DNA of 64,000 nt from Kineosporiaceae bacterium SCSIO 59966. Its GTDB lineage: Bacteria; Actinomycetota; Actinomycetes; Actinomycetales; SCSIO-59966. The position numbers were made by a program, and so were the translations under genes. The stretch's first letter is position 1. The number at the start of each line of letters is the position of its first letter. The notes beneath the pieces are model-generated. The model worked only from the letters and a program-made list of their open reading frames with translations, ran no database searches and was not told where the DNA came from. Positions 1 through 64,000 of this stretch are shown piece by piece. Where the stretch lies: positions 620,001-684,000 of the forward strand of contig CP052876.1 of the NCBI GenBank assembly GCA_020881835.1, read 5' to 3'.

Positions 1-294
1 GGCCGCGTCCCCGCTGAGATGATCAAGTTGCCGCTGGCGGGCAACCCCCGGGCGAAGATGCAGGGCATCACCGACGGGTTCGTCAAGCTGTTCTGCCGGC
101 GCGGGGTCGGCACCGTGCTCGGCGGGGTGGTGGTCGCGCCGCGGGCCTCCGAGCTCATCCACGCGGTGACGCTGGCGGTGGAGCACCGGTTGTCGGTGGA
201 CCAGGTGGCGCAGTCGTTCACCGTCTACCCGTCGCTGTCCGGGTCGGTCGCCGAGGCCGCCCGCCGCCTGCACGTCCACCCCGCCCCCCGCTGA
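1..294 (+). CDS. C-terminal part of an LpdA-type NAD(P)H:quinone/disulfide flavoprotein reductase (5' end outside window)
   Basis: The reading frame is open from the first base, so the gene begins upstream of the window. The visible 97 residues match the dimerisation domain that closes the pyridine-nucleotide disulfide oxidoreductase fold: NPRAKMQG, DGFVKLFCR, GGVVVAPRASELIH and the C-terminal FTVYPSLSGSVAEAARR. This form is typical of actinobacterial LpdA-like flavoproteins, FAD enzymes that reduce quinones or disulfides in the cytoplasm. The FAD and NAD(P) domains and the redox cysteine region are not in the window, so the exact subfamily cannot be proved. Three copies of the 23-bp module A begin 26 bp after the stop. 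Confidence 0.85.
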   Translation, partial: GRVPAEMIKLPLAGNPRAKMQGITDGFVKLFCRRGVGTVLGGVVVAPRASELIHAVTLAVEHRLSVDQVAQSFTVYPSLSGSVAEAARRLHVHPAPR

Positions 295-320
295 CCCCCG
301 CCCCCCTCACCACCCCCTCC

Positions 321-389
321 GTGATCATGCAATCCCGCCACCCGTGATCATGCAATCCCGCCACCCGTGATCATGCAATCCCGCCACCC
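321..389 (+). repeat. Module A x3, head-to-tail (23-bp units)
   Basis: Three perfect, directly abutting copies (321-343, 344-366, 367-389) of a 23-bp sequence that begins GTGATCATGC, continues AATCCCG and ends CCACCC. They start 26 bp after the preceding stop codon and point in the direction of its transcription. This is the only place in the window where copies abut without a spacer. Confidence 0.95.
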
Positions 390-424
390 CGTCCCGCCAC
401 GCGCACGGCCACTCCGCCTGTCTC

Positions 425-483
425 CAGAATGCTGGGTTGCTGGCGCGACACGCCGGCAGAACGGTGACGGACGCAGCATTCTG
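425..483 (+). repeat. Module B hairpin, 59 bp
   Basis: The outer arms are perfect inverted repeats, CAGAATGCTG (425-434) and CAGCATTCTG (474-483). Inside lies a second small hairpin, GGCG-CGACA-CGCC, followed by a locus-specific 13-nt segment (458-470). It lies 35 bp beyond the module A trio in the same orientation. The upstream reading frame of the following protease runs through it, so the protease start must lie further downstream. Nothing else is recognisable between 295 and 592. Confidence 0.9.
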
Positions 484-592
484 TGACATCGATGGCGTCG
501 CGGATCTGGTCACAATCATGCTGGTTCGGGACGCTCTGTCGTACTCTGCGGGCGGACGCGAGTCACCAGGGAGTGCGAAGAGGGGGCTGGTG

Positions 593-1996
593 ATGGCCGG
601 GAAGTCTGCCAAGCGGGGCGACGCGGCTCCGGCCGACGCCGGCGCCGCAGGTCCGGACGGACGAGGCCCCTTTCGTGCCGTGAGCCGCAGGTTGGCCCTG
701 GTCGCGGCGCTGCTGCTCGCCGCCCTGCCCGCGCCGTCCGCCGCCGCGGCCGACCTCGGCGACCCGCCGGGCACGTGGTGGCGGGACGCGATGGGGATCG
801 ACGAGGCGCACGCGCTGAGCACCGGGGAGGGGGTGACGGTGGCAGTCATCGACTCGGTCGTGGACTTGACCGTCCCGGAGCTCGCCGACGCCAACGTCGT
901 CCCCGCGTTCAACGCCTGCGCCGCCGACCCCGTCGGCGAGGGTCTGGGCTCCGGGTACGGCAGCCATCACGGCACGTCGATGGTGTCGATGGTGTCGCAG
1001 GCCGCGCCGGACGCCACCATCCGGGCGTACGCCTACACCGACACCGCCGACGCCGAGGAGCCGTGCGCCGGCCAGGGGTCGTCGCGCAGCATGTTGATCA
1101 ACGTGCGGGCCGCCTTCGAGCAGGCGGTTGCCGACGGCGTCGACATCATCAGCTTCTCAGCGACCCTCGGTGGCACTCTCGCCGACCTGCTCGAGGCGGC
1201 GGTCGACGCCGACACGGTCGTGGTCGTCTCCGTCGGCAACGGCCCGAGCGTGGGTCTGCCTGCGCTGCACAGCACCGACATCGGCGTCGTCTCGGTCACC
1301 GGGGTCGGCCCGGACGGCAGGCTCGGTGACTACGTGGTACCCGGCCGGCAGGTCGTCATCGCCGCGCCGGGTACCTCGCTGCGCACCGGCGGGTTCGTCG
1401 ACGGCCGCTGGCGCAGCGACGGGCTCACCAACGGGTCGAGTGCCGCGACGGCCCTGACCGCAGGTGGGCTTGCGCTGGTCCGTTCCCGCTACCCAGAGGC
1501 CACCGGCAACCAGATCGTCCAGCACCTCATCCGGCACACCACGCGCGACACGCTGGCCTTCGACGAGAGCTTCGGCTTCGGCTTCATCAACGTGCCGGAG
1601 ATGCTCGAGAACGACCCGACGCGCTGGGAGGACGTCAACCCGCTGACCGCTGTGTCCCGGCTCGCCATGATGGCCGAGGAGTACCCGGACGAGGCCGCGC
1701 TCGCCACCGCGGCTACCCCCGACAGCGGGGTGACGACGTCCGAGACGGCCGGGCCGACGGCGTCCGGGACGGCCGAGCCGACGGCGTCCGGCCCGGCCCC
1801 GGCGGACGACGGGTCGTCCGAGGCCACCGGCGCGGGCGCCGCCTCCGCTGGCCTGGGCACCTGGGGCGTCGTCGCGGTGACCGCCGCCGTCGTCGCCTCG
1901 GCGCTCGTGCTGGTCCTGCGCAGCCGACGGCTCCGGCGCTCGAAGCACCCGGACCGCCATGGATCACGACCGGCGCGGCGGACCAGCGGGTCGTAG
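593..1996 (+). CDS. Mycosin-like membrane-anchored subtilase (S8 family)
   Basis: A 467-residue serine protease predicted to be exported and tethered to the membrane. A signal or anchor segment (about residues 34-53, LALVAALLLAALPAP) precedes the S8 domain. The catalytic triad is visible: Asp87 in VAVIDS, His126 in HHGTSM and Ser283 in NGSSAAT, with the oxyanion Asn216 in SVGNG. A Ser/Thr/Pro/Gly-rich stretch and one C-terminal transmembrane helix (WGVVAVTAAVVASALVLVL) followed by basic residues give the layout of mycosins. Usual mycosins serve type VII secretion, but no ESX genes are nearby, so the substrate is unknown. The ATG at 593 is preferred (purine-rich GAAGAGGGGG upstream) because longer forms would translate module B. 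Confidence 0.82.
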   Translation: MAGKSAKRGDAAPADAGAAGPDGRGPFRAVSRRLALVAALLLAALPAPSAAAADLGDPPGTWWRDAMGIDEAHALSTGEGVTVAVIDSVVDLTVPELADANVVPAFNACAADPVGEGLGSGYGSHHGTSMVSMVSQAAPDATIRAYAYTDTADAEEPCAGQGSSRSMLINVRAAFEQAVADGVDIISFSATLGGTLADLLEAAVDADTVVVVSVGNGPSVGLPALHSTDIGVVSVTGVGPDGRLGDYVVPGRQVVIAAPGTSLRTGGFVDGRWRSDGLTNGSSAATALTAGGLALVRSRYPEATGNQIVQHLIRHTTRDTLAFDESFGFGFINVPEMLENDPTRWEDVNPLTAVSRLAMMAEEYPDEAALATAATPDSGVTTSETAGPTASGTAEPTASGPAPADDGSSEATGAGAASAGLGTWGVVAVTAAVVASALVLVLRSRRLRRSKHPDRHGSRPARRTSGS

Positions 1997-2013
1997 GGCC
2001 AGTGTGTGCTGCC

Positions 2014-2466
2014 TCAGGGCAGCATGTGGCCGATGTCGTCGATGACCGTTCCGTCCCGGCCGACGTAGGGAGCCAGCGGGGAGAACGACAGGTACGGCAT
2101 GTCCCCGCGCAGGAACGCCGCCTGGCCCCGCAGGGCGCCCGCGACCGGCGCGGCGACGGCGTCCAGGCCGTCGGCGAGCGCCTTGAGCTCCTCGGGCGTC
2201 CGGCTCCACCCGTCGGTGTCGGTGAGCCGGAGCAGGTCGATCTCGACCGCGGAGGCTCCGGACGAGACGCGCAGGGCGAGGCGCCGGGGCCGGCGCGGCT
2301 GCACCGTGACGTCGGCCGTCGCCAGCTCGACCCGGTGGGAGCGGAACCAGCGCCGCTGGCGCAGCTCGCCATCGACGAGCACCGCGCGTCCGCGCACCGG
2401 CCAGGCGAGCGCCGCGAACGGCCGCCGCCACCGTGCCCGCAGCCGCCGCAGCTCCATCCCGCTCAC
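2014..2466 (-). CDS. Conserved hypothetical protein, 150 aa
   Basis: A soluble protein with an arginine-rich N-terminus (ELRRLRARWRRPF) and a beta-rich middle (RGRAVLVDGELRQRRWFR, VELATADVTVQPRRPRRLALRV), ending in DGTVIDDIGHMLP. I do not recognise a family. The start is a GTG at 2466, with an ATG three codons later as an alternative. It reads in the same direction as the carboxylase gene upstream and is separated from it by a very strong hairpin (2517-2580), so it probably has its own promoter or depends on readthrough. The stop lies 18 bp from the convergent protease stop. Confidence 0.6.
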   Translation of the reverse strand: MSGMELRRLRARWRRPFAALAWPVRGRAVLVDGELRQRRWFRSHRVELATADVTVQPRRPRRLALRVSSGASAVEIDLLRLTDTDGWSRTPEELKALADGLDAVAAPVAGALRGQAAFLRGDMPYLSFSPLAPYVGRDGTVIDDIGHMLP

Positions 2467-2516
2467 GGTCCCACCATGCCCGTGCCGCCCGATCTCTCTG
2501 CCGTCCCGTCCTTGCC

Positions 2517-2580
2517 CGATCTCTGGAGGCTTTCCGGGGTCTCGCGGCCAGGCGAGAGCCCGGAAAGCCTCCAGAGATCG
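2517..2580 (-). terminator. 22-bp perfect inverted repeat downstream of the carboxylase alpha gene
   Basis: The arms 2517-2538 and 2559-2580 are exact reverse complements (outer CGATCTCTGGAGG, inner CTTTCCGGG). The 20-nt loop holds a further 5-bp stem (CTCGC/GCGAG). It begins 15 bp past the carboxylase stop. There is no T tract on either strand, so it fits the I-shaped terminators suggested for high-GC actinobacteria rather than a classical intrinsic terminator. Confidence 0.7.
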
Positions 2581-2594
2581 CCGGGTCAGGGGGC

Positions 2595-4397
2595 TCAGGC
2601 GTCCTTGATCTCGCAGAGGACGGCGCCGGCGGTGACGGTCGCGCCGACCTGAGCAGACAGGCCCGACACGACGCCCTCCTTGTGGGCGGTGATCGGCTGC
2701 TCCATCTTCATCGCCTCCAGGACGACGACCGTGTCGCCAACAGACACCGTCGCCCCGTCCTCGGCGGCGACCTTCACGATGGTGCCCTGCATCGGGGAGG
2801 TCAGTGCGTCACCGCCGGCCGCGGCGCCGCCACCGGCGGTCCGCTTGCGCCGCGGCGCCTTCGCCCTGGCCGCGCCAGCCCCACCGGCCGCACCAGCCGC
2901 ACCGCCGCCGCCCAGCCCGGCGAGCCCGGCGGGCAGCACGACCTCCAGCCGCTTGCCACCGACCTCGACGACGACCCGCTCCCGCTCACCCGGCCCCTCG
3001 TCGTCCGGGCCGGGACCGGTCCACGGCTCGATGGTGTTGTCGAACTCGGTCTCGATCCAGCGGGTGTGCACGGTGAACGGCTCGTCCCCGGCGGGCGCGA
3101 ACGCGGGGTCCTGCACGACCGCGCGGTGGAACGGCAGCACCGTCGGCATCCCCTCGACGACGAACTCGGCGAGGGCCCGGCGGGAGCGCTCGAGCGCCTG
3201 GCGGCGGGTGGCGCCGGTGACGATCAGCTTGGCGAGCATGGAGTCGAAGGCGCCCGGGACGACGTCCCCGGCCCGCACCCCGGAGTCCAGCCGGACGCCG
3301 GGACCGCTCGGCGGCTCGAAGCGAGCCACGGTGCCGGGGGCTGGCAGGAAGTTGCGCCCGGCGTCCTCGCCGTTGATGCGGAACTCGATGGCGTGCCCGC
3401 GGATCTCGGGGTCGTCGTAGCCGAGCTCCTCGCCGGCGGCGACCCGCAGCTGCTCGCGGACCAGGTCGATGCCGGTGACCTCCTCGGAGACCGGGTGCTC
3501 CACCTGCAGACGGGTGTTGACCTCGAGGAACGAGATCGTGCCGTCCTGTCCGACGAGAAACTCGCAGGTGCCCGCCCCGACGTAGCCGGCCTCGCGCAGG
3601 ATCGCCTTGGACGCCCGGTACAGCTCGGCGACCTGCTCTGGCGACAGGAACGGCGCGGGCGCCTCCTCGACGAGCTTCTGGTGCCGGCGCTGCAGCGAGC
3701 AGTCGCGGGTGGAGACGACGACGACGTTGCCGTGGGAGTCGGCCAGGCACTGGGTCTCGACGTGCCGCGGCTTGTCGAGGTACTTCTCCACGAAGCACTC
3801 CCCGCGGCCGAACGCCGCAACCGCCTCGCGCACCGCGGAGTCGTACAGCTCGGCGACCTCCTCGCGCGCCCGGACGACCTTGAGCCCGCGGCCGCCGCCG
3901 CCGTACGCGGCCTTGATGGCGATCGGCAGCCCGTGCTCGTCGGCGAACGCCTGCACCTCCTCGGCGCCGGAGACCGGGTCCGTGGTGCCGGCCACCAGCG
4001 GGGCACCGACCCGCTCGGCGATGTGCCGGGCCTTGACCTTGTCGCCGAGGGCGTCGATCGCGGACGGCGGCGGGCCGATCCAGGCCAGTCCGGCGTCCAG
4101 CACGGCCTGGGCGAAGTGGGCGTTCTCGGCGAGGAACCCGTACCCGGGGTGCACCGCGTCGGCGCCGGAGCGGCGCGCGGCGTCCAGCAGCTTGTCGATG
4201 ACGAGGTAGGAGTCGACGGGGGTGGAGCCGCCGAGCGCGTACGCCTCGTCGGCGAGGGTGACGTGCAGGGCTTCGCGGTCGGGGTCGGCGTAGACGGCCA
4301 CCGACGCGATCCCGGAGTCCCGGCAGGCCCGGGCGATCCGGACGGCGATCTCGCCGCGGTTGGCGATGAGCACCTTGGTGATGGCTCGGTCTGGCAC
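2595..4397 (-). CDS. Acyl-CoA carboxylase alpha subunit (biotin carboxylase + BCCP)
   Basis: A 600-residue protein that carboxylates its own biotin using ATP and bicarbonate, for transfer to acyl-CoA by a beta subunit. In order it shows a biotin-carboxylase N-domain ([16 protein letters not shown]), a Gly-rich ATP-grasp loop ([12 protein letters not shown]), the catalytic stretch [18 protein letters not shown], a Gly/Ala-rich linker and a biotinyl domain with EAMKMEQP, whose Lys564 would carry biotin. The GTG at 4397 with GAGGGGAC upstream is preferred to the in-frame start 34 codons earlier, because homology begins there. It lies 98 bp downstream of the MerR gene on the same strand. It could serve the beta subunit at 6356 (methylcrotonyl-type), the pccB product, or both. 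Confidence 0.93.
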
Positions 4398-4483
4398 GTG
4401 GTCCGTCCCCTCGGTCTGGCGGCTCCCGGCGAACGGGCCGGAGCCTAGCGCGGGCTCGTGGGCCGCGGCCTGGCGCGGCGGGT

Positions 4484-4556
4484 GCGCTCTCGTCGTCACT
4501 GATCGCCACCCGGGGAGGAGGCGCTCTCGTCGTCACGATCGCCACCCGGGGAGGAG
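4484..4556. repeat. 37/36-bp tandem duplication at the MerR stop codon
   Basis: Units 4484-4520 and 4521-4556 are the same sequence (starting GCGCTCTCGTCGTCAC, ending GGGGAGGAG) except for one base. In the MerR frame the duplication repeats the peptide SSPGGD. The single extra base in the distal copy creates the stop codon. Confidence 0.85.
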
Positions 4557-5050
4557 GAACGGCCCGGTTTGGACGACGAGCCGCGCCGGGCGACGTCCGC
4601 TCCTCCTGCCGTGGCGATCACCTCCCGGTCCGGGGCAGCTCGCGAATCACGGAACCGCCCCTCGAGCTCGGCCAGGTCGGCGCGGCACCGGGTCTCGAGG
4701 TCGTCGAGCTCGGCGAGGGTCTGCTCGATGTCGGCGCGGCGCTGCTCGAGCTCGGCGCGGCGCTCGGCCACCTCCGCCAGCAGGTAGCGCAGCTGGCCGA
4801 CCTCACCGGGGGACTCGTCGTACATGTCGACGATCCGGCGGATCTTCTCCAGGTCGAGCCCGATGCGCTTGCCCCGCAGCACGAGGGCGAGGCGGACCCG
4901 GTCCCGGGGGTGGAAGACACGCTGGGTCCCGCGCCGCTCGGGGGAGATCAGCCCCTGGTCCTCGTAGTAGCGGATCGTGCGGTGCGTGACGCCGAACTCC
5001 TCCGCGACCTGCGCGATCGTCCACTCGCGGGTGCCGCTGCGTCTTGCCAT
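4496..5050 (-). CDS. MerR-family transcriptional regulator (LiuR-like context)
   Basis: A 184-residue regulator. The N-terminal winged helix-turn-helix reads [32 protein letters not shown], the MerR signature, and is followed by [20 protein letters not shown] and a long dimerisation coiled coil rich in Glu, Arg and Leu ([25 protein letters not shown]). The last 30 residues are a Ser/Gly/Asp-rich tail produced by a tandem duplication. It is divergent from the acyl-CoA dehydrogenase, with a 30-bp palindrome in the 60-bp gap, and reads into the carboxylase alpha gene. In proteobacteria, MerR-type LiuR regulators control branched-chain amino acid degradation genes in this arrangement. The same role here is an inference from context. 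Confidence 0.9.
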
Positions 5051-5061
5051 GCCTCCCGATC

Positions 5062-5091
5062 GTGCTTTACGTTGACGTCAACGTCAAGCAC
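5062..5091. promoter_or_regulatory. 30-bp near-perfect palindromic operator in the MerR/acyl-CoA dehydrogenase divergent promoter
   Basis: The core ACGTTGACGTCAACGT (5069-5084) is a perfect palindrome. Symmetry continues outward to 5062 and 5091 with a single mismatched pair (5067/5086). It lies 11 bp from the MerR start and 19 bp from the dehydrogenase start, so it must overlap the promoters of both operons. The long palindrome suits a MerR-family dimer. Confidence 0.85.
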
Positions 5092-5110
5092 TCGACGAGG
5101 AGCGCCCCGC

Positions 5111-6298
5111 ATGGCCTTCGAGCTGTCCGCCGAGCACGAGGACTTCCGTCGCGTCGTCCGGGACTTCGCCGAGGCCGAGGTGGCCCCGTACGTCGAGCAG
5201 TGGGACCGCGACGCGCACTTCCCCGTCGACCTCGTGCCGAAGATGGGTGACCTCGGCCTGTTCGGTCTGGTCGCGCCCGAGGAGTACGGCGGCGCCGGGC
5301 TCCAGGACGGCGCGTTCACCTCGCTGTGCGTGGCGATCGAGGAGCTCGGCCGCGTCGACCAGTCCGTCGGGATCACGCTGTCGGCCGGGGTGGGCCTGGG
5401 CATCAACCCGATCCTCACCTTCGGCACCGAGGAGCAGAAGCAGCGGTGGCTGCCCGACCTCGTCACCGGGCGGGCCCTGGCCGCGTTCGGCCTCACCGAG
5501 CCCGAGGCCGGTTCGGACGCCGGCGCCACCCGCACCCGCGCCGAGCTCGTCCACGACGAGTGGGTGCTGTCGGGTGCCAAGGCGTTCATCACGAACTCCG
5601 GTACCGAGATCACCTCGGTCGTCACCGTCACCGCCCGCACCGGTGAGCGCCCGGACGGCCGCCCCGAGATCAGCGCGATCATGGTCCCGGCCGGGACGCC
5701 CGGGTTCGTCGTCGAGCCCGCCTACCGCAAGCTCGGCTGGCACTCCTCGGACACCCACGGCCTGACGTTCGCCGGCTGCCGGGTGCCCGCGAGCAACCTG
5801 CTCGGCGAACGGGGCCGCGGGTTCTCCCAGTTCCTCGCCACCCTGGACGACGGTCGGATCGCGATCTCCGCCCTCGCCGTCGGCCTGGCGCAGGCGTGCC
5901 TGGAGGCTGCCCAGCGGTACGCCCGCGAACGGGTCGCCTTCGGCCGCCCGATCGGGGCCAACCAGGGCGTCGCGTTCCAGGTCGCCGACCTCGCCGTGGC
6001 GGTCGAGGCCGCGCGGCTGCTGACCTACAAGGCGGCCTGGCTGCGCGACGAGCACGGCGCCGGACGGCGCACCGCCGAGGAGGTGCGGCAGGCCGCCGCC
6101 GTCGCCAAGCTCTACTCCTCCGAGGCCGCGGTCACCGCGACCCGGACCGCCACCCAGGTGTTCGGCGGCAACGGGTTCATGGAGGAGTTCCCGGTCGCCC
6201 GGTTCTACCGGGACGCCAAGATCCTCGAGATCGGCGAGGGCACCTCCGAGGTGCAGCGGCTCGTCATCTCCCGCGGGCTCGGCCTGCCGGTGGACTGA
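5111..6298 (+). CDS. Acyl-CoA dehydrogenase (isovaleryl-/short-chain type)
   Basis: A 395-residue FAD enzyme that introduces an alpha-beta double bond into an acyl-CoA and passes electrons to ETF. Family landmarks are GLTEPEAGSDAG (FAD/substrate loop), KAFITNSG, the mid-domain PAYRKLGWHSSDTHGLTF, RVAFGRPIGANQGVAF, QVFGGNGFMEEFPVARFYRD and the C-terminal IGEGTSEVQR, whose Glu is in the usual catalytic-base position. The ATG at 5111 has GAGGAG upstream. It is first in an operon with a carboxyltransferase beta subunit. Together with the divergent biotin carboxylase, this is the gene set of leucine degradation (isovaleryl-CoA dehydrogenase plus methylcrotonyl-CoA carboxylase). The exact acyl substrate cannot be read from sequence. 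Confidence 0.92.
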   Translation: MAFELSAEHEDFRRVVRDFAEAEVAPYVEQWDRDAHFPVDLVPKMGDLGLFGLVAPEEYGGAGLQDGAFTSLCVAIEELGRVDQSVGITLSAGVGLGINPILTFGTEEQKQRWLPDLVTGRALAAFGLTEPEAGSDAGATRTRAELVHDEWVLSGAKAFITNSGTEITSVVTVTARTGERPDGRPEISAIMVPAGTPGFVVEPAYRKLGWHSSDTHGLTFAGCRVPASNLLGERGRGFSQFLATLDDGRIAISALAVGLAQACLEAAQRYARERVAFGRPIGANQGVAFQVADLAVAVEAARLLTYKAAWLRDEHGAGRRTAEEVRQAAAVAKLYSSEAAVTATRTATQVFGGNGFMEEFPVARFYRDAKILEIGEGTSEVQRLVISRGLGLPVD

Positions 6299-6355
6299 GG
6301 GGCCTGCGAATGAGCCTGCGAGGCTGCCGGCGATGAGACTGCCAGACTGCCGCCG

Positions 6356-7906
6356 ATGAGCCACCCGACAGACCCGCGCGTCCAGGACGTGCGCGCCCGG
6401 CTGCGCGAGGCCCGCGCCCGCTCGGCCGCGCCGCCGCCGGCCGCCGCCGCCAAGCTCGCCGCCCAGGGCAAGCTCTACGTCCGGGACCGGATCGCGCTGC
6501 TGTTCGACGAGGGCTCGTTCGTCGAGGACGGCCGCTACGCCAACGCCACCGCGCCGGGCCTGCCCGCCGACGGCGTCGTCACCGGCCGCGGCACCGTCGA
6601 CGGCCGGCCCGCGATCGTCGTCGCGAACGACCCGACGGTGAAGGCCGGCTCGTGGGGCGCCCGCACGGTGGAGAAGATCGTCCGGGCCACCGAGGCGGCG
6701 CTGCGCGAGGAGCTGCCCGTGTTCTGGTTCGTCGACTCCGCCGGCGCCCGGATCACCGACCAGGTCGAGGTCTTCCCCGGACGGCGCGGGGCCGGCCACA
6801 TCTTCCACAACCAGGTCGCGCTGTCGGGCAAGGTGCCGCAGATCTGCTGCCTGTTCGGCCCCAGCGCGGCCGGTGGCGCGTACGTCCCGTCGTTCTGCGA
6901 CGTCGTCATCATGGTCGAGGGCAACGCCTCGATGTACCTCGGCAGCCCGCGGATGGCCGAGATGGTCGTCGGGGAGAAGGTGTCGCTGGAGGAGATGGGC
7001 GGCGCCCGGATGCACTGCACCGTCTCCGGCGTCGGCGACCTGCTGGCCACCGACGACGAGGACGCCATCGAGCAGGCCCGGCTGTTCTTCTCCTACCTGC
7101 CGTCCACCTTCCGCGACCAGCCGCCGGCGTACCACCCCGAGCCCCCCGCCGTCCCGTTCACCGACGACGTCGTGCCCGAGGTCGAGAGCCAGCCGTTCGA
7201 CGTCCACGACGTCATCGACGCCCTCGTCGACGAGGACTCCTTCTTCGAGATCAAGCCTCTGTTCGCCGCCGAGCTCGTCGTCGGGTTCGGTCGGCTCGAG
7301 GGCCGCACCATCGGGGTGGTGGCCAACAACTCGATGGTCAAGGGCGGGGTGCTGTTCACCGACAGCGCCGACAAGGCGGCCCGGTTCATCTGGCTGTGCG
7401 ACGCGTTCAACGTCCCGCTGCTGTACCTCGCCGACGTGCCCGGGTTCATGATCGGCAGTGAGGTGGAGCGCGGTGGGATCATCCGGCACGGCGCGAAGAT
7501 GGTCACCGCGGTCAGCGAGGCCACTGTGCCCCAGATCAGCGTCGTCATCCGAAAGGCTTACGGCGCAGGGCTTTACGCGATGGCCGGGCCGGGGTTCGGC
7601 CCGGACGCCGCGCTGGCCCTGCCGACCGCCCGGGTCGCGGTGATGGGCCCGGAGGCGGCGGTGAACGCCGTGTACGCCAACAAGATCGCGGCGATCGAGG
7701 ACGAGGCGGAGCGGGCCGCGTTCGTCGCCGCGCGTCGCGCCGAGTACGAGCAGGACGTCGACCTGGAGCGGCTGGTCGCCGACCTCGTCCTGGACGGCGT
7801 GGTGGAGCCCGCGGACCTGCGCGACGAGCTCGTCCGGCGGTTCCGGTACGCGGCCCGGCGCGACCGGCACTTCGCCGAGAAGCGCCGCGGGGTGCCTCCG
7901 GTCTGA
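6356..7906 (+). CDS. Acyl-CoA carboxylase beta subunit (carboxyltransferase, methylcrotonyl-type by context)
   Basis: A 516-residue carboxyltransferase that moves CO2 from carboxybiotin to an acyl-CoA. The two crotonase-like halves are visible: N-half WFVDSAGARITDQ and FGPSAAGGAYVPSFCD (oxyanion region), C-half YLADVPGFMIGSEVERGGIIRHGAKM and ISVVIRKAYGAGLYAMAGPGF. The length and AGARITDQVEVFPGRRGAGHIF are closer to methylcrotonyl/geranyl-CoA carboxylase subunits than to the pccB product in this window. It follows the dehydrogenase by 57 bp and presumably shares its palindrome-controlled promoter. The partner alpha subunit is encoded divergently at 2595-4397. Confidence 0.9.
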   Translation: MSHPTDPRVQDVRARLREARARSAAPPPAAAAKLAAQGKLYVRDRIALLFDEGSFVEDGRYANATAPGLPADGVVTGRGTVDGRPAIVVANDPTVKAGSWGARTVEKIVRATEAALREELPVFWFVDSAGARITDQVEVFPGRRGAGHIFHNQVALSGKVPQICCLFGPSAAGGAYVPSFCDVVIMVEGNASMYLGSPRMAEMVVGEKVSLEEMGGARMHCTVSGVGDLLATDDEDAIEQARLFFSYLPSTFRDQPPAYHPEPPAVPFTDDVVPEVESQPFDVHDVIDALVDEDSFFEIKPLFAAELVVGFGRLEGRTIGVVANNSMVKGGVLFTDSADKAARFIWLCDAFNVPLLYLADVPGFMIGSEVERGGIIRHGAKMVTAVSEATVPQISVVIRKAYGAGLYAMAGPGFGPDAALALPTARVAVMGPEAAVNAVYANKIAAIEDEAERAAFVAARRAEYEQDVDLERLVADLVLDGVVEPADLRDELVRRFRYAARRDRHFAEKRRGVPPV

Positions 7907-7955
7907 GGCGGGCGCCTGCCGCCGGGGTTGGCGCACGGCGGGCGCCGTCCTCGGC

Positions 7956-9224
7956 TTACGGCAGCCGGCCCTCGATCTCGAGCTCCTCGCCCTCGGGTGC
8001 GACCTGCCCCGTGCGCCGCCGGTACCCGTGCACCGCCGGCGACGCGCTCAGCGCCTGCCCGACGATGGACACCGTCACGGCGAGGCTGCCGGCGGCGAAC
8101 AGGGTCTCGTACTGCGGCACGTGCAGCGTCTCGGCGAACGCCAGGTAGTAGACGCCGGCCACCCCGAGCGGGCCGGACCAGGCCATGAACCCCGACGACA
8201 GCCGTCCGGTGCCGGTGGCGAGCAGCGCCGGGAAGGTGACCGGGAACCTCCGCAGCAGCAGCACCCACAGCGCGAACAGCACGCCGCCCCACCCGAGCTC
8301 GGGCCACCACCGGTCCACCGGCAGCACGGTGCCGAAGACGAGGAACACCACGACCAGACCCACCTTGGCGACCGACCGGTGCACCACGTGGATCGGCTTG
8401 CGCGTCCCCTCCGGCAGTCCCTCGGAGAACGTCAGGCCCGCGGCGAACGCGGCCAGCACCCCGGTCCCGCCGAGCAGGTGCGCCAGCCCGAGCACGCTGA
8501 GGGCGACTCCCGTGCTGGCCAGCGGGAACCAGTCCTCCTCGGCCAGCCGGTCCACCCCGGCCAGGTCGGTGAGCCAGCGCATCGCCAGCCCGACCGCGGT
8601 CCCCACGGCCAGGGCGATGCCGACCTGGCGCCCGGCGTCCAGGAGCCACGGCCCGACGGCGTCCCCGATCGGAACTGACACGAGCAGCCCGGCGAGCAGC
8701 ACGAACGGCAGCGCCAGCCCGTCGTTGGCCGCGGACTCCACCTGCAGGCTCGCCCGCACTCGCCGCGGCAGGGACTGGTCCGGCAGCACCCCGGTGACGA
8801 GCGACGACGCCGCAGCCGGGTCGGTCGGGGTCAGCGCCGCGCCCAGGAGCAGGGCGAGTCCGAGGGGCAGGCCGAGCAGCAGGTTGGCGCCGAGCGCGGT
8901 GACGAGCCACATCCCCGGCATGACGACGAGCAGCAGGACGGCGATCCGCCGGCGGTTGGCGAGCAGGTCCCGGGGGCCGACCCGCAGGGTGATGTCGAAG
9001 ACGGCTAGGGCCAGGGCGACCCGTGCGGTCTGCTCGAGCAGCTCCCCTCGGGGGACGACCGTGGTGGGGTCGAGGACGGCGAGGGCGTGCGGTCCGACGA
9101 GGACGCCGGCTGCGAGGGCGAGGACGACGGGGCTCAGTGCGTGCCGCTTGACCAGCCGGGACGACAGCGCGAGCAGGACGATGGCGAGCCCGACGACGAC
9201 GAGGACCCGGTCGGCGGTGATCAC
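7956..9224 (-). CDS. Sodium/proton antiporter, CPA1-type cation:H+ exchanger
   Basis: A 422-residue polytopic membrane protein with about a dozen hydrophobic helices (for example VLVVVGLAIVLLALSSRLV and LLLVVMPGMWLVTALGANLLLG). Exchanger-family stretches include GAALTPTDPAAASSLV (the conserved T-D-P unwound helix), VESAANDGLALPFVLL (the conserved E-S-x-x-N-D-G motif with the ion-binding Asp) and FMAWSGPLGVAGVYYL. The C-terminal tail after the last helix is short. The GTG at 9224 is chosen because upstream codons would translate a module A copy. It stands alone, convergent with the carboxyltransferase gene. It would export Na+ or another monovalent cation against protons. Confidence 0.88.
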   Translation of the reverse strand: MITADRVLVVVGLAIVLLALSSRLVKRHALSPVVLALAAGVLVGPHALAVLDPTTVVPRGELLEQTARVALALAVFDITLRVGPRDLLANRRRIAVLLLVVMPGMWLVTALGANLLLGLPLGLALLLGAALTPTDPAAASSLVTGVLPDQSLPRRVRASLQVESAANDGLALPFVLLAGLLVSVPIGDAVGPWLLDAGRQVGIALAVGTAVGLAMRWLTDLAGVDRLAEEDWFPLASTGVALSVLGLAHLLGGTGVLAAFAAGLTFSEGLPEGTRKPIHVVHRSVAKVGLVVVFLVFGTVLPVDRWWPELGWGGVLFALWVLLLRRFPVTFPALLATGTGRLSSGFMAWSGPLGVAGVYYLAFAETLHVPQYETLFAAGSLAVTVSIVGQALSASPAVHGYRRRTGQVAPEGEELEIEGRLP

Positions 9225-9386
9225 GACCCCGGACCGTATCCGGGAACGCCCTGGGTCGCAGGGGCTCCTGCCGGCCGTGTCCGACGACGACCGGCAGGAG
9301 CCTGCGGCGACACGGCGCGGTGCCGCGTCACCTGCCACCGGAGGAGATGCGGGTCCGGTGGCTGCTACCCCCACCCCCACCCATCG

Positions 9387-9517
9387 GTGATCATGCAATC
9401 CCGCCACCCTGCCAGGCCGCCGCTCGCCCGCCATCGGTGATCATGCAATCCCGCCACCCTGCCAGGCCGCCGCTCGCCGCCCGCCCCCTCATCGGTGATC
9501 ATGCAATTCCGCCACCC
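9387..9517 (+). repeat. Module A x3 in a 60/48-bp spaced array
   Basis: Copies lie at 9387-9409, 9447-9469 and 9495-9517; the last has one T substitution. The first two share about 37 bp of spacer, giving a 60-bp tandem unit. Unlike most loci, this array lies upstream of a gene (the antiporter start is at 9224) and not at the 3' end of one. The rest of 9225-9683 shows no gene. Confidence 0.92.
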
Positions 9518-9683
9518 TGGGGCTGACGCCTTGACCGAGCTGTAGCACCTGACCGAGGATGCGCAGGACGGGCAGGGAGAACTCGTCGTCGCACCTTGAG
9601 TGCTGACTCGTTATGCGGCACAGACCGCCTTGAGGCCCCTGCCCGTCACTCTCCCCAGCACCGACGAGCGCAGGATCGCGCCA

Positions 9684-9786
9684 CAGAATGCTGGATTCAC
9701 CGCAACTTTCACGGCGTGTCGCGCCGACAACCCAGCATCCTGCGAGCGGGCGGCAGGGTGGCAGGGTGGCGGGATTGCATGATCAC
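9684..9786 (-). repeat. Module B + module A pair at the 3' end of maf
   Basis: Module B occupies 9684-9742 (arms CAGAATGCTG and CAGCATCCTG, one mismatch) and module A occupies 9764-9786, both on the minus strand. The TGA inside module A is the stop codon of maf, so the last residues of that protein lie directly against the repeat. Confidence 0.92.
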
Positions 9787-10448
9787 GAAGGGGTTTGGGG
9801 GGTGGAGGGGTGAGGGGTGGACCAGAGGCGGTGCCAGGGGACACCCATCTCGGCGAGCAGCTCGCGCAGTAGCGGCAGGCTCAGCCCGACAACCGTGTGG
9901 TGGTCGCCCTCGACGCCACGGACGAACGGGCCCCCGAGCCCGTCGATCGTGAACGCCCCCGCCACCCGCAGCGGCTCCCCGGTCGCGACGTAGGCCGCGA
10001 TCTCCTCGTCGGAGACGTCCGCGAAGTGCACCGTCGTCGAGGCGACCGCCCCCAGCGTGGCGCCGGTCCCGCCGTCCGCATCGTCCCGGACCTCGACGAG
10101 CCAGTGCCCGGTGTGCAGGACGCCGGAGCGGCCCCGCATCCGCTGCCAGCGGGCCGTCGCCTCCGCGGCGTCCGCGGGCTTGCCGTGCACCTCGCCGTCC
10201 AGGTCGAGCACCGAGTCGCAGCCCAGGACGACGCACCCGTCGGGCAGGTCGTCGGTGGCCGCGACGTCCTCGGCCTTGGCGCGGGCCAGGACGAGCGCGA
10301 CGTCGTGGGCGTCGGTGACGCCGTAGCGCGCGACGACCGCATCCTCGTCGACGGACGACACGAGCACGACTGGCTGCACGCCCGCCTGCCGCAGGGTGGC
10401 CAGACGCGCTGGGGACGCCGAGGCAAGGACGAGCGACAGGTCGGTCAC
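9783..10448 (-). CDS. maf: Maf-family nucleotide pyrophosphatase
   Basis: A 221-residue cytoplasmic Maf/HAM1-like pyrophosphatase. These proteins hydrolyse non-canonical or modified NTPs and have been linked to septum formation. The family N-terminus LVLASASPARLATLRQAGV is followed by VLGCDSVLDLDGEVHGKPADAAEA (metal and base pocket), the mid-region GVLHTGHWLVEV and VHFADVSDEEIAAYVATGEP, and FTIDGLGGPFVRGVEGDHHTVVG. The GTG at 10448 is chosen because three upstream in-frame codon groups belong to a module A copy. The last 15 or so residues (WSTPHPSTPQTPS) look like readthrough into repeat-adjacent DNA, and the stop codon is inside module A. In actinobacteria maf is often near carboxylase genes, as here. 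Confidence 0.9.
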   Translation of the reverse strand: MTDLSLVLASASPARLATLRQAGVQPVVLVSSVDEDAVVARYGVTDAHDVALVLARAKAEDVAATDDLPDGCVVLGCDSVLDLDGEVHGKPADAAEATARWQRMRGRSGVLHTGHWLVEVRDDADGGTGATLGAVASTTVHFADVSDEEIAAYVATGEPLRVAGAFTIDGLGGPFVRGVEGDHHTVVGLSLPLLRELLAEMGVPWHRLWSTPHPSTPQTPS

Positions 10449-10449
10449 G

Positions 10450-10560
10450 GGGTGGCGGGAATGCATGATCACCGACGAGGGGGGAGGAGGGCGGGGTGGC
10501 GGGATTGCATGATCACCGACGAGGTTGGCGGGCGGCGGGGTGGCGGGATTGCATGATCAC
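10450..10560 (-). repeat. Module A x3 with exact 44-bp period
   Basis: Copies lie at 10450-10472 (one variant base), 10494-10516 and 10538-10560, all on the minus strand, with starts exactly 44 bp apart. They lie between maf and the DUF885 gene: downstream of DUF885 and immediately upstream of the maf start. A short GACTGATCAC motif follows at 10575. Confidence 0.92.
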
Positions 10561-10580
10561 GAACAGAGACTTTCGACTGA

Positions 10581-12272
10581 TCACGGGGAGGTGGGGGGGA
10601 GGAGGGCGGTGCGCAGGACGTCGAGGGGCACGGACCCGACGTCGAGGGCCCGGCGGTGGAACGCCTTGAGGTCGAACGCGTCGCCCTCCCGAGCCCGGAC
10701 CTCCTCGCGCAGCGCCAGCCACAGCCGCTCGCCGACCTTGTAGGACGGCGCCTGCCCCGGCCAGCCGAGGTAGCGCAGGTGCTCGAAGCGCAGGAACGCC
10801 TCGTCCTCGAGGGTGTGCGCCCGCATGAACTGCCACATGGTGTCGGCGTTCCAGCGGCCGCCACCGACCTCGGCCGGCGCCTCGAAGCCGCAGTGCAGCC
10901 CAATGTCGACCACCACCCGCATCGCCCGGAACGCCGACCCGTCGAGCATCCCGAGCCGGTCGCCCGGGTCGTCGAGCCAGCCGAGGTCGGCCATGAGCCG
11001 CTCGGCGTACAGCGCCCACCCCTCGCCGTGCCCCGAGCACCACGCCATCGCCCGGCGCCACCGGTTGAGCAGGTCGGAGCGGTACATCGTCTGGGCGATC
11101 TGCAGGTGGTGGCCCGGCACGCCCTCGTGGAACACGGTCGTCGTCTGCTGCCACGTGCCGAAGGTGTCGACGCCCTCGGGCACCGACCACCACATCCGGC
11201 CCGGGCGGGAGAAGTCCTCGGTCGGCCCGGTGTAGTAGATGCCACCCGAGTTCGTCGGGGCGATCCGGCACTCGATCCGGCGGACTGGCTCGGGGATGTC
11301 GAAGTGGACGTCGGCGAGCGCGGCGATCGCCTCGTCGGCCTTGGCCTGCATCCACTCCCGGAACGCCTCGGTGCCCCGGATCGTCCGCTTCGGGTCGGCG
11401 TTGAGCGCGGCGACGGCGTCCTGCACCGAGCCGCCGGGGACGATCTGCTGGGCGACCTCACGCATCTCGGCCTCGATGCGCGCCAGCTCCTCCTGCCCCC
11501 AGACATAGGTCTCCTCGAGGTCGACGCGGGCGCCGACGAACTCCCGCGACCACAGCGCGTACTCCTCCCGGCCGACGGCGTCCTCCTCCCGGGCGGCGGG
11601 CAGCAGCTCCTCGCGCAGGTAGCGGGTGAGGTCGCGGTAGGCGCCGGCCGCCGCGGACGCCGCACGGTCCAGGTCCGCGGCGACCGCGCCGTCCGCCGTC
11701 CCGGACCGGTCGGCCTGGCCAGCGAGGATGACGAAGAACCCGGACTCGCCGTCCCCGAACTGCTCTGCCTGCCCGGCGGCCGCCTCGACCTGGCGGCGCG
11801 CGGGTGCCCGCCCGGACGCCGCGGCCCGCCGCAGCGACTCGACGTACCCCGCGACGGCGTCCGGCATCGCGGTGAGCCGGCGCGCCACCACGGCCCAGTC
11901 CTCGGCGGTCGCGGTCGGCATCAGGTCGAAGACGTCGCGCAGGTCCTGCACCGGTGAGTGGATGACGTTGAGCGGTGCCAGGTCGAGCCCGGCGTCGTGC
12001 AGCTCGAGGGCCAGGCCGAGCCGGTCGCGCATCGCCGCGACGGTGATCCGGTCGGTGTCGTCGGCCGGCTCGAGCGTCTCGAGCGCGGCCAGCGTGCGCC
12101 GGTGCAGCTCCGCCCGCTCGGCGACGCCGTCGGGGGAGTAGTCGGTGAGCCGGTCGTCGTGCCCCTGGACGCCGATCGCGGTCGCGGCGATGGGGTCCAG
12201 GGCGGCGTACTCGTCGACGTAGCGGTCGGCCAGGTCGTCGATCGGGGTGCGTGGGCGCGGGGTGTCGGTCAC
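10581..12272 (-). CDS. DUF885-family putative metallopeptidase
   Basis: A 563-residue DUF885 protein, of the predicted zinc-hydrolase type. The hallmark TVFHEGVPGHHLQIAQ gives a His-Glu...Gly-His-His metal-binding helix, with downstream support in GWALYAERLMADLGWLDDP (a conserved Glu in the second helix). The N-terminal half, DDLADRYVDEYAALDPIAATAIGVQGHDDRL, is the usual family start. No signal peptide is seen, so it is probably cytoplasmic. The physiological substrate is unknown. The GTG at 12272 is the first start in the homologous region. Three module A copies follow the stop. Confidence 0.88.
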   Translation of the reverse strand: MTDTPRPRTPIDDLADRYVDEYAALDPIAATAIGVQGHDDRLTDYSPDGVAERAELHRRTLAALETLEPADDTDRITVAAMRDRLGLALELHDAGLDLAPLNVIHSPVQDLRDVFDLMPTATAEDWAVVARRLTAMPDAVAGYVESLRRAAASGRAPARRQVEAAAGQAEQFGDGESGFFVILAGQADRSGTADGAVAADLDRAASAAAGAYRDLTRYLREELLPAAREEDAVGREEYALWSREFVGARVDLEETYVWGQEELARIEAEMREVAQQIVPGGSVQDAVAALNADPKRTIRGTEAFREWMQAKADEAIAALADVHFDIPEPVRRIECRIAPTNSGGIYYTGPTEDFSRPGRMWWSVPEGVDTFGTWQQTTTVFHEGVPGHHLQIAQTMYRSDLLNRWRRAMAWCSGHGEGWALYAERLMADLGWLDDPGDRLGMLDGSAFRAMRVVVDIGLHCGFEAPAEVGGGRWNADTMWQFMRAHTLEDEAFLRFEHLRYLGWPGQAPSYKVGERLWLALREEVRAREGDAFDLKAFHRRALDVGSVPLDVLRTALLPPTSP

Positions 12273-12358
12273 GCTCGCGGACCCTACCCGCGGCGTCCGA
12301 CAGGCCCGTCGTGAGCATGGGCGGGTTTGACGAGCCGGCGGACGGGCATGTTCAGATC

Positions 12359-13045
12359 ATGGACACCACGACGTGGATCATCCTCGTGGTCGTCGTCCTG
12401 CTCCTGGTTGCACTGGTCGCGTGGCTGGTCGTGCGCAACCGGAAGGCCCGGCAGGTCCGCGACCGGTTCGGTCCGGAGTACGACCACGCGGTCGACGAGT
12501 ACGGCAGCGAGCGCCGGGCCCGCGCGCACCTGTCCGAGGTCGCCGAGCGCCGGGACGCCGCGCAGATCAAGTCGCTAGGGCCCGCGGCCCGCGAGCGCTA
12601 CCTGGCCCGCTGGCAGCAGATCCAGGCGGACTTCGTCGAGCGGCCCGGTGAGGCCGTGGACGCCGCCGACGCGATGGTCGCCGAGATCATGGACGAGCGC
12701 GGGTACCCCGGCCACGACTTCACCTCCCGCGCCGAGCTCATGGCCGCCGACCACCCGGAGATCGTCGAGCGGTACCGGGCCGCGCACGAGGCTCGCCGCC
12801 GGCACCACGACAGCGGTGACGTGGCGACGACGGAGGAGCTCCGCCGGGCGATCCAGCACTACCACGAGCTGGTGACACTTCTCGTCGAGGACGGTCGCCA
12901 GCCCGGGCACCGGGCGGACGTCCGTCCGGACGCCGAGCACCCGGACGCCGTCAACCCGCCGGTGGAGGAGCCGCGCCCGGTGCATCCGGACGACCGCCCC
13001 GTGAACCCGGACGACGAGGGGCACCCGCCCGTGCCGCGGGCCTGA
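12359..13045 (+). CDS. Membrane-anchored conserved actinobacterial protein
   Basis: A 228-residue protein with a single N-terminal transmembrane helix (WIILVVVVLLLVALVAWLVV) followed by basic residues. Next comes a soluble domain with FGPEYDHAVDEYGSERRARAHLSEVAERR, RERYLARWQQIQADFVERPGEAVDAADAMVAEIM and the motif RGYPGHDF. The C-terminal 50 residues are low-complexity (Pro/Asp/Val/His). I recognise it as a common actinobacterial hypothetical without a known function. The ATG at 12359 places the helix directly at the N-terminus; an ATG at 12317 is possible. It is divergent from the DUF885 gene. Confidence 0.7.
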   Translation: MDTTTWIILVVVVLLLVALVAWLVVRNRKARQVRDRFGPEYDHAVDEYGSERRARAHLSEVAERRDAAQIKSLGPAARERYLARWQQIQADFVERPGEAVDAADAMVAEIMDERGYPGHDFTSRAELMAADHPEIVERYRAAHEARRRHHDSGDVATTEELRRAIQHYHELVTLLVEDGRQPGHRADVRPDAEHPDAVNPPVEEPRPVHPDDRPVNPDDEGHPPVPRA

Positions 13046-13052
13046 CCGCCGG

Positions 13053-13286
13053 CTAGCGCGGCCAGGCGGACGAGCGCCAGGCGCCGGGCCCGGGCCGCAG
13101 CGGGGGCCGGGCCCATGCCAGCCGGTCGTTCCACGCCGAGGTTGGTCCGTCGTCCGCCGGGCCGTCGAACCTGCGAGCCGCTGCGGCGAGCACCGTGACG
13201 AGGGCCGCGAGCTCCTCGGCGGTGGGCTCCCCGCGCACGACGCGCAGGTGCGGAGTCTGCTCGGGCGCCGTCGTGTCGCCGTCCAT
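13053..13286 (-). CDS. accE: Acyl-CoA carboxylase epsilon subunit (AccE-like)
   Basis: A 77-residue protein. The signature LRVVRGEPTAEELAALVTVLAAA and the Trp/Arg-rich end (SAWNDRLAWARPPLRPGPGAWRSSAW) match the small epsilon subunits that stabilise actinobacterial acyl-CoA carboxylases. It follows pccB on the same strand, as is typical, but a B-A repeat pair sits in the 285-bp gap. The ATG at 13286 gives the expected length; no strong ribosome-binding site is seen. Confidence 0.85.
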   Translation of the reverse strand: MDGDTTAPEQTPHLRVVRGEPTAEELAALVTVLAAAARRFDGPADDGPTSAWNDRLAWARPPLRPGPGAWRSSAWPR

Positions 13287-13405
13287 GGCCCGAGGGTAGC
13301 GGGCGAGCAGGCCGTCCGACCTTACGTCAGGGCAGCCACCCCGGAGCATGAAAGGACGCGCCGCCGGCTACCCCGGGAGCCGCTCCCCGGCCACGGGCCT
13401 CGCCA

Positions 13406-13509
13406 CAGAATGCTGCGTTCGGAACATCTTTGCCGGCGTGTCGCGCCACCAACCCAGCATTCTGCGAGCGTGGGCTGGGTCGTGCGGGGTGGCGGGATTG
13501 CATGATCAC
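13406..13509 (-). repeat. Module B + module A pair between pccB and accE
   Basis: Module B lies at 13406-13464 (perfect 10-bp outer arms) and module A at 13487-13509. Two further GACTGATCA motifs with T-rich flanks follow at 13520-13556. In the direction of pccB transcription the order is A then B, starting about 60 bp after the stop. Confidence 0.92.
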
Positions 13510-13571
13510 GAAGGGGGATTTTCGACTGATCATGAAGAGGGATTTTTGACTGATCACCGAGAGGGGTCAGA

Positions 13572-15218
13572 TCAGAGCGGGATGTTGCCGTGCTTCTTGG
13601 GCGGCAGGGTCTCCCGCTTCGAGCGCAGCATCCGCAGCGCCTTGACCACCTCGACCCGGGTCGCGGACGGCGGGATCACCGCGTCCACGTAACCCCGCTC
13701 GGCGGCCACGTAGGGGTTGGCGAGGGTGTCCTCGTACTCGGTGATGAGCTGCTGGCGCAGGGCGTCGACGTCCTGCCCGGCGTCCGCGGCCTCCTTGAGC
13801 CGGCTGCGGTAGAGGATGTTGACCGCGCCCTGCGCGCCCATGACCGCGATCTGCGCGGTCGGCCAGGCGAGGTTGACGTCGGCGCCGAGGTGCTTGGACC
13901 CCATGACGTCGTACGCGCCGCCGTAGGCCTTGCGGGTGATGACGGTGACGAGCGGGACGGTCGCCTCGGCGTAGGCGTACAGGAGCTTGGCGCCGCGGCG
14001 GATGATCCCGCCGTACTCCTGGTCGGTCCCGGGCAGGAAGCCGGGGACGTCGACGAACGTCAGCACCGGCACGTTGAACGCGTCGCAGGTCCGCACGAAC
14101 CGGGCGGCCTTCTCCGAGGCGTCGATGTCCAGGGTGCCGGCGAGCTGCATCGGCTGGTTGGCGACGACGCCGACGGAGCGGCCCTCGACCCGGCCGAACC
14201 CGACGACGATGTTCGGCGCGAACAGCGGCTGCACCTCGAGGAAGTCCCCTTCATCGACAACGTGCTCGATGACGGTGTGCATGTCGTACGGCTGGTTCGG
14301 GGAGTCCGGGACGAAGGTGTCGAGCTCGCGGTCCTCGTCGGTGACCTCGAGGTCGACGTCGGCGTCGAACACCGGCGGGTCGGACAGGTTGTTGCTCGGC
14401 AGGTGGCTGAGCAGCTCCTTGACGTAGGCGACCGCGTCGTCCTCGTCGGAGGCCAGGTAGTGGGCGTTCCCGGACGTCGTGTTGTGGGTGCGGGCGCCGC
14501 CGAGCTCCTCCATCCCGACGTCCTCACCGGTGACCGTCTTGATGACGTCCGGGCCGGTGATGAACATGTGCGAGGTCTGGTCGACCATCACGGTGAAGTC
14601 GGTGATCGCCGGGGAGTACACGGCGCCGCCGGCGCACGGCCCCATGATCAGGGAGATCTGCGGGACGACGCCGGAGGCCAGCACGTTCCGCCGGAAGATC
14701 TCCCCGTACAGGCCGAGGGACACCACCCCCTCCTGGATCCGGGCGCCGCCGGAGTCGTTGATGCCGATGACCGGGCAGCCCGTCTTCATCGCCAGGTCCA
14801 TCACCTTGACGATCTTCTCCCCGAACACCTCGCCGAGGGATCCGCCGAACACGGTGAAGTCCTGGGCGAACACGCACACCGGCCGGCCGTCGACGGTGCC
14901 GTAGCCGGTGACGACGCCGTCCCCGTAGGGCCGGTTCGCCTGCTGGCCGAAGTTCGTCGAGCGGTGCCGGGCGAGGGCGTCGAGCTCGGTGAAGGAGCCC
15001 TCGTCGAGCAGCATGTCGATCCGCTCGCGGGCCGTCTTCTTGCCCTTGGCGTGCTGCCTCTCGATCCCGCCGGCGGACCCGGCGTGCACGGCCTCCTCGG
15101 TGCGCCGGTGCAGGTCGGCGAGCTTGCCGGCGCTGGTGTGGATGTTGATGTCCGCGGGGACCTCGGTGCCTCCTGCGGCGGCAGGGTCGACGTGCGGCTC
15201 GGGCGCCGGGTGGGCCAT
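13572..15218 (-). CDS. pccB: Propionyl-/acetyl-CoA carboxylase beta subunit
   Basis: A 548-residue carboxyltransferase of the actinobacterial AccD5/PccB type. Landmarks are [21 protein letters not shown], the N-half oxyanion region [23 protein letters not shown] and [17 protein letters not shown], and the C-half [35 protein letters not shown] and [21 protein letters not shown]. It ends with the typical [11 protein letters not shown]. It transfers carboxyl from biotin to propionyl- or acetyl-CoA for methylmalonyl- or malonyl-CoA supply. accE follows. The biotin ligase birA is divergent, 114 bp away, which suits co-supply of biotinylated carboxylase. Confidence 0.94.
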
Positions 15219-15332
15219 GGCGGTCTCCTCGGGGTCGCGCGGGACGCCGGCAGGCGTGCGGTCGGGCAGGCAGCCCGGAGCCTAGTGCGGGGCCCCGGCC
15301 CGCTCACGTGACGTACGTCGCGTCCGCCTACA

Positions 15333-16235
15333 GTGATCGCCGTGGGCACACCGTGGGGCGACCTGGACCGCCCCCCGCTGCGCGCGGACGCCCTGCGCGC
15401 CGCCCTGCTCGCGCCGTCCGGTCCGTTCGCCCGCCTGGACGTCGTCGCGCGGACCGGCTCGACGAACGCCGACCTGCTCGCCGCGGCGGCCGCAGACCCG
15501 GCCGGCTACCCGGACCTGTCCGTGCTGGCCACCGACCACCAGGTCGCCGGCCGCGGCCGGCTGGCCCGCAGCTGGCAGGCCCCGGAGCGCTCCTCGGTCG
15601 AGGTGTCGGTGCTGCTGCGCCCGGACGTGCCGGCGCGGCGGTGGTCCTGGCTGCCGCTGCTGGCCGGGACGGCGGTCGCCGCGGCCACCCGCCGGGTCGC
15701 CGGGGTGCGGGCCGGGGTGAAGTGGCCGAACGACGTGCTCGTCGAGGTCCCGGACGCCGAGCAGGACGCCGGCGCGGACGCCGCCGGCAAGGTCGCCGAG
15801 CCAGCCGCCGGCAAGGTCGCCGGCGTCCTGGCCGAGGCCGTCCCCGGCCAGGGCGCGCTCGTCGTCGGGATCGGCCTCAACGTCACCCAGACCCGCGCCG
15901 AGCTGCCGGTGCCCACCGCGACCTCCCTGCGGCTGGCCGGGGCGGCGACGACCGACCGCGACACCGTCCTGCGCGCCGTCCTGCGCGCCGTCGCCGACCG
16001 CTACGCCCGGTGGGTGGCCGCGGACGGTGACGTGACGGCGTCCGGGCTGGCCGCGGAGGTCCGCGAGTCCTGCTGGACCCTGGGCCGCGCCGTCCGGGTG
16101 GTGCTGCCCGCCGGGGAGGTGGTCGGCACCGCCGAGGAGCTGGACGACGACGGCCGGCTCGTCGTCCGGGACGCCGCGGGCGAGCGGCACGCGTTGTCCG
16201 CCGGGGACGTCGTCCACGCCGGGGTCGGGACGTGA
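15333..16235 (+). CDS. birA: Biotin--[acetyl-CoA-carboxylase] ligase
   Basis: A 300-residue enzyme that activates biotin as biotinyl-AMP and attaches it to the carboxylase BCCP lysine. It shows GSTNADLL (residues 42-49), the biotin loop GRGRLARSW (73-81), KWPNDVLV (130-137) and GIGLNVTQT. It lacks an N-terminal helix-turn-helix, so it is a ligase without repressor function. A C-terminal SH3-like domain follows (GEVVGTAEELDDDGRLVVRD). An unusual insertion of about 20 residues after WPNDVLV contains a duplication of AAGKVA (24-bp period at 15780-15821), placed where the core normally runs straight into KVAGxLAE. The GTG at 15333 is preferred. Confidence 0.92.
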   Translation: MIAVGTPWGDLDRPPLRADALRAALLAPSGPFARLDVVARTGSTNADLLAAAAADPAGYPDLSVLATDHQVAGRGRLARSWQAPERSSVEVSVLLRPDVPARRWSWLPLLAGTAVAAATRRVAGVRAGVKWPNDVLVEVPDAEQDAGADAAGKVAEPAAGKVAGVLAEAVPGQGALVVGIGLNVTQTRAELPVPTATSLRLAGAATTDRDTVLRAVLRAVADRYARWVAADGDVTASGLAAEVRESCWTLGRAVRVVLPAGEVVGTAEELDDDGRLVVRDAAGERHALSAGDVVHAGVGT

Positions 16236-16248
16236 CCGGAGGGACACC

Positions 16249-17283
16249 GTGAGCCCCGTCGACCCGGACCCGCAGGTCCCCGAGGCGAGGCTGTCGGACT
16301 CGGCGAAGGCCGTCGAGCGGCGGCTGCTCGGCGCCGAGCGCGAGCTGCGCCGCCGGGAGGTGTCCGGCGCGGTCGGCACGTCGCTGCTGTCGGCGCGAAA
16401 GTTCTGGCGGGCGCTGGGGTTCCCGAACGTCGGGGACGCGGCGCAGGCGTTCACCGAGGCCGACGTCGAGGCGCTGCGCGCGATGGTCGGGCTGGTCCGC
16501 GACGGGGTGATCGACGAGGAGACCGCGCTCGGGCTGACCCGGGCGATGGGCCGCACCGCGGACCGGCTGGCGAACTGGCAGATCCAGCTCGTCGCCGAGT
16601 CCCTCACCGAGGAGGACCACGCCGCCCCGGACGTCGAGGTCGCGCAGCAGGTCGGCGCCGTCCTGGCCGAGGTGCTCGAGCGCACCGAGCCGCTGCTCAC
16701 CTACGCGTGGCGGCGGCACCTGGCCTCGGCGGCGGCCCGGATGATCTCGGACGCCGAGTCGGACGCCGGTGCGCACCCCGGGCCGGTGCGCACGGTCGGG
16801 TTCGCCGACCTGGTGTCCTTCACCCGGATCGTGCGTCGGGCCAGCGAACGGGAGCTGGCCGGGCTGGTGCAGCGGTTCGAGGCGACGACGTCCGACATCG
16901 TCTCCGCGCACGGCGGCCGGGTGGTCAAGACGGTCGGCGACGAGGTGCTGTTCGTCTCGACGTCGACGCCGGCCGCGGGCGGGATCGCCCTCGACATCGC
17001 CGAGGCGATGGCCGAGGACGAGGTGCTGCCCGACGTCCGGGTCGGGATGGCGACCGGGCCGGTCGTGGCCCGGCTCGGGGACGTGTTCGGCACGACGGTG
17101 AACCGGGCGTCGCGGCTGACCGGCATCGCCGCGCCCGGGACGGTGCTCGTCGACGAGACCACCGCGGCCCGGCTCGGCGCGGCGAGCGGCTTCGAGGTCG
17201 CCCCGCTGCACCGGCGGACCCTGCGGGGTATCGGCGCGGTGACCCCCGCCGTCGTGCGCCGCAGCACCCGTCGCGGCGCCTGA
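16249..17283 (+). CDS. Class III adenylate cyclase
   Basis: A 344-residue cytoplasmic cyclase. The N-terminal 170 residues form a helical regulatory domain typical of actinobacterial cyclases (AVGTSLLSARKFWRALGF, DEETALGLTRAMGRTADRLANW). The catalytic domain keeps all key residues: metal Asp187 in FADLVSFT, Lys227 and metal Asp231 in GGRVVKTVGDEVLF, Asp278 in GDVFG, and Asn285/Arg289 in VNRASRL. The Lys/Asp pair predicts ATP rather than GTP as substrate. GGAGGG precedes the GTG start, 13 bp after the birA stop, so the two are probably co-transcribed. Confidence 0.9.
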   Translation: MSPVDPDPQVPEARLSDSAKAVERRLLGAERELRRREVSGAVGTSLLSARKFWRALGFPNVGDAAQAFTEADVEALRAMVGLVRDGVIDEETALGLTRAMGRTADRLANWQIQLVAESLTEEDHAAPDVEVAQQVGAVLAEVLERTEPLLTYAWRRHLASAAARMISDAESDAGAHPGPVRTVGFADLVSFTRIVRRASERELAGLVQRFEATTSDIVSAHGGRVVKTVGDEVLFVSTSTPAAGGIALDIAEAMAEDEVLPDVRVGMATGPVVARLGDVFGTTVNRASRLTGIAAPGTVLVDETTAARLGAASGFEVAPLHRRTLRGIGAVTPAVVRRSTRRGA

Positions 17284-17342
17284 CCGCAGCACCCGCCGCG
17301 GCGCGTGAGCCCGGTCGCCGGGCCGCGGGTAGCCTGCCCGGT

Positions 17343-18116
17343 GTGATCCGCGTGGACCGCCACGGCGAGCACGTCGCCGAGATCGTCCTGGACCGGCCCG
17401 AGGCGATGAACGCCGTGTCGACCGCGCTCGCCGCCGAGCTCGCCACCGCCACCGCGCACCTCGCGCAGGACCGCACGGTGCGCGCGGTCGTCGTGAGCTC
17501 CAGCCAGCCGAAGGCCTTCTGCGTCGGCGCGGACCTCAAGGAGCGCAACGCCTTCACCGACGAGGACCTGCGCCGCCAGCGGGACGTCACCCGCGCCGCC
17601 TACCGCGGCGTCCTGGACCTGCCGGTGCCGGCGGTCGCCGCCGTCGCCGGGTACGCCCTCGGCGGCGGCTGCGAGATCGCCCTGGCCTGCGACCTCATCG
17701 TCGCCGACCCGACCGCCGTCCTCGGCCTGCCCGAGGTGTCCGTCGGCGTCGTCCCCGGTGGTGGCGGCACCCAGCTGCTGACCCGCCGCCTCGGCTGGTC
17801 CCGGGCCGCCGACCTCGTCTTCACCGCCCGGCGGGTCGACGCCGCCGAGGCCCACCGGCTCGGGCTGGTCGACCGGCTCACCGAGCCGGGCGCGGCCCGG
17901 GACGTCGCCCTCGAGGTGGCCCGCGCGATCGCCGCGAACTCCCCGGTCGGGGTCCGCAACGCCAAGCGGGCGATGCGCCTGGGCCTGGACGTCGACCTCG
18001 CCACCGCGCTCGAGGTCGAGGACGCCGCGTGGCGGGCGACCGCGTTCAGCCAGGACCGGGCCGAGGGGGTGCGGGCGTTCGCCGAGAAGCGGACCCCGCG
18101 CTGGCCGGGGGTCTGA
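17343..18116 (+). CDS. Enoyl-CoA hydratase/isomerase (candidate methylglutaconyl-CoA hydratase)
   Basis: A 257-residue crotonase-fold enzyme. It shows LDRPEAMNAVS, AFCVGADLKER (first oxyanion strand), AVAGYALGGGCEIALACDLIVA with the second oxyanion Gly, and LGLPEVSVGVVPGGGGTQLLTRRLG, where the Glu of LPEV is one of the usual catalytic acids and the second position is Gly-rich. It lies directly upstream of an HMG-CoA lyase, so hydration of 3-methylglutaconyl-CoA in leucine catabolism is likely. A short-chain beta-oxidation role is the alternative. The start is the GTG at 17343. Confidence 0.85.
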   Translation: MIRVDRHGEHVAEIVLDRPEAMNAVSTALAAELATATAHLAQDRTVRAVVVSSSQPKAFCVGADLKERNAFTDEDLRRQRDVTRAAYRGVLDLPVPAVAAVAGYALGGGCEIALACDLIVADPTAVLGLPEVSVGVVPGGGGTQLLTRRLGWSRAADLVFTARRVDAAEAHRLGLVDRLTEPGAARDVALEVARAIAANSPVGVRNAKRAMRLGLDVDLATALEVEDAAWRATAFSQDRAEGVRAFAEKRTPRWPGV

Positions 18117-18175
18117 CGAGTACCGGACGAGCACCGGACGACGAGCACTGGACGACAAGCATGGAGGAGGACGCC

Positions 18176-19090
18176 ATGGGCACCTGGCCGGAGCGGGTCA
18201 GCCTGCGCGAGGTCGGTCCGCGCGACGGGCTGCAGAACGAGGCGCCGGTCCCCACCGACGCGAAGGTGCGGCTGCTCGATCTGCTGCCGGGCACCGGGCT
18301 GCGCCGGATCGAGGCGGTGAGCTTCGTGCACCCGAAGGCGATCCCGCAGATGGCCGACGCCGAGGAGGTGTGGGCGCGGGCGCGCAAGCACCCCGACGTC
18401 CGCTACTCGGCGCTGGTGCCGAACCTCAAGGGCGCCCAGCGCGCCATCGCCGCCGGGTTCACCGAACTCGAGATGGTGGTCTCGGCCTCCGACACGCACA
18501 ACCGCAAGAACGTCAACCGCTCGACCGCGGAGTCCCTCGACGACATCGCCGGCGTCGTCCAGCACGTCCACGACGCCGGCGGCACGCTCGAGGTCATCGT
18601 CTCCACGTCGTTCGGCTGCCCCTACGAGGGGGAGGTGCCGACGTCCCGGGTGCTCGACGTCGTCCGGCGGGCGGTCGCGGACGGCGCGGACCGGATCGCG
18701 TTCGGGGACACCACCGGCGTCGCCACCCCCGGCCGGGTCGCCGCCCTCGTCGACGGCTACCTGGCCGCGTACGCCGGCACCCCGTTTCTGCTGCACTTCC
18801 ACAACACCCGCGGCACGGCGCTGGCCAACATCCTCACCGCGATGGAGCACGGCGCGACCGAGTTCGACGCCAGCGTCGGCGGGCTCGGAGGCTGCCCGTA
18901 CGCGCCGGGAGCCTCCGGCAACGTGGCGACCGAGGAGGTCGTGCACATGCTCGAGGACATGGGGGTGGCCACCGGCGTGGACCTGGCGGCGCTGCTCGAG
19001 GTGGCCCGCTACGTCCAGGACGTCGTCGGCCGCGAGCTGCCGAGCGGCGTCCTGAAGGCGGGGCCGCGGACGGTCACGGTCCCCGCGTGA
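18176..19090 (+). CDS. Hydroxymethylglutaryl-CoA lyase
   Basis: A 304-residue TIM-barrel lyase that cleaves HMG-CoA to acetyl-CoA and acetoacetate, the last step of leucine catabolism. Signatures are SLREVGPRDGLQNE (metal Asp), EAVSFVHPKAIPQMAD, ALVPNLKGAQRAI, SASDTHNRKNVNRS, DTTGVATPGRV, HFHNTRGTALAN (metal His pair) and the active-site loop GLGGCPYAPGASGNVATEE with its catalytic Cys. The ATG at 18176 is preceded by GGAGGA. It follows the hydratase by 59 bp on the same strand. Confidence 0.92.
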   Translation: MGTWPERVSLREVGPRDGLQNEAPVPTDAKVRLLDLLPGTGLRRIEAVSFVHPKAIPQMADAEEVWARARKHPDVRYSALVPNLKGAQRAIAAGFTELEMVVSASDTHNRKNVNRSTAESLDDIAGVVQHVHDAGGTLEVIVSTSFGCPYEGEVPTSRVLDVVRRAVADGADRIAFGDTTGVATPGRVAALVDGYLAAYAGTPFLLHFHNTRGTALANILTAMEHGATEFDASVGGLGGCPYAPGASGNVATEEVVHMLEDMGVATGVDLAALLEVARYVQDVVGRELPSGVLKAGPRTVTVPA

Positions 19091-19162
19091 CCGGCACGCG
19101 TCGTCGTCCAGGCGACGCCGTCCAGATCGTTGTGTGACCTGGCCATGACTACCATGCCCGGC

Positions 19163-19843
19163 GTGACGAGGGTGCTGCTGGCCGAGGACGACCCGGCGAT
19201 CGCCGAGCCGCTGGCCCGCGCCCTGGGCCGGGAGGGCTACGACGTCGAGGTCCGCGACACCGGGCAGGGCGCGATCGACGTCGCCTCCAGCGGGGTCGAC
19301 CTCGTCGTCCTGGACCTCGGGCTGCCGGACATCGACGGGCTCGACGTGTGCCGGCGGATCCGCTCCGACGGGGTCACCGCCCCCGTGCTCGTGCTGACCG
19401 CTCGCGCCGACGAGGTCGACACCGTCGTCGGCCTGGACGCCGGTGCCGACGACTACGTCACCAAGCCGTTCCGGCTCGCCGAGCTGCTCGCCCGGGTGCG
19501 GGCGCTGCTGCGCCGCGGCGGGGCCGAGGCGGGGGAGTCCTCGCTCACCGAGGTGCACGGCGTCCGGCTGGACGGCGACGCCCGCCGGGCGTGGGTCGGG
19601 GACACCGAGCTGCAGCTCACCGCCAAGGAGTTCGACCTGCTGCGGGTGCTGCTGCGCGAGGCCGGGTCCGTGGTCACCCGCGACGAGCTCATGCGCGAGG
19701 TGTGGGACACCGAGTGGTGGACCTCGACGAAGACCCTCGACATGCACGTGTCGTGGCTGCGCCGCAAGCTCGGGGACGACGCGACGAACCCCCGGTTCAT
19801 CTCCACCGTGCGAGGCGTGGGCTTCCGCTTCGAGCGGGAGTAG
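19163..19843 (+). CDS. OmpR-family response regulator
   Basis: A 226-residue response regulator. The receiver domain has acidic residues EDD (8-10), phospho-acceptor Asp51 in VVLDLGLPDIDG, TA in LVLTARADE and Lys101 in DYVTKPF. The C-terminal winged helix is of OmpR/PhoB type (LTAKEFDLLRVLLREAGSVVTRDELMREVW ... KTLDMHVSWLRRKLGDD ... GVGFRFE). A TACCAT box at 19150-19155 lies 7 bp before the GTG at 19163, so leaderless initiation there is plausible. ATGs at 19145 and 19154 are alternatives. The histidine kinase follows after 3 bp. Confidence 0.9.
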   Translation: MTRVLLAEDDPAIAEPLARALGREGYDVEVRDTGQGAIDVASSGVDLVVLDLGLPDIDGLDVCRRIRSDGVTAPVLVLTARADEVDTVVGLDAGADDYVTKPFRLAELLARVRALLRRGGAEAGESSLTEVHGVRLDGDARRAWVGDTELQLTAKEFDLLRVLLREAGSVVTRDELMREVWDTEWWTSTKTLDMHVSWLRRKLGDDATNPRFISTVRGVGFRFERE

Positions 19844-19846
19844 CCG

Positions 19847-21082
19847 GTGCGGGCCCGCATCCTGCAGGCCACCGTCGCCTCGGTGGTGCTCGCCGTCCTG
19901 CTGCTCGGCATCCCGCTGGGGATCGTCGGTGTCGCGCTGGTGCGTGACCAGGCGCTGCGCAGCGCCCAGGACCGCTCCGACGCACTGCTGCGCACCGTCG
20001 AGCGGCGGCTGGAGTTCGACCAGGAGGTGACCCCCGACGTCCTCGAGCCGTACGTGAACGCGGAGCGGGAGTGGACGGCGTACGTCACCGTGACCCTGCC
20101 GGACGGCGGTCTGGTGACCGCCGGGGAGCCCGACCCGCCGTACCTGCGGGGGGAGACGACGACCGACCGGTTGTCCGCGCGGGTCGACGTGCCGCGCTCG
20201 TCGGTGGTGTCCGCGGCGCTGCAGGTGGTCGTGCTCGTGCTCGTCGTGTCGGTCGGCGCGATCGTGGCCGGGGTGGCGCTCGGTCTGGTGCAGGCCCGGC
20301 GGCTCACCGAGCCGCTGGTGGACCTGGCCCGCAACGCCCAGCGGCTCGGCTCCGGGCAGATCCGGCCGTCGGCGCAGCGCAGCGGCGTCCCGGAGGTGGA
20401 CCTGGTCGCGGCCGAGATCGCCGCCAGCGCCGAGCGGATGGCCGCCCGGCTGGCGGCAGAGCGGGAGTTCGCCTCCGACGCCTCCCACCAGCTGCGCACC
20501 CCGCTGACGGCGGTGTCGATGCGGCTGGAGGAGATCGCCGCGGCGACCGACGAGCCGGCCGTGCGCGAGGAGGCCCGGATCGCGCTGGACCAGGTCGAGC
20601 GGCTGGTCCAGGTCGTCGACGACCTGCTGGACCGCAACCGGCAGGCGCGCGCGGCGCCCGCGCCGCTGGTGCTCGGCGACGTGCTCGACCAGCAGCGCGA
20701 GGAGTGGCTGCCGCAGTACCGGGCCGCGGGCCGTCGGCTGGACGTCGAGGTGCCACGGGACGTCGTCGTGCTGGCCAGCGCTGGACCGCTCGCCCAGGCG
20801 CTGGCGACCCTGCTGGAGAACTCCCTGCAGCACGGCGCCGGGACGACGTCCGTGCGGGTGCGGCAGAGCGGCAGCTCGGTGGTCGTCGAGGTCGCCGACG
20901 AGGGGCCGGGGATCCCGGACTCGCTCGGGGTGCGGGTGTTCGAGCGCAAGGTGTCCAGCGCCCGCTCGACCGGGCTCGGGCTGGCGCTCGCGCGGGACCT
21001 CGTCACCGCCGACGGTGGCCGCCTGGAGCTGCTGCGCCCCCGCCCGCCGGTGTTCGCCCTCTTCCTCCGCGCCGCCCCCTGA
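19847..21082 (+). CDS. Two-component sensor histidine kinase
   Basis: A 411-residue membrane kinase. Helix 1 (about residues 8-32) is followed by a short extracytoplasmic sensor of about 85 residues, helix 2 (VVVLVLVVSVGAIVAGVALGLV) and a HAMP linker. The HisKA box reads FASDASHQLRTPLTAV with phospho-His214. The ATP-binding domain shows the N box (LATLLENSLQHG), G1 (VADEGPGIPD) and G2 (STGLGLALARDLV). It overlaps no gene and is tightly coupled to the response regulator. The signal sensed is unknown. A module A-B-A composite begins 22 bp past the stop. Confidence 0.92.
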   Translation: MRARILQATVASVVLAVLLLGIPLGIVGVALVRDQALRSAQDRSDALLRTVERRLEFDQEVTPDVLEPYVNAEREWTAYVTVTLPDGGLVTAGEPDPPYLRGETTTDRLSARVDVPRSSVVSAALQVVVLVLVVSVGAIVAGVALGLVQARRLTEPLVDLARNAQRLGSGQIRPSAQRSGVPEVDLVAAEIAASAERMAARLAAEREFASDASHQLRTPLTAVSMRLEEIAAATDEPAVREEARIALDQVERLVQVVDDLLDRNRQARAAPAPLVLGDVLDQQREEWLPQYRAAGRRLDVEVPRDVVVLASAGPLAQALATLLENSLQHGAGTTSVRVRQSGSSVVVEVADEGPGIPDSLGVRVFERKVSSARSTGLGLALARDLVTADGGRLELLRPRPPVFALFLRAAP

Positions 21083-21104
21083 CCCGCTCCCAATACTCTC
21101 GTTC

Positions 21105-21258
21105 GTGATCATGCAATCCCGCCACCCTCTGCCCCTCCCGCCTGCCCGCAGAATGCTGGGTTGTTGGCGCAACACGCCGGCATGGGGGCCCAAAATCCAG
21201 CATTTTGCACGCCCCGGACGCCCCAAACCCACCCCGTGATCATGCAATCCCGCCACCC
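21105..21258 (+). repeat. Module A-B-A composite (one 131-bp unit plus terminal A)
   Basis: A at 21105-21127, B at 21149-21207 and A at 21236-21258. The A-to-A distance is 131 bp. B carries the same 13-nt variable segment as the array at 26595-27040, which has the opposite orientation. It lies at the 3' end of the histidine kinase gene. Confidence 0.93.
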
Positions 21259-21393
21259 GCTTCATGGCTCTGGCGGGCCACTCCGGGGATGAGAGTGGTC
21301 GCGGCGCGCCACGAACCCAGGGACGTTCGAGCGGGCGGTGGGAGCCGGCCGGCCTGATTGCATGCAGCCCGCATCGGGTATAGGCCTCCACCA

Positions 21394-21448
21394 CAGAATG
21401 CTGCGTTCCGCACAGCCCGGCGTGTCGAGCCACCAACCCAGCACTCTG
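21394..21448 (-). repeat. Shortened module B (55 bp) next to the IS element
   Basis: Arms are CAGAATGCTG and CAGCACTCTG, with the internal conserved GGCGTGTC...CCACC stretch and a variable segment about 4 nt shorter than in other copies. A module A would be expected about 22 bp further on. That is where the predicted left end of the IS element lies, and the next module A is on the far side of the IS. Confidence 0.8.
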
Positions 21449-21533
21449 CGGGTGTGCGGACCTGTGGGGTGTGTCCTTCCCGCCGGATAGTGGCCCGAGG
21501 GGGGAGTATTCCTCCTGACAGAAGGGGTCGTTG

Positions 21534-21818
21534 ATGTCTAAGTATCGGAAGTTCACTCAGGAATACCGTGAAGAGGCCGTCAGGTTGGTGATCGAGTCGA
21601 GCCGGCCGATCGCCGAGGTGGCCCGGGAGCTGGGCATCAACGAGGGCACCCTTGGGAACTGGTGCAACAAGTACCGGCGGGAGCACCCGGTCAGTGAGGA
21701 GTTGAACCTGCCCGAGCGGAGCCGGTTACGGGAGCTGGAGCGGGAGAACCGTGAGCTCAGGTTGCAGGCGGAGTTCCTAAAAAAAGCAGCAGCCTTCTTC
21801 GCCAGGGAGCAGCAGTGA
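21534..21818 (+). CDS. IS3-family transposase OrfA
   Basis: A 94-residue DNA-binding subunit. The helix-turn-helix reads YREEAVRLVIESSRPIAEVARELGINEGTLGNW. A leucine-zipper-like coiled coil follows (ERSRLRELERENRELRLQAEFLKKAAAFF), as in the IS3 family. The ATG at 21534 precedes SKYRKFTQE. The 3' end overlaps OrfB by 4 bp, and a run of seven A residues upstream of the stop allows fusion to OrfB by -1 frameshifting. Confidence 0.93.
   Translation: MSKYRKFTQEYREEAVRLVIESSRPIAEVARELGINEGTLGNWCNKYRREHPVSEELNLPERSRLRELERENRELRLQAEFLKKAAAFFAREQQ
21779..21786 (+). other. Poly-A -1 frameshift site in the IS3 element
   Basis: Seven consecutive A residues followed by G, with OrfA codons AAA AAA GCA. 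The -1 frame is open from here through the OrfB start, so slippage would give an OrfAB fusion, the usual active IS3 transposase. Confidence 0.75.
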
Positions 21819-22726
21819 GCGACAAGTACGCGCTCATTGCCGCGGAGAAGGCCGACCGCAGGAGCCCGTTCAGCGTGGTGCTCATGTGCACGGTGCTGGC
21901 GGTGTCGACCTCGGCGTTCTACGACTGGTTGACCGGGCAGCCCAGCGCGCGGCAGGTGCGGCGAGCCAAGATCGGGGTGCACGTGCAGGCCGCGTTCGCC
22001 GCCGGCCGCGGCACCTACGGGGTGCGCCGGGTGCACGCGGTGCTCGGGCGCAGCGACGACGCCGACGTGGCGGGCGCGTCGGTGCGGATCGTGCGAGACA
22101 TCATGCAGGAGAAGGGGCTTCGCGCGTGCCAGCCGCGGGCCTACCGGACCACCACGGTGCGTGACCCCGGCACCGAACCCGTCATCGCCGACCACGTCGG
22201 CCGGGACTTCACCGCCACCGCGCCCGGCCACAAGCTCGTCGGCGACATCACGTACGTGCCCACCTGGCAGGGCTGGCTGTACCTGGCGACCGTGATCGAC
22301 TGCCACACCAAGGCCGTCGTGGGGTGGTCGATGGCCGACCACATGCGCACCGACCTGGTCTGCGACGCGATCACGATGGCCACGCGCAACGTCCCCCTCG
22401 CCGCCGGCGCGGTATTTCACTCGGACCGCGGCAGTCAATACACCAGCGCCCAATTCGCCCGCCACCTCGCCGAGCACGGGCTCACCGGTTCGATGGGAAG
22501 AACCGGGATCTGCTGGGACAATGCCATGGCCGAATCCTTTTTCGGGGCGTTGAAGAACGAGCTCGTGTACCGCACCGTCTTCCCCACCCGAGACAAGGCC
22601 CGCCAGGCCATTGCAGAATACATCGAAGTGTTCTACAATCGGCAACGTCTCCACTCGGCACTCGGCTACAAGACCCCGCTCGAGGTCGCCAACGAGTACC
22701 ACCAACACGCCACACTTGCCGCCTGA
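21815..22726 (+). CDS. IS3-family transposase OrfB (DDE integrase core)
   Basis: A 303-residue catalytic subunit. An HTH_21-like region (GRGTYGVRRVHAVLGR) precedes the rve core, with the triad visible as Asp in GDITYVPTWQGWLYLATVIDCHTKAVVGWS, Asp in VFHSDRGSQYTSAQF and Glu in CWDNAMAESFFGALKNELV. The end, YIEVFYNRQRLHSALGYKTPLEV, is typical. The frame is intact, so the element may be functional. The GTG at 21815 overlaps the OrfA stop. Confidence 0.95.
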   Translation: MSDKYALIAAEKADRRSPFSVVLMCTVLAVSTSAFYDWLTGQPSARQVRRAKIGVHVQAAFAAGRGTYGVRRVHAVLGRSDDADVAGASVRIVRDIMQEKGLRACQPRAYRTTTVRDPGTEPVIADHVGRDFTATAPGHKLVGDITYVPTWQGWLYLATVIDCHTKAVVGWSMADHMRTDLVCDAITMATRNVPLAAGAVFHSDRGSQYTSAQFARHLAEHGLTGSMGRTGICWDNAMAESFFGALKNELVYRTVFPTRDKARQAIAEYIEVFYNRQRLHSALGYKTPLEVANEYHQHATLAA

Positions 22727-22791
22727 ACCAGCCAATGTCGCTGTCCGGGAACGCGTCACCCCCTCACTGCCAGGACTGCGCGGCCGACCCT

Positions 22792-22873
22792 GGGTGGCGG
22801 GATTGCATGATCACGAAGAGGGTTTTCTTGACTAACCACGGGGACGGTATGGGTGGCGGGATTGCATGATCAC
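22792..22873 (-). repeat. Module A x2 (59 bp apart)
   Basis: Copies lie at 22792-22814 and 22851-22873 on the minus strand. The second supplies the stop codon that truncates the HEPN gene fragment. A T-rich TTGACTAACCAC stretch lies between them, resembling the GACTGATCAC motif that follows module A elsewhere. Confidence 0.9.
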
Positions 22874-22944
22874 GGGAGGGTGGGATCGCGCATCAGCCGC
22901 AACTTGGCCTGGACGGTCGCCGCCTGCAGCGCCGACGGCGTCAT
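22870..22944 (-). pseudogene. N-terminal stub of a HEPN/DUF86-type toxin gene
   Basis: Twenty-four codons starting with an ATG that overlaps the stop of the upstream nucleotidyltransferase frame (ATGA). The peptide TPSALQAATVQAKLRLMRD resembles the start of DUF86/HEPN proteins, which sit directly after MNT antitoxins. The frame then ends inside module A, and nothing downstream restores it. The remainder (normally about 100 codons) is missing, apparently replaced by repeat and IS sequence. Identification rests on the short N-terminus and the gene order. Confidence 0.55.
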
Positions 22945-23427
22945 CGGGCCAGCTGTTCGAGGTCGAGGCGTCGCAGCCACTCCGTCTCGTAGAACTCGAG
23001 AGCGGCGGCCATCTGGGCGTTCGCCCACACGCCGTCGGCCGTCTCGTACAGCGGCCTCGCCTCGACGAGGGCGGCGCCTCGCCTCGACGAGGGCGGCGAA
23101 CCTGCCGGTGGGCGTGGCCCGGTCCACCAGCAGGACGTCGACGGCGTCGGTGGACAGCAGGTCCATCAGGTCACCGATCAGCGGCACCGGGTCCGGCGTC
23201 GCCCGCCCGCGGAACCGGACGCCGATGTCGACGTCCCGCGCGGACGCCGGATCCGTGCGGGCGCTACCGAAGAGGGTCAGGATCTCCACGTCGTGGCGCT
23301 CGCACAGCCTGGCCAGCGAGCCGTCGTCCACTGCTCGCAGGAGCGTCTCCACCGCCTGCCGCACTGCCACACCGCCCACCGTAGCCGTCACCGCGCCGCC
23401 GGCGACCGACGACCGGTTGGCGATCAA
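22941..23427 (-). pseudogene. MNT-domain nucleotidyltransferase antitoxin, frameshifted by a 22-bp duplication
   Basis: The start encodes a minimal nucleotidyltransferase: EILTLFGSARTDPASARDVDIGVRF contains GSx10DxD with the metal Asp pair, followed by DLMDLLSTDAVDVLLVDRATPTGRFAALVEA. These proteins modify and silence HEPN toxins (MntA/HepT, type VII). At ALVEA the frame breaks because a 22-bp segment is tandemly duplicated (23054-23097). Removing one copy restores RPLYETADGVWANAQM and a C-terminal helix ending in a stop at 22941-22943, directly overlapping the HEPN start. The unrepaired frame runs on out of register to 22870. Confidence 0.8.
23054..23097. repeat. 22-bp tandem duplication inactivating the MNT gene
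   Basis: Units 23054-23075 and 23076-23097 are identical (GCCTCGCCTC...GGGCGGC). As 22 is not a multiple of three, the duplication shifts the frame of the minus-strand gene by one. Confidence 0.95.
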
Positions 23428-23702
23428 AGGTCTGGCCAGTTTGCTCCGGTGGATGAGGGGAGGGACACGGCGTACCGCACCCCTCCTCGCCCGGCCTATC
23501 GATCAGCGCGGGCGACGCTACTCGTCGGCCTGTACGGGATCACATTGTTGTAGTTCTTCCCCAGCGTCATCCACAGATCTTGGGCGCGACGGGCGTCCAT
23601 GAGAAGGATTGTGGATGAATGCGCTTCTCGATGGGTGCTTCCATGTGACCAGCCTCAGAACCGGCGAGCCGCCTTCCACAGGGGGGCATTTGTGAAGGGC
23701 AA

Positions 23703-24923
23703 TTACGCGGTGGCCATCCTCGGCTGCAGGATGCTCACCGTCCCGTCCTCTCGCCTGACTGCTTCGAGGACCTGGCGGTTTTCAGCGGTCAGCACGGGAG
23801 GCGCGTCTGAAGTCTTGACCATCGCGTGCGTGAGACGGGCGATCAATCGCTCCATCTGCGCGGCCTTGCGCGACGTTGCCGGTCTCGTGGGTAGCCCGAG
23901 GGTCACGGGGTGCTCGATCAGCGTCAGCAGCAGCTCGCGCAACCGCTCCTGGGCGGCGGTGTTGGCGTCGAGCCGTTGTTGGATCGAGGCCTCAAGGTTT
24001 CGCAGGGTCTGGCCCGGATTGGCCAGGGCGGCCTCTGCGGCAGTGACCACCTGCGCTCGTGACTCCAGCACTAGGGCGCGGTACAGCACCGCTACCTGTG
24101 CGGGGAACGATTCGGGCCCGCCCAGGCCGACGTCGAGCGCCTTGTGCAGCTGGGAGAGAGATACGCCGTTGCCATCCGTCGGGAGGGCCGAGACTCGCTC
24201 CTCCCACTGGTCCAGCCAATTCAGCGCCTGGTTCCTCACGTTACGGAGCCCCGTTACAGCTGACGAGAGCCCAACGCCCTGCGGCACGGAGACCTGATCG
24301 AGAATGGCTGCTGTCGCAGCCTCGAGCGCTTGCTCCGCCGTCTTCAGTTCGGCATGGATCTGCTGCTGCAGGTGGCGCTGAACGCCTTGGGCCGCTTCCA
24401 GGATCGCTTGGAGCTTCCTGTCTTGCTCGTGTCTTGCCAGCATCTCGGTGCCGACGGAGAGCGCCATCAAACCCATTAGAGGGCCGATCGCCAGACCAGC
24501 GCCGACAGCGGCTCCCGTGACCGGAACAAGCCGCGCGTGACCCGTGACCTTCGTGGCGCCCGCCGCTCGAGTCATGCCTCGAAAACCACCGCCTACGGCG
24601 GGAACCAACTGCTGCAGAGTCTGTCCCGTAGGTACTTCTACCCGGAACAGCGTGGCGCCGGCGCTGACGGTAGAACGGGCGCCCGCTCGGTGTACGACGT
24701 TGGACAGCTGCTGCGCGAACGCAGAGCCCGACTTGAGAACCGGCCCCCATGCCGGGCCGGCATCTGCGGGGACCAGGGGTCGCCACTGGATCAGCATCCC
24801 CGTGCCGTCTGCGAGCATTGTCCACGGGTCGCCCGGTAGCTGCGCGACCTCTCCCAGCGCACCACCAACAGGGACGACAACGCCTGTTACGTCATCGACA
24901 GTGCTTGCCAAGTGGGCCTCCAC
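23703..24923 (-). CDS. Hypothetical protein with a central hydrophobic segment, about 406 aa
   Basis: No family is recognised. Visible features are a soluble N-terminal part (STVDDVTGVVVPVGGALGEVAQLPGDPWTMLADGTGMLIQWRPL; FRVEVPTGQTLQQLVPAVGGGFRGMTRA) and a hydrophobic segment (LVPVTGAAVGAGLAIGPLMGLMALSVGTEML) that could be one or two membrane helices. A long alpha-helical, Gln/Glu/Ala-rich C-terminal half follows, probably coiled coil (RKLQAILEAAQGVQRHLQQQIHAELKTAEQALEAATAAIL). The start is unresolved: the frame is open back to a GTG at 25160 overlapping the GtrA stop, but the GTG at 24923 begins the compact part. Codon use is less GC-biased than in neighbours, consistent with accessory DNA. 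The 275 bp between it and the MNT pseudogene show no gene. Confidence 0.6.
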   Translation of the reverse strand: MEAHLASTVDDVTGVVVPVGGALGEVAQLPGDPWTMLADGTGMLIQWRPLVPADAGPAWGPVLKSGSAFAQQLSNVVHRAGARSTVSAGATLFRVEVPTGQTLQQLVPAVGGGFRGMTRAAGATKVTGHARLVPVTGAAVGAGLAIGPLMGLMALSVGTEMLARHEQDRKLQAILEAAQGVQRHLQQQIHAELKTAEQALEAATAAILDQVSVPQGVGLSSAVTGLRNVRNQALNWLDQWEERVSALPTDGNGVSLSQLHKALDVGLGGPESFPAQVAVLYRALVLESRAQVVTAAEAALANPGQTLRNLEASIQQRLDANTAAQERLRELLLTLIEHPVTLGLPTRPATSRKAAQMERLIARLTHAMVKTSDAPPVLTAENRQVLEAVRREDGTVSILQPRMATA

Positions 24924-25156
24924 TACCTCGCCTGATCCCGTAGCTACGTCGGCGCCAGCTCGGGGAACGGCGCGACTGCCAACGTACCGTCTGAACCGAT
25001 GGGCCGCCCAATCTCCTGCTTGAAAACCTATCGGAGCCCTTCGCCTAGAGTTCGTTCTGCGGCCTTGGGATGCGAGGTGCCCGGTCTGCTGTTCGTCGTC
25101 ACGATCTCGTCGATCCGGCCCCAATGGGGAATCGGATGTCGTCCGTGCGGCTCGGC

Positions 25157-25702
25157 TCACCGTTCGGTCGCGACGCGCCCCTCAGCTACCACGCTCACCT
25201 CGGCCGCCGCGCTGGCGGCGTCCACCGGCCGGACGTCGTCCAGGACGGCGTGCTCCTCGCTGAACACCCACGTGCGGTAGGCGTAGAACCGGAACGCCGT
25301 GCCCAGCGCCAGCCCGACGACGTTCGCCGCGATGTTGTCCGCCAGCGGGCTGGTGAACCCCAGGACGTAGTGCGAGATCCACAGGCAGACCAGCGCGATA
25401 CCCATGCCGATCGCGTTCATGACGACGAACAGCACGAGCTCGCGGCGGGCCGACGCACGGCGCCGGCGGCGGAACGTCCAGTACCGGTTGCCCAGCCAGG
25501 CGACGACGGTCGCGACCGCCACCGAGGACGCCTTCGCGCCCAGCGGGGAGTCCGACAGCGGCCCGAGCCGCAGCGCGTTGAACACGCTGACGTCGACGAC
25601 GTACGCGACCGCGCCGACCATCCCGAACTTCAGCACCTCGCGCCAGACCAGCGTGATCGCGGCGCGCAGCGAGTCCAGGAGCCGATGAAGGGCGGCAGGC
25701 AC
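25157..25702 (-). CDS. GtrA-family membrane protein
   Basis: A 181-residue protein with four predicted helices in the GtrA pattern: VLKFGMVGAVAYVVDVSVFNALR, AKASSVAVATVVAWLGNRYWTFRRRRR (the conserved N-R-x-W-T-F after helix 2), LVLFVVMNAIGMGIALVCLW and DNIAANVVGLALGTAFRFYAYRTWVF. GtrA proteins are thought to help flip polyprenyl-linked sugars for cell-surface glycosylation. In many actinobacteria gtrA lies beside purK, as here, with one hydrolase gene and a repeat array between. The GTG at 25702 is the start. The adjacent 25745-25785 carries short GGCCAGGCCCT repeats. Confidence 0.9.
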   Translation of the reverse strand: MPAALHRLLDSLRAAITLVWREVLKFGMVGAVAYVVDVSVFNALRLGPLSDSPLGAKASSVAVATVVAWLGNRYWTFRRRRRASARRELVLFVVMNAIGMGIALVCLWISHYVLGFTSPLADNIAANVVGLALGTAFRFYAYRTWVFSEEHAVLDDVRPVDAASAAAEVSVVAEGRVATER

Positions 25703-25800
25703 GCGCGCGAGCCTAGTCGCGGCCCGTCACGAGTCCGTGCCCCTGGCCAGGCCCTAGCCAGGCCCTGGCCAGGCCGGCGAGGCGGTGCCACGCTGCCTCC

Positions 25801-26542
25801 ATGACCGACGTCGCCCCCGCACGTCCCGGACCCGCGCCCCGCGTCGTCCTCGTCCCCGGCTTCTGGCTGGGGGCCTGGGCCTGGGACGACGTAGCGCCGC
25901 ACCTGGCCGCGGCCGGCCTCGAGCCGGTGGCGCTCACCCTGCCCGGACTGGAGCCGGATCACCCCGACCGCGGCTCGGTCACCGTGGAGGACCAGGTCCG
26001 CGCGATCGAGGACGCGCTCACCGGCGGCGACGGCGTGGCCACCGTGCTCGTCGCGCACAGCGGCGCCGCCGCGGCGGCCACGGTGGCGCTGGACCGGCAC
26101 GTGGACGAGGTGGCCCACGTCGTCTGGGTGGACACCGCGCCGGCGTCCGACGGGTTCGTGATGAACCCGGACGTCGAGGGGCCCGAGTATCCCTTGACGG
26201 CCCAGTGGGAGGAGGAGATGGCGCAGGGGTCGATGCGGGGGCTGACCGACGAGCAACTCGCTGCGTTCCAGCGGCGCGCGGTGCCGCAGCCGGCCGCGTC
26301 GTTGCGTGACCGGGTGGCGCTCACCAGTCCGAGGCGCCTGGACGTGCCGAGCACCATCGTGTGCACGGCATTCCCGGCGGCGGAGTACCGCTCCTACGCC
26401 GAGCAGGGCGTGCCGTTTCGGTCTGCTGGAGTACCGGGCGCTCGAGCTCATCGACCTGCCCACGGGCCACTGGCCGATGTGGAGCGAGCCGGAGCGGCTC
26501 GCTGCGGTCATCGCCGACCGGGTGCCGCGCAGCGCCCGGTAG
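25801..26542 (+). pseudogene. Alpha/beta hydrolase gene with a 1-nt frameshift
   Basis: The first 205 residues form an alpha/beta hydrolase: VVLVPGFWLGAWAWDDVAPHL (oxyanion region) and VATVLVAHSGAAAAATVAL (nucleophile Ser in AHSGA). Near 26417 the frame is lost: EQGVPF continues as unrelated sequence, whereas the -1 frame reads on as GLLEYRALELIDLPTGHWPMWSEPERLAAVI, the expected strand and catalytic His (GHWP), to a stop at 26540-26542. One missing base in the TTTCGG stretch explains it. It is either a real inactivation or a sequencing error; no other damage is visible. Confidence 0.8.
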
Positions 26543-26594
26543 GCCACGAGGCGCCCAGTAGGCTGCCCCGCTGTGCCCGAGCAGCCGACCCCCC

Positions 26595-27040
26595 AGGTGG
26601 CGGGATTGCATGATCACGGGGTGGGTTCGGGGCGTCCGAGGCCCGCAAAATGCTGGATTTTGGGCCCCCATGCCGGCGTGTTGCGCCAACAACCCAGCAT
26701 TCTGCGGGCAGGCGGGAGGGGTTGAGGGTGGCGGGATTGCATGATCACGGGGTGGGTCTGGGGCGTCCGAGGCCCGCAAAATGCTGGATTTTGGGCCCCC
26801 GTGCCGGCGTGTTGCGCCAACAACCCAGCATTCTGCGGGCTGGCGGGAGGGGCTGAGGGTGGCGGGATTGCATGATCACGGGGTGGGTTCGGGGCGTCCG
26901 AGGCCCGCAAAATGCTGGATTTTGGGCCCTCGTGCCGGCGTGTTGCGCCAACAACCCAGCATTCTGTGGGCTGGCGGGAGGGGCTGAGGGTGGCGGGATT
27001 GCATGATCACGCCGAGGGGGTGGCGGGATCGCATGATCAC
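26595..27040 (-). repeat. Tandem array of 131-bp A-B units (A5 B3)
   Basis: Module A copies lie at 26595, 26726, 26857, 26988 and 27018 (each 23 bp) and module B at 26646, 26777 and 26908 (each 59 bp). The first four A copies are spaced exactly 131 bp apart. The last A has one substitution and follows after 30 bp. Unit copies differ at only a few bases, pointing to recent amplification. The array lies just upstream of purK and in reverse orientation to it. 26543-27067 holds nothing else. Confidence 0.95.
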
Positions 27041-27067
27041 GGGGGAGGGGTCGGGGGGTTTCCGACG

Positions 27068-28195
27068 GTGGCGGTCGTCGGCGGCGGCCAGCTCGCCCGG
27101 ATGATGCAGACCGCGGCCGTCGAGCTCGGCGTCCGGCTGCGGCTGCTCACCGTCGACCCGGACGACGCCGCCGCCCAGGTCATCCCGCAGACCACGGTCG
27201 GCCACCACACCGACCTGGCCGCCCTCCAGTCACTCGCCGAGGGCACTGCGGCGGTGACCTTCGACCACGAGCACGTCCCCACCGAGCACCTGCACGCGCT
27301 CGCCGACGCCGGCCACGCCGTCCGGCCTGGCCCGCAGGCCCTCGTCCACGCCCAGGACAAGCTCGTCATGCGCCGCCGGCTCACCGATCTCGGCCTGCCC
27401 TGCCCGCGCTGGGCCGCCGTCCACGACGCCGCCGAACTCACCGCGTTCGGCGACGACGTCGGCTGGCCGGTCGTGCTGAAGACTCCCCGCGGCGGCTACG
27501 ACGGCAAGGGCGTGCGGGTCGTGGCGAACGCGGACGACGCCGCCGACTGGCTGGAGCGGTCCGCCGGCAGCCCGCTGCTCGCCGAGGAGAAGGTCGCCTA
27601 CCGGCGCGAGCTTGCCGCGCTCGTCGCCCGCAGCCCGTCCGGGCAGGCGGCGGCGTGGCCGGTGGTGGAGTCGATTCAGGTGGACGGCGTGTGCGACGAG
27701 GTGATCGCCCCGGCACCGGGTCTGGACGACGACACCGCCGGCGAGGCGACGACGGTCGCCCTGCGGGTCGCCGGGGAGCTCGGCGTCACCGGCGTCCTGG
27801 CCGTCGAGCTGTTCGAGACTGACGAGGGCCGGGTGCTGGTCAACGAGCTCGCGATGCGCCCGCACAACTCCGGGCACTGGACCATCGACGGGTCGGTGAC
27901 GTCCCAGTTCGAGCAGCACCTGCGCGCCGTCCTGGACCTGCCGCTCGGCGCGACGACGCCGCGGGCCCGCTGGACGGTCATGGTGAACGTCCTCGACGGG
28001 CAGTACGAGGACCTCTACCGCTCCTACCTGCACGTGATGGCCCGCGACCCGGGGGTCAAGGTTCACCTGTACGGCAAGGCGGTGCGGCCCGGTCGCAAGG
28101 TCGGGCACGTCACCGTCTACGGCGAGGACCTGGACGACGTCCGGGCGCGGGCCCGGCACGCCGCCGACTTCATCCGAGGAGTAATCGATGAGTGA
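27068..28195 (+). CDS. purK: 5-(carboxyamino)imidazole ribonucleotide synthase
   Basis: A 375-residue ATP-grasp enzyme of purine synthesis that converts AIR, ATP and bicarbonate to N5-CAIR. It opens with [21 protein letters not shown] and shows VTFDHEHVP, the ATP-grasp stretch [66 protein letters not shown] (metal/ATP residues) and the C-terminal [22 protein letters not shown]. The upstream frame runs into the repeat array, so the GTG at 27068 is taken as the start; purine-rich GGGGAGGGG lies upstream. purE overlaps its 3' end by 8 bp, which indicates translational coupling. Confidence 0.93.
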
Positions 28196-28733
28196 GCAGC
28201 AGCCGCGGGCCGAGCAGCAGCCGCGGGTCGGCGTCGTCATGGGCTCGGACTCCGACTGGCCGGTGATGGAGGCGGCCGCGACCGCGCTGGCCGAGTTCGG
28301 CGTCCCGCACGAGGTGGACGTCGTCTCCGCGCACCGGATGCCGGTCGAGATGATCGCCTACGGCCGGGACGCCGCGGGGCGAGGTCTGCAGGTGATCGTC
28401 GCCGGGGCAGGGGGAGCCGCGCACCTGCCGGGGATGCTCGCGTCGGTGACGCCGCTGCCGGTGATCGGGGTGCCGGTGCCGTTGCGGCACCTCGACGGGC
28501 TGGACTCGCTGCTGTCGATCGTCCAGATGCCGGCTGGGGTGCCGGTGGCGACGGTGTCGGTGGGCGGGGCGCGCAACGCGGGACTGCTCGCGGTGCGGAT
28601 CCTCGCCGCCTCGGACGACGCGCTGCGCGAGCGGATGGCGGCGTTCCAGGCGGCACTGCGGGAGGAGGCGGCGGCCAAGGGGGAGCGGCTGCGGTCCCGG
28701 CTGGCCCGGCCGGCGACGGGGTTCCAGGCCTGA
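28188..28733 (+). CDS. purE: N5-CAIR mutase, PurE class I
   Basis: A 181-residue mutase that rearranges the PurK product N5-CAIR to CAIR. Landmarks are [36 protein letters not shown] (SAHR phosphate/ribose loop), [18 protein letters not shown] ([10 protein letters not shown], catalytic His) and LPVIGVPV...[27 protein letters not shown] Shine-Dalgarno inside purK precedes the ATG at 28188. The length and lack of a fused PurK domain are the bacterial norm. Confidence 0.95.
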
Positions 28734-28760
28734 TCGCGGGGCCGGTCGGGCTGGCATGCA

Positions 28761-28952
28761 TCACTGACCGAGCCTGTCTAACGCGGCCCTGTAGCGGGGC
28801 AGGTCCTCGGCGAGGACGGCGTCCAGGACGGTGCGGCGCAGACGGTCCGCCAGGCCGGCGCGCAGGAGGTCCTCAGGGGAGCGTCCCTCCGCCGCCGCGG
28901 CGCGGCGCAGAAGCATCGACTCGTCCTCGGTGAGGTGGAGTGTCACGTCCAT
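28761..28952 (-). CDS. Small ribbon-helix-helix-like protein (orphan antitoxin-like)
   Basis: A 63-residue protein: MDVTLHLTEDESMLLRRAAAAEGRSPEDLLRAGLADRL looks like a beta strand followed by two helices, the plan of ribbon-helix-helix DNA-binding proteins such as VapB/RelB-type antitoxins. The C-terminal part (AVLAEDLPRYRAALDRLG) could bind a partner. No toxin gene adjoins it: purE converges 28 bp away and the other side is a 600-bp gap. It is therefore a lone antitoxin-like regulator at most. Confidence 0.6.
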   Translation of the reverse strand: MDVTLHLTEDESMLLRRAAAAEGRSPEDLLRAGLADRLRRTVLDAVLAEDLPRYRAALDRLGQ

Positions 28953-29533
28953 GGCGACACGGTAGGTGGGACCACTGACAGCGGGCCCGACTGTTGCGGA
29001 TCTCTGTTGCGGCGTCCCGGCGAGCAGTGGGACGGTGAGGGTCCCTGCGGGGTCAGGGGCGCTAGGAGGCCGTACCGGTGGCCCTTGAGCCCGCAGGGAC
29101 TGTCTTGGTTCAACACCAGCTCGCCCTCGGGGCTTCCCCGTGCGGCGCGGCGGCGTGCGTCGGCGGCGGGGATAGGCTCCGACCTCGCGTGCAGAGCCAC
29201 CGTGGCAACCAGAAGCCCCGGTCGGCGCGGCAGTCCGGTCGACCAGGGCCCTGGTATTGCGTCCTCCGGTGGGAGGCCACCCCCGGCGGGGCACTGACCA
29301 GGATGCCTGTGCTTACGCGGTAAGGGAACTGCGGAAGGTCACCAGTGCCCTCGGCTCCGTCACCGGCTGTGACCCCTGTGGCGCATGTGACTTGGATGTC
29401 CCCTCCCTGGGGGCAGGCGGGTCGGCCCATGTGCTGGGCGACTACTTGCCGCCGTCGCGACCGGTGGGCGCCGCACCCGCAAGGTCATGCTCCAGCCGAT
29501 GATCGCCTGGACAGATACAATCTCGTAGGTGTT
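28953..29533. other. 580-bp stretch without a recognisable gene
   Basis: Open frames here are short, poor in known motifs and mutually overlapping. The only clear structure is the long hairpin at 29041-29100. Neither module A nor B occurs. Sequence around 29105-29470 has less regular third-position GC than the genes on either side, as expected for non-coding or decayed DNA. Confidence 0.5.
29041..29100. other. Long stem-loop of unknown role
   Basis: GTCCCTGCGGG (29041-29051) and CCCGCAGGGAC (29090-29100) are exact reverse complements. Within the loop, CAGGGGC and GGCCCTTG can extend a second stem. There is no T tract and no gene ends nearby, so a terminator role is not obvious. It could be part of a structured RNA or an old recombination site. 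Confidence 0.5.
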
Positions 29534-29555
29534 CACCAGCGGCTACACTGGTGGC
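29534..29555 (+). promoter_or_regulatory. Leaderless promoter and operator of the HTH/PIN toxin-antitoxin pair
   Basis: A TACACT -10 box (29544-29549) ends 6 bp before the ATG at 29556, the spacing expected for a leaderless transcript. It is embedded in the inverted repeat CACCAG (29534-29539) / CTGGTG (29548-29553). That is a natural site for autoregulation by the antitoxin's helix-turn-helix. Confidence 0.6.
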
Positions 29556-29888
29556 ATGGGCGACACGATGACGGTGAACCCCTCGCACCTGTCGGATGAC
29601 GACTGGGCGCGCGTGCGCGCGTTCCTCGACGCCGCCCGCGCCAAGGGCGAAGTCGTCGACCTGTCCACCCGGGCCGAGCTGCTCACCCCCGCCGAGGTCG
29701 CCAAGCGGCTCGGGATGTCCCGTTCCACCGTGCGCCGCCGGATCCTGAACGGCGATCTGAAGGCCGTGAAGGTTGGCACCCACCACCGCATCCCGCTGGC
29801 CGAGTACGAGCGTTTCAGCGATGAGCTGATGCTCCGCATGGCGCAGGCGTCGGCGGCTGATATCGAGGCCGAGTTGTTCGGTGAGTGA
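29556..29888 (+). CDS. Excisionase-type HTH antitoxin
   Basis: A 110-residue DNA-binding protein. The core LLTPAEVAKRLGMSRSTVRRRILNGDLKAVKVGTHHRIPLAEYERF is a MerR/excisionase-like winged helix. The N-terminal region is helical and acidic, and the C-terminal region (MLRMAQASAADIEAELFGE) is helical and would bind the toxin. Overlap of its stop with the PIN gene by 8 bp, and the palindrome over its promoter, support an antitoxin-repressor role. Similar HTH-PIN pairs are widespread in actinobacteria. Confidence 0.85.
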   Translation: MGDTMTVNPSHLSDDDWARVRAFLDAARAKGEVVDLSTRAELLTPAEVAKRLGMSRSTVRRRILNGDLKAVKVGTHHRIPLAEYERFSDELMLRMAQASAADIEAELFGE

Positions 29889-30543
29889 CGCCCCGCTCCT
29901 CTTCCTCGACGCCAACGCGCTCGCCTCGCCCGTCACCCGCACACTGCTCATCGCCGGGGCGAACGCCGACGGCCTGAGGTGGACGTGGTCGGCCTACGTC
30001 GAGGCCGAAGCCGACGAGCACGCCCGCGGCCAGTCGATGCTGACATCGAAGGTGCGTCAGAAGGTCCTCCAGACTGAACTCTCACCCACAGCAGCCAGCA
30101 CCACGGGGCTCTCCACTGACGCGAAGGACGGCCAGGTGATTGCCGACGCCATTGAGGCCGGAGCCAGGTACCTGATCACCGCCGACGTGGACGACTTCGC
30201 CCTCGCCGATCTGGACGCGTACGAGATGAGCGCGGTAAATCCGGACTATTTCATGGAACAGCGGTTCACGGAGAACGCCTATCGCAAAGGCCTCCGACTG
30301 CTCGCCGCTGTCCAGAGCAATCCCGCCAGGACCGAGCCTGAGCTGCATCGCGTGCTCGGCCGACGTCACCCGCGCCTGACCGCACGCTTCGCCGCGCTGT
30401 ACGACACCACGCCGGTCGAGGCCGACCCCGACCAGCCGAGCGTCATCTTCCGCGGCGTCGCCTGCATTCGCTGCGACAACCACCTCGACAGCGAGGAGAA
30501 CCTGCGGGTCGGGCTATGCGCGGCACATCTACCGACGACCTGA
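29881..30543 (+). CDS. PIN-domain toxin with a C-terminal zinc-ribbon-like tail
   Basis: A 220-residue predicted ribonuclease. The PIN fold is visible in LLFLDANALASPVTRTLL (first acidic residue), WSAYVEAEADEH, STDAKDGQVIADAIEAGARYLITADVDDFALADL (central and C-terminal acidic residues) and MSAVNPDYFM. After the PIN domain about 80 extra residues end in CIRCDNHLDS...GLCAAH, a CxxC...CxxH arrangement that may bind zinc. It starts at GTG 29881 inside the antitoxin gene. It would cleave RNA when freed from the antitoxin; the target is unknown. The module array begins 94 bp after its stop. Confidence 0.85.
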   Translation: MSDAPLLFLDANALASPVTRTLLIAGANADGLRWTWSAYVEAEADEHARGQSMLTSKVRQKVLQTELSPTAASTTGLSTDAKDGQVIADAIEAGARYLITADVDDFALADLDAYEMSAVNPDYFMEQRFTENAYRKGLRLLAAVQSNPARTEPELHRVLGRRHPRLTARFAALYDTTPVEADPDQPSVIFRGVACIRCDNHLDSEENLRVGLCAAHLPTT

Positions 30544-30636
30544 CCAAGCCGGTCGGCATCTGGCTGTCACTGGTGCATGACACGGCGGTCGCTGGACGAC
30601 GGAGGGCGCCGGACGCCGACGGGCAAGGCGCGCCGA

Positions 30637-31045
30637 GGGTGGCGGGATTGCATGATCACCAAGTGGGGGAGCGCGCCGCCACCACAGAATGCTGCGTTCA
30701 GCACGGCTTGGCCGGCGTGTCGCGCCAACAACCCAGCATTCTGCGAGCTGGCCCTGCGCACCCGAGGGTGGCGGGATTGCATGATCACCGAGTGGGGGAG
30801 CGCGCCGCCACCGCAGAATGCTGCGCTCAGCACGGCTTGGCCGGCGTGTCGCGCCAACAACCCAGCATTCTGCGAGCTGGCCCTGCGCGCCCGAGGGTGG
30901 CGGGATTGCATGATCACCGAGTGGAGGAGCGCGCCGCCACCACAGAATGCTGCGTTCAGCACGGCTTGGCCGGCATGTCGCGCCAACAACCCAGCATTCT
31001 GCGAGCTGGCCGGCCCGCCAGAGGGTGGCGGGATTGCATGATCAC
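30637..31045 (-). repeat. Tandem array of 129-bp A-B units (A4 B3)
   Basis: Module A copies lie at 30637, 30766, 30895 and 31023, and module B at 30685, 30814 and 30943. The period is 129 bp (128 for the last). All three B copies share one 13-nt variable segment, different from that of the 131-bp array. It ends 23 bp from the stop of the LCP gene and points along its transcription. 30544-31067 has no gene. Confidence 0.95.
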
Positions 31046-31067
31046 GGAGGGGGTTAGGCGCTGAGGG

Positions 31068-32270
31068 TCAGCGGGCTGGGGGCTGGGCCTCGGCGATCTC
31101 GCGCACGGTCTGCTCGTCCCCGGCGAGCAGGGCGCTGAACAGACGGTCCGCCTGCTCGGTGTCCCAGTCGACGACGGACCCGGCGCCCTCGCGGCGGCTC
31201 AGCCCGCCGACCGGCACGGTGAGGCTCAGCGCGTCGCCGCCGGTGGTCTGCAGCAGCCCCATCCCGAACTGCGCGAGGTCGATCGGCCCGGTGCCGTCGT
31301 CGACGGCGAGCGCGGACCCGGCCGAGCGGGCCAGCGGGAACGCCTCGAGCGGGTTGAGCAGCGTCGCCGGGGACGCGGCCTGCGCGGCGATGGCGGCGAT
31401 GAGCTCACGCTGCCGCTGCACCCGCCCGAGGTCGCCGTCCGGGCCCTGCCGGGTGCGGGCGTAGCCGAGGGCGGTCTGGCCGTCCATCGTCTGGCAGCCG
31501 GCCTCGATGTCGAGGTGCCCGGCCAGCGGGTCCTGGATCGGCTCCTGCGGGCACAGCTCGACCCCGCCGACGGCATCGACGATGTCGGGGAACGAGGCGA
31601 GGTCGGTCTCCACGTAGCTGTCGACGGCGATCCCGGTCGCGCCCTCGATGGTCTGCGCGAGCAGCGCCGGCCCGCCGAACGCGTACGCGGCGTTGATCTT
31701 GTTGGAGCCGTGGCCGGGGATGGGCACGTAGGAGTCCCGCGGCACGCTGACGAGCACGGACGGCCCGGTCAGCCCCATCCGGTGCAGCAGCAGGATGGTG
31801 TCGGTGCGCGCGCCGCCCCCGCCGCCGATGTCGGTGCCCTCCCGGCTGTCCGACCCGACGAGCAGCGTGGTGTGCCCGGGCGTGGACGCGGCCAGCCCGA
31901 GCGGCCCGACCCGGTCGACCGCGGTGTACCCGACGAGCCCGAGCGCCACCGGGTAGCCGATCAGCAGGACGAGCAGGACGACGAGGAACGTGCCGAACCC
32001 GCCGCGTCGCCGCCGCGGTGGCGACGGTGGTGGTGGCGGTGGGGGCGCGGTCTCGGCCTCGTCCCACCAGGTCTCCTCGCGGGGCGTGACGGGCGCCGGA
32101 CGTCGCGGGGCCGGCTCCTCGGGACGTCCCCCGGCCGCCTGGTCACCACGTCCCGCAGCCGCCTGGTCGCCTCGACCGCCGCGTGCACCCGGCCGCGCAG
32201 CAGGCGCCCGGCGCAGCCTGGGCCTGGCGCGGTACTCGTGGGCCTCACCCCACCGCGGCTCCTCGGACAC
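31068..32270 (-). CDS. LytR-CpsA-Psr (LCP) family cell-wall ligase
   Basis: A 400-residue type II membrane protein. A long cytoplasmic N-terminus rich in Arg, Ala and Pro (including a PPPPPPP run) precedes one helix (FLVVLLVLLIGYPVALGLVGYTAV). The extracellular LCP domain follows: TTLLVGSDSREG, GARTDTILLLHR, VSVPRDSYVPIPGHGSNKINAAYAFGG and ALGYARTRQGPDGDLGRVQRQRELI. The Asp and Arg residues that bind pyrophosphate and Mg2+ are kept. LCP enzymes transfer lipid-linked glycopolymers to peptidoglycan, which suits the nearby S-layer and ManNAc genes. The GTG at 32270 is the start. Confidence 0.92.
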   Translation of the reverse strand: MSEEPRWGEAHEYRARPRLRRAPAARPGARGGRGDQAAAGRGDQAAGGRPEEPAPRRPAPVTPREETWWDEAETAPPPPPPPSPPRRRRGGFGTFLVVLLVLLIGYPVALGLVGYTAVDRVGPLGLAASTPGHTTLLVGSDSREGTDIGGGGGARTDTILLLHRMGLTGPSVLVSVPRDSYVPIPGHGSNKINAAYAFGGPALLAQTIEGATGIAVDSYVETDLASFPDIVDAVGGVELCPQEPIQDPLAGHLDIEAGCQTMDGQTALGYARTRQGPDGDLGRVQRQRELIAAIAAQAASPATLLNPLEAFPLARSAGSALAVDDGTGPIDLAQFGMGLLQTTGGDALSLTVPVGGLSRREGAGSVVDWDTEQADRLFSALLAGDEQTVREIAEAQPPAR

Positions 32271-32364
32271 GGTGGCCCACGGTATGCCCTGGCCGCCGCC
32301 TCACCGGCCCAGCACCCACGGACACGCCGCGCACAGCCACGCCGCGCACAGCCACGCCGCAGCC

Positions 32365-32784
32365 TCACCCCAGCCCGAGCCGCGGCCCCTCGATCGCCGG
32401 GCAGGTGTCCATGACGACGTCCAGCCCCGCAGCAGCGGCCCGCGCCGCGGCGTCCTCGTCCACCACCCCGAGCTGCAGCCACACCGCTGTCGCCCCCACC
32501 GCGATGGCGTCGTCCACGACGGCCCCCGCGAGGTCGCTGCGGACGAACACGTCGACGACGTCGATCGCGCCCGGCACGTCCCGCAGCGACGCGTACCCGG
32601 TGGCGCCGAGCACCTCCTCGGCCTTGGGGTGCACCGGCACGATCTCCTTGTCGAGGGCGTCGCGCAGGTAGCCGGCGATCGAGTAAGCGGTGCGGCGGCG
32701 GTTGGAGGACAGCCCGACGACGGCCCACCGGCGGGTGTCGGTGAGCAGCCGGCGGACGACGTCCGGGTCGTTGACGTGAGCCAT
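32365..32784 (-). CDS. CoA-binding domain protein (YccU type)
   Basis: A 139-residue Rossmann-like protein: WAVVGLSSNRRRTAYSIAGYLRD (nucleotide-binding start), KEIVPVHPKAEEVLGATGYASLRDVPGAIDVVDVFVRSD and AVWLQLGVVDEDAAARAAAAGLDVVMDTCPAIE, matching the CoA_binding_2 family. The function is unknown, possibly CoA or nucleotide sensing. The ATG at 32784 is preferred. Between it and the LCP start, about 32315-32360 carries three GCCGCGCACAGCCA-type repeats in the intergenic region. Confidence 0.88.
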   Translation of the reverse strand: MAHVNDPDVVRRLLTDTRRWAVVGLSSNRRRTAYSIAGYLRDALDKEIVPVHPKAEEVLGATGYASLRDVPGAIDVVDVFVRSDLAGAVVDDAIAVGATAVWLQLGVVDEDAAARAAAAGLDVVMDTCPAIEGPRLGLG

Positions 32785-32819
32785 GCGACCCACTTCAGCA
32801 CGGGGTAGCGTCAGGCGCC

Positions 32820-33107
32820 ATGCAGAACGAAGAGGCCCAGAAGCTGCTCGCGCAGGCGCTGCGCACCGCCGGCGGCCGGGACGAGGAGTTCCCCGCCTTC
32901 TGGAAGAAGCTGGACGCCGAGGCCAAGGAGTTTCTCGCCGACACTCTGGCGAAGTCCCTCGTCGCCATGGTCGGCCAGCGGGCCGTCAAGCGGGGCGGCA
33001 ACCCGGCGGCCGCCCTCGAGGAGTTCACCCGCGTCGTCGCTAACGGCGGCATGCGCGTGCCCCGCGCCGGCAAGCACGCCGCCCCCGACACCGCGACGGA
33101 GGGCTGA
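32820..33107 (+). CDS. Small hypothetical protein, 95 aa
   Basis: A helical, charged soluble protein (QNEEAQKLLAQALRTAGGRDEEFPAFWKKLDAEAKEFLADTLAKSLVAMVGQRAVKRGG). No family is recognised. The ATG start stands 35 bp from the divergent CoA-binding gene. The stop is 3 bp before the GTG of the LLM oxidoreductase, so the two are probably co-transcribed. Confidence 0.65.
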   Translation: MQNEEAQKLLAQALRTAGGRDEEFPAFWKKLDAEAKEFLADTLAKSLVAMVGQRAVKRGGNPAAALEEFTRVVANGGMRVPRAGKHAAPDTATEG

Positions 33108-33110
33108 GCC

Positions 33111-34100
33111 GTGCGGTTCGGTCTGTTCATCCCCCAGGGCTGGCGGCTCGACCTCACGAACGTCCCGGACGCCGAGCAGTGGCCGCGGATGCGTGACCTC
33201 GCCCGCCGGGCCGAGGCCGGGCCGTGGGAGTCGATCTGGGTCTACGACCACTTCCACACCGTCCCGGAGCCGACCGACGAGGCCACCCACGAGGCGTGGA
33301 GCCTGATGGCGGCGTTCGCGGCGTCGACGGAGCGGGTCCGGCTCGGGCAGATGTGCACGTCGATGGGCTACCGCAACCCCGCCTACCTGGCCAAGGTCGC
33401 CGCGACCGTCGACCACGTCAGCGGTGGCCGCCTGGAGATGGGCATCGGCGCCGGTTGGTACGAGCACGAGTGGCGCGCCTACGGCTACGGGTTCCCCGGC
33501 GCGGGGGACCGGCTGCGCGCCCTGGACGAGGGCGTCCAGATCTTCCTGCAGATGTGGCGGGACGGCCGGGCCACCCTGCACGGCGAGCGGTTCGACGTGG
33601 ACGGCGCGATCGGCCGGCCGCTGCCGCTGCAGGACGGCGGCCCGTCGCTGTGGATCGCCGGCGGCGGGGAGCGCAAGACCCTGCGCACCGCGGCCAAGTA
33701 CGCCGACTACACGAACTTCGACGGCACGCTCGAGGGGTTCACCCACAAGTCGCAGGTGCTCGCCGAGCACTGCCGGGCCGTCGGGCGGGACTTCGAGGCG
33801 ATCACCCGGTCGGCCAACTACAACGTCGTCATCGGTCGGGACGACGCGGAGGTGACCGAGCGCCTGGACGCCATCCGCGAGCGCTACCGCCCCTACCTCA
33901 CGGAGGACAGGCTCGAGCGGGCCGTCGACTCCTTCCGCACCGGGCCGCTGGTGGGCACCCCCGAGCAGATCTGTGAGCGCCTGACCGCCCTGCAGGACGC
34001 CGGCATGACGTACGCGATCACCTACTTCGTCGAGGCGGCCGACGACACCAGCGGCATCGAGCTGTTCGAGCGCGAGGTCGTGCCGCAGTTCTGCTCCTGA
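33111..34100 (+). CDS. LLM-class F420-dependent oxidoreductase
   Basis: A 329-residue TIM-barrel enzyme of the luciferase-like monooxygenase family. It shows MRFGLFIPQGWRLDL, ESIWVYDHFHTVPEPTDE, RVRLGQMCTSMGYRNPAYLAKVAATVDHVSGGRLEMGIGAGWYEHEWRAYGYGFP (the core family motif) and PLWIAGGG-like PSLWIAGGGERKTLRTAAKYADYTNF. These enzymes use F420 or FMN for hydride transfer. The substrate is not predictable. It is translationally close to the small upstream gene. Confidence 0.9.
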   Translation: MRFGLFIPQGWRLDLTNVPDAEQWPRMRDLARRAEAGPWESIWVYDHFHTVPEPTDEATHEAWSLMAAFAASTERVRLGQMCTSMGYRNPAYLAKVAATVDHVSGGRLEMGIGAGWYEHEWRAYGYGFPGAGDRLRALDEGVQIFLQMWRDGRATLHGERFDVDGAIGRPLPLQDGGPSLWIAGGGERKTLRTAAKYADYTNFDGTLEGFTHKSQVLAEHCRAVGRDFEAITRSANYNVVIGRDDAEVTERLDAIRERYRPYLTEDRLERAVDSFRTGPLVGTPEQICERLTALQDAGMTYAITYFVEAADDTSGIELFEREVVPQFCS

Positions 34101-34168
34101 CGGAGGCCCCGGTTTCTCCAATCTGACCTGGGTCTTTGGTCACGACTTGGTCCCAACGTGCGTCACTG

Positions 34169-34197
34169 TTGCTCGTGACTACCCGTGTCGCTAGAGT
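34169..34197 (+). promoter_or_regulatory. Sigma-70-type promoter of the S-layer gene
   Basis: TTGCTC (34169-34174) and TAGAGT (34192-34197) are separated by 17 bp. This puts the transcription start near 34204, some 200 bp before the ATG. It is the best match in the 306-bp gap. Confidence 0.5.
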
Positions 34198-34203
34198 CAC
34201 GGG

Positions 34204-34406
34204 CGTCCACTGGCTCCACGGACGTCATCTCCCCTGCGACGGGGGCGGAGCTCGCGACTCGGCAGCCTGCCGAGGTGGCCTGCTCAAGTCCGGCGCCGCG
34301 GTGACTGACGTACGAGGAGTCCTGGACCGAATCCCGCCCCACCTGGGTCGGGAGGGGGCCCCTGCGGGGGCGAACATCCACCGGTGGATGGCTAGGAGGC
34401 CATTTC
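34204..34406 (+). promoter_or_regulatory. Long structured 5' leader of the S-layer mRNA
   Basis: About 200 nt without a reading frame, containing GC-rich potential hairpins (for example GGGGGCCCC/GCGGGGGC near 34355-34373). It ends in a perfect AGGAGG (34395-34400) inside a short TGGC-GCCA stem directly before the ATG. Long stable leaders are a known trait of highly expressed S-layer genes. Confidence 0.45.
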
Positions 34407-36815
34407 ATGAGTTTCACCACGAGACAGGGTCGCGCTGCCAAGCGCTCCCTGGCCGTACTGGGGGCCACCGCCCTCACCGTGGGCGCCTTCGGCCCCGCGG
34501 CGTACGCGGACAACCATGTCCAGAGCATCGATCCCGCGTGCGCGGACTGGACCGAGCCCTACGGCTTCGACGACATCACGGGCGAGACGCAGGCCTACCA
34601 GGACGCGATCAACTGCCTCGCCTGGTACGACATCACCCGTGGCCGTAACGCCACGACCTACGCCCCGGACGATGACGTCAAGCGCTACGAGATGGCGCTG
34701 TTCATCTCCCGGACGATCGGCTACATCGAGCGCGCCTCGGACATCGACGTCGTCGACCCGGAAGAGGCCCCGGACGCCGGCTTCGAGGACACCGACGGCC
34801 TGACCGGTCCGCAGCAGGACGCGATTGACCAGCTCGTCGAGCTCGAGATCGTCGAGGGCAAGAACGCCGACGAGTTCGCCCCGTACGAGTCGATCACCCG
34901 CCGCGACATGGCCCGGTTCATCGACCGCATGGTCGACAACGTCGTGGACGGCTCCGAGGACGCTGACTTCTACGAGGCCGACTACACCGACCCGTTCGCT
35001 GACGTCCCGCCGACCCTGCCGGGCGCCGAGGACATCTACTCGCTGCGCGCCGAGGGCATCGTCCAGGGCGAGGCCAGCGGCCTGTACCTGCCGTACACCT
35101 CGGTGGACCGCAAGGACATGGCGTTCTACGTGATGCGGACCGTCGCGGACCTGGTGGAGAAGGAGTACATCGAGCCGCTCACCGAGGAGGCGCTGGCGCC
35201 CGCCGCTCTGAGCCTGACGCCGGAAGAGGCCGTCAACCCGGTCGGCACCGAGCACACTGTGACGGCGACGCTGGTGAACGCCGACGGTGGGCCTGTCGTC
35301 GACGGCAGCCTGGTCCGGTTCGAGGTGTACGGCAGCCCCGACGAGTTCGACGTTCCCGGCCAGAACGTGCGGCTGCTGCAGACGGGCGGGGTTGTGGAGT
35401 CCGAGGGCTCTGCGGCCACGTTCACCTACACCGACGACACCGACTTGGACGTCCCTGAGGACAGCGACGACTACATCGTCGCCTGCGTCGTTGCCGCTGC
35501 CGCGGAGAACTGCACCGAGGAGCAGACCACGTTCTTCGGGGACCGCACGGTCCTCGTGGTCGACCAGGTCACGGGCGAGCCGACGAACATCGACGCTGAG
35601 CCGAGCGACTGGGCCACCAAGGCCTGGGAGGTCCGTGAGGCTGCTTCGATGACGCTGGAACCGGCCGAGGCCACCAACGTCCTCAGCGACGAGCACACCG
35701 TCACCGCGACGGTCTACGACCAGTTCGACGAGCCGCTCGAGGGTGAGACGGTGACCTTCGAGGTCTACCGCGACTTCGTCGAGGACGAGGGCGTGGCTGA
35801 CACCGGTTTTGAGGAGGTGGACACCACTGGTGCCACTGTTGACGGCAACACCACGGCCGCCACGGATGGCGAGGTGGCCGGTGAGGCGACCTTCACCTAC
35901 ACGGGTCCGGACGCTGCCGACGCGCCGCTGGGGGCTGAGGACCTCATCGTCGCGTGCATCGACGGAGTGGATGCGGACGTCACTTGCGTTGAGTACACCG
36001 CTCCTACCGAGACGACGCCCGGCACCGTCACCCTTGACGACGACGAGATCAACGCCACGGCCACCAAGTCGTGGGTTGCTGCGGAGCTCGCAGTTGTCTC
36101 CCTGACGCCCGAGACCGCCGTCAACCCGGAGGGCACCGACCACACCGTGGTCGCCACCGTGGAGAACCAGTTCGGTGAAGCCACCGTGAACCAGCCGGTG
36201 ACCTTCCAGGTGTTCAGCGTCGACGCCAACGGTGACTACACCGAGAACACCGCGGCTGGTGACACCATCGACTCTGTGGTCGACGACGACACCACCGACG
36301 TCGACGAAACCGGTACGGCGACCTTCACCTACACCGGTGCGGCAGTGGACGAGGACAGCACTGACGTGATCGTCGCCTGCCTCGACACCTTTGTCCCTGA
36401 CACGACCGACCCCACCGTCGGGGGCCCCGGTTTCCTGGGCTGTGCGGACGTCGACCCGAACGGGAACCTGGTCCTTGACGAGGCTGACGACACCGTCACC
36501 GCCGAGAAGACCTGGGTCGCGCTCAACGAGGCGCCGGCTGACGGCACCTACACCGGTGACGTTGTTGGTACCGCCGTCACTGACGGTGCGGGTGGCAGCT
36601 TCAACCTGTTCACCACGGACGAGCAGTACGTCGAGATCACCTACGTGGCCGACGACCTGTTCCGTATCGCAGGTGAGCCGGTTACCGAGGCCGACTTCGA
36701 GGAGGCGCTCAGCGAAGGCGACGCCGTGTCGGTCGTGCTGAACACCAGCCCGGACGCGGGTGCCCAGAGCGTCCTCAACCTGGTCGAGGACCGGGACGCA
36801 GTTCCGGCTGTGTAG
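34407..36815 (+). CDS. SLH-domain surface-layer protein with three Ig-like repeats
   Basis: An 802-residue, very acidic secreted protein. The signal peptide (RSLAVLGATALTVGAFGPAAYA) is followed by three SLH domains (about residues 45-255; FDDITGETQAYQDAINCLAWYDITRGRNATTYAPDDDVKRYEMALFI is the first), which normally bind the sheath to a wall glycopolymer. Three related invasin/Ig-like domains follow. Each begins like SLTPEEAVNPVGTEHTVTATL and ends with ATFTYT...DVIVAC, and each has a paired cysteine pattern. A final domain of about 100 residues closes the protein. AGGAGG precedes the ATG. A 200-nt leader and strong terminator suggest high expression, so this is probably the S-layer subunit. 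Confidence 0.88.
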   Translation: MSFTTRQGRAAKRSLAVLGATALTVGAFGPAAYADNHVQSIDPACADWTEPYGFDDITGETQAYQDAINCLAWYDITRGRNATTYAPDDDVKRYEMALFISRTIGYIERASDIDVVDPEEAPDAGFEDTDGLTGPQQDAIDQLVELEIVEGKNADEFAPYESITRRDMARFIDRMVDNVVDGSEDADFYEADYTDPFADVPPTLPGAEDIYSLRAEGIVQGEASGLYLPYTSVDRKDMAFYVMRTVADLVEKEYIEPLTEEALAPAALSLTPEEAVNPVGTEHTVTATLVNADGGPVVDGSLVRFEVYGSPDEFDVPGQNVRLLQTGGVVESEGSAATFTYTDDTDLDVPEDSDDYIVACVVAAAAENCTEEQTTFFGDRTVLVVDQVTGEPTNIDAEPSDWATKAWEVREAASMTLEPAEATNVLSDEHTVTATVYDQFDEPLEGETVTFEVYRDFVEDEGVADTGFEEVDTTGATVDGNTTAATDGEVAGEATFTYTGPDAADAPLGAEDLIVACIDGVDADVTCVEYTAPTETTPGTVTLDDDEINATATKSWVAAELAVVSLTPETAVNPEGTDHTVVATVENQFGEATVNQPVTFQVFSVDANGDYTENTAAGDTIDSVVDDDTTDVDETGTATFTYTGAAVDEDSTDVIVACLDTFVPDTTDPTVGGPGFLGCADVDPNGNLVLDEADDTVTAEKTWVALNEAPADGTYTGDVVGTAVTDGAGGSFNLFTTDEQYVEITYVADDLFRIAGEPVTEADFEEALSEGDAVSVVLNTSPDAGAQSVLNLVEDRDAVPAV

Positions 36816-36850
36816 CACCTCATGCCCCTTGCACCCTGAGGGTCTGTGAT

Positions 36851-36890
36851 CGGAAGCCCCGGTCCCCAGTCATGGGGGCCGGGGCTTCCG
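36851..36890 (+). terminator. Strong hairpin terminator after the S-layer gene
   Basis: The arms 36851-36866 and 36875-36890 pair over 17 positions with one G-T wobble (CGGAAGCCCCGG / CCGGGGCTTCCG plus CCCC/GGGG) around a short loop. It lies about 35 bp past the stop codon and lacks a T run. Confidence 0.75.
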
Positions 36891-36976
36891 GCGTCCGCGG
36901 CGGCGCGTGGCGGTGCCCGGCGACTTGCCGCCCGTTCCTTCTCAACTTTGCGCACCTTCCTGTCGAGACTCCGATC

Positions 36977-38755
36977 GTGCGACGTCTCCTCTGGGCCCCG
37001 CTCCTCGCCGTCCTCGTTGGCGCGGCAGGTGCTGTTCCCGCGAGCGCCCAGGAGGCGCCGGCGTCCTACCTCGTCGAACTGGCTCCGGGCGTCGACCCGG
37101 AGGAGTTCCACCAGGAGCTCGCCTCCTCGGCCCACCCGCGCCCCCTCACCGATTCCCTCCCAGGCCTCGTGGCGTCGTTGCGTCCCGGCGAGGCCCGGCG
37201 GCTGGCGCGTCATCCAGACGTCCAGCGCGTCGAGCTCGACCGCGAGGTTCACGTCGCCGCCGAGACCCCATGGGGCGTCGACCGGATCGACCAACGGACC
37301 CTGCCCCTCGACGGGCTCGCGTCCCGGCCCGCGGGCGGGGACGGCGTCCGGGTCTACGTCGTCGACACCGGGGTGCGCGCTGACCACGTCGCCCTGACCG
37401 GCCGCGTCCAGCCCGGCGTCCAGATCCTCGACGGCGTCCAGAGCCCGGACGGCGGCGCGGACTGCAACGGGCACGGCACCCACGTCGCCGGGATCCTCGG
37501 GGGCGCCGACGTCGGCGTCGCCCCCGAGGTCGACGTCGTCCCCGTCCGGGTGATGGACTGCGCCGGGTCCGGCAACCAGTCCGACGTCATCGCCGGCCTG
37601 GACTGGGTGCTGCAGACCCACCCGCGCGGCACGCCCGGCGTCGTCAACATCTCCCTGGCCGGACCGCCGTCCGAGATCCTCGACTCCGCGATCCGGGCCG
37701 TGCACGACGCCGGGCTCGCCGTCGTCGTCGCGGCCGGCAACGACAGCGCCGACGCGTGCGCCACCTCCCCGGCGCGCGAGCCGTCCGCCGTCACCGTCGG
37801 TGCCACCGACGCCGCGGACGCCCGGGCCTCGTTCAGCAACTACGGCTCCTGCCTGGACCTGTTCGCCCCCGGGGTGCGGATCCTCTCCGCCTCCCGCGAG
37901 TCGCCGGCCGCGTGGGCCGAGTCCTCCGGCACGTCCATGGCTGCCCCGCACGTCACCGGCATCCTCGCCCAGTACCTCGAGGTCGACCCGGCCCTGCGCC
38001 CGGCGGACGCCGCGGCCCGCCTCGTCGGCACCGCCACCACCGGCGTCGTCCGGGGCGCCGGGACGGGGTCACCGGTTCTGCTCGCCTGGAAGGGACCTGC
38101 TGCTGCGCCGGTCGAGGACGCCGGGGGTACGCCGCCACCCTCGGAGCCCGACCCGGACGCCGCGCCGGTCCCGGAGGTTCAACCGGCACCCGAGCCCGAG
38201 CCTGTGCCTGAGCCGGAGCCCGAGCCGGTGCTGCCGGTGTTCACCGACGTCCCGACGGACGCGTACTACGCCGGAGCCGTCGATTGGGCGGTGCTCCACG
38301 ACGTCACCTCCGGCACCACGGCGACGAGGTTCTCCCCGAAGAAGACGGTCACCCGCGGCGAGGCCGTCACGTTCCTGTGGCGCTCGCAGGGCCGCCCGGC
38401 CCCCACCGGGACCAGCGGCTTCACCGACGTCCCGCAGGGCGCCTACTACGCCGACGCGGTGAGCTGGGCCGTCGAGCGTGGCATCACCTCCGGCGTCAAA
38501 CCCGGCCGGTTCGCCCCCGGCGACCCGGTCACCCGCGACCAGGCCGTCACCCTGCTGTGGCGGCTTGTGGGGGAGCCGGCCGCCGCCCCGGAGCGCTTCG
38601 ACGACGTCGCCGCCGGCAGCTACGCCGCACCGGCGATCGGCTGGGCCGAAGAGGCCGGGGTGACCCAGGGGACCAGCCCGACGACGTTCTCCCCGGCGAC
38701 ACCGGTGAACCGCGCCGACATGGTCGTGCTCCTGCACCGTCTGCTCGAGTCATGA
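36977..38755 (+). CDS. Cell-wall subtilase with C-terminal SLH domains
   Basis: A 592-residue exported serine protease. The signal peptide (LLWAPLLAVLVGAAGAVPASA) precedes an I9-type propeptide (SYLVELAPGVDPEEFHQEL). The S8 domain has catalytic Asp130 (VVDTGV), His166 (GHGTHVAG), oxyanion Asn255 and Ser320 (GTSMAAPHV). A Pro/Glu-rich spacer leads to three SLH domains (VFTDVPTDAYYAGAVDWAV; GFTDVPQGAYYADAVSWAV; FDDVAAGSYAAPAIGWA). It would be anchored at the surface by the same polymer as the S-layer protein and could process or turn it over. The GTG at 36977 is chosen as the start nearest the signal peptide. Confidence 0.9.
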   Translation: MRRLLWAPLLAVLVGAAGAVPASAQEAPASYLVELAPGVDPEEFHQELASSAHPRPLTDSLPGLVASLRPGEARRLARHPDVQRVELDREVHVAAETPWGVDRIDQRTLPLDGLASRPAGGDGVRVYVVDTGVRADHVALTGRVQPGVQILDGVQSPDGGADCNGHGTHVAGILGGADVGVAPEVDVVPVRVMDCAGSGNQSDVIAGLDWVLQTHPRGTPGVVNISLAGPPSEILDSAIRAVHDAGLAVVVAAGNDSADACATSPAREPSAVTVGATDAADARASFSNYGSCLDLFAPGVRILSASRESPAAWAESSGTSMAAPHVTGILAQYLEVDPALRPADAAARLVGTATTGVVRGAGTGSPVLLAWKGPAAAPVEDAGGTPPPSEPDPDAAPVPEVQPAPEPEPVPEPEPEPVLPVFTDVPTDAYYAGAVDWAVLHDVTSGTTATRFSPKKTVTRGEAVTFLWRSQGRPAPTGTSGFTDVPQGAYYADAVSWAVERGITSGVKPGRFAPGDPVTRDQAVTLLWRLVGEPAAAPERFDDVAAGSYAAPAIGWAEEAGVTQGTSPTTFSPATPVNRADMVVLLHRLLES

Positions 38756-38777
38756 CCGGCCGCTAGGGTCGCCTCCC

Positions 38778-40088
38778 GTGGTGGAGGAACGTGGGCGTCT
38801 CGTCGTCGTCGGGCTCGGCTACATCGGCCTGCCCACCGCCGCCGCGTTCGCCACCCAGGGCCTCGACGTCGTCGGCGTCGACGTCAACCCGGCCACCGTC
38901 GAGGCGGTCAACCGCGGCGAGGTGCCGTTCGTCGAACCCGACCTCGGCGTCGCCGTCAGCGGCGCCGTCCGGCTCGGGCGGCTCTCGGCGAGCACCGACG
39001 TCCCCGCGGCGGACACCTACATCCTCGCCGTCCCCACTCCGCTGCAGGCCGACCGGACGGCGGACCTGTCCGCCGTCCGCGCCGCCACCGACGCGCTCGC
39101 CCCCCGGCTGCGCGGCGGGGAGCTCGTCATCCTGGAGTCCACCTCCCCGCCCGGCACCACCGAGCAGATCGGGCACTGGCTCGCCGAGGCCCGCCCCGAC
39201 CTCGCCGTCGCCGGCGTCACCGCCGACCGGAGCGGGGACCCGGTGCTGCTGGCCCACTGCCCGGAGCGGGTGCTGCCCGGCCGGATCATGATCGAGATCG
39301 TGACGAACGACCGGGTCATCGGCGGCGTCACCCCGGAGGCCGCCGAGCGGGCCGCCGCCGTGTACCGGCTCATCGTCCAGGGGCGGCTCCTGCTCACCGA
39401 CGCCCGCACCGCCGAGTTGTCCAAGTTGGCCGAGAACGCCTACCGGGACGTCAACATCGCCTTCGCCAACGAGCTGGCCCGGGTGTGCGAGCGGCTCGGC
39501 GTCGACCCGTGGGAGATGATCGACCTGGCCAACCGGCACCCGCGGGTCAACATCCTGCGCCCCGGGCCCGGCGTCGGCGGGCACTGCATCGCCGTCGACC
39601 CGTGGTTCGTCGTCGCCGCCGCCCCCGAGGACGCCACCCTCATCCGCACCGCCCGGCAGATCAACGACGACCAGCCGGGGAGGGTCGCCGCGCACGTCGC
39701 GACCCTCGTGGCCCAGGCCGCCCGGGACGGCGCGGCCGGCCGGGGCGGCCGGCCGGTGCGGGTGGCCGCCCTCGGCCTGGCGTTCAAGGCCAACGTCGAC
39801 GACCTGCGGGAGAGCCCCGCCGTCGACGTCGTCGAACGGCTGCGCGGCCTCGTCGACGCGCCCATCGACGTCGTCGAGCCGCACGTGGCGGCGCTGCCCG
39901 CCGAACTCGCCGGCCTCGACGGGGTCGAGCTCGTCGACCTGCCCACCGCCCTGGGCCGGGCGGACGTCGTCGTCCTGCTCGTCGACCACGACGAGTTCCG
40001 CGAGGTCCCCGCCGAGGCGCTTGGTCGTGCGCTGGTGCACGACACCCGCGGGCTGTGGCGCAGCACCCGGGTGACGACCGACACCTGA
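38778..40088 (+). CDS. wecC: UDP-N-acetyl-D-mannosamine dehydrogenase
   Basis: A 436-residue NAD-dependent sugar dehydrogenase that oxidises UDP-ManNAc to UDP-ManNAcA. It shows the Rossmann start LVVVGLGYIGLPTAAAFA, PTPLQADRTADLSAV, LLAHCPERVLPGRIMIEIVTNDRVIGG, ELSKLAENAYRDVNIAFANELA, the catalytic Cys in GPGVGGHCIAVDPWF and LGLAFKANVDDLRESPAVDVV. It lies between two SLH-protein genes, and the epimerase that supplies its substrate is encoded at 62352-63548. The product is probably a building block of the wall polymer that SLH domains recognise (inference). Confidence 0.93.
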   Translation: MVEERGRLVVVGLGYIGLPTAAAFATQGLDVVGVDVNPATVEAVNRGEVPFVEPDLGVAVSGAVRLGRLSASTDVPAADTYILAVPTPLQADRTADLSAVRAATDALAPRLRGGELVILESTSPPGTTEQIGHWLAEARPDLAVAGVTADRSGDPVLLAHCPERVLPGRIMIEIVTNDRVIGGVTPEAAERAAAVYRLIVQGRLLLTDARTAELSKLAENAYRDVNIAFANELARVCERLGVDPWEMIDLANRHPRVNILRPGPGVGGHCIAVDPWFVVAAAPEDATLIRTARQINDDQPGRVAAHVATLVAQAARDGAAGRGGRPVRVAALGLAFKANVDDLRESPAVDVVERLRGLVDAPIDVVEPHVAALPAELAGLDGVELVDLPTALGRADVVVLLVDHDEFREVPAEALGRALVHDTRGLWRSTRVTTDT

Positions 40089-40136
40089 GCGGGTTCGCGG
40101 CTTCAGGAACGGCGCGGTTCTGCCGACACAAGGACC

Positions 40137-41270
40137 ATGCGTCGAGCACTACTCTCCGCTGTCACGGCGGTGCTCACCGTGACCGGCATGGCTGCTGTCG
40201 CCCCGACGGCCACCGCCGTCGAACCGCGCAGCACGGATGCCGCCTGCCCGGACCCGGCCACCGCCGACCCGTGGTTCTGGGACGTGGCGCCCAGCGACGG
40301 CTTCGCCGACGCCATCGGCTGCCTGCGGTACTGGCAGGTGACCGCCGGCAACACCGACGGCTCCTACGCGCCGGGCGGCACGGTGCGCCGCGGCGAGCTG
40401 GCGACGTTCGTCGTCCGCGCCCTCAAGCGCACCGGCGGGTCCGTGCCCAGCGCGCCGCGGGACTACTTCACCGACGACGGCTCGTCCCCGCACCAGCGGT
40501 CGCTCAACACCCTGGCCGACCTCGGCGTCCTGGAGGGCGACGGCCGCGGCCGGGTACGGCCGTACGACGTGGTCAACCGCGCCGAGATGGCGACGATCCT
40601 CGTGCGCGCCCACGACGTGCGGGCCCGGCAGGCCGGCAGCGCGCCGCTGCCCGCGGCCCCGGACGCGTTCCCGGACGACGACCACCTCGAGGCCGCGGCC
40701 GCGATCGACAAGGCGGCCGCCGCCGGTGTCGTCTCCGGCAGCACGAGCGGGCGCTTCGCTCCGGCGGATCCGGTCCGCCGCGACCACATGGCCGCCTTCC
40801 TCACCCGGCTGCTCGACGTCCACGTCAGTGACGGGATCACCGACGTGCCACCCCCGCCGCCGCCGGCCCCCCGGCCAGTGCCGCCGGCGCCGGCTGCCGC
40901 GACCGCATCGGTGCTCACCGCGATGGAGCAGCACGTGCTCGATGAGATCAACGCCTACCGCAAGGCCAAGGGCCTGCGGACCCTCGTCGCCGACCCGTGC
41001 CTGACCGAGGCGGCCCGGACGTGGTCGGCGAAGCTCTCCGGCGACGGGGCGCTGTCGCACTCCAAGCCGACCTGCCCGTTCACCTCGTGGGCGGAGAACG
41101 TCGCCTACCACTACGACTACACGCAGCTGTTCGAGGCGTGGCGGGACAGCCCGGGCCACGACGCGAACATCCTGCGGGCCGGGGCGACGAAGATGGGGGT
41201 GGGGATCGTCGCCGTGCCGGGGCCGAACGGGGTGGGGACGAGGTACTACGCGACGACGCAGTCGGACTGA
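40137..41270 (+). CDS. SLH-anchored CAP/SCP-domain protein
   Basis: A 377-residue exported protein. The signal peptide (LLSAVTAVLTVTGMAAVAPTATA) is followed by three SLH domains (residues about 45-230), a Pro-rich hinge (PPPPPPAPRPVPPAP) and a CAP domain: MEQHVLDEINAYRKAKGLRTLVADPCLTEAARTWSAKL, SHSKPTCPFTSWAENVAY and FEAWRDSPGHDANILRAGATKMGVGIV, with the usual two His and acidic residues. Such CAP domains occur in extracellular proteins of unsettled activity. AAGGA precedes the ATG. Its last codons (YYATTQSD) recur as an orphan fragment at 49606-49632. Confidence 0.9.
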   Translation: MRRALLSAVTAVLTVTGMAAVAPTATAVEPRSTDAACPDPATADPWFWDVAPSDGFADAIGCLRYWQVTAGNTDGSYAPGGTVRRGELATFVVRALKRTGGSVPSAPRDYFTDDGSSPHQRSLNTLADLGVLEGDGRGRVRPYDVVNRAEMATILVRAHDVRARQAGSAPLPAAPDAFPDDDHLEAAAAIDKAAAAGVVSGSTSGRFAPADPVRRDHMAAFLTRLLDVHVSDGITDVPPPPPPAPRPVPPAPAAATASVLTAMEQHVLDEINAYRKAKGLRTLVADPCLTEAARTWSAKLSGDGALSHSKPTCPFTSWAENVAYHYDYTQLFEAWRDSPGHDANILRAGATKMGVGIVAVPGPNGVGTRYYATTQSD

Positions 41271-41271
41271 G
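41245..41271 (+). repeat. 27-bp direct repeat, left copy (3' end of the CAP gene)
   Basis: ACTACGCGACGACGCAGTCG and the following 7 bp recur at 49606-49632 with two mismatches; the last 18 bp are identical. The two copies bracket an 8.3-kb segment. Confidence 0.8.
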
Positions 41272-41394
41272 AAAGAGTAGAGTTGCAGTTTGTTGTTTCA
41301 GTTCAGCGGTCCGGTAGGCGTCGGACTTGCAACCGACAGGGCATGATGTAAGTGGGCTACCGCCCGTCACTGCCTAGGAGTCAAGGAGTCACTG

Positions 41395-41952
41395 ATGCCT
41401 GACCGCGAACCTGATCAGACGAATATCGGGCGACGAAGGGGCCGCCGCCGGGGTCCCATGCAGAGTTTCTTGGACGGGTTCTTGGGTCGAGTTCCTCCCG
41501 CGGCACAGTCCCTATTTCCGGATGGACCTCCGTTGCCGGGCGACACCCTTACGCCCGAGTCTGCGAGACAGCTCCTCGAGAGTGGATGGAAACTCGGCGT
41601 GCTGCAATTCTTCGATGATGGGCAGGAGATGCCATCGATGGAGGTGCTGGTGCAACTGGCGCCTTTCGATGCTCCCGACGTCGCCTTCACTTTCCAGAAT
41701 GGACGCGGCGCCATCGACGTGCGGGTCGAAGAAGTTGCGAGTATGGCATGGGCTGGGAATGTGGCGCCCGTAGTACCTGTAGGATTTGGTCCTCTTGGCA
41801 TCCTGGCGGCGAGCTTTGCGAGCGCAGCTGACCGAGCAACCTCCACATGGTCTGCTGAGATTTCTCTACATAACCGCGGATACCTGATTATGCAACTCCA
41901 GCGTTCGCCACGTCCTGCCGACCTTACGCGACTTCGAGCACGATTGGCGTGA
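41395..41952 (+). CDS. Hypothetical protein, 185 aa, accessory-like
   Basis: The family is not recognised. A basic N-terminus (IGRRRGRRRGPM) is followed by a globular alpha/beta region (RQLLESGWKLGVLQFFDDGQEMPSMEVLVQLAPFD; GRGAIDVRVEEVASMAW), a hydrophobic stretch (APVVPVGFGPLGILAASFASAA) and a short beta end. AAGGAG stands 8 bp before the ATG, so translation is credible. Its lower GC content and looser third-codon bias than neighbours suggest acquisition from elsewhere. It lies just inside the left direct repeat. Confidence 0.6.
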   Translation: MPDREPDQTNIGRRRGRRRGPMQSFLDGFLGRVPPAAQSLFPDGPPLPGDTLTPESARQLLESGWKLGVLQFFDDGQEMPSMEVLVQLAPFDAPDVAFTFQNGRGAIDVRVEEVASMAWAGNVAPVVPVGFGPLGILAASFASAADRATSTWSAEISLHNRGYLIMQLQRSPRPADLTRLRARLA

Positions 41953-42331
41953 CTTGAGATTTCTCCCACAAAAGGCCTGACATAGAGACGCTTCCGCGCT
42001 CGCAGGCATAGACGGATTTTGGCATGCGATCGGTTCGTGTGACGTAGTCAAGTGTTCAGCGTCGGGCTGTGGTGCCGAGTCGCTTGAAAACTGGCTTGGC
42101 GCTCGTGCCGCTGTGGGGGAACTTCCGCCTGGGTGAGTCTCGGTGCCGCCTTTGGTCCAGGCGCCAAGGGGGATGGAGGTCGCCACGCTCTCTGCTGTGT
42201 TTCCGTTGCGGTGGTTATGTCCGGTCAATCGACCTTTAGCCATGTCGCAGTCGGCCGAGGGCCACCGCGGGTCGAACTCGGGCAGCCACTCGCCGACCCC
42301 GAGATGCTGAAGGCTAGGCGACGAGTGAAGG
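41953..42331. other. 380-bp gap, no gene recognised
   Basis: Composition is mixed and lower in GC than the surroundings. A minus-strand open frame exists but shows no family motif and lacks the local codon pattern. No module A or B copy and no convincing terminator were seen. Confidence 0.4.
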
Positions 42332-43105
42332 CTAGGCCGTTCCGCCGGCGGCCTGCAGGCCGCCGTCAAGGGTGAGGACGTGCCCGGTCACCCACGACGC
42401 CTCGTCGGAGACTAGGTAAGCGACCGCTGCGGCGACGTCGTCCGGGGTCCCGAGGCGCCTCATCGGGTACTGGGCCGCCGTCTCGGCCTCCTTGCCCTCG
42501 TACAGAGCGCGGGCGAAACGGGTCTTCACCACGGCGGGGGAGACCGCGTTGACCCGTACCGCGGGGCCCAGTTCGGCGGCGAGCGTCCGGGTGAGGTGGG
42601 CGACAGCTGCCTTGCTCACGCCGTACATCCCCAGGCCGGGCGACGGCGTGTCTGCGCTGACCGACGACAGGTTCACCACTGACCCGCCCTCGGCGAAGCG
42701 CAGGTCGGTGCGCCGCATGGCCTCCTGCACCCAGGCCAGCGTGGCGAGAAGGTTCACCTCGAGGATCTTCCGGGCGGCGGCGAGATCGACGTCCACCAGC
42801 GGGCCGTACACGGGGTTGATGCCGGCGTTGTTGACGAGGATGTCGAGGTGGCCGAACGCCTCAGCCACCCGGTCGAGCACCGCGTGCTGGTGCTCCGGGT
42901 CGTCGGCCTTGCCCGCGACGGCGATGACGCTGTCGTCCGGCATGGTTGCCGCGGCCTCGGCCAGCGGATCCGGCTTGCGTGCCGTGATGCAGACCTTCGC
43001 GCCCTCGGCGACCAGGCGCTGCGCGATCGCCAACCCGATGCCACGGCTCGCGCCCGTCACGACCGCGACACGGCCGTCCAGTCGTCGGCACGTCGTGGAG
43101 GTCAT
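42332..43105 (-). CDS. Short-chain dehydrogenase/reductase
   Basis: A 257-residue NAD(P)-dependent SDR. It shows the cofactor loop VAVVTGASRGIGLAIAQRL, DILVNNAGINPVYGPL, catalytic Ser in VVNLSSVSADTP, Tyr-x3-Lys in MYGVSKAAVAHLTRTLAAELG, VRVNAVSPAVVKTRFA and the C-terminal GTPDDVAAAVAYLVSDEASWVTGHVLTLDGG. The overall pattern is that of FabG-like or sugar/alcohol SDRs. GAGGGAG lies upstream of the ATG. It is divergent from the ribose operon and may belong to the same catabolic segment. Confidence 0.9.
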   Translation of the reverse strand: MTSTTCRRLDGRVAVVTGASRGIGLAIAQRLVAEGAKVCITARKPDPLAEAAATMPDDSVIAVAGKADDPEHQHAVLDRVAEAFGHLDILVNNAGINPVYGPLVDVDLAAARKILEVNLLATLAWVQEAMRRTDLRFAEGGSVVNLSSVSADTPSPGLGMYGVSKAAVAHLTRTLAAELGPAVRVNAVSPAVVKTRFARALYEGKEAETAAQYPMRRLGTPDDVAAAVAYLVSDEASWVTGHVLTLDGGLQAAGGTA

Positions 43106-43401
43106 CGGAGTGCTCCCTCGGGGTGATCGCCGTCGGCGCCCGCCTGTTGTGCATTGCGCCGCATCGTGCCGGTCTGCGCCGGTGGGACACCTGCGACCGC
43201 TGCAACAACGTCAACGCTCTGTCCGCCCATCGCCGCCTCCCCAGCAGATCAAACCAGACCAGCTCTGGCCGAGAGCCTCCAGGTCATCCCTGCGGGTGGA
43301 GAGCCGACGTGATCATGAAGGGGTGATCCCTCGGTGATCCGCGTGAGGTGTCTGGCACCTCGTCGACGGACCGTGCCTGATCGAGGGGGCCCGGGCGGTG
43401 C

Positions 43402-43430
43402 TTGACCTCGTCGGAACAAGAGATTAACCT
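43402..43430 (+). promoter_or_regulatory. Promoter of the ribose operon
   Basis: TTGACC (43402-43407) and TAACCT (43425-43430) are separated by exactly 17 bp, about 85 bp before the LacI-type gene. A palindromic operator immediately follows the -10 box. The remainder of 43106-43514 shows no gene, only a small AGGTG/CACCT hairpin near 43345-43360. Confidence 0.65.
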
Positions 43431-43436
43431 CGATGA

Positions 43437-43458
43437 AATCGTCCCCATGGGAACGATT
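43437..43458. promoter_or_regulatory. LacI-family operator overlapping the transcription start
   Basis: A 22-bp inverted repeat, AATCGT..CCATGG..ACGATT, symmetrical around CCATGG with one mismatched pair. It starts 6 bp after the -10 box, so a bound repressor would block initiation. It is the natural site for the adjacent LacI-type regulator. Confidence 0.7.
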
Positions 43459-43514
43459 ACACGAACGGAGGACCGGCCGGCAGAGCCGCCGACCGGCCCG
43501 GGTCGCGAGGACCG

Positions 43515-44531
43515 ATGCCGACGATCAAGGACGTGGCGAGGGCCGCCGGCGTCTCGACCGCGTCCGTCTCCCGGGTCGTGACCGGGCACCCCGCCACGTC
43601 CCCGCAGATGCGCGAGCGCGTCCTGGCCGCGGCCCGTGAGCTGGGCTTCCGGCCGAACGCCGTCGCCAGGTCCTTGCGCAGCACGGGGACCCGGACGGTG
43701 GGCCTCGTCGTCTCCGACCTGCTCAACCCGTTCTTCACCGAGCTGGCTCGTGCCGTGGAGGACACCGCGCGCGCCGCGGGGTTCTCGGTCATCGTCGGCA
43801 ACGCGGACGAGGACCCCGACCAGCAGGACCACTACATCCGGATCCTGCTCGAGCGTCAGGTCGACGGCCTCATCGTGGTGCCCACGGTGGACACCTCCCC
43901 GCTGCTGCGTGAGGCCGCCGAGCACCAGCACCACGTCGTCCTCGTGGACCGGGCCGCGGCCGACGTCGAGGCCCCCACCGTCCTGACCGACGCCACCGAG
44001 GCCATCGAGGAGCTCGTCGACCACCTCCTGGCCACCGGCCGCCGCGACCCGGCGATCATCTCCGGACCCGAGCACGCCGGCAGCGCGCGGGCACGGCTCG
44101 ACGCCTTCCGCCAGGCCCTGGCCGGGCACGGCCTCGAGCTGCCCGCCGGCCGCGTCCTGCACGGCGACTTCCGTGCCGAGGGCGGCTACGCGGCCATGGA
44201 ACGCATCCTGGCCACCCCCGACCGACCGGACGCCGTCTTCGTCGCCAACGGCACCATGGGCCTGGGCGTGCTCCGGGTCCTCGCGGAGCGCCGCGCCGAC
44301 GCGCCGGTCGTCCCGGACGACCTCGCGCTGGCCGTGTTCGACGACACCCCCTGGTTCGGTCTGCTCACCCCCACCGTCACGGCCGTCGCCCAGCCGACGA
44401 GGACCCTCGGCGAGCACGCCGCCCGGACCCTCCTCGCCCGCATCGCGGGCGAGGAGGATCCGGCGCCCATGCCCGATCTGCGTTGCCGCCTCGTCCTGCG
44501 TCAGTCCACCGCCCCGGGGAGGCCCCGGTGA
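43515..44531 (+). CDS. LacI-family repressor of the ribose operon (RbsR-like)
   Basis: A 338-residue regulator. The N-terminal helix-turn-helix and hinge helix are typical: TIKDVARAAGVSTASVSRVVTGHPATSPQMRERVLAAARELGFRPNAVARSLRSTGTRTVGLV. A periplasmic-binding-protein-like effector domain follows (SDLLNPFFTELARAVEDTA ... LLERQVDGLIVVPTVDTSPL ... DAVFVANGTMGLGVLRVL). It is first in the rbs operon and overlaps rbsA by 4 bp. Ribose or a ribose phosphate is the expected inducer, from context only. Confidence 0.92.
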   Translation: MPTIKDVARAAGVSTASVSRVVTGHPATSPQMRERVLAAARELGFRPNAVARSLRSTGTRTVGLVVSDLLNPFFTELARAVEDTARAAGFSVIVGNADEDPDQQDHYIRILLERQVDGLIVVPTVDTSPLLREAAEHQHHVVLVDRAAADVEAPTVLTDATEAIEELVDHLLATGRRDPAIISGPEHAGSARARLDAFRQALAGHGLELPAGRVLHGDFRAEGGYAAMERILATPDRPDAVFVANGTMGLGVLRVLAERRADAPVVPDDLALAVFDDTPWFGLLTPTVTAVAQPTRTLGEHAARTLLARIAGEEDPAPMPDLRCRLVLRQSTAPGRPR

Positions 44532-46045
44532 GCCTCCCGTCGTCCGGCCCCGAGCTGCTCCGGGTCGAGGGCCTCAGCAAGCGGTTCCCCGGCGTCGTCG
44601 CTCTCGACGGGGTGTCCTTCGACCTGCGCGGGGGCGAGGTCCACGTGCTGCTCGGCGAGAACGGTGCCGGCAAGTCGACCCTCATCAAGTGCCTCGCCGG
44701 GGTGTACCAGCCCGACGAGGGCCGGGTGCTCGTCGACGGGCGGCCCGTGACCATCGCGACGGCAGCCCAGGCCGAGGCGCTGGGCATCGCGACCATCTAC
44801 CAGGAGTTCAACCTCGTTCCCCAGCTGTCCGTCGCGGAGAACGTCACCCTGGGCCGCCAGCCCCGCCGGTTCGGGATCATCGACCGCAAGGAGATGGACC
44901 GCCGGGCCAGCGCCGCCCTGCAGCTGGTGGGCCTCGACGTCGACCTGCGTCGCCCGGTCTCCACCCTCGGTGTCGCCCGCCAGCAGCTCGTGGAGATCGC
45001 CAAGGCGCTCAGCCTCGACGCCCGCATCCTCATCCTCGACGAACCCACCGCCGCCCTGACCGACGCGGAGGTGGACCGCCTGCTCGGCCTCATGGCGGAC
45101 CTGCGCACCAAGGGCGTGGGGATGGTCTTCATCTCCCACCACCTCGAGGAGATCCAGCGCGTCGGGGACCGGGTGACCGTGCTGCGCGACGGCCGCTCGG
45201 TGGGCACCGTTCCGGCCGGCACGGACACCGACGAGCTCGTGCGGATGATGGTCGGGCGCTCCATCGAGTCTCAGTTCCCCCGCCGCCCGAGCCCGGTGGG
45301 CGCCGAGCTGCTCCGCGTCGAGGGCCTGACCGCCCGTGGACGGTTCGAGGACGTCTCGTTGAGCGTGCGGGCTGGTGAGGTCGTCGGCATTGCCGGTCTC
45401 GTCGGGGCCGGACGCACCGAGCTGCTGCGAGCAGTGTTCGGCGCAGACCCGTACGACTCGGGGAGCGTCACCGTCCAGGGCCGCCCGCTGCCCCCGCACG
45501 ACGTGCACGCCGCGATCCGCGCCGGACTCGGTCTCGTCCCGGAGGACCGCAAGGCGCAGGGTCTGGTGCTCGGCGCCACGGTCGAGGAGAACCTCACCCT
45601 GGCCGTCCTGAGGGATGCCACCCGGGCAGGGATCGTCGACCGCGCACGCCTGCGTGACCAGGCGCGCACGGTGGTCGACGACCTCGGCATCCGCACGCCG
45701 TCGACCCAGGCCGTCGTCACCAACCTGTCCGGCGGCAACCAGCAGAAGGTCGTCATGGGCAAGTGGCTCGCCGCCGATCCCACGGTCCTGCTCCTCGACG
45801 AACCCACCCGGGGCATCGACGTCGGCGCCAAGGTGGAGATCTACGAGCTCATCAACACTCTGACCGCCTCCGGGCGGGGTGTGCTCCTCGTTTCCTCCGA
45901 GCTGCCCGAGGTGCTCGGCGTCTGCGACCGCGTCCTCGTCATGGCGCAGGGCCACATCGTCGGCGAGCTCACCCACGAAGAAGCCACCCAGGACGTCGTC
46001 ATGGCCCTGGCAGTCAAGGAAGTGGAGTCCAGCCGTGCCCGCTGA
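44528..46045 (+). CDS. rbsA: Ribose ABC importer, dual ATPase subunit
   Basis: A 505-residue sugar-importer ATPase with two ABC domains. Domain 1 has Walker A GENGAGKSTLIK and Walker B ILILDEPTAAL, with VARQQLVEIAKAL as signature. Domain 2 has a degenerate P-loop (GLVGAGRTELLR), LSGGNQQKVVMGKWL and VLLLDEPTRGIDVGAK. This duplicated arrangement is specific to RbsA/MglA/XylG-type importers. The GTG at 44528 overlaps the regulator's stop (GTGA). Confidence 0.94.
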   Translation: MSLPSSGPELLRVEGLSKRFPGVVALDGVSFDLRGGEVHVLLGENGAGKSTLIKCLAGVYQPDEGRVLVDGRPVTIATAAQAEALGIATIYQEFNLVPQLSVAENVTLGRQPRRFGIIDRKEMDRRASAALQLVGLDVDLRRPVSTLGVARQQLVEIAKALSLDARILILDEPTAALTDAEVDRLLGLMADLRTKGVGMVFISHHLEEIQRVGDRVTVLRDGRSVGTVPAGTDTDELVRMMVGRSIESQFPRRPSPVGAELLRVEGLTARGRFEDVSLSVRAGEVVGIAGLVGAGRTELLRAVFGADPYDSGSVTVQGRPLPPHDVHAAIRAGLGLVPEDRKAQGLVLGATVEENLTLAVLRDATRAGIVDRARLRDQARTVVDDLGIRTPSTQAVVTNLSGGNQQKVVMGKWLAADPTVLLLDEPTRGIDVGAKVEIYELINTLTASGRGVLLVSSELPEVLGVCDRVLVMAQGHIVGELTHEEATQDVVMALAVKEVESSRAR

Positions 46046-47012
46046 CACCGCCCGCACCGGCGTGGCCCAGTCGATCACCGAGCGCGCGAAGACCCTGCTC
46101 GGGCAGAACGGGGCGTTCGTCGCTCTCCTCGTGCTCGGCGTCGTCATGGCGCTGCTGAGCCCGGTGTTCCTCACCACCCAGAACGTGCTGAACATCGGCG
46201 TCCAGGCGGCCGTCGTCGCCATCCTGGCCTTCGGGCAGACCTTCGTCATCGTCTCCGGTGGGATCGACCTGTCCGTGGGCTCCGTGGCCGCGCTGTCGTC
46301 GATCGTCACCGCCTACACGGCGGCCACGGGCGGCGTGAACCCCTTCGTCGCGATCGCTCTCGGCCTCGTCACCGGTGTGGCGAGCGGGTTCGTCTCCGGG
46401 TCGCTCGTGGCCTACGGCCGGCTCCCCGCGTTCATCGCCACGCTGGCGATGCTGTCCATCGCCCGGGGGCTGGCCCTCGTCCTGTCCGACGGCGTGCCCA
46501 TCGCCCAGCCGGAGGCGGTCGCCTGGCTTGGCAGCACCGTTGGCGGCTGGTTGCCGGTGCCCGTGCTCGTCATGGTCGTCGCCGGCCTCCTCGCGGGGTT
46601 CATCCTCGCCCGCACCTACTCCGGCCGGGCCATGTACGCCATCGGCGGCAACGAGGAGGCGGCCCGGCTGTCCGGGATCAACGTCCGCCGCCAGCAGCTC
46701 GTGATCTACTCCCTCGCGGGCCTCTACTCCGCCATCGCGGGCCTCGTGCTCGCCGGGCGGCTCGCCTCCGGGCAGCCGCAGGCCGCCGCCGGGTACGAGC
46801 TCGACGCGATCGCCGCCGTCGTCATCGGCGGTGCCAGCCTCGCAGGCGGGTCCGGACGGGCGTTCGGCACCTTCGTCGGTGCCCTTGTGCTCGCCGTCAT
46901 CCGCAACGGCCTGAACCTCCTGAACGTCTCCTCCTTCTGGCAGCAGGTCGTCATCGGCGCGGTCATCGCCCTCGCCGTCCTCAGCGACACGCTGCGCCGC
47001 AGGAGATCGTGA
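46035..47012 (+). CDS. rbsC: Ribose ABC importer permease
   Basis: A 325-residue permease with about ten hydrophobic helices. It shows AFGQTFVIVSGGIDLSVGSVAALSSI (family motif), LPAFIATLAMLSIARGLALVLSDG, RAMYAIGGNEEAARLSGINVRRQQLVIYSLAGLYSAIAGLVLAGRL and ELDAIAAVVIGGASLAGGSGRAFGTFVGAL (the cytoplasmic coupling region). The GTG at 46035 lies 11 bp inside rbsA, with GGAAGTGGAG upstream. It is the single permease gene, expected to function as a dimer. Confidence 0.94.
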   Translation: MPADTARTGVAQSITERAKTLLGQNGAFVALLVLGVVMALLSPVFLTTQNVLNIGVQAAVVAILAFGQTFVIVSGGIDLSVGSVAALSSIVTAYTAATGGVNPFVAIALGLVTGVASGFVSGSLVAYGRLPAFIATLAMLSIARGLALVLSDGVPIAQPEAVAWLGSTVGGWLPVPVLVMVVAGLLAGFILARTYSGRAMYAIGGNEEAARLSGINVRRQQLVIYSLAGLYSAIAGLVLAGRLASGQPQAAAGYELDAIAAVVIGGASLAGGSGRAFGTFVGALVLAVIRNGLNLLNVSSFWQQVVIGAVIALAVLSDTLRRRRS

Positions 47013-47126
47013 GCGCACCGGTCTCTGGCCCGCACACCAACGGCGTCCTCCCACCCCAGGTGACCGGATACCCGACCACCGACACGCGACCGGCCCCCGG
47101 TCGCACCACCGAAAGGAATGGTTTCA

Positions 47127-48083
47127 ATGAAGAAGCCCCGAACCCGTCTCGCCGCCCTTCTCGCCGTCGGGACTCTTGCCCTGTCGGCCTGCGGCAGCGG
47201 AGACTCCGGCAGCGAGGACCAGACGGCCGAGTCCACCGCTACGGCGGGTGGTGAGGGCGAAGCGAGCATCGGCCTGGCCCTCTCCACCCTCAACAACCCG
47301 TTCTTCGTCTCGCTGCGCGACGGCGCCCAGGCCGCCGCCGACGACGCCGGAGCGGAGCTCGTGGTCACCGACGCCCGGGACGACGCCACCCAGCAGGCCA
47401 ACCAGATGGCGAACTTCCTGGCGCAGGAGCTCGACGCGGTGATCATCAACCCGGTCGACTCGGACGCCGCCGGCTCGATGGTCTCTCCACTGGTCGAGGC
47501 CGACGTGCCCGTCATCGCGGTCGACCGTGCGGTCAACGGCGCGGAGGTCGCCTCCTTCGTCGCCTCGGACAACGTCGAGGGCGGCCGGCTCGCCGCCGAG
47601 GCGCTCGCCGAAGCGATCGGCGAGGAGGGCAAGGTCATCGTCCTGCAGGGCGTAGCCGGCACATCCGCCTCGCGCGAGCGCGGCCAGGGGTTCGATGAGG
47701 GCATCGCCCAGTACCCAGGCATCGAGGTGGTCGCCAAGCAGCCGGCCGACTTCGACCGGGCGCAGGGCCTCGACGTCGCCACGAACCTGCTCCAGGCCAA
47801 CCCGGACGTCGTCGGGATCTTCGCGGAGAACGACGAGATGGCCCTCGGCGCGATCCAGGCGCTTGGCGACCGGGCGGGCCAGGACGTGTTCGTCGTCGGA
47901 TTCGACGCCACCGCCGACGGCCAGGCGGCCGTCGAGGCGGGCACGATGTACGCCACCATCGCGCAGCAGCCGGAGGAGCTCGGCCGCGCGGCGGTCGAGG
48001 CGGCCCTGGCCGTCCTCGCCGGCGAGGAGGTCGAGGCGACCATCTCCGTCCCGGTCGTCGCGGTGCGCCAGGGCGACCTGTGA
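47127..48083 (+). CDS. rbsB: Ribose-binding lipoprotein
   Basis: A 318-residue substrate-binding lipoprotein. The signal ends in a lipobox (LALSACGSG) and is followed by an acidic linker. The type I periplasmic-binding fold is clear: IGLALSTLNNPFFVSLRDGAQAAADDAGAELVVTDARDD, LDAVIINPVDSDAAGSMVSPLVEADVPVIAVDRAVNG, VIVLQGVAGTSASRERGQGFDEG and GIFAENDEMALGAIQAL. Ribose-contacting Phe, Asn, Asp and Arg residues are in the expected places. GAAAGGA stands 9 bp before the ATG. A 114-bp gap after rbsC and 86 bp before rbsK leave room for local control. Confidence 0.93.
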   Translation: MKKPRTRLAALLAVGTLALSACGSGDSGSEDQTAESTATAGGEGEASIGLALSTLNNPFFVSLRDGAQAAADDAGAELVVTDARDDATQQANQMANFLAQELDAVIINPVDSDAAGSMVSPLVEADVPVIAVDRAVNGAEVASFVASDNVEGGRLAAEALAEAIGEEGKVIVLQGVAGTSASRERGQGFDEGIAQYPGIEVVAKQPADFDRAQGLDVATNLLQANPDVVGIFAENDEMALGAIQALGDRAGQDVFVVGFDATADGQAAVEAGTMYATIAQQPEELGRAAVEAALAVLAGEEVEATISVPVVAVRQGDL

Positions 48084-48169
48084 GCCGTCCCGCCAGCTGA
48101 CCGCGTGCCGCGCCGCGTGACCGCACGCGGCGCGGCACCGACCCGCAGGGACAGACACCACGGAGACCC

Positions 48170-49159
48170 ATGGATACGCACCCGGTGGTCGTCGTCGGCT
48201 CGGCCAACGCCGACCTCGTCCTGGACATCGACCACAGGCCCGCACCGGGCGAGACGATCCTCGCCGCCGACGTCGTGACGACCCCCGGCGGCAAGGGGGC
48301 CAACCAGGCCGTCGCCGCGGGTCGGCTCGGCGGCGACGTCGCCTTCATCGGCTGCGTGGGGCCGGACGAGCACGGCGCTCTGCTACGTGCCTCCTTGGAG
48401 TCGGCCGGGGTGGACCTCACCGGGTTGCGCACGGTCGACGCCCCCACCGGGACGGCGACGATCATGGTGACGCCCGACGGGGAGAACTCGATCATCGTCT
48501 CCCCAGGCGCCAACCGGCGGGTGACCCCGGCGATGCTCACCGAGCTGCGCCCGCTCTGGCAGGACGCGCCGGTCGTGGTCGCGCAACTGGAGATCCCGCT
48601 GGAGTCGGTGGCCCTGGTCGCCACGCAGGCGCGGGGGCGGGTGGTGCTCAACACCGCCCCGGCCGCCAAGCTGGCGCCGGAGGTGCTGCGCGTGGCGGAC
48701 CCGCTGGTCGTCAACGAGTCCGAGGCCCGGTTCCTCCTCGACGCCGCCGGCGACGCCGCGGGTGACGCTGCGGGTGACGCCGCCGGCGACGCCGGCGACG
48801 CCGGCGGCGACGCGGCCGCGCTGGGCGCGCGGGATGAGGCCCTCGCCGTCCGGCTGCTCGGGCTCGGCCCCCGGTCCGTCGTCCTGACCCTCGGAGCCGC
48901 GGGCGCGGTGGTCGCCGAGCCGTCCGCCGGTGACGGGCCCGCGCGGACGACGAGAGTCCCGGCCCACCGGGTGCAGGCGGTGGACACCACCGGGGCCGGC
49001 GACTCCTTCGTGGGCTCCCTCGCGGTGCGGCTCGCCGAGGGGGCCACCCTGCCCGACGCGGTCGTGACCGCGACCGCGGTGGCCGCCGTCGCCGTCACCC
49101 GCCGCGGCGCCCAGGAGTCCTTCCCTACCCTCGACGAGATCCAGGAGGTGCGACGGTGA
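48170..49159 (+). CDS. rbsK: Ribokinase with a coding minisatellite
   Basis: A 329-residue PfkB-family kinase making ribose 5-phosphate. The N-motif GSANADLVLDIDHRPAPGETI, VTTPGGKGANQAVAAGRLGG and the C-motif VQAVDTTGAGDSFVGSLAVRLA (catalytic Asp) are intact, as are VNESEARFLL and PRSVVLTLGAAGAVV. After ARFLL, a DAAG repeat (four copies, then DAG and DAGG) lengthens a surface region where other ribokinases have a short loop. The kinase core is unaffected, so activity is expected. Confidence 0.92.
   Translation: MDTHPVVVVGSANADLVLDIDHRPAPGETILAADVVTTPGGKGANQAVAAGRLGGDVAFIGCVGPDEHGALLRASLESAGVDLTGLRTVDAPTGTATIMVTPDGENSIIVSPGANRRVTPAMLTELRPLWQDAPVVVAQLEIPLESVALVATQARGRVVLNTAPAAKLAPEVLRVADPLVVNESEARFLLDAAGDAAGDAAGDAAGDAGDAGGDAAALGARDEALAVRLLGLGPRSVVLTLGAAGAVVAEPSAGDGPARTTRVPAHRVQAVDTTGAGDSFVGSLAVRLAEGATLPDAVVTATAVAAVAVTRRGAQESFPTLDEIQEVRR
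48740..48811 (+). repeat. 12-bp coding tandem repeat in rbsK
   Basis: Repeats of GACGCCGCCGGC with synonymous variants (four full units, then 9- and 12-bp units) encode DAAG/DAG. The pattern suggests replication slippage in a frame-preserving minisatellite. Confidence 0.85.
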
Positions 49160-49545
49160 AGCGTCGCGGCATCCTCAACGACGCCCTCTCCTGGCACCTG
49201 GCCCGGCTGGGGCACACCGACATGGTGGTGGTTGCGGACTGTGGCTTGCCCCGGCCGCCCGGGGTGCCAGTGGTCGACCTGGCCCTGACGTTCGGTGTGC
49301 CGGACTTCGCCGCGGTGGTGGACGCCCTCGCCGAGGAGATCGTCGTGGAGTCCACTGCGGTCGCCCGGGAGACGGCGGCGCGCAACCCTGCAGCGGCGGA
49401 GCTGTTACGTGGCCACTTCGGCGAGCCGGAGTGGGTCACCCACGAGGAGCTGAAGGCCCGATCGGCGCGGGCGCGGCTCGTCGTCCGCTCCGGGGAGGCG
49501 TCCCCGTACGCCAACGTCATCCTCACCTGCGGGGTGCCGTTCTAG
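49156..49545 (+). CDS. rbsD: D-ribose pyranase
   Basis: A 129-residue mutarotase converting beta-pyranose to beta-furanose ribose, the form used by ribokinase. It shows KRRGILNDALSWHLARLGHTDMVVVADCGLPRPPG (catalytic His in LGHTD), VPVVDLALTFGVPDF, FVTHEELKxRS-like WVTHEELKARSARARLVVRSGEASPYANVILTCGVPF. The start overlaps the rbsK stop by 4 bp (GTGA). It is the last gene of the ribose operon; no hairpin terminator is evident. Confidence 0.94.
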   Translation: MKRRGILNDALSWHLARLGHTDMVVVADCGLPRPPGVPVVDLALTFGVPDFAAVVDALAEEIVVESTAVARETAARNPAAAELLRGHFGEPEWVTHEELKARSARARLVVRSGEASPYANVILTCGVPF

Positions 49546-49605
49546 CGGACCGGCGCGCCAGGTCACCTAAGTTGCTGTTCAGGCGAGGCGGGTCAGCCCC
49601 GGTCA

Positions 49606-49632
49606 ACTATGCGGCGACGCAGTCGGACTGAG
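49606..49632 (+). repeat. 27-bp direct repeat, right copy (orphan CAP-gene 3' end)
   Basis: Matches 41245-41271 at 25 of 27 positions and encodes NYAATQSD plus a stop, equivalent to the CAP protein end YYATTQSD. There is no CAP domain upstream, so it is a remnant or an insertion-derived copy of the CAP gene's 3' end. Confidence 0.8.
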
Positions 49633-49685
49633 GGCTGACTCGCCTCATGCCTGCCGTAGGGGTCCGTCCTCCTGGTAGACACACG

Positions 49686-50741
49686 TCACCTGGCGTCGGC
49701 GTTCGCCTCCACCTGTGCACGCTCGGCGAAGTGGCACGCCACCTGAAGACCGTGGGCGTCTGTCGTCGGACGCCGGAGCAACGGCACCTCTTCGGCGCAC
49801 CGCTCCTCGGCCAACCAGCAGCGGGTGCGGAACCGGCATCCGCTGGGCGGGTTAAGGGGCGACGGTGGTTCCCCGCCCAGAATCCGCCGACGGCCCAACA
49901 CGCCTCGGTTGCTGAGATCGACCGTGGGAGAAGCGGACAGCAGGGCCTGGGTGTACGGATGCGCCGGAGCGGCATAGATCGCCTCGACGCTTCCTGTCTC
50001 CACGATGTGCCCCAGGTACATGACGGCCACCTGGTCGGCGATGTGGTGCACGACTCCGAGGTCATGGGCGATGAAGACCATCGCCACCCCCAGCCGCGCC
50101 TGGAGGTCCTTGAGCAGGTTGACAACCTGGGCCTGGACGGAGACGTCCAGGGCGGACACCGCTTCGTCACACACCAGGACGTCCGGCTCGAGCGCCAGTG
50201 CGCGCGCGATGCCCAGACGCTGCCGCTGGCCTCCCGAGAACTGATGCGGATAACGGTGCAGCATGTCCTTGGAGAGCCCGACCAGCTCAAGGAGCTCGAC
50301 GACCCGCTCGCGCCGCGACCGGGCTGTCCCGACGTGGGCGGCGGCGAGCGGTTCGGCGATGATGTCGGCCACTGTCATTCGCGGGTCCAGCGACGTGTAC
50401 GGGTCTTGGAAGATCATCTGGACGCCCTTGCGTAGCCACTGCCGGTCGCGACGACGACCTCGGGTCACGTCTCGGCCGTGATAGACCAGCGCCCCTGACG
50501 TCGGCCGCTCGAGCCCGACGAGCATCCGACCGAGGGTGGACTTGCCGCACCCAGACTCCCCGACGATGCCGAGCACCTCGCCCGCCCGAAGTGACAGGCT
50601 CACGCCGTCGACGGCGTGGACCTTGCGCCTCGACGCCGGGGAGCCGCTGTGGAAGTGCTTGACCAGGTCCCTCCCGACGAGCACCTCCTGCCTGCCCTCG
50701 CCAGCCTGCAGGTCGTTCATGGTTTCAGGCGACACGGTCAC
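49686..50741 (-). CDS. Peptide-type ABC importer ATPase (DppF/OppF-like)
   Basis: A 351-residue ATPase. Walker A is [14 protein letters not shown], the signature is [15 protein letters not shown], Walker B is [13 protein letters not shown] and the switch His is in [10 protein letters not shown]. The C-terminal oligopeptide/dipeptide extension contains the Cys cluster GCRFRTRC...RC...C that usually binds an iron-sulfur cluster. The GTG at 50741, preceded by GAGGAGG, overlaps the upstream ATPase gene by 17 bp. The Asp of the usual DEP motif is followed by EA here (DEAVSALD), as in many DppF proteins. Confidence 0.92.
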
Positions 50742-51729
50742 GGAGCACCTCCTCGCTTCGGTGGCACGCCGCCTCGACACCGGGCAGCACGGTACGTAGC
50801 ACCGGGCGCTCGTGGCGGCAGCGCTCGACGGCGTACGCACACCGGGGATGGAACGGACAGCCCGGTGGCGCCTGGTTGGGGCTCGGCGGCGAGCCTGGGA
50901 TCGCCGGCAGGCTTCCTCCACGCAGCCGGGGCCGTGGCACCGACTCCAGCAGCGCCTTCGTGTACGGGTGGGCCGGGTTGGCAAAGACCTTCTCGGCGGG
51001 GGCTTCCTCCACCACCCGGCCCGCGTACATGACGACGACGTGGTCGGCGACCTCGGCGACGACGCCGAGGTCGTGGGTGATCAGCAGCACGGCCATGCCG
51101 AGTTCGCGACGGAGCCGGTCGAGTAGTTCGAGGATCTGTGCCTGGACAGTCACGTCGAGGGCGGTCGTGGGTTCGTCCGCGACGAGCAGCTCCGGCTGCA
51201 GGGCGATCCCCATGGCGATGAGGATGCGCTGGCGCATCCCCCCCGAGAACTGGTGCGGGTAGTCCTTGACCCGGCGTGCTGCGTCCGGGATGCCCACCAG
51301 CCGCAGCAGCTCCTCCGCGTGGGCGGAGGCCTGCTTACGGGACTGGTTGGTGTGCACCCGGATGACCTCGCCGATCTGGTCGCCGATCGAGAGCACGGGG
51401 TTCAGTGAGGACAGCGCATCCTGCAGGATGAGGCTCATTCGTGCGCCGCGAATCTTGCGCAACTCCGTCTGGGTGGCCGTTCGCAGGTCCGTCCCGCTGA
51501 GGGTGAGCTGTCTCGCGGTGACTGTCGCGTTGCCCTCGTCCAGGCCCATGAGCGCCCTCGCGGTCGCGGACTTGCCGGACCCGGACTCGCCAAGCAGGGC
51601 GACGAGCTGGCCGCGCTGGACGTCCAAGTCCACCTCGCGGACAGCCGGGACGGCGTGCCTGCCCTGGCCGAAGGTCACCGAGAGGCCACGTACGGTCAGG
51701 ACCTGGGCGTCCACGGTCGGGTTCTCCAT
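50725..51729 (-). CDS. Peptide-type ABC importer ATPase (DppD/OppD-like)
   Basis: A 334-residue ATPase. It shows Walker [36 protein letters not shown], signature [17 protein letters not shown], Walker [14 protein letters not shown], switch His in [10 protein letters not shown] and the C-terminal oligopeptide-ABC extension with [20 protein letters not shown] (Fe-S-type cysteines). It heads the minus-strand pair, divergent from the operon encoding the binding protein and permeases. Together the five make a complete importer. Confidence 0.93.
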
Positions 51730-51805
51730 GTGCCCAAGACTGCCACAGCCGCTCGCCGAAAACCATCGTCTACGGCCACCGGATCACTGAATTTGAACGT
51801 GAGAG

Positions 51806-51834
51806 TTGACAGAGGTGCCTGAGCGCGCCAGAGT
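51806..51834 (+). promoter_or_regulatory. Promoter of the importer/hydrolase operon
   Basis: TTGACA (51806-51811), 17 bp spacer and CAGAGT (51829-51834), about 55 bp before the dipeptidase GTG. The opposite strand of this 160-bp gap must also carry the promoter of the ATPase pair. The Lrp-type regulator encoded at the operon end probably acts here (inference). Confidence 0.55.
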
Positions 51835-51890
51835 CCGGTGTCGCCCCAGAGGTCTGGCGCCCGACAACCCCGTGGAGAGGATCCGCACCC

Positions 51891-53105
51891 GTGCTAGAGA
51901 AGCCCGCCGGCCGGTACACCGGCTACACCGCCTACGAGTACTTGGAACCCGGCGTTGACTACCGAGAGTTCCGCTACGCCGAGCAGCTGGGCCGCGTGCC
52001 CCCCTACGCCGGCCTCGAGCTCTCCGAGGCCGAGAAGGAGCGCACGACGCGCCTGCTCACCGAGGAGACTGTCATCTCGCTGCACGAGCACGTGCAGGTC
52101 TTCCCCGATGACATGGGACGGGTGCGCGAGCACATCCGCCAGGGCCGCGAACCCACCGGCTACCTGGGCCTGGCGAGGTCGGGTCTGACCGCGGTGTTCG
52201 ACAACGGCATGGACGGCACCTGCTGCATCAGCTCCGACGCGGGCTGGAAGTACCAGGACGTCCTCTTCGATCTCGGCGTCCGCATGGCGGACCTGGCCCA
52301 CCAGGACTTCGTGGTCAAGGCCGAGACGCTCGCCGACATCCGGCACGCAGCCGAGACCGGACGCATCGCCCACATCTTCGCGCTCGAGGCTGCGACGATG
52401 ATCGAGAACGAGGTGGACCGTCTCGACGTCCTCTACGGCTTCGGCGTGCGCCAGATGGGGATCGCCTACTCCGAGGCCAACATGCTGGGAAGTGGGCTCA
52501 AGGAGCGCGGTGACGGCGGCCTCACCTACTTCGGTGAGCGGGCCGTGGACCGGATGAACAAGCTCGGGATCGCGATCGACGTGTCGCACAGCGGTGACCG
52601 GACGTCGCTCGAGACGATCCAAGCCTCGAAGGTGCCCGTGTTCATCACTCACGCCGGCGCACGGTCCGTCTGGCCGACCAACCGGATGAAGCCGGACGAG
52701 GTCATCCGCGCCTGCGCCGAGCGCGGCGGAGTCATCGGGATCGAGGCCGCCCCGCACACCACGCTGTCACCCGAGCACCCGCGGCACAGTCTCGAGTCGG
52801 TCATGGACCACTTCACCTACTGCGTCGAGCTCGTCGGCATCGAGCACGTGAGCTTCGGTCCCGACACGCTCTTCGGCGACCACGTCGGCCTGCACCAGGC
52901 GTTCGCGGACAACCTTTCGATCGCACAGGCGCACTCTCATGTGGACCACCCACTGGTCGACTACGTCGACGGCGTCGAGAACCCGGCCGAGGCCTTCTTC
53001 AACATCATCGGCTGGCTCGTCAAGCACGGCTACTCCGACGACGAGATTCGTCTCGTCGTCGGGCAGAACACCATCCGCGTCCTCGAGGAGGTCTGGGCCC
53101 GATGA
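51891..53105 (+). CDS. Membrane-dipeptidase family protein (peptidase M19)
   Basis: A 404-residue M19 metalloenzyme of the amidohydrolase fold. Metal positions are visible: His65/His67 in LHEHVQ (the second is Asp in classical M19 HxD), Glu166 in FALEAATMIENEV, His233 in DVSHSGDRTS and His254 in FITHAGARSV, with the late Asp in SFGPDTLFGDH. There is no signal peptide, so it works inside the cell. The family cleaves dipeptides, D-amino-acid peptides or related amides. It is first in an operon with an importer, so it likely hydrolyses an imported compound. GGAGAGGA precedes the GTG start. Confidence 0.88.
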   Translation: MLEKPAGRYTGYTAYEYLEPGVDYREFRYAEQLGRVPPYAGLELSEAEKERTTRLLTEETVISLHEHVQVFPDDMGRVREHIRQGREPTGYLGLARSGLTAVFDNGMDGTCCISSDAGWKYQDVLFDLGVRMADLAHQDFVVKAETLADIRHAAETGRIAHIFALEAATMIENEVDRLDVLYGFGVRQMGIAYSEANMLGSGLKERGDGGLTYFGERAVDRMNKLGIAIDVSHSGDRTSLETIQASKVPVFITHAGARSVWPTNRMKPDEVIRACAERGGVIGIEAAPHTTLSPEHPRHSLESVMDHFTYCVELVGIEHVSFGPDTLFGDHVGLHQAFADNLSIAQAHSHVDHPLVDYVDGVENPAEAFFNIIGWLVKHGYSDDEIRLVVGQNTIRVLEEVWAR

Positions 53106-54727
53106 AGCGCTCTACGCTGCCACGGCTGGTGGCACTGGCTGCCGCCACCGCACTTGCTCTCGGGGCCTGCGCCCCATCCGGTCCGGGGGACGACGGCGCC
53201 GACGACGGCGCCACGCAGGGTGCCGGCGACACCTCCGGGGGCACTCTCACCGTGGCCACGACGACAGACGTGGTGAACTTCAACCCGCTCATCGGCAACT
53301 CCCGGACCGATTCCTGGGTCACCGGGCTCATGTACCCCCGGCTGCTGCACATCAACGAGCAGGGTGCCAAGGAGCCGGCGCTCGCCGTCGACTGGGGCTG
53401 GGTCGACGAGGTCACCGGGTACTGGGAGATCCGCGACGACATGACGTGGAGCGACGGCGAGCCTCTCACGGCGGAAGACGTCGCCTTCACGCTCAACGCC
53501 ACCAAGGAGGACCAGCCCTCCGGCACGCTTGTCGGCCAGCTCGGCTACCTCGACCGGGCCGAGGCCGTCTCGGACACTCGTGTCGAGGTCCACCTGACCG
53601 AACCCGACTCCTCGTTCGTCGAGGGTGTGGGCTTCTGGGCGAACATCGTTCCCGAGCATGTCTTTGGGAGCGCCCCGTCCGTCGCCGAGTTCGCTAACGA
53701 CTCCGACTGGGTGAGTGCGGGTCCATACGTTCTCACCGAGGTCCAGCGGGGTCAGGACTATGTCCTCGAGGCGGTCGAGAACTACCCGCTCGTCGAGGCG
53801 GGGCGACCCGGACCGGATGAGATCGTCTTCCGGGTGTACCCGGACGTCAACACTGAGATCCTCGCCCTGCAGAACGGCGACATCGATCTCATTGCCAACG
53901 CCCTCCCACCGGCTCAGGTCGCTGAGCTGCAGGACGCCGACGGCATCACCGTGGAAGAGATTCCGGGGCTCGGCTACGCGCACATGCTCTACAACATGGA
54001 CCGAGAGCCCCTCGACGACGTCCTCGTCCGGCAGGCGCTCGCCCACGCAGTGGACTACGAGGCCATCCGCGAGGTCGTTCTCCATGGCCAGGCCGTCTCA
54101 ACCGGGTCGAGCCCGATCATGCCCGTTCTCGCCGACTGGTACGAGGAGCTGGAGGAGTACGAGTACGACCCGGAGCTCTCTCGCTCGCTCCTCGAGGAGG
54201 CGGGGTACACCGCAGGCTCTGATGGCACGTACGGGCTGACGTTCTCCCTGCTCTACTCGCTGCAGGACCCGATCGTCTCCCAGTGGGCCAACCTCGTGCG
54301 CGACGGTGCCGCCGAAGCCGGTATCACCATCGAGCTCGAAGGGTATGAGCGCAACACGTACCTCGCGAAGACCCAGGAGGGCGACTACGACATCTACGCC
54401 GGAACCTTCGCAATCATGGAGGACCCGCGGGTCAACATGTCGCTCACGTACCTTCCGGATGGTTTTATCAACTACACCCACGTCGACGATCCTGAGCTGA
54501 GCGAGCTCATCAACCAGGCGCGGGTGGTGCCGGAGTTCGACGAGCAGCTGCCGCTCGTCCAAGAGGCGGCGCGGATCGTTCGGGAGCAGGTGTACGACAA
54601 CATCATGTACACCCAGAACCTCTACATCGCCCACAGCGACGAGTGGACCAACTTCATCGTCCAGCCGAGCGAACTGCTCTCCATCGTCAACCCGACCTCG
54701 TTGGCCAGCGCCACACGAGTGGGCTGA
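53102..54727 (+). CDS. ABC importer substrate-binding lipoprotein (family 5, peptide type)
   Basis: A 541-residue lipoprotein. The lipobox LALGACAPS is followed by an Asp/Gly-rich linker and the SBP_bac_5 domain: GGTLTVATTTDVVNFNPLIGNSRTDSWVTGLMYPRLL, WEIRDDMTWSDGEPLTAEDVAFTLNA, GPYVLTEVQRGQDYVLEAVENY and VRQALAHAVDYEAIREVVLHGQA. Such proteins capture peptides, opines or other amides outside the membrane. It overlaps the dipeptidase stop by 4 bp (ATGA), and the permease follows after 19 bp. Confidence 0.93.
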   Translation: MKRSTLPRLVALAAATALALGACAPSGPGDDGADDGATQGAGDTSGGTLTVATTTDVVNFNPLIGNSRTDSWVTGLMYPRLLHINEQGAKEPALAVDWGWVDEVTGYWEIRDDMTWSDGEPLTAEDVAFTLNATKEDQPSGTLVGQLGYLDRAEAVSDTRVEVHLTEPDSSFVEGVGFWANIVPEHVFGSAPSVAEFANDSDWVSAGPYVLTEVQRGQDYVLEAVENYPLVEAGRPGPDEIVFRVYPDVNTEILALQNGDIDLIANALPPAQVAELQDADGITVEEIPGLGYAHMLYNMDREPLDDVLVRQALAHAVDYEAIREVVLHGQAVSTGSSPIMPVLADWYEELEEYEYDPELSRSLLEEAGYTAGSDGTYGLTFSLLYSLQDPIVSQWANLVRDGAAEAGITIELEGYERNTYLAKTQEGDYDIYAGTFAIMEDPRVNMSLTYLPDGFINYTHVDDPELSELINQARVVPEFDEQLPLVQEAARIVREQVYDNIMYTQNLYIAHSDEWTNFIVQPSELLSIVNPTSLASATRVG

Positions 54728-54746
54728 AACCAGGGGGGCGGCCTTC

Positions 54747-55709
54747 ATGACTCTCACCACGTTCGTGCTCCGGCGCGTAGGACGGGGCGTCCTCACGGTT
54801 TGGTTCGCCGTGACGGTCACCTTCCTCCTGCTCCGGCTCCTGCCAGGGGACCCGACCCTGGCAATCCAGAGCCCGAACATGACCGAGGCCCAGAGGGCCG
54901 CCCTCCTTGAGCAGTATCAGCTCGACCAGCCGCTGGGCGTTCAGTACATCGTCTACCTCGGCGAACTCCTTCAGGGCAACCTTGGTGTGTCGTTCACGCA
55001 GTCGATCCCGGTGATCGACGTTCTCTTGGCGCGGTTGCCCTGGACTCTGCTGCTCGCCGGCGGTGCCCTCGGGCTCACCGTGATCATCGGAATACCTTTG
55101 GGCGTCCTGGCGGCGTCCCGAGCCGGAGGCACGTTCGACCGTCTCGTGCAGATGGTGGGCGTCACCGCTCAGTCCTTGTTCATCCCGAGTGTCGGGGTCT
55201 TTCTGCTCTTTGTATTCGGACTCTGGCTCGGCTGGTTCCCGATCGGCGGGGCGTACGACCGCGGAATTTATGGAACCGCGTGGTACGGCAACGTTCTGTA
55301 CCACGCTGTTCTCCCATGTCTCTCGCTGGTCCTCATACAGCTGGGCAGTTATGTCCTTACCATGCGAGCCACACTTCTCGATGCACTGGGCGAGGACTAC
55401 TGCACCCTCGCTCGCGCCAATGGTCTGCCGTACCGGCGCGTGCTATGGAAGCATGCTCTGCGCAATGCGCTGCTGCCCGCGACCACGCTCATCGGCCTCC
55501 AGCTTGGGACGTTGGTGGGTGGTGCCGTACTCACCGAGACGGTGTTCGCCTACCCGGGGCTCGGCCGGGGGATCTACGAGGCGGTCATCCAACTTGACTT
55601 CCCGGTTCTTCAGGGCTCCTTCCTCCTTCTGGCCGTGACTGTGGTGGTGGCCAACATGGTCACCGACATCATCTACGGCTTCCTTGACCCCCGGGTGAAG
55701 ACTTCATGA
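54747..55709 (+). CDS. ABC importer permease (DppB-like)
   Basis: A 320-residue permease. The N-terminal helix (GVLTVWFAVTVTFLLLRLLPGDPT) carries the DppB-type RLLPGDP motif. A large periplasmic loop (LDQPLGVQYIVYLGELLQGNLGVSF) follows, then the binding-protein-dependent transport domain and the coupling motif EDYCTLARANGLPYRRVLWKHALRNALLPATTLIGLQLG. Six helices are predicted. It is coupled to the next permease by a 4-bp overlap. Confidence 0.94.
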   Translation: MTLTTFVLRRVGRGVLTVWFAVTVTFLLLRLLPGDPTLAIQSPNMTEAQRAALLEQYQLDQPLGVQYIVYLGELLQGNLGVSFTQSIPVIDVLLARLPWTLLLAGGALGLTVIIGIPLGVLAASRAGGTFDRLVQMVGVTAQSLFIPSVGVFLLFVFGLWLGWFPIGGAYDRGIYGTAWYGNVLYHAVLPCLSLVLIQLGSYVLTMRATLLDALGEDYCTLARANGLPYRRVLWKHALRNALLPATTLIGLQLGTLVGGAVLTETVFAYPGLGRGIYEAVIQLDFPVLQGSFLLLAVTVVVANMVTDIIYGFLDPRVKTS

Positions 55710-56632
55710 GTGCCACGACGAACTCTGCGGGCCCGACTGGGCCTGATGCGACGAACCCGTTGCCGTCTGCCGAGCCCGTTGCTACCGATCAGCCCACGGC
55801 CCGGCGCGCGACATGGGTGGCTTTTCGCCGCCAGCCGCTCGGCATGTTGGCCCTCGGCGTCATGGTTGCTCTCGTGGTGGTCGCGGTGATCGCGCCCTTG
55901 TTGGCTGAGTATCCGTCCGGCTACGGCTCAGACCAGCTCGCGCGGCCGTCTGCAGCACACCCCTTCGGCACTGATGCGCTGGGCCGGGACGTGCTCGCCC
56001 AGGTCGTCTGGGGAACACGGCAGAGCCTGCTCGTGGCGGCGGCAGCGTCGGCTCTGGCAATCGTCATCGGCGCGCTGGTGGCCGTACTGGCAGCGTACTT
56101 CCGGCGCCTGGACGCGCTGCTGAGCACGGTGATTGACCTCATGCTGTCGCTTCCGGTGCTCCCCCTCATGATCCTTGTCGCCGCCCTGGTCGGGCCGAGC
56201 ACGACGACGATCATCATCGTGATCGCAGCGTTCTCTTGGCCAGAGGTCGCCCGTGTCGTCCGGTCCCAGGCCCTCACCGTGGTCAACCTGCCCTACGTTG
56301 ACGCCTCACGGCTCATGACGACGTCGCCGTGGTGGATCATCGGCCGGCACATCTTGCCAGCTGTGACACCAGTGATCGCGGTGTCGGTCGTCCTCACCGC
56401 GTCCCGAGCGGTGTTGTCGGCCGCCGGTCTCGCGTTCTTGGGACTAGGGGACCCGAACACCTGGTCGTGGGGTCGCATCCTCTACGAGGCGCAGCTGTCG
56501 GGCGCGATGTCGAGCGCCTGGTGGCTCACGTTCTTCCCCTCCTTGGGGATCTTGGCACTGGTGCTGTCCGCCACTCTGCTGGCCACTGCATACAACGACG
56601 CCCGCAACCCACGGCGAGGAGCACGTTCGTGA
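55706..56632 (+). CDS. ABC importer permease (DppC-like)
   Basis: A 308-residue permease. A cytoplasmic N-terminus with ATWVAFRRQPLGMLALGVMVALVVVAVIAPLLA is followed by HPFGTDALGRDVLAQVVWGTRQSLLVAA (the DppC signature) and SLPVLPLMILVAALVG. The coupling helix is YVDASRLMTTSPWWIIGRHILPAVTPVIAVSVVL, and the late motif is GLGDPNTWSWGRILYEAQ. It completes the transmembrane pair with the preceding gene. The last codons overlap the M24 gene's GTG. Confidence 0.94.
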   Translation: MSATTNSAGPTGPDATNPLPSAEPVATDQPTARRATWVAFRRQPLGMLALGVMVALVVVAVIAPLLAEYPSGYGSDQLARPSAAHPFGTDALGRDVLAQVVWGTRQSLLVAAAASALAIVIGALVAVLAAYFRRLDALLSTVIDLMLSLPVLPLMILVAALVGPSTTTIIIVIAAFSWPEVARVVRSQALTVVNLPYVDASRLMTTSPWWIIGRHILPAVTPVIAVSVVLTASRAVLSAAGLAFLGLGDPNTWSWGRILYEAQLSGAMSSAWWLTFFPSLGILALVLSATLLATAYNDARNPRRGARS

Positions 56633-57804
56633 CGACTTCCTTCCGCCAGCGTCTGACCTCCGTAGTCTTGACGGAGATCCAGGACTCCGTACGTGCGCGT
56701 GCCGCCGAACTGGGTCTCGACGGCATCCTGTCCGATGACCCAGACGACGTCGCCTACCTCACCGGCTTCTTCCACCACGCAACCGAGCGCCCAGTGGCCG
56801 TGTGGCTGCCGGTTGACGGCCTCGCACTCCTTCTCGTACCCCGTCTGGAGGCTGCCTACGCCCGGTCGCAGCACGCGCTGGCCGAGATCGTCGAGTACGC
56901 CGAGTACCCCGGCACCACCAACCCTTTTGTAGCCCTCGATCGCCGTATGCGGGGTGGCCGGATCGGGCATCCACGAACGATGTCGTACCTGCGTCTAGAG
57001 ATGGTCCGAGAAGCGTTCGACCGGACGATCGTCCCGACCGATGCCGTGATGGAAGCCCGCTACATCAAGCGGCCGGAGGAGGTCGTCCTCCATCGGGAGG
57101 CGGCCCGGATCAGCGACATCATGGTCGAGACCGGGGTCGCCGCGGTCCGCGACGCCCTGACGGAGCATGGCCAGCTCCCCACCGAGGCTGAGCTCGCCGC
57201 TCTCGTTGGACGGGTGGGCACGGGGATCATGTACGACGAGCACGAGGACGTCGTCGTCACCAGCCTGCTCGCTGGTGGCCTTGTCTATGGTGGCGAGAAC
57301 TCCTCCTACCCGCATGGGCTTCCCTCTGGATACCGTCTGCGCATTGGTGACACGTTCCTGCTCTCCCTCGGTTGCGCGGTCGGTGGTCGCTATGTCGAGT
57401 GCGAACGCACGTTCGTCATTGGTGAACCCAGCCCTGAACAGCGCCGGTATCACGAAGCTGTGCGCCGGGCGCAGGCTGTGGGTGCAAAGGCGATCGCGCC
57501 TGGCGTGGCGTGCTGTGACGCCAATGCCGCCTGTCAGGCTGAACTCGCCGCTGCCGGGGTTGACAAGTACGTCTTGCACCGGCAGGGCCACGGTATCGGC
57601 CTCGGCATGCATGAGCCGCCGTGGCTCGAGGCTGGCGACGCCACGCTTCTCGCCGCCGGCATGGTGGTCTCTAACGAACCCGGCATCTACGTTCCTGGTC
57701 ACGCTGGCTACCGCATCTCCGACAGCATGCTCGTCACCGAGGACGGCGCCGAGCCTCTGACTTCCTACCCGCGTTCCCTTGAGCACTGCGTTATTCCAGC
57801 GTAG
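56629..57804 (+). CDS. Creatinase-like M24 family hydrolase (metal ligands replaced)
   Basis: A 391-residue pita-bread-fold protein with the creatinase N-domain (LGLDGILSDDPDDVAYLTGFF) and the M24 C-domain. Metallo-aminopeptidases of this fold use two Asp, one His and two Glu. Here the first Asp is Ser246 (LLSLG), the second is Glu257 (VECERT), His321 and Glu350 are kept (GHGIGLGMHE, SNEPG) and the last Glu is Ser364 (YRISDS). Creatinase itself also has LSL and ERT at the first two sites and does not depend on metal. It is therefore more likely a creatinase- or ectoine-hydrolase-like C-N hydrolase than an X-Pro peptidase. The GTG at 56629 overlaps the permease stop. Confidence 0.82.
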   Translation: MTTSFRQRLTSVVLTEIQDSVRARAAELGLDGILSDDPDDVAYLTGFFHHATERPVAVWLPVDGLALLLVPRLEAAYARSQHALAEIVEYAEYPGTTNPFVALDRRMRGGRIGHPRTMSYLRLEMVREAFDRTIVPTDAVMEARYIKRPEEVVLHREAARISDIMVETGVAAVRDALTEHGQLPTEAELAALVGRVGTGIMYDEHEDVVVTSLLAGGLVYGGENSSYPHGLPSGYRLRIGDTFLLSLGCAVGGRYVECERTFVIGEPSPEQRRYHEAVRRAQAVGAKAIAPGVACCDANAACQAELAAAGVDKYVLHRQGHGIGLGMHEPPWLEAGDATLLAAGMVVSNEPGIYVPGHAGYRISDSMLVTEDGAEPLTSYPRSLEHCVIPA

Positions 57805-57851
57805 GCGACTTCACTCGGTCGAGTCCGAATCACTAGTGACAGGAGTTCGAA

Positions 57852-58700
57852 GTGTTCGTCGAGATCAATGGCAACCAGCTCGCAGTGGAGGTTCTCGGCC
57901 CCCCGGACGCCCCGGTGCTGATAGCCCTCCACGGAGCACCAGGGCTGGGCTCTCGGGCGGAGCCGAGGGAGAGCTTTGGCCGCCTAGCCGACACCTATCG
58001 CGTCCTGGTCTTCGACGCTCGCGGATCCGGGGAGTCCGAAGGCAAGCCGCCCTTCACGCACGATCAGTGGGCCTCTGACGTCGAGGGGCTCCGTCAGTGG
58101 ATCGGCGCGGAGCAGATCATCGTCGCGGGTGGCTCATACGGCGGTTTCATCGCGATGGAGTACGCCATCCGCTACCCCGAGCGGGTGCGTGCCATGGTGC
58201 TGCGGGACACCTCTCCCGACCACGAGCATGAGAAGTTGTCACGGGAGAACGCACTGAAGTCGAGTCGCGTGCAGGTCGATGTAGAGAAGCTGGACCGGAT
58301 TGACAACGGACGCGTCCGCGATAACGACGACCTGCGGGAGTGCTGGCGCGAGATCCTTCCGCTCTATGACTACAACTATGACCCCGCCAAGGTCGAGGAA
58401 AGGGTGGCTACGACGCCCTACCGATACGAGACGCACAACTACGCGTTTGCTCACAACATCCACAACTACGATGTCAAGGACAAGCTGCCTTCACTGACCT
58501 GCCCAACACTTATCACCGTGGGGCGTACTGACTGGATCACCCCGGTCTCGTGCAGTGAGACGATCGCCGACCTCATACCCAACTCCCGGCTCGTCGTCTT
58601 TGAGAAGTCGGGCCACTCGCCGCAGATCGAGGAGGCCGAGCTCTGGACGGACACCGTGAGGTCCTTCCTCGCCGAGGTGGAGGCACAGCAACCAGCATGA
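57852..58700 (+). CDS. Alpha/beta hydrolase, proline-iminopeptidase-like
   Basis: A 282-residue cytoplasmic hydrolase. It has the oxyanion loop LIALHGAPGLGSR, FDARGSGESEGKPPFT and the nucleophile elbow VAGGSYGGFIAMEYA with Ser95 (GGSxGG is characteristic of the proline iminopeptidase/tripeptidase group). The acid is in VGRTDWITPVS and the His in EKSGHSPQIEEAE. It would act on an imported or partly cleaved amide, peptide or ester. AGGAG stands before the GTG at 57852. It is coupled to the regulator by an ATGA overlap. Confidence 0.88.
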   Translation: MFVEINGNQLAVEVLGPPDAPVLIALHGAPGLGSRAEPRESFGRLADTYRVLVFDARGSGESEGKPPFTHDQWASDVEGLRQWIGAEQIIVAGGSYGGFIAMEYAIRYPERVRAMVLRDTSPDHEHEKLSRENALKSSRVQVDVEKLDRIDNGRVRDNDDLRECWREILPLYDYNYDPAKVEERVATTPYRYETHNYAFAHNIHNYDVKDKLPSLTCPTLITVGRTDWITPVSCSETIADLIPNSRLVVFEKSGHSPQIEEAELWTDTVRSFLAEVEAQQPA

Positions 58701-59788
58701 CCACGACCGGTCCGTCGCATCACACCCTCGACGACCTGGATCGCAAGATCGTCGCCGCACTCCAGATCGATGGAAGGGCTAGCTGGTCCACGATCGCCGA
58801 GCTCTGCGGCACGACCGGTCCCACCGTCGCTCGGCGGGTCCAACAGCTCGTGAATGACGGGGTTGTCAAAGTCGCGGTCATGCGGGGGGCCGAGGCGAGC
58901 GACTCTCATGAGTTCTACTTCCTCCGGCTCCGGTGCGGCCCTGTGATGGCCCTGACCGTAGCCAGACGCATTGCGGAACGCCCCGACATCCGTTTCGTCA
59001 CTCTGCTGACTGGTCAGTACGACATCATTGCGGAAGCAATGGTGCCGCGGCGCCCGGGCAGCTATCACGCGCTCGTTCAGGAGATCCAGGCGATCCCCGG
59101 TGTGGAGGGGGTCAGTGGAGAACTGATCCTTCACGTCTACAAGGTCAGTCACGACTGGGCCCGGGAACTGCTGGGCCTGGAGCCCGCCGAACCGACCGCG
59201 ACGACGAAGGAGTACGCCGAAGTTCGGCTGGAGGAGGCAGACGCCGCCATTCTTGACAGCCTGCAAGTCGACGCCCGAGCCAGCTTCTCAGATGTTGCCA
59301 AGAAGGTCGGCATGAACGAGAGCACCGTGCGGCGGCGCTTTGAGAGGCTGCTGTCACGACAGTGGGCACACGTGGTCACGCTCGTCCAGGCGACGGCGCT
59401 CGGGTTCGAGGCCGAGGTTCAACTCAGGGTCGACGTCGAGCCCGCCCAGCTCACGGAGGTAGCCGGTGAGCTGGCGCGTCGTCCGGAGGTGCGCTACCTA
59501 GCGTTGACGCTAGGAACCAACGGTCTCGTGGCTGAGGTCATTACCCGTCACGCTGAGCAGCTGTACACGTTCATCACGGACGTTCTTGCCGGGCTCCCAG
59601 GCGTCACCGGATGGACGGCCTCTCTAGAGCTGCTCACGGTCAAACGTGGATTCGTCGAGACTCCGTGGTGGCAGATGGAGGTGGCTCGCATCGGGTCGTC
59701 TGCCAACGAGCCGCCTGACGCATGTGACTCCTCAGCACCGCGCTTGGGCCAGGACAGGGAACCGTCTGGTGCTGACGTTGTGAGCTGA
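58697..59788 (+). CDS. Tandem Lrp/AsnC-family transcriptional regulator
   Basis: A 363-residue protein made of two Lrp/AsnC units. Helix-turn-helix 1 is LDDLDRKIVAALQIDGRASWSTIAELCGTTGPTVARRVQQL and helix-turn-helix 2 is LEEADAAILDSLQVDARASFSDVAKKVGMNESTVRRRFERL. Each is followed by a RAM-like ligand domain (VTLLTGQYDIIAEAMV; LALTLGTNGLVAEVIT). Two-unit AsnC proteins are known in actinobacteria. It is last in the importer/hydrolase operon and is the obvious candidate to regulate it in response to an amino acid released inside the cell. Confidence 0.92.
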   Translation: MTTTGPSHHTLDDLDRKIVAALQIDGRASWSTIAELCGTTGPTVARRVQQLVNDGVVKVAVMRGAEASDSHEFYFLRLRCGPVMALTVARRIAERPDIRFVTLLTGQYDIIAEAMVPRRPGSYHALVQEIQAIPGVEGVSGELILHVYKVSHDWARELLGLEPAEPTATTKEYAEVRLEEADAAILDSLQVDARASFSDVAKKVGMNESTVRRRFERLLSRQWAHVVTLVQATALGFEAEVQLRVDVEPAQLTEVAGELARRPEVRYLALTLGTNGLVAEVITRHAEQLYTFITDVLAGLPGVTGWTASLELLTVKRGFVETPWWQMEVARIGSSANEPPDACDSSAPRLGQDREPSGADVVS

Positions 59789-59845
59789 GCTCCGGTTCCT
59801 GGGTCCCTACGTAGGGCTCCAGCCGGTCTCTCCACCGCCCCTTTC

Positions 59846-59905
59846 GTGATCATGCAATCCCGCCACCCGCCCGACCCGCTTCGTGATCATGCAATTCCGG
59901 CACCC
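59846..59905 (+). repeat. Module A x2 at the end of the importer operon
   Basis: A perfect copy lies at 59846-59868 and a variant with two substitutions at 59883-59905. They start 57 bp after the regulator stop and point along its transcription. They are the first copies after a 28.8-kb stretch without any. Confidence 0.9.
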
Positions 59906-59965
59906 GTGCTTGTCCACAGGGGTGCGAGCTGGGGTGGCGGGGTGTCGGTGCCGTCATCTACTGTT

Positions 59966-59981
59966 TCGAACACTAGTTCGA
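59966..59981. promoter_or_regulatory. LexA (SOS) box
   Basis: TCGAACACTAGTTCGA matches the actinobacterial SOS-box consensus TCGAAC-N4-GTTCGA exactly, 21 bp before the GTG of the DUF222/HNH gene. A GGGAGG ribosome-binding site follows. Confidence 0.88.
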
Positions 59982-60002
59982 GTGCGGTGAAGGGAGGGTG
60001 TC

Positions 60003-62330
60003 GTGGCCGGGTCGTCGGTGGTGGAGGACCGGTTCGCCGCGGTCCTGGCGGCGGCGGCGGCACTGTCCCTGCTCGACCCGCACGCCTACCGGCACGTCGA
60101 CCCGGATGCCCACCCGGACGGCGGTGCGGATGCCGACGTGGGCTCCGCCCCGTCGGGGGGTGAGTCGGCGGCCCCCGAGGAGCCAGGCCAGGTACCGCGC
60201 CGGCTGCCGGATGGCCGGGTCGTGCCGGCGGAGGTCGGACTGGCCGCGCCGGGTGTGCCGGACGGCGGGTGGGGCCGGTATCTCGCCGGTCTGCGGCCCG
60301 GCCCGGAGCTGGATGCGGCGCTGGCCCACCTGGACCCGGCGGACCTGGATGACGGGGCGGTGCTGGAGCTGGTCGCGGCGACCGAGCGGGCGATCTCGGG
60401 CCTGCGGGCCCGCCAGGCGGCTGCGATCGTGGAGTTCACCCGCCGCGGACCTGACGGGGTCCGGTGCTTCTCCACCGAGGAACTCGCCGCCCGGATGCGG
60501 TGGACGGCGTGGACGGCGTCGGCCCGGGTCAGCGAGGCCCGCACCTTGTCCACCCGCCTGCCCAGCACCCTGGACGCACTGGCCTGCGGTGACCTCGACG
60601 ACCCGCGGGCCCGGATCGTGGCCGCCGCCGCGGCCGAGCTCGACGAGCCAGTCGCCCTGGCTCTGGACGAGGCCCTGTCGGTCGACCCCACCCCCACCGA
60701 TCCCACCGACGATGCGGACGGCGAGGACGGCGAGGGGCTGGGTGAGGACCCGGCCGGTGCCAGTCGGCCGGCCTACGGTGCCGCGGTCCTGACCACCGCG
60801 GAGCTGCGGGCCCGGATCGCCGCGGAGGTGGCCACGATCGACGCCGCGGCGGCGGCCCGGCGGGCCGAGGCGGGTCGGCGGCGGCGGCGGGTGGGCGTCA
60901 CCCCCCTGGACGACGGGATGGCCCGGCTGGTCGCCGAGGGCCCCGCCGTCGACGTGCTGACCATGTTCCGGGGCCTGTCCCACGCCGCGGAGAAGATCCG
61001 CGACGAGCAGGCCGCTGCGGCTGGTGAGGTCCGCGGTATCGACGCGATCCGTTTCGACCTGCTGACCGACTGGGCCCGCCAGCTGCTGGAGGACGCCCCA
61101 CCGCCGGCGCCCTCAGGGCAGTGGCGCCCTCAGCTGCTGGTGACCTGCACCCTGGCGGCGCTGCTCGGGCTGCGGGAGGACCCCGCGTACCTGGACGGCT
61201 ACGGCCCGCTGCCCGCCGCGGTGGTCCGGCGGATCGCCGAGGACGCCACCTTGCGCCGGCTGCTCACTGACCCGTTCACTGGCACCGTCATCGGCCTGGA
61301 CGGCCACACCTACCCCGGCCTCCCACCAGATGACAGCCCACCCGATGACGGTCCACCCGGCGACAACCCGCCCGACAACGGCCCGCCCGACGACGGCCCA
61401 CACAGCGGCAATCCATCCGGTGACAGTCCGCCCGATGAGGGTGCCCCTGGTGAGGACCCACCCCGTGAGGGTGCCCCGGACGGCGGTGCCCCGCGTGGCG
61501 GCGCCCGCGCAGTGACCCGAGAGGGTGACCTCTCGCCTGCGGCGGGTGAGTCGTTCATCGGCAAACCCCGCGAGCGGGACTGCGCCATGGCCAGGTCCCC
61601 TCTCGGCGCCGTCGGACGCCGCTGGCCCGGTGCCGGGGTTGCCCCCGTGCACCCGGACCCGGGTCGGTACCGGCCGCGGCGCACCATCGCCACTCTCATC
61701 CAGCTGCGGGACCGAACCTGCCGGGCCCCCGGTTGCCGCCGCCGCGGCGCCCTGTGCGACATCGACCACATCGTGCGGTGGCCGCAGGGCCCCACCTGCC
61801 CGTGCAACCTGCAGCTCCTGTGCCGCCGCCACCACCGCCTCAAGCACGAGTCCGCCGCGGCGGTCTGGCGCACCGCCACCGGGTGGACCACCTGGCGGAT
61901 GCCGACCGGGCACGTCCTGCGCCGGGCCCCCGAACCCGCCATCCCCCGAGTCGCCGGACACCCGACCGACCAGACGCTCGACCTGTGCGGCGACCCCGGC
62001 CGCCTGTCGCAGTACCTGGCCCGGGTTGACACCGCGGCCGACGAGTTCCGCCGCCTGGCCCGAGCCTGCGGGTTCCCCGTCGACCCCGACCCCGCCCCCG
62101 AGCACGACGCCGGGCAGCCCGAGCACGACGCCGGGCAGCCCGAGCCCGCCGCCGGGCAGCCCGATGACGACACCGACCAGCCCGAGCCCGCCACGCTGTC
62201 CGAGTGGGTTGCCCGCCGCGTGGCCCGCCTCAAGCCCGGCGAGTCCTGGGACTTCAACCCTGAACCGCCACGCCGGTTCACCCGGATCGATCCCGACCCG
62301 CGCGAGTACACCGGGCCGCCGCCGTTCTGA
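60003..62330 (+). CDS. DUF222/HNH endonuclease-domain protein (13E12 type)
   Basis: A 775-residue protein. The DUF222 region (about residues 85-430) includes AVLELVAATERAISGLRARQAAAIVEFTRR and LLVTCTLAALLGLREDPAYLDGYGPLPAAVVRRIAEDATLRRLLTDPFTG. A Pro/Asp/Gly linker with irregular PPDDG repeats separates it from a C-terminal HNH nuclease: CRAPGCRRRGALCDIDHIVRW...CNLQLLCRRHHRLKH, with zinc cysteines and the D-H...N...H triad. PEHDAGQ repeats follow. A perfect SOS box upstream indicates DNA-damage induction, as known for mycobacterial 13E12 genes. The cellular role of the family is unresolved. Confidence 0.9.
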   Translation: MAGSSVVEDRFAAVLAAAAALSLLDPHAYRHVDPDAHPDGGADADVGSAPSGGESAAPEEPGQVPRRLPDGRVVPAEVGLAAPGVPDGGWGRYLAGLRPGPELDAALAHLDPADLDDGAVLELVAATERAISGLRARQAAAIVEFTRRGPDGVRCFSTEELAARMRWTAWTASARVSEARTLSTRLPSTLDALACGDLDDPRARIVAAAAAELDEPVALALDEALSVDPTPTDPTDDADGEDGEGLGEDPAGASRPAYGAAVLTTAELRARIAAEVATIDAAAAARRAEAGRRRRRVGVTPLDDGMARLVAEGPAVDVLTMFRGLSHAAEKIRDEQAAAAGEVRGIDAIRFDLLTDWARQLLEDAPPPAPSGQWRPQLLVTCTLAALLGLREDPAYLDGYGPLPAAVVRRIAEDATLRRLLTDPFTGTVIGLDGHTYPGLPPDDSPPDDGPPGDNPPDNGPPDDGPHSGNPSGDSPPDEGAPGEDPPREGAPDGGAPRGGARAVTREGDLSPAAGESFIGKPRERDCAMARSPLGAVGRRWPGAGVAPVHPDPGRYRPRRTIATLIQLRDRTCRAPGCRRRGALCDIDHIVRWPQGPTCPCNLQLLCRRHHRLKHESAAAVWRTATGWTTWRMPTGHVLRRAPEPAIPRVAGHPTDQTLDLCGDPGRLSQYLARVDTAADEFRRLARACGFPVDPDPAPEHDAGQPEHDAGQPEPAAGQPDDDTDQPEPATLSEWVARRVARLKPGESWDFNPEPPRRFTRIDPDPREYTGPPPF

Positions 62331-62351
62331 GACCGGTATCGGCTGGCCCCG

Positions 62352-63548
62352 CTACGTCCGGATGGACTCCGCCTCGTGAGGCTTGCCCCGTCTCTGCGGC
62401 TCGAACTCCGGGAGCCGCTCGTCCACTCCGAGCAGCTCACCGATCGCGGCGACGCAGCGGGCCGCGGCCCGGCCGTCTCCGTAGGGGTTGACCGCCTCGG
62501 CCATCGCCGCGTGGGCGGCGTCGTCGGTGAGCAGCCGGTCGACCTCGGCGACGACGACGTCCTCGGCCGTCCCGATCAGCCGGACGGTGCCGGCGTCCAC
62601 GGCCTCTGGCCGTTCGGTGTTGTCCCGCAGCACGAGCACCGGCACGCCGAGGCTCGGCGCCTCCTCCTGCACCCCGCCGGAGTCCGACAGCACCACCCGG
62701 GCACGGGACATCAGGTGCGCGAACTCCCCGTACGGCAGCGGCTCCGTGACCACCACGTTGCCCAGGCCCGCCAGCGGAGGCAGCACGACCTCCCGGACGA
62801 CCGGGTTACGGTGCGCCGGCAGGACGAACACCGCCTCCGGGTGCGCCACCGCGAGCCGGGCCAAGGCCCGGGCGACCGCCGCCATCGGCTCGCCCCACGA
62901 CTCGCGCCGGTGGGTGGTGACGAGCACCAGCGGCCGGCCGCGGCCGCCGTCCGGACTGTCCAACGCCTTGAGCGCCGGGTCCGTGAACGGCACCCGCCGG
63001 CCCACGGTCTCCAGCAGCGCGTCGATCACCGTGTTCCCGGTGACCGTGATGTCACCGGCCGGGACCGCCTCGCGCAGCAGGTTCTCCCGGCTCGCCGGGG
63101 TCGGCGCCAGGTGCAGCGCGGCCAGCCGGGTGGTGAGCCGCCGGTTCATCTCCTCGGGGAACGGGGAGTACACGTCGTCGGTGCGCAGCCCGGCCTCGAC
63201 GTGCACGACCGGGATCCGCTGGTAGAACGCGGCCAGCGCCGCGGCCGTCGACGTCGTCGTGTCCCCCTGGACGACGACCGCGTCCGGCCGGACCCGCTCG
63301 AGGACCGCGGTCAGCCGCTCTAGGGTGCGGGTGGTCACCGCGGCGAGCGACTGCCGCGGGGTGATCACGTCGAGGTCGTCGTCCGGGACGATCCCGAACA
63401 GCTCGTTGACCTGGTCGAGCATCTCCCGGTGCTGCCCGGTCACGGTCACGTGGACGTCGAGCCGCGGGTGCTCGCGCGCCGCCCGGACCACCGGGGCCAT
63501 CTTGATCGCCTCGGGGCGGGTGCCGTAGACGGGCATGACCAGGGGCAT
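62352..63548 (-). CDS. wecB: UDP-N-acetylglucosamine 2-epimerase (non-hydrolysing)
   Basis: A 398-residue epimerase that makes UDP-ManNAc from UDP-GlcNAc. It shows YGTRPEAIKMAPVVRA, VTGQHREMLDQVNELFGI, VVVQGDTTTSTAAALAAFYQRIPVVHVEAGLRTDDVYSPFPEEMNRRLTTRLAALHLAPT, GNTVIDAL, TTHRRESWGEPM, RVVLSDSGGVQEEAPSLGVPVLVLRDNTERPEAVDAGT and YGDGRAAARC. It supplies the substrate for the wecC product encoded 23 kb away. It is convergent with the DUF222/HNH gene, 21 bp between stops. Confidence 0.94.
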   Translation of the reverse strand: MPLVMPVYGTRPEAIKMAPVVRAAREHPRLDVHVTVTGQHREMLDQVNELFGIVPDDDLDVITPRQSLAAVTTRTLERLTAVLERVRPDAVVVQGDTTTSTAAALAAFYQRIPVVHVEAGLRTDDVYSPFPEEMNRRLTTRLAALHLAPTPASRENLLREAVPAGDITVTGNTVIDALLETVGRRVPFTDPALKALDSPDGGRGRPLVLVTTHRRESWGEPMAAVARALARLAVAHPEAVFVLPAHRNPVVREVVLPPLAGLGNVVVTEPLPYGEFAHLMSRARVVLSDSGGVQEEAPSLGVPVLVLRDNTERPEAVDAGTVRLIGTAEDVVVAEVDRLLTDDAAHAAMAEAVNPYGDGRAAARCVAAIGELLGVDERLPEFEPQRRGKPHEAESIRT

Positions 63549-63621
63549 GGCGGCAAGGCTACGGGGGAGGGGTGAGAGGGTCGGCGTGCTGCGTCCTGGC
63601 GCGACCTGGGACGCTCTGCCG

Positions 63622-64000
63622 GATGGAGGCGGACGCCGGCGTCACACCGGGCCGCGAGCCGTGGTGGGGGCCCGCCGGCGCGGTAGCGGCGTTCGCCCTC
63701 GCTCTGTCCGTGGCGTCCGTCGCGGTCCCCCTGCTCATCGTCGGCGCCGGCTACAGCACGGCGTCCGTCGGCGTCCTCATCGCCGTCTCCGCCGTCACCC
63801 AGATGGCGGTCCGGTTCCCGGATCGGGGCGGTGCTGCGCCGCGTGGCCGACAAGGACCTCGTCGGGGCTGCGGCGGTGCTCATGGCCGTCGGTGCCGCCG
63901 TGCTGCTGCTGCCGCTCAGCCTGCCGACCATCGTCGCCTCGCAGCTGCTCCAGGGCGCCGCGCGCGGATTCTTCTGGACCGGGGTGCAGACCCATGCCGT
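63622..64000 (+). pseudogene. 5' part of an MFS transporter gene, frameshifted and cut by the window end
   Basis: An ATG at 63622 opens a frame with helix 1 (AVAAFALALSVASVAVPLLIVGAGYS) and helix 2 (ASVGVLIAVSAVTQMAV). Near 63812-63820 it loses register. Reading on one base earlier restores RIGAVLRRVADKDLVGAAAVLMAVGAAVLLLPLSLPTIVASQLLQGAARGFFWTGVQ, an MFS-type loop 2-3 with Asp/Arg residues and two further helices. A single missing base explains it, either a real mutation or a sequencing error. The rest of the gene is outside the window. Confidence 0.65.

What the first reader, a model, noticed from the sequence alone, without database searches (positions are those of the whole stretch)
425..483. 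Module B has conserved hairpin arms around a locus-specific 13-nt segment
Aligning the full-length B copies in one orientation, nucleotides 1-33 (outer arm, GGTTG, inner hairpin) and 47-59 (closing arm) are nearly invariant, while 34-46 differs completely between loci: AGAACGGTGACGG here, AAAGATGTTCCGA at 13406, CAAGCCGTGCTGA at 30685, ATGGGGGCCCAAA at 21149. Within one tandem array it is identical. A constant scaffold with a variable insert of fixed length could be a structured RNA with a specificity segment, or a cassette acquired at a hairpin.
Basis: partly seen in the sequence, partly recalled or inferred. Interest (0 to 1): 0.72.

Follow-up and report, generated by a model that had tools for sequence, protein, structure and literature searches.

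The report
Hairpin repeats partnered with a nuclease
The "module B" hairpin is one of about 117 copies of a repeated DNA element scattered between genes of this bacterium, and two of those copies bracket a gene for a DNA-cutting enzyme; other dispersed repeats bracket related enzyme genes in the same way here and in 12 other genera, which suggests an overlooked class of enzyme-and-repeat partnership.

Summary
The hairpin architecture is real: B occurs about 117 times in this 3.1-Mb actinobacterial chromosome. The "locus-specific 13-mer" is not. Over 110 copies it is a drifting version of one ancestral sequence, [CA]AAGC[TC]G[TC]GC[CT]GA, and half of it pairs with the inner 5' arm. It is therefore neither a specificity segment nor an acquired insert. 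B is a 59-nt imperfect hairpin found almost only between genes. Related hairpins sharing a CGACACGCC core occur in other genera of the order, and their stems covary strongly.

The main result lies outside the given coordinates. Two inward-facing B copies bracket a gene for an AbiEi-like/Vsr-like (DUF559/MTES_1575-type, E-D-x-H-D motif) nuclease. The genome's other two detected nuclease genes are bracketed by its other dispersed repeats: module A (421 copies) and a palindrome C that also lies at window 2517-2580. Of 43 such nuclease genes examined in 16 genomes, 35 have matching repeats on both sides, against 2 of 67 control genes. Repeat type follows nuclease phylogeny.

Best reading: B is the non-autonomous repeat of a REP/RAYT-like system in which a Vsr-like nuclease replaces the tyrosine transposase. 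The association is shown; cleavage and mobilisation are inferred.

The parts
425..483 (+). B hairpin (the finding): outer stem 425-434/474-483, extended by 436-438/470-472; inner hairpin 441-445/451-455, or alternative inner stem 440-446/464-470; conserved core GCGACACGCC
458..470 (+). the '13-mer' AGAACGGTGACGG: variable 3' half of the inner stem plus apical loop; same sequence in the B copy at genome 356.7 kb
321..389 (+). three tandem A repeats (GTGATCATGCAATCCCGCCAC), 5' of B in the same orientation; A has 421 copies genome-wide
2517..2580 (.). C palindrome (CGATCTCTGGAGGCTTTCCGGGG...CGGAAAGCCTCCAGAGATCG), a third dispersed hairpin family, about 16 copies genome-wide; two copies bracket nuclease gene 3 outside the window
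9684..9742 (-). B copy, diverged; A copies at 9387-9517 (+) and 9764-9786 (-) face it
13406..13464 (-). B copy with A at 13487-13509 (-)
21149..21207 (+). B copy in an A-B-A unit (21105-21258) that matches the 26.6-kb array; homology begins and ends at A
21394..21448 (-). B copy with 4 nt missing from the variable segment
26595..27040 (-). tandem A-B array, three B copies (26646, 26777, 26908), period 131 nt
30637..31045 (-). tandem A-B array, three B copies (30685, 30814, 30943), period 129 nt

Best explanation
B is the dispersed, non-autonomous repeat of a REP-like system. The full-length unit in this genome lies outside the window at G000:C1:1,248,428-1,249,651: B> - gene for a nuclease of about 322 aa - <B. 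The protein carries the invariant E-D-E-H-D constellation of Vsr/EDxHD nucleases at its C terminus; its relatives have an AbiEi-like N-terminal domain. Shown: each of the three such nuclease genes detected in the genome is bracketed by a different dispersed repeat family (B, A, C); the same bracketing is common in related genomes, and repeat type follows nuclease phylogeny. Inferred: the N-terminal domain recognises the cognate repeat, the nuclease nicks or cuts at it as a folded single strand or cruciform, and repair copies repeat cassettes (A-B-A, B arrays) into other intergenic sites. The variable 13-mer is the least constrained part of the hairpin: an inner-stem strand plus loop that drifts while mostly keeping its pairing.
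For: Dispersal: 117 B and 421 A copies; 108 of 110 B copies classed as intergenic, 51 of them between convergent genes. Structure: G-T cells exceed A-C cells in the outer helix 249 to 31, so one strand is the folded one; cross-genus covariation is strong; at one orthologous locus in two species the stem changed from AGTTC/GAACT to AGCTC/GAGCT. Partnership: B> nuclease <B in this genome and in G132; nuclease 2 lies between four A> and two <A; nuclease 3 lies between two of about 16 C hairpins. 35 of 43 homologous genes have matching flanking repeats at E <= 1e-5 against 2 of 67 control genes; 25 of 43 against 1 of 67 at 1e-12. Second example: the hairpin bracketing the G230 and G272 nuclease is dispersed in about 13 copies in each and absent from G132 and G222. 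Co-evolution: the B-core label needs 4 changes on the nuclease tree against 8.0 shuffled, 1 of 500 as low; nucleases bracketed by short inward tandem repeats (A-type) fall in one clade, support 100/97. Flanking repeats match between paralogs of one genome in only 7 of 29 pairs, the strongest of them close sister genes. Nuclease: E, R, D, E, G and D are invariant in 32 sequences, H in 88%; dN/dS is 0.28 between two species. Copying: A-B-A homology between 21.1 and 26.6 kb starts and stops at A.
Against: No movement was observed and no empty site could be compared, because no same-family genome is held. In G230 and G272 the nuclease locus is orthologous over its whole length, so that unit is inherited vertically at present. 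8 of 43 homologs lack a matching pair. B-type hairpins arise on 4 branches of the nuclease tree, so pairing is not one-to-one. Assignment of the B-bracketed protein to DUF559 is weak: 18.7 bits against a cut-off of 20.6. Some flank matches may reflect GC-rich composition, since 24 of 67 controls pass at the looser E <= 1e-3. The three discovery loci are included in the 43.
Confidence: 0.72

Rival explanations
1. B is a cis-acting RNA structure in 3' untranslated regions, for example a bidirectional terminator or mRNA 3'-end protector, and has no partner enzyme.
For: 51 of 108 classed copies lie between convergent gene ends. G-U-compatible changes on one strand fit RNA folding. Stems are stable and covary.
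Against: In tandem gene contexts B is sense 23 times and antisense 24 times. No T-run follows it. In G132, B copies sit next to canonical terminator-like hairpins. Terminators need no shared stem sequence, yet stems are nearly identical within a genome and differ between genera. It does not explain the nuclease brackets.
Confidence: 0.12
2. The repeats are older host sequences, and nuclease genes merely insert into or next to repeat arrays, as some insertion sequences do with REPs.
For: Some insertion sequences target REP elements (PMC1525189). Brackets contain whole repeats, as insertion into an array would give; G222 has an array around its gene.
Against: Each nuclease has its own repeat: three of three in this genome, with cross-matches between paralogs in 7 of 29 pairs, the strongest of them close sisters. 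Repeat type follows the nuclease tree. Brackets are often a single repeat on each side, not split arrays.
Confidence: 0.13
3. One reading: a structured RNA or cassette hairpin whose 13-nt segment encodes locus-specific information, such as guide-like or attC-like content.
For: The segment is the most variable part, and four window loci look unrelated.
Against: A genome-wide consensus exists. Half of the segment pairs inside the hairpin. No Rfam match in the window. Arrays of period 129-131 nt leave no room for cassette genes. No close match to B in phages, plasmids or viral contigs.
Confidence: 0.03

Closest known systems
REP / REPIN elements with RAYT tyrosine transposases (PMC2817692, PMC3116915, PMC3733652)
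   Same: Many extragenic hairpins per genome, enriched near convergent gene ends; mosaic clusters of inward-facing units; one enzyme gene per repeat family bracketed by two copies, often inverted; enzyme and repeat co-diverge.
   Different: No Y1/HUH transposase in this genome or in the B-bearing genomes checked. The enzyme is a Vsr-like nuclease. Hairpins are 59-64 nt rather than 20-40. No GTAG or CGTC tag; A-type units are not hairpins.
Vsr-like / EDxHD homing endonucleases (I-Bth0305I, PDB 3r3p)
   Same: Same order of invariant residues E-D-x-H-D; 3r3p is the only PDB chain matched by the G132 protein, although not significantly (E = 2.5). Long DNA targets are described for the family (PMC3943268).
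   Different: Not in an intron or intein; bracketed by dispersed repeats; AbiEi-like N-terminal domain in some members; homing not shown.
AbiE toxin-antitoxin, AbiEi component
   Same: N-terminal region of the A-associated nuclease matches AbiEi (6.9e-12; PADLOC 2.4e-12).
   Different: Fused to a nuclease; the bracketed unit holds a single gene, with no AbiEii partner between the repeats.

Membership tests
REP/RAYT system | partner enzyme is a Y1/HUH (PF01797) transposase | tested here: not met
   none in own genome; none in G015, G034, G072, G132, G170 or G184
REP/RAYT system | enzyme gene bracketed by two copies of the repeat that is dispersed in the genome | tested here: met
   3 of 3 detected nuclease genes in own genome; 35 of 43 overall
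REP/RAYT system | about 100 or more extragenic palindromic copies | tested here: met
   117 B copies; 108 of 110 classed as intergenic
REP/RAYT system | unpaired GTAG or CGTC tag at one end, hairpin 20-40 bp | tested here: not met
   column profile of 110 copies: 59-nt element, no such tag
REP/RAYT system | enzyme-dependent cleavage and dissemination | not testable with these tools
   needs biochemistry or experimental evolution
EDxHD / Vsr-like homing endonuclease | E-D-x-H-D catalytic residues | tested here: met
   E, D, E, D 100%, H 88% in 32 sequences
EDxHD / Vsr-like homing endonuclease | detectable homology or shared fold with a solved member | tested here: inconclusive
   3r3p at E = 0.43 and 2.5; 3hrl at 0.0082; no structure prediction made
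EDxHD / Vsr-like homing endonuclease | cuts allele lacking the element, which is then copied in | not testable with these tools
   no same-genus genome to compare
AbiE toxin-antitoxin | adjacent AbiEii nucleotidyltransferase toxin | tested here: not met
   one gene between the repeats in own genome and G132; no wider neighbourhood search
Integron attC array | attC sites separated by cassette genes | tested here: not met
   129-131 nt period arrays with no room for genes
Curated RNA families (Rfam 15) | match above gathering score | tested here: not met
   0 matches in the 64-kb window
IS110-type bridge RNA system | DEDD recombinase with a bispecific RNA | not tested
   no search for DEDD recombinases was made

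The most novel reading that the evidence does not exclude
Hairpin and inward-tandem repeats of actinobacterial intergenic regions are non-autonomous members of an undescribed class of transposable or homing element. In this class a fused AbiEi-like DNA-binding domain and Vsr/EDxHD-type nuclease recognises and spreads its cognate repeat, independently of HUH or DDE transposases, giving rise to several REP-like families per genome.
Probability: 0.5. Interest if true: 0.9.

Novelty: new variant of a known kind. Interest (0 to 1): 0.8.

Why it matters
REP-like repeats without a RAYT lack a known partner enzyme; PMC3733652 says so of the CGTC class. This links dispersed palindromic repeats of Actinobacteria to a specific and testable enzyme family, so far named only DUF559 or MTES_1575. 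It also suggests that the repeat-plus-tamed-enzyme arrangement evolved at least twice from unrelated enzymes. It gives direct experiments: cognate binding and cutting among three enzyme-repeat pairs inside one genome.

Tried and rejected
(1) Locus-specific 13-mer: rejected by the genome-wide consensus.
(2) Known RNA family: no Rfam hit.
(3) RAYT/HUH partner: absent.
(4) Phage, plasmid or viral origin: no match for B in the phage, plasmid or viral collections. Exact cores were not found in other named genomes apart from one match to a looser pattern in an Acidobacteria MAG, probably chance.
(5) Sense-strand terminator: orientation relative to transcription is random in tandem contexts, 23 against 24.
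(6) Replication-strand bias: 68 copies run against the fork and 42 with it, oriC near 1.6 kb. This is weak, partly array copies, and opposite to what I would expect for IS200/IS605-like lagging-template transposition.
(7) Within-genome covariation of the two-helix structure is not above shuffles (47 and 62 of 500) because the arms hardly vary; only the cross-genus alignment is informative.
(8) GTTG/CRAC pseudoknot: 96% paired, but it cannot be separated from sequence conservation.
(9) Viral-contig search with the nuclease alignment failed, being too divergent for seeds.
(11) Structure prediction was not attempted: its stated rule does not list loci obtained through the genome search.
(12) A first dN/dS run used a wrong reading frame and was discarded; one search is the corrected one. 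Three early translations were out of frame and were not used.

Full report
Setting. The window is bases 620,001-684,000 of a single-contig 3,095,448-bp genome with dnaA at its start. No genome of the same family or genus is held; relatives found are of the same order. The organism could not be named, because the exact-pattern scans of the named genome collection returned no hit in it.

The observation. B at 425-483 and the other window copies are as described. Genome-wide, 117 places match the first 31 nt with at most 3 mismatches and none matches the reversed pattern. I fetched stretches around the hits and anchored 110 copies. The "13-mer" has a consensus, [CA]AAGC[TC]G[TC]GC[CT]GA, with 0.3-1.45 bits per column, against 1.2-2.0 in the outer arms. 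Only 17 of 110 copies differ from CAAGCTGTGCCGA at 7 or more of 13 positions. Length is nearly but not strictly fixed (4 nt missing in the copy at 21394-21448).

Structure. Positions 0-9 pair with 49-58 in 90-99% of copies, and 11-13 pair with 45-47 in 89-98%, the latter largely through G-T as well as Watson-Crick cells. In the outer helix G-T cells outnumber A-C cells 249 to 31, so the strand written here is the one that folds, as RNA or single-stranded DNA. The variable segment is not free. Pairing of 15-21 with 39-45 averages 5.27 of 7 pairs, against 2.87 when each 13-mer is shuffled and 3.8 or less in eight other registers. Within this genome the arms are too invariant for covariation to speak. 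A covariance model from 44 copies found related hairpins in other genera. In an alignment of 28 sequences from this and five other genera, 14 of 16 outer pairs have changes on both sides: 66 cells against 22.9 +/- 4.7, 0 of 500 shuffles, and far below that in slid controls. A second model found hits in 46 of 396 genomes of the order, 16 of them with five or more hits, with patchy distribution inside genera. The shared part is the loop strand CGACACGCC; stem sequence is genome-specific. Between two species with about 95% identical flanks, one orthologous hairpin changed from AGTTC/GAACT to AGCTC/GAGCT, a compensatory change.

Arrangement. A (GTGATCATGCAATCCCGCCAC) has 421 copies. A almost always points inward, A> ... 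B ... <A, with B co-oriented with its nearest A. Of 110 B copies, 100 have A within 500 nt. One copy lies inside a predicted gene and one has an undetermined neighbour. The other 108 are intergenic: 51 convergent, 47 tandem (23 sense, 24 antisense) and 10 divergent. The A-B-A unit at 21.1 kb and the array at 26.6 kb are homologous exactly from A to A, so repeats move or convert as A-bounded cassettes.

The partner gene. No Y1 transposase exists in this genome or in the B-bearing relatives checked. In G132 and G222, genes next to B pairs or arrays encode related proteins with a DUF559 or MTES_1575 C-terminal domain, called a Vsr-family REase in PMC3710099. The same arrangement is present in this genome: B at L102 1529-1587 (+), a gene at 1614-2582 (-), B at 2694-2752 (-). 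A profile of the three proteins finds three homologs here and 3-10 in each of 15 other genomes. The other two genes here are bracketed by A, four copies upstream and two inverted downstream, and by palindrome C. C is a family of about 16 copies, one of which is at window 2517-2580. Three nuclease genes therefore match three dispersed repeat families.

Control. For 43 homologous genes the 500-bp flanks were compared with each other. 35 share a repeat at E <= 1e-5 and 25 at 1e-12. For 67 ordinary genes in eight stretches of this genome and six of other genomes the numbers are 2 and 1. Three of the 43 are the discovery cases. Many flanking repeats are near-perfect hairpins of about 60 nt. The hairpin bracketing the G230 and G272 nuclease is itself dispersed, about 13 copies each, and absent from two other genera. 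On a tree of 35 nucleases the B-core label needs 4 changes against 8.0 in shuffles (1 of 500 as low), and genes bracketed by short inward tandem repeats, the A-type, form one clade with support 100/97. Up and down flanks match within a gene, but flanks of different paralogs in one genome match in only 7 of 29 pairs, the strongest of them close sisters. The within-gene set in that call was chosen mostly from positives, so only the cross comparison is informative.

The enzyme. In 32 sequences E, R, D, E, G and D are invariant and H is 88% conserved, in the order E-D-E-H-D; this fits the EDxHD homing-endonuclease class discussed in PMC3943268. PDB matches are weak: 3hrl (0.0082), PvuRts1I (0.03) and 3r3p, the I-Bth0305I mobile-intron protein (0.43; 2.5 in a single-sequence search). 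The A-associated protein also matches AbiEi (6.9e-12). dN/dS is 0.28 between G230 and G272, so the gene is kept for function, and its locus is orthologous in both.

How it most likely works. The closest functional analogue is RAYT/REP. RAYT genes are reported to be always flanked by two inverted REPs, and RAYT and REP trees agree (PMC2817692). By analogy, the DNA-binding part would recognise the cognate repeat and the nuclease would nick or cut it while folded; repair would then copy repeats elsewhere, with intergenic convergent sites tolerated. The association is shown; recognition, cutting and spread are inferred. A rival in which the repeats are only preferred landing sites for the genes is not excluded, but it explains one-repeat-per-enzyme specificity poorly.

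Novelty. No paper in the held library was found that links DUF559 or MTES_1575 nucleases to dispersed repeats. That library is open-access only, so prior description elsewhere cannot be ruled out.

Noticed in passing
window 2517-2580: 64-nt palindrome C, third dispersed hairpin family (about 16 copies), whose cognate nuclease gene is at genome 551,843-552,841.
   Followed up: yes
window 21588-22726: Two overlapping ORFs that look like IS3-family orfA/orfB (by inspection only) lie between B/A copies at 21149-21448 and A copies at 22792-22873, so an insertion sequence appears to have landed in a repeat cluster.
   Followed up: no
L101 (genome 1,218,883-1,218,941): One B copy is an almost perfect palindrome including the loop (MFE -49 kcal/mol), so it reads as B on both strands.
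   Followed up: partly
L223 and L224 (G132): Tandem B arrays of 88-nt period sit just beyond the terminator of 5S rRNA genes (identified by inspection), with 3 copies at one locus and 2 at the other.
   Followed up: partly
L344:15781-17687 (G104): A control gene (membrane protein of about 300 aa, not a nuclease) is flanked by two 86%-identical repeats of 74 nt (TGACCGTATCGACACGGCTCCGTCAGTC...), unexplained.
   Followed up: no
L188-L197 (G015): A-like repeats GTGATCATGG[AG]ATCCCGCCAC in intergenic arrays; the A-type nuclease of G015 (L319) is bracketed by a diverged form, GTGATCTTGCACTTCTGCAG, and is the closest relative of the A-bracketed nuclease here.
   Followed up: partly
genome-wide: B copies run against the replication fork 68 times and with it 42 times; weak and partly due to array copies.
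   Followed up: partly
window 692-1996: ORF resembling a secreted, membrane-anchored subtilisin-like serine protease directly downstream of the B at 425 (by inspection only).
   Followed up: no

Follow-up and report, generated by a model that had tools for sequence, protein, structure and literature searches.

The DUF222/HNH gene analyzed here is preceded by a perfect SOS box and encodes a nuclease-like protein whose extreme C-terminus, a Pro-Pro-Phe tip, resembles that of SSB. We describe the box, the domain anatomy of the protein, and the recurrence and specificity of the tip among relatives. On this basis we give about an even chance to the idea that a widespread, SOS-controlled actinobacterial HNH family mimics the SSB tip, joining or hijacking the circle of SSB-binding proteins, possibly with site-specific, ParB-type DNA binding. 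The preliminary description of this DNA made no mention of the tip, which we judge to be the most informative feature of the gene.

Architecture of the DUF222/HNH gene

The following features were assigned. Positions are those of the window, meaning the whole 64,000-nt stretch of DNA that was analyzed.

59846–59858, forward strand: repeat core GTGATCATGCAAT, first of two, probably outside the system
59883–59895, forward strand: repeat core GTGATCATGCAAT, second copy, 37 nt further
59966–59981, no strand assigned: perfect SOS box TCGAACACTAGTTCGA, 0 mismatches, 21 nt from the GTG start at 60003
59991–59998, forward strand: ribosome-binding-site-like AGGGAGGG, 4 nt upstream of the GTG start
60003–62330, forward strand: DUF222/HNH gene, 775 aa, GTG start (Pfam DUF222, E 3.2e-16)
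60267–61298, forward strand: DUF222 domain, folded and mostly helical, residues about 89–432 (AlphaFold models)
60459–60635, forward strand: ParB-type helix-turn-helix-like stretch, residues 153–211 (profile match; structural likeness over about 127–284)
61320–61664, forward strand: DUF222–HNH linker, Pro/Asp/Gly-rich, residues 440–554 (pLDDT <50 over most of it)
61668–61937, forward strand: HNH domain, residues 556–645 (motif residues, AlphaFold, structural likeness)
61938–62312, forward strand: tail from HNH domain to tip, residues 646–770 (partly low confidence; predicted helices 665–688 and 732–742)
62313–62327, forward strand: SSB-like C-terminal tip GPPPF, followed by TGA (translation, PPF-TGA scan)

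The Pfam DUF222 score of the protein is 60 bits against a cut-off of 24.4, which places it in the family. The HNH-motif residues C573, C578, D588, H589, N602, C607 and H611 are all present and are invariant in 30 aligned members, and HNH families of PHROGs are matched at E 7.8e-5 and weaker. With these residues intact, the HNH domain would be expected to nick or cut DNA. Structurally, the HNH part is similar to those of McrA-type and other HNH endonucleases (EcoKMcrA, Z 7.0 and rmsd 5.5; ScoMcrA, Z 5.7; the Geobacter HNH nickase, Z 5.5); unlike the McrA-type enzymes, the window protein has no recognized modified-DNA-binding domain. In the AlphaFold model of the whole protein, the DUF222 and HNH domains are ordered, the linker has low confidence and the tail is of mixed confidence. 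The last 15 residues have pLDDT <50, as expected of a flexible tip.

The genome is a single contig of 3,095,448 bases with six DUF222 genes according to Pfam, two of which give two Pfam rows each. One of the six (L004/L010) is split over two reading frames, at 2831457–2832376. The idea of a known anti-phage defense system found no support: three proteins gave no match in PADLOC-DB, a library of systems described by 2023, at E values up to 0.1, and the same three gave none in NCBIfam. One DUF222 member matches Pfam F420_ligase with E 4.4e-4.

SOS box and LexA context

A site search of the window confirmed the earlier observation of a perfect TCGAAC-N4-GTTCGA box 21 nt ahead of the DUF222/HNH start. 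At up to two mismatches the window holds 8 such sites, compared with 2.30 (sd 1.74) in shuffled sequences, where 1 of 100 shuffles gave 8; the seven sites other than 59966–59981 each have two mismatches. Across the whole genome there are two perfect sites and none in the backwards control, and at up to one mismatch there are 29 sites and 7 in the control. The second perfect site (G000:C1:1011580) is located about 110 nt upstream of a DUF6504 gene, beyond which lies a PHP-domain gene (both assigned by Pfam) that we read as DnaE2-like. The lexA gene itself, recognized by Pfam LexA_DNA_bind and Peptidase_S24, has three one-mismatch boxes 285–480 nt before its DNA-binding domain; two of the three directly abut (L273, G000:C1:1810861-1811072). 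SOS-like sites near 2167534 and 2170647 are inside or beside long frames that by eye appear to be other genes. Among the six DUF222 genes of this genome, boxes with at most one mismatch are found at two, the window gene and the split gene (box at 2831324), and a third gene, L005, has a box with two mismatches.

Relatives of the gene were identified in 93 of the 149 genomes searched within the same order. The order-level set consists of 60 stretches, the first rows in table order that reached the HNH part (several per genome), plus loci L003, L004, L006 and L007 of the same genome as the window, giving 64 family frames after 7 of 71, secondary and overlapping, were dropped. The window gene and L005, which falls under the score limit, are outside this set; one of its frames lacks the 3′ end and four lack the 5′ end. 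Boxes were sought from 250 nt ahead of each open frame to 900 nt inside it, a wide span chosen because many open frames extend upstream of the actual start codon. A box with at most one mismatch is present in 25 of 60 family frames, 56 of which come from other genomes, and seven of the boxes are perfect. Sixty permuted palindromes, by comparison, averaged 0.03 frames per pattern, and 4 of 166 neighboring frames (open, non-overlapping frames 150 aa or longer, which are not proven genes) had a box.

A class-wide set was assembled from 40 genomes outside the order, one match each, hand-picked in table order; the matches for G367 and G181 are not the best rows, and the tip of G262 was known before picking. 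Boxes with at most one mismatch occur in 11 of 36 of these frames (permuted control, 0.07), or in 9 of 34 without the two hand-added loci, G262 and G181. Beyond the class, where 14 loci were readable and six others unreadable, 7 of 13 loci have a box, a count that stands without a permuted control and includes the box of L151 deep inside the frame. For 37 boxes, counting that of the window, the start codon that was chosen lies 8 to 343 nt away, with a median of 97.

The two marks of a LexA regulon member, TCGAACN4GTTCGA ahead of the gene and LexA encoded in the genome, are thus both found for the window gene. The preliminary description had called the gene probably damage-induced, and the sequence supports this well through the perfect box, its good spacing, the boxes that the LexA gene itself has and the strong recurrence of boxes before relatives. 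Judged from sequence, the window gene is very probably under LexA control.

Regulation of this kind has precedent. The mycobacterial 13E12 (REP13E12) proteins, with LexA-regulated members such as Rv0515, Rv1702c, Rv3074 and Rv3776, are likewise HNH nuclease-like and encoded several times per genome, and passages of PMC5005354, PMC4181829 and PMC7911356 describe the same box, TCGAACN4GTTCGA, and damage induction of the mycobacterial genes. Because LexA control of 13E12 genes is documented for M. tuberculosis in passages of PMC5005354 and PMC4181829, the SOS box of the window gene is a new example of known regulation. The response can be strong: moxifloxacin induces the M. tuberculosis HNH genes Rv3074 and Rv3776 29- and 22-fold, respectively, according to a passage of PMC7911356.

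Two functions that might follow from SOS control of a nuclease need to be weighed here. In the first, strong induction after damage would lead the nuclease to degrade the chromosome and kill the cell. A section of PMC9416677 reports that the M. smegmatis HNH nuclease MSMEG_1275 cuts DNA and that its over-expression kills, but only one of the five HNH proteins over-expressed in that work greatly inhibited growth, and the word DUF222 is absent from the main text. We regard such a suicide function as quite improbable.

The second possibility draws on phage P1 Ref, a RecA-directed nuclease. The window protein might likewise act at RecA filaments, with its C-terminal tip playing a secondary role. 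SOS control together with an HNH domain would suit this arrangement, and PMC7911356 notes in a passage on Rv3074 and Rv3776 that some such endonucleases elsewhere cleave solely RecA-bound DNA. The tip, however, points toward the partners of SSB rather than toward RecA filaments, and we consider RecA-directed cleavage very unlikely.

An SSB-like tip at the C-terminus

The window protein ends in REYTGPPPF, and therefore in P-F. SSB is bound through its own C-terminal tip by RecO, PriA, RecQ- or RecG-type helicases and others. Among actinobacterial SSBs, represented by the best-scoring SSB from 30 of the 37 genomes searched (second SSB genes not included), all 30 have a PPF ending preceded by acidic residues, as in YDEPPF, SDEPPF, SEEPPF and NDDPPF. 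The corresponding E. coli SSB-Ct peptide is DDDIPF, for which a passage of PMC11981726 reports that changing the last Phe abolishes DinG binding, and part of PMC7913777 describes binding of the last nine residues of SSB by RecO.

The window tip and the SSB-Ct have in common a P-F at the extreme C-terminus, which in the family mostly follows acidic residues, and a tail of low predicted order. They differ in that the window tip is carried by a nuclease-like protein with no recognized OB fold, and in that the acidic part is often weaker in the family. The window tip is itself less acidic than the SSB tip, having one Glu in the four residues before its prolines. In the same genome, the main SSB carries the ending YSEEPPF, while PPF-TGA is missing from the end of a second SSB-like gene (2126522). 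The better mimic of the SSB tip is the paralogue L003, ending in ADEPEEPPF (EPEEPPF at the tip); L003 has no SOS box, the best site at its locus having three mismatches.

The ends of relatives include FPDEPPF, PDDEPPF, LDDIPPF, EDDPPPF, DDDPPPF, EPEEPPF, PDVIPF and similar sequences, some of which (FPDEPPF, PDDEPPF, LDDIPPF and PDVIPF) are close to the SSB ends that were read or to E. coli DDDIPF. A P-F/Y/W ending is found in 32 of the 63 readable order-level family frames (31 of 59 without the loci of the window's genome), with P-F in 26, and in none of 203 neighboring frames. Within the last 60 residues of the order-level family frames, the density of P-F/Y/W dipeptides is 0.5% (19 of 3,717). 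Class-wide, 13 of 40 frames have such an ending (11 of 38 without G262 and G181), compared with 0 of 117 neighboring frames; outside the class there is one tip (PLPF) in 14 readable loci. The tip is thus missing from about half of the frames at order level and from about two thirds of those at class level. Among the four residues before the prolines, one or more are acidic in 42 of 45 tips and two or more in 23 of 45. The tip is PPY or PPW in one clade (L049, L050, L057, L062, L077), and the SSBs from two genomes of this clade (L121, L122) retain PPF.

Specificity of the ending can be judged from a gene-independent scan, in which a DNA pattern for Pro-Pro-Phe-TGA was sought on both strands; the pattern detects TTC-TGA ends alone. 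The window's genome has three such sites, belonging to SSB, the window gene and a DUF222/HNH gene at 2231806, with two in the backwards control. Ten other genomes, hand-picked among those known to carry the DUF222/HNH family, have 53 sites, with 10 in the control. When compared by blastp with our own family and SSB sets, 27 of the 53 end DUF222/HNH frames, nine end SSB and 17 match neither; 14 of the 17 fall in frames no longer than 67 aa, the others in frames of 101, 108 and 358 aa. The longest of these (L218, in G006) ends in ALPWPPF and is the sole PPF-TGA frame above 110 aa matching neither DUF222 nor SSB. From these genome scans, DUF222/HNH is nearly the sole family besides SSB found with a PPF-TGA end.

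These observations bear on whether the C-terminal PPF might be unrelated to the partners of SSB, serving for example in protein stability. Docking is a prediction, and among the tips there are some with little acidity or with a final Y or W, as such a role would allow. Against it, PPF-TGA ends in sizeable frames nearly all belong to SSB or DUF222/HNH, and some family ends are nearly identical to SSB ends. We therefore view an unrelated role as rather improbable, and favor docking onto SSB-binding proteins as the function of the tip.

A tree of 95 members, built from columns ahead of the tail, indicates how the tip has evolved. The tip label requires 15 changes on the 95-row tree, compared with a shuffled mean of 31.6, and the starred branches force at least 8. 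From these counts, the tip appears to be partly inherited and to have been repeatedly gained or lost. An independent link between box and tip was also considered and is not supported. By plain counts, the two are associated in the order-level set (odds ratio 3.6, Fisher p 0.033), but independent pairs on the tree, which allow for relatedness, do not support the link (median p 0.625). The plain counts at class level are 6/5/5/20.

In the open-access literature searched, no paper attributing an SSB-like tail or a ParB-like domain to DUF222/13E12 proteins was found, and the SSB-like tip on DUF222/HNH proteins is apparently new. The same holds for the two features that set the window protein apart from the mycobacterial 13E12 proteins, with which it was compared through the literature alone: neither an SSB-like tip nor a ParB-like DUF222 domain was found described for them.

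Similarity of DUF222 to ParB-type domains

The DUF222 domain alone, predicted by AlphaFold with 56 sequences, has a mean pLDDT of 89.5 and a pTM of 0.77. When this model was realigned to the best PDB chains from Foldseek, ranks 1–12 were all ParB, Noc, Spo0J or KorB, with Z of 6.9–5.5 and rmsd of 2.3–3.4 over 94–103 residues. With the whole model, a Noc chain came first (Z 7.3, rmsd 2.8 over 101 residues). The Z values for ParB likeness are thus at most 7.3, and by the tool's own warning values below 8 may reflect a common arrangement alone. Foldseek itself gave no match at E ≤0.001 for either model, the ParB-like chains having E of 0.48 or worse.

Profile comparisons point to the same region. 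Against 21 ParB helix-turn-helix domains, a profile–profile alignment of residues 153–211 scored 28.7 (P 7.3e-4, hhalign probability 26%), and the best of 100 column-shuffled controls scored 20.1. Sequence searches against solved structures gave no strong match: Spo0J was best in one (E 0.19), and in another the sigma factor SigJ (E 0.014) ranked above Spo0J (E 0.22). Pfam HTH_ParB is reported for one of 56 DUF222 members (E 5.5e-4), and no ParB family is reported by Pfam for the window protein.

The ParB likeness consists of a shared helical arrangement of about 100 residues, in a region that also gives a weak profile match; both are under the usual thresholds. Unlike ParB, Noc, Spo0J and KorB, DUF222 is fused to HNH. 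Taken together, there is moderate evidence from sequence and predicted structure that DUF222 resembles a ParB-type DNA-binding domain.

Mobility and the adjacent repeats

A DNA-binding-like domain fused to HNH is also what might be expected of a selfish, homing-like gene, whose site-specific nuclease would cut empty sites at a time when recombination enzymes are plentiful and whose tip would recruit recombination proteins for self-copying. Several diverged copies are present in many genomes, single genomes (G348 and G395, for example) having as many as about 30 DUF222/HNH matches, and one copy in the window's genome is split over two frames. We also count in favor of homing a passage of PMC5005354 that cites Davis et al. 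On the other hand, the DUF222 domain of one member had no match in 72,556 plasmid records, and a search of 50,697 phage records with another member gave a single partial match, covering 11% of the query. Carriage by plasmids or phages was rejected on these results, and we hold homing to be unlikely, though the least improbable of the alternatives to docking that are considered here.

The preliminary description speculated that the nuclease could take part in the movement of the neighboring repeat family, a proposal considered here as movement or maintenance of the GTGATCATGCAAT repeats within its own genome. The gene does adjoin the repeat family, as had been noted, with two cores at 59846 and 59883, 37 nt apart, just upstream. 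The second DUF222/HNH gene with a box, the split gene (G000:C1:2831324-2832577; L004, L010), likewise has two repeats 37 nt apart upstream, together with its one-mismatch SOS box and split frames. GTGATCATGCAAT is the core of 24 window sites and has 344 genomic copies, 173 on the forward and 171 on the reverse strand, which often form runs spaced by 37 nt or approximately 130 nt (in the window, 318–31048 and 59843–59895). Pairs at 37 nt, however, occur at many other sites of the genome, and a repeat is near two of the six DUF222 genes, while flanks of about 1.5 kb fetched for the other four loci contain no copy. No copy of the core was found in 972,580 bases of other genomes (177 loci, some overlapping), the majority of which surround DUF222 genes. 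The repeat counts in this and other genomes led us to reject a role in repeat movement, which we consider extremely improbable.

Proposed mechanism and implications

We think it somewhat probable that the window protein is a damage-induced nuclease predicted to dock, via its SSB-like tip, onto SSB-binding repair proteins. Given the box, DNA damage would lead to cleavage of LexA and production of the DUF222/HNH protein. The DUF222 domain, with its resemblance to a ParB-type helix-turn-helix, may then bind DNA, while the Pro-Pro-Phe tip would most likely dock in the pocket by which the partners of SSB bind SSB. Docking could act in either of two directions, bringing the nuclease to gaps and stalled forks or bringing repair proteins to its cut. 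The gene may serve repair, or it may be a selfish gene that copies itself when recombination is active.

If correct, this model would describe a damage-induced, possibly site-specific nuclease that is plugged into replication restart and recombination, with the SSB docking signal presented by a nuclease rather than by SSB. The functions of Rv3074 and Rv3776 are called unknown in a passage of PMC7911356, and the strong damage induction of HNH genes of this kind in M. tuberculosis lends relevance to the proposed mimicry. Mimicry of the SSB tip would supply a reason for LexA control of such genes.
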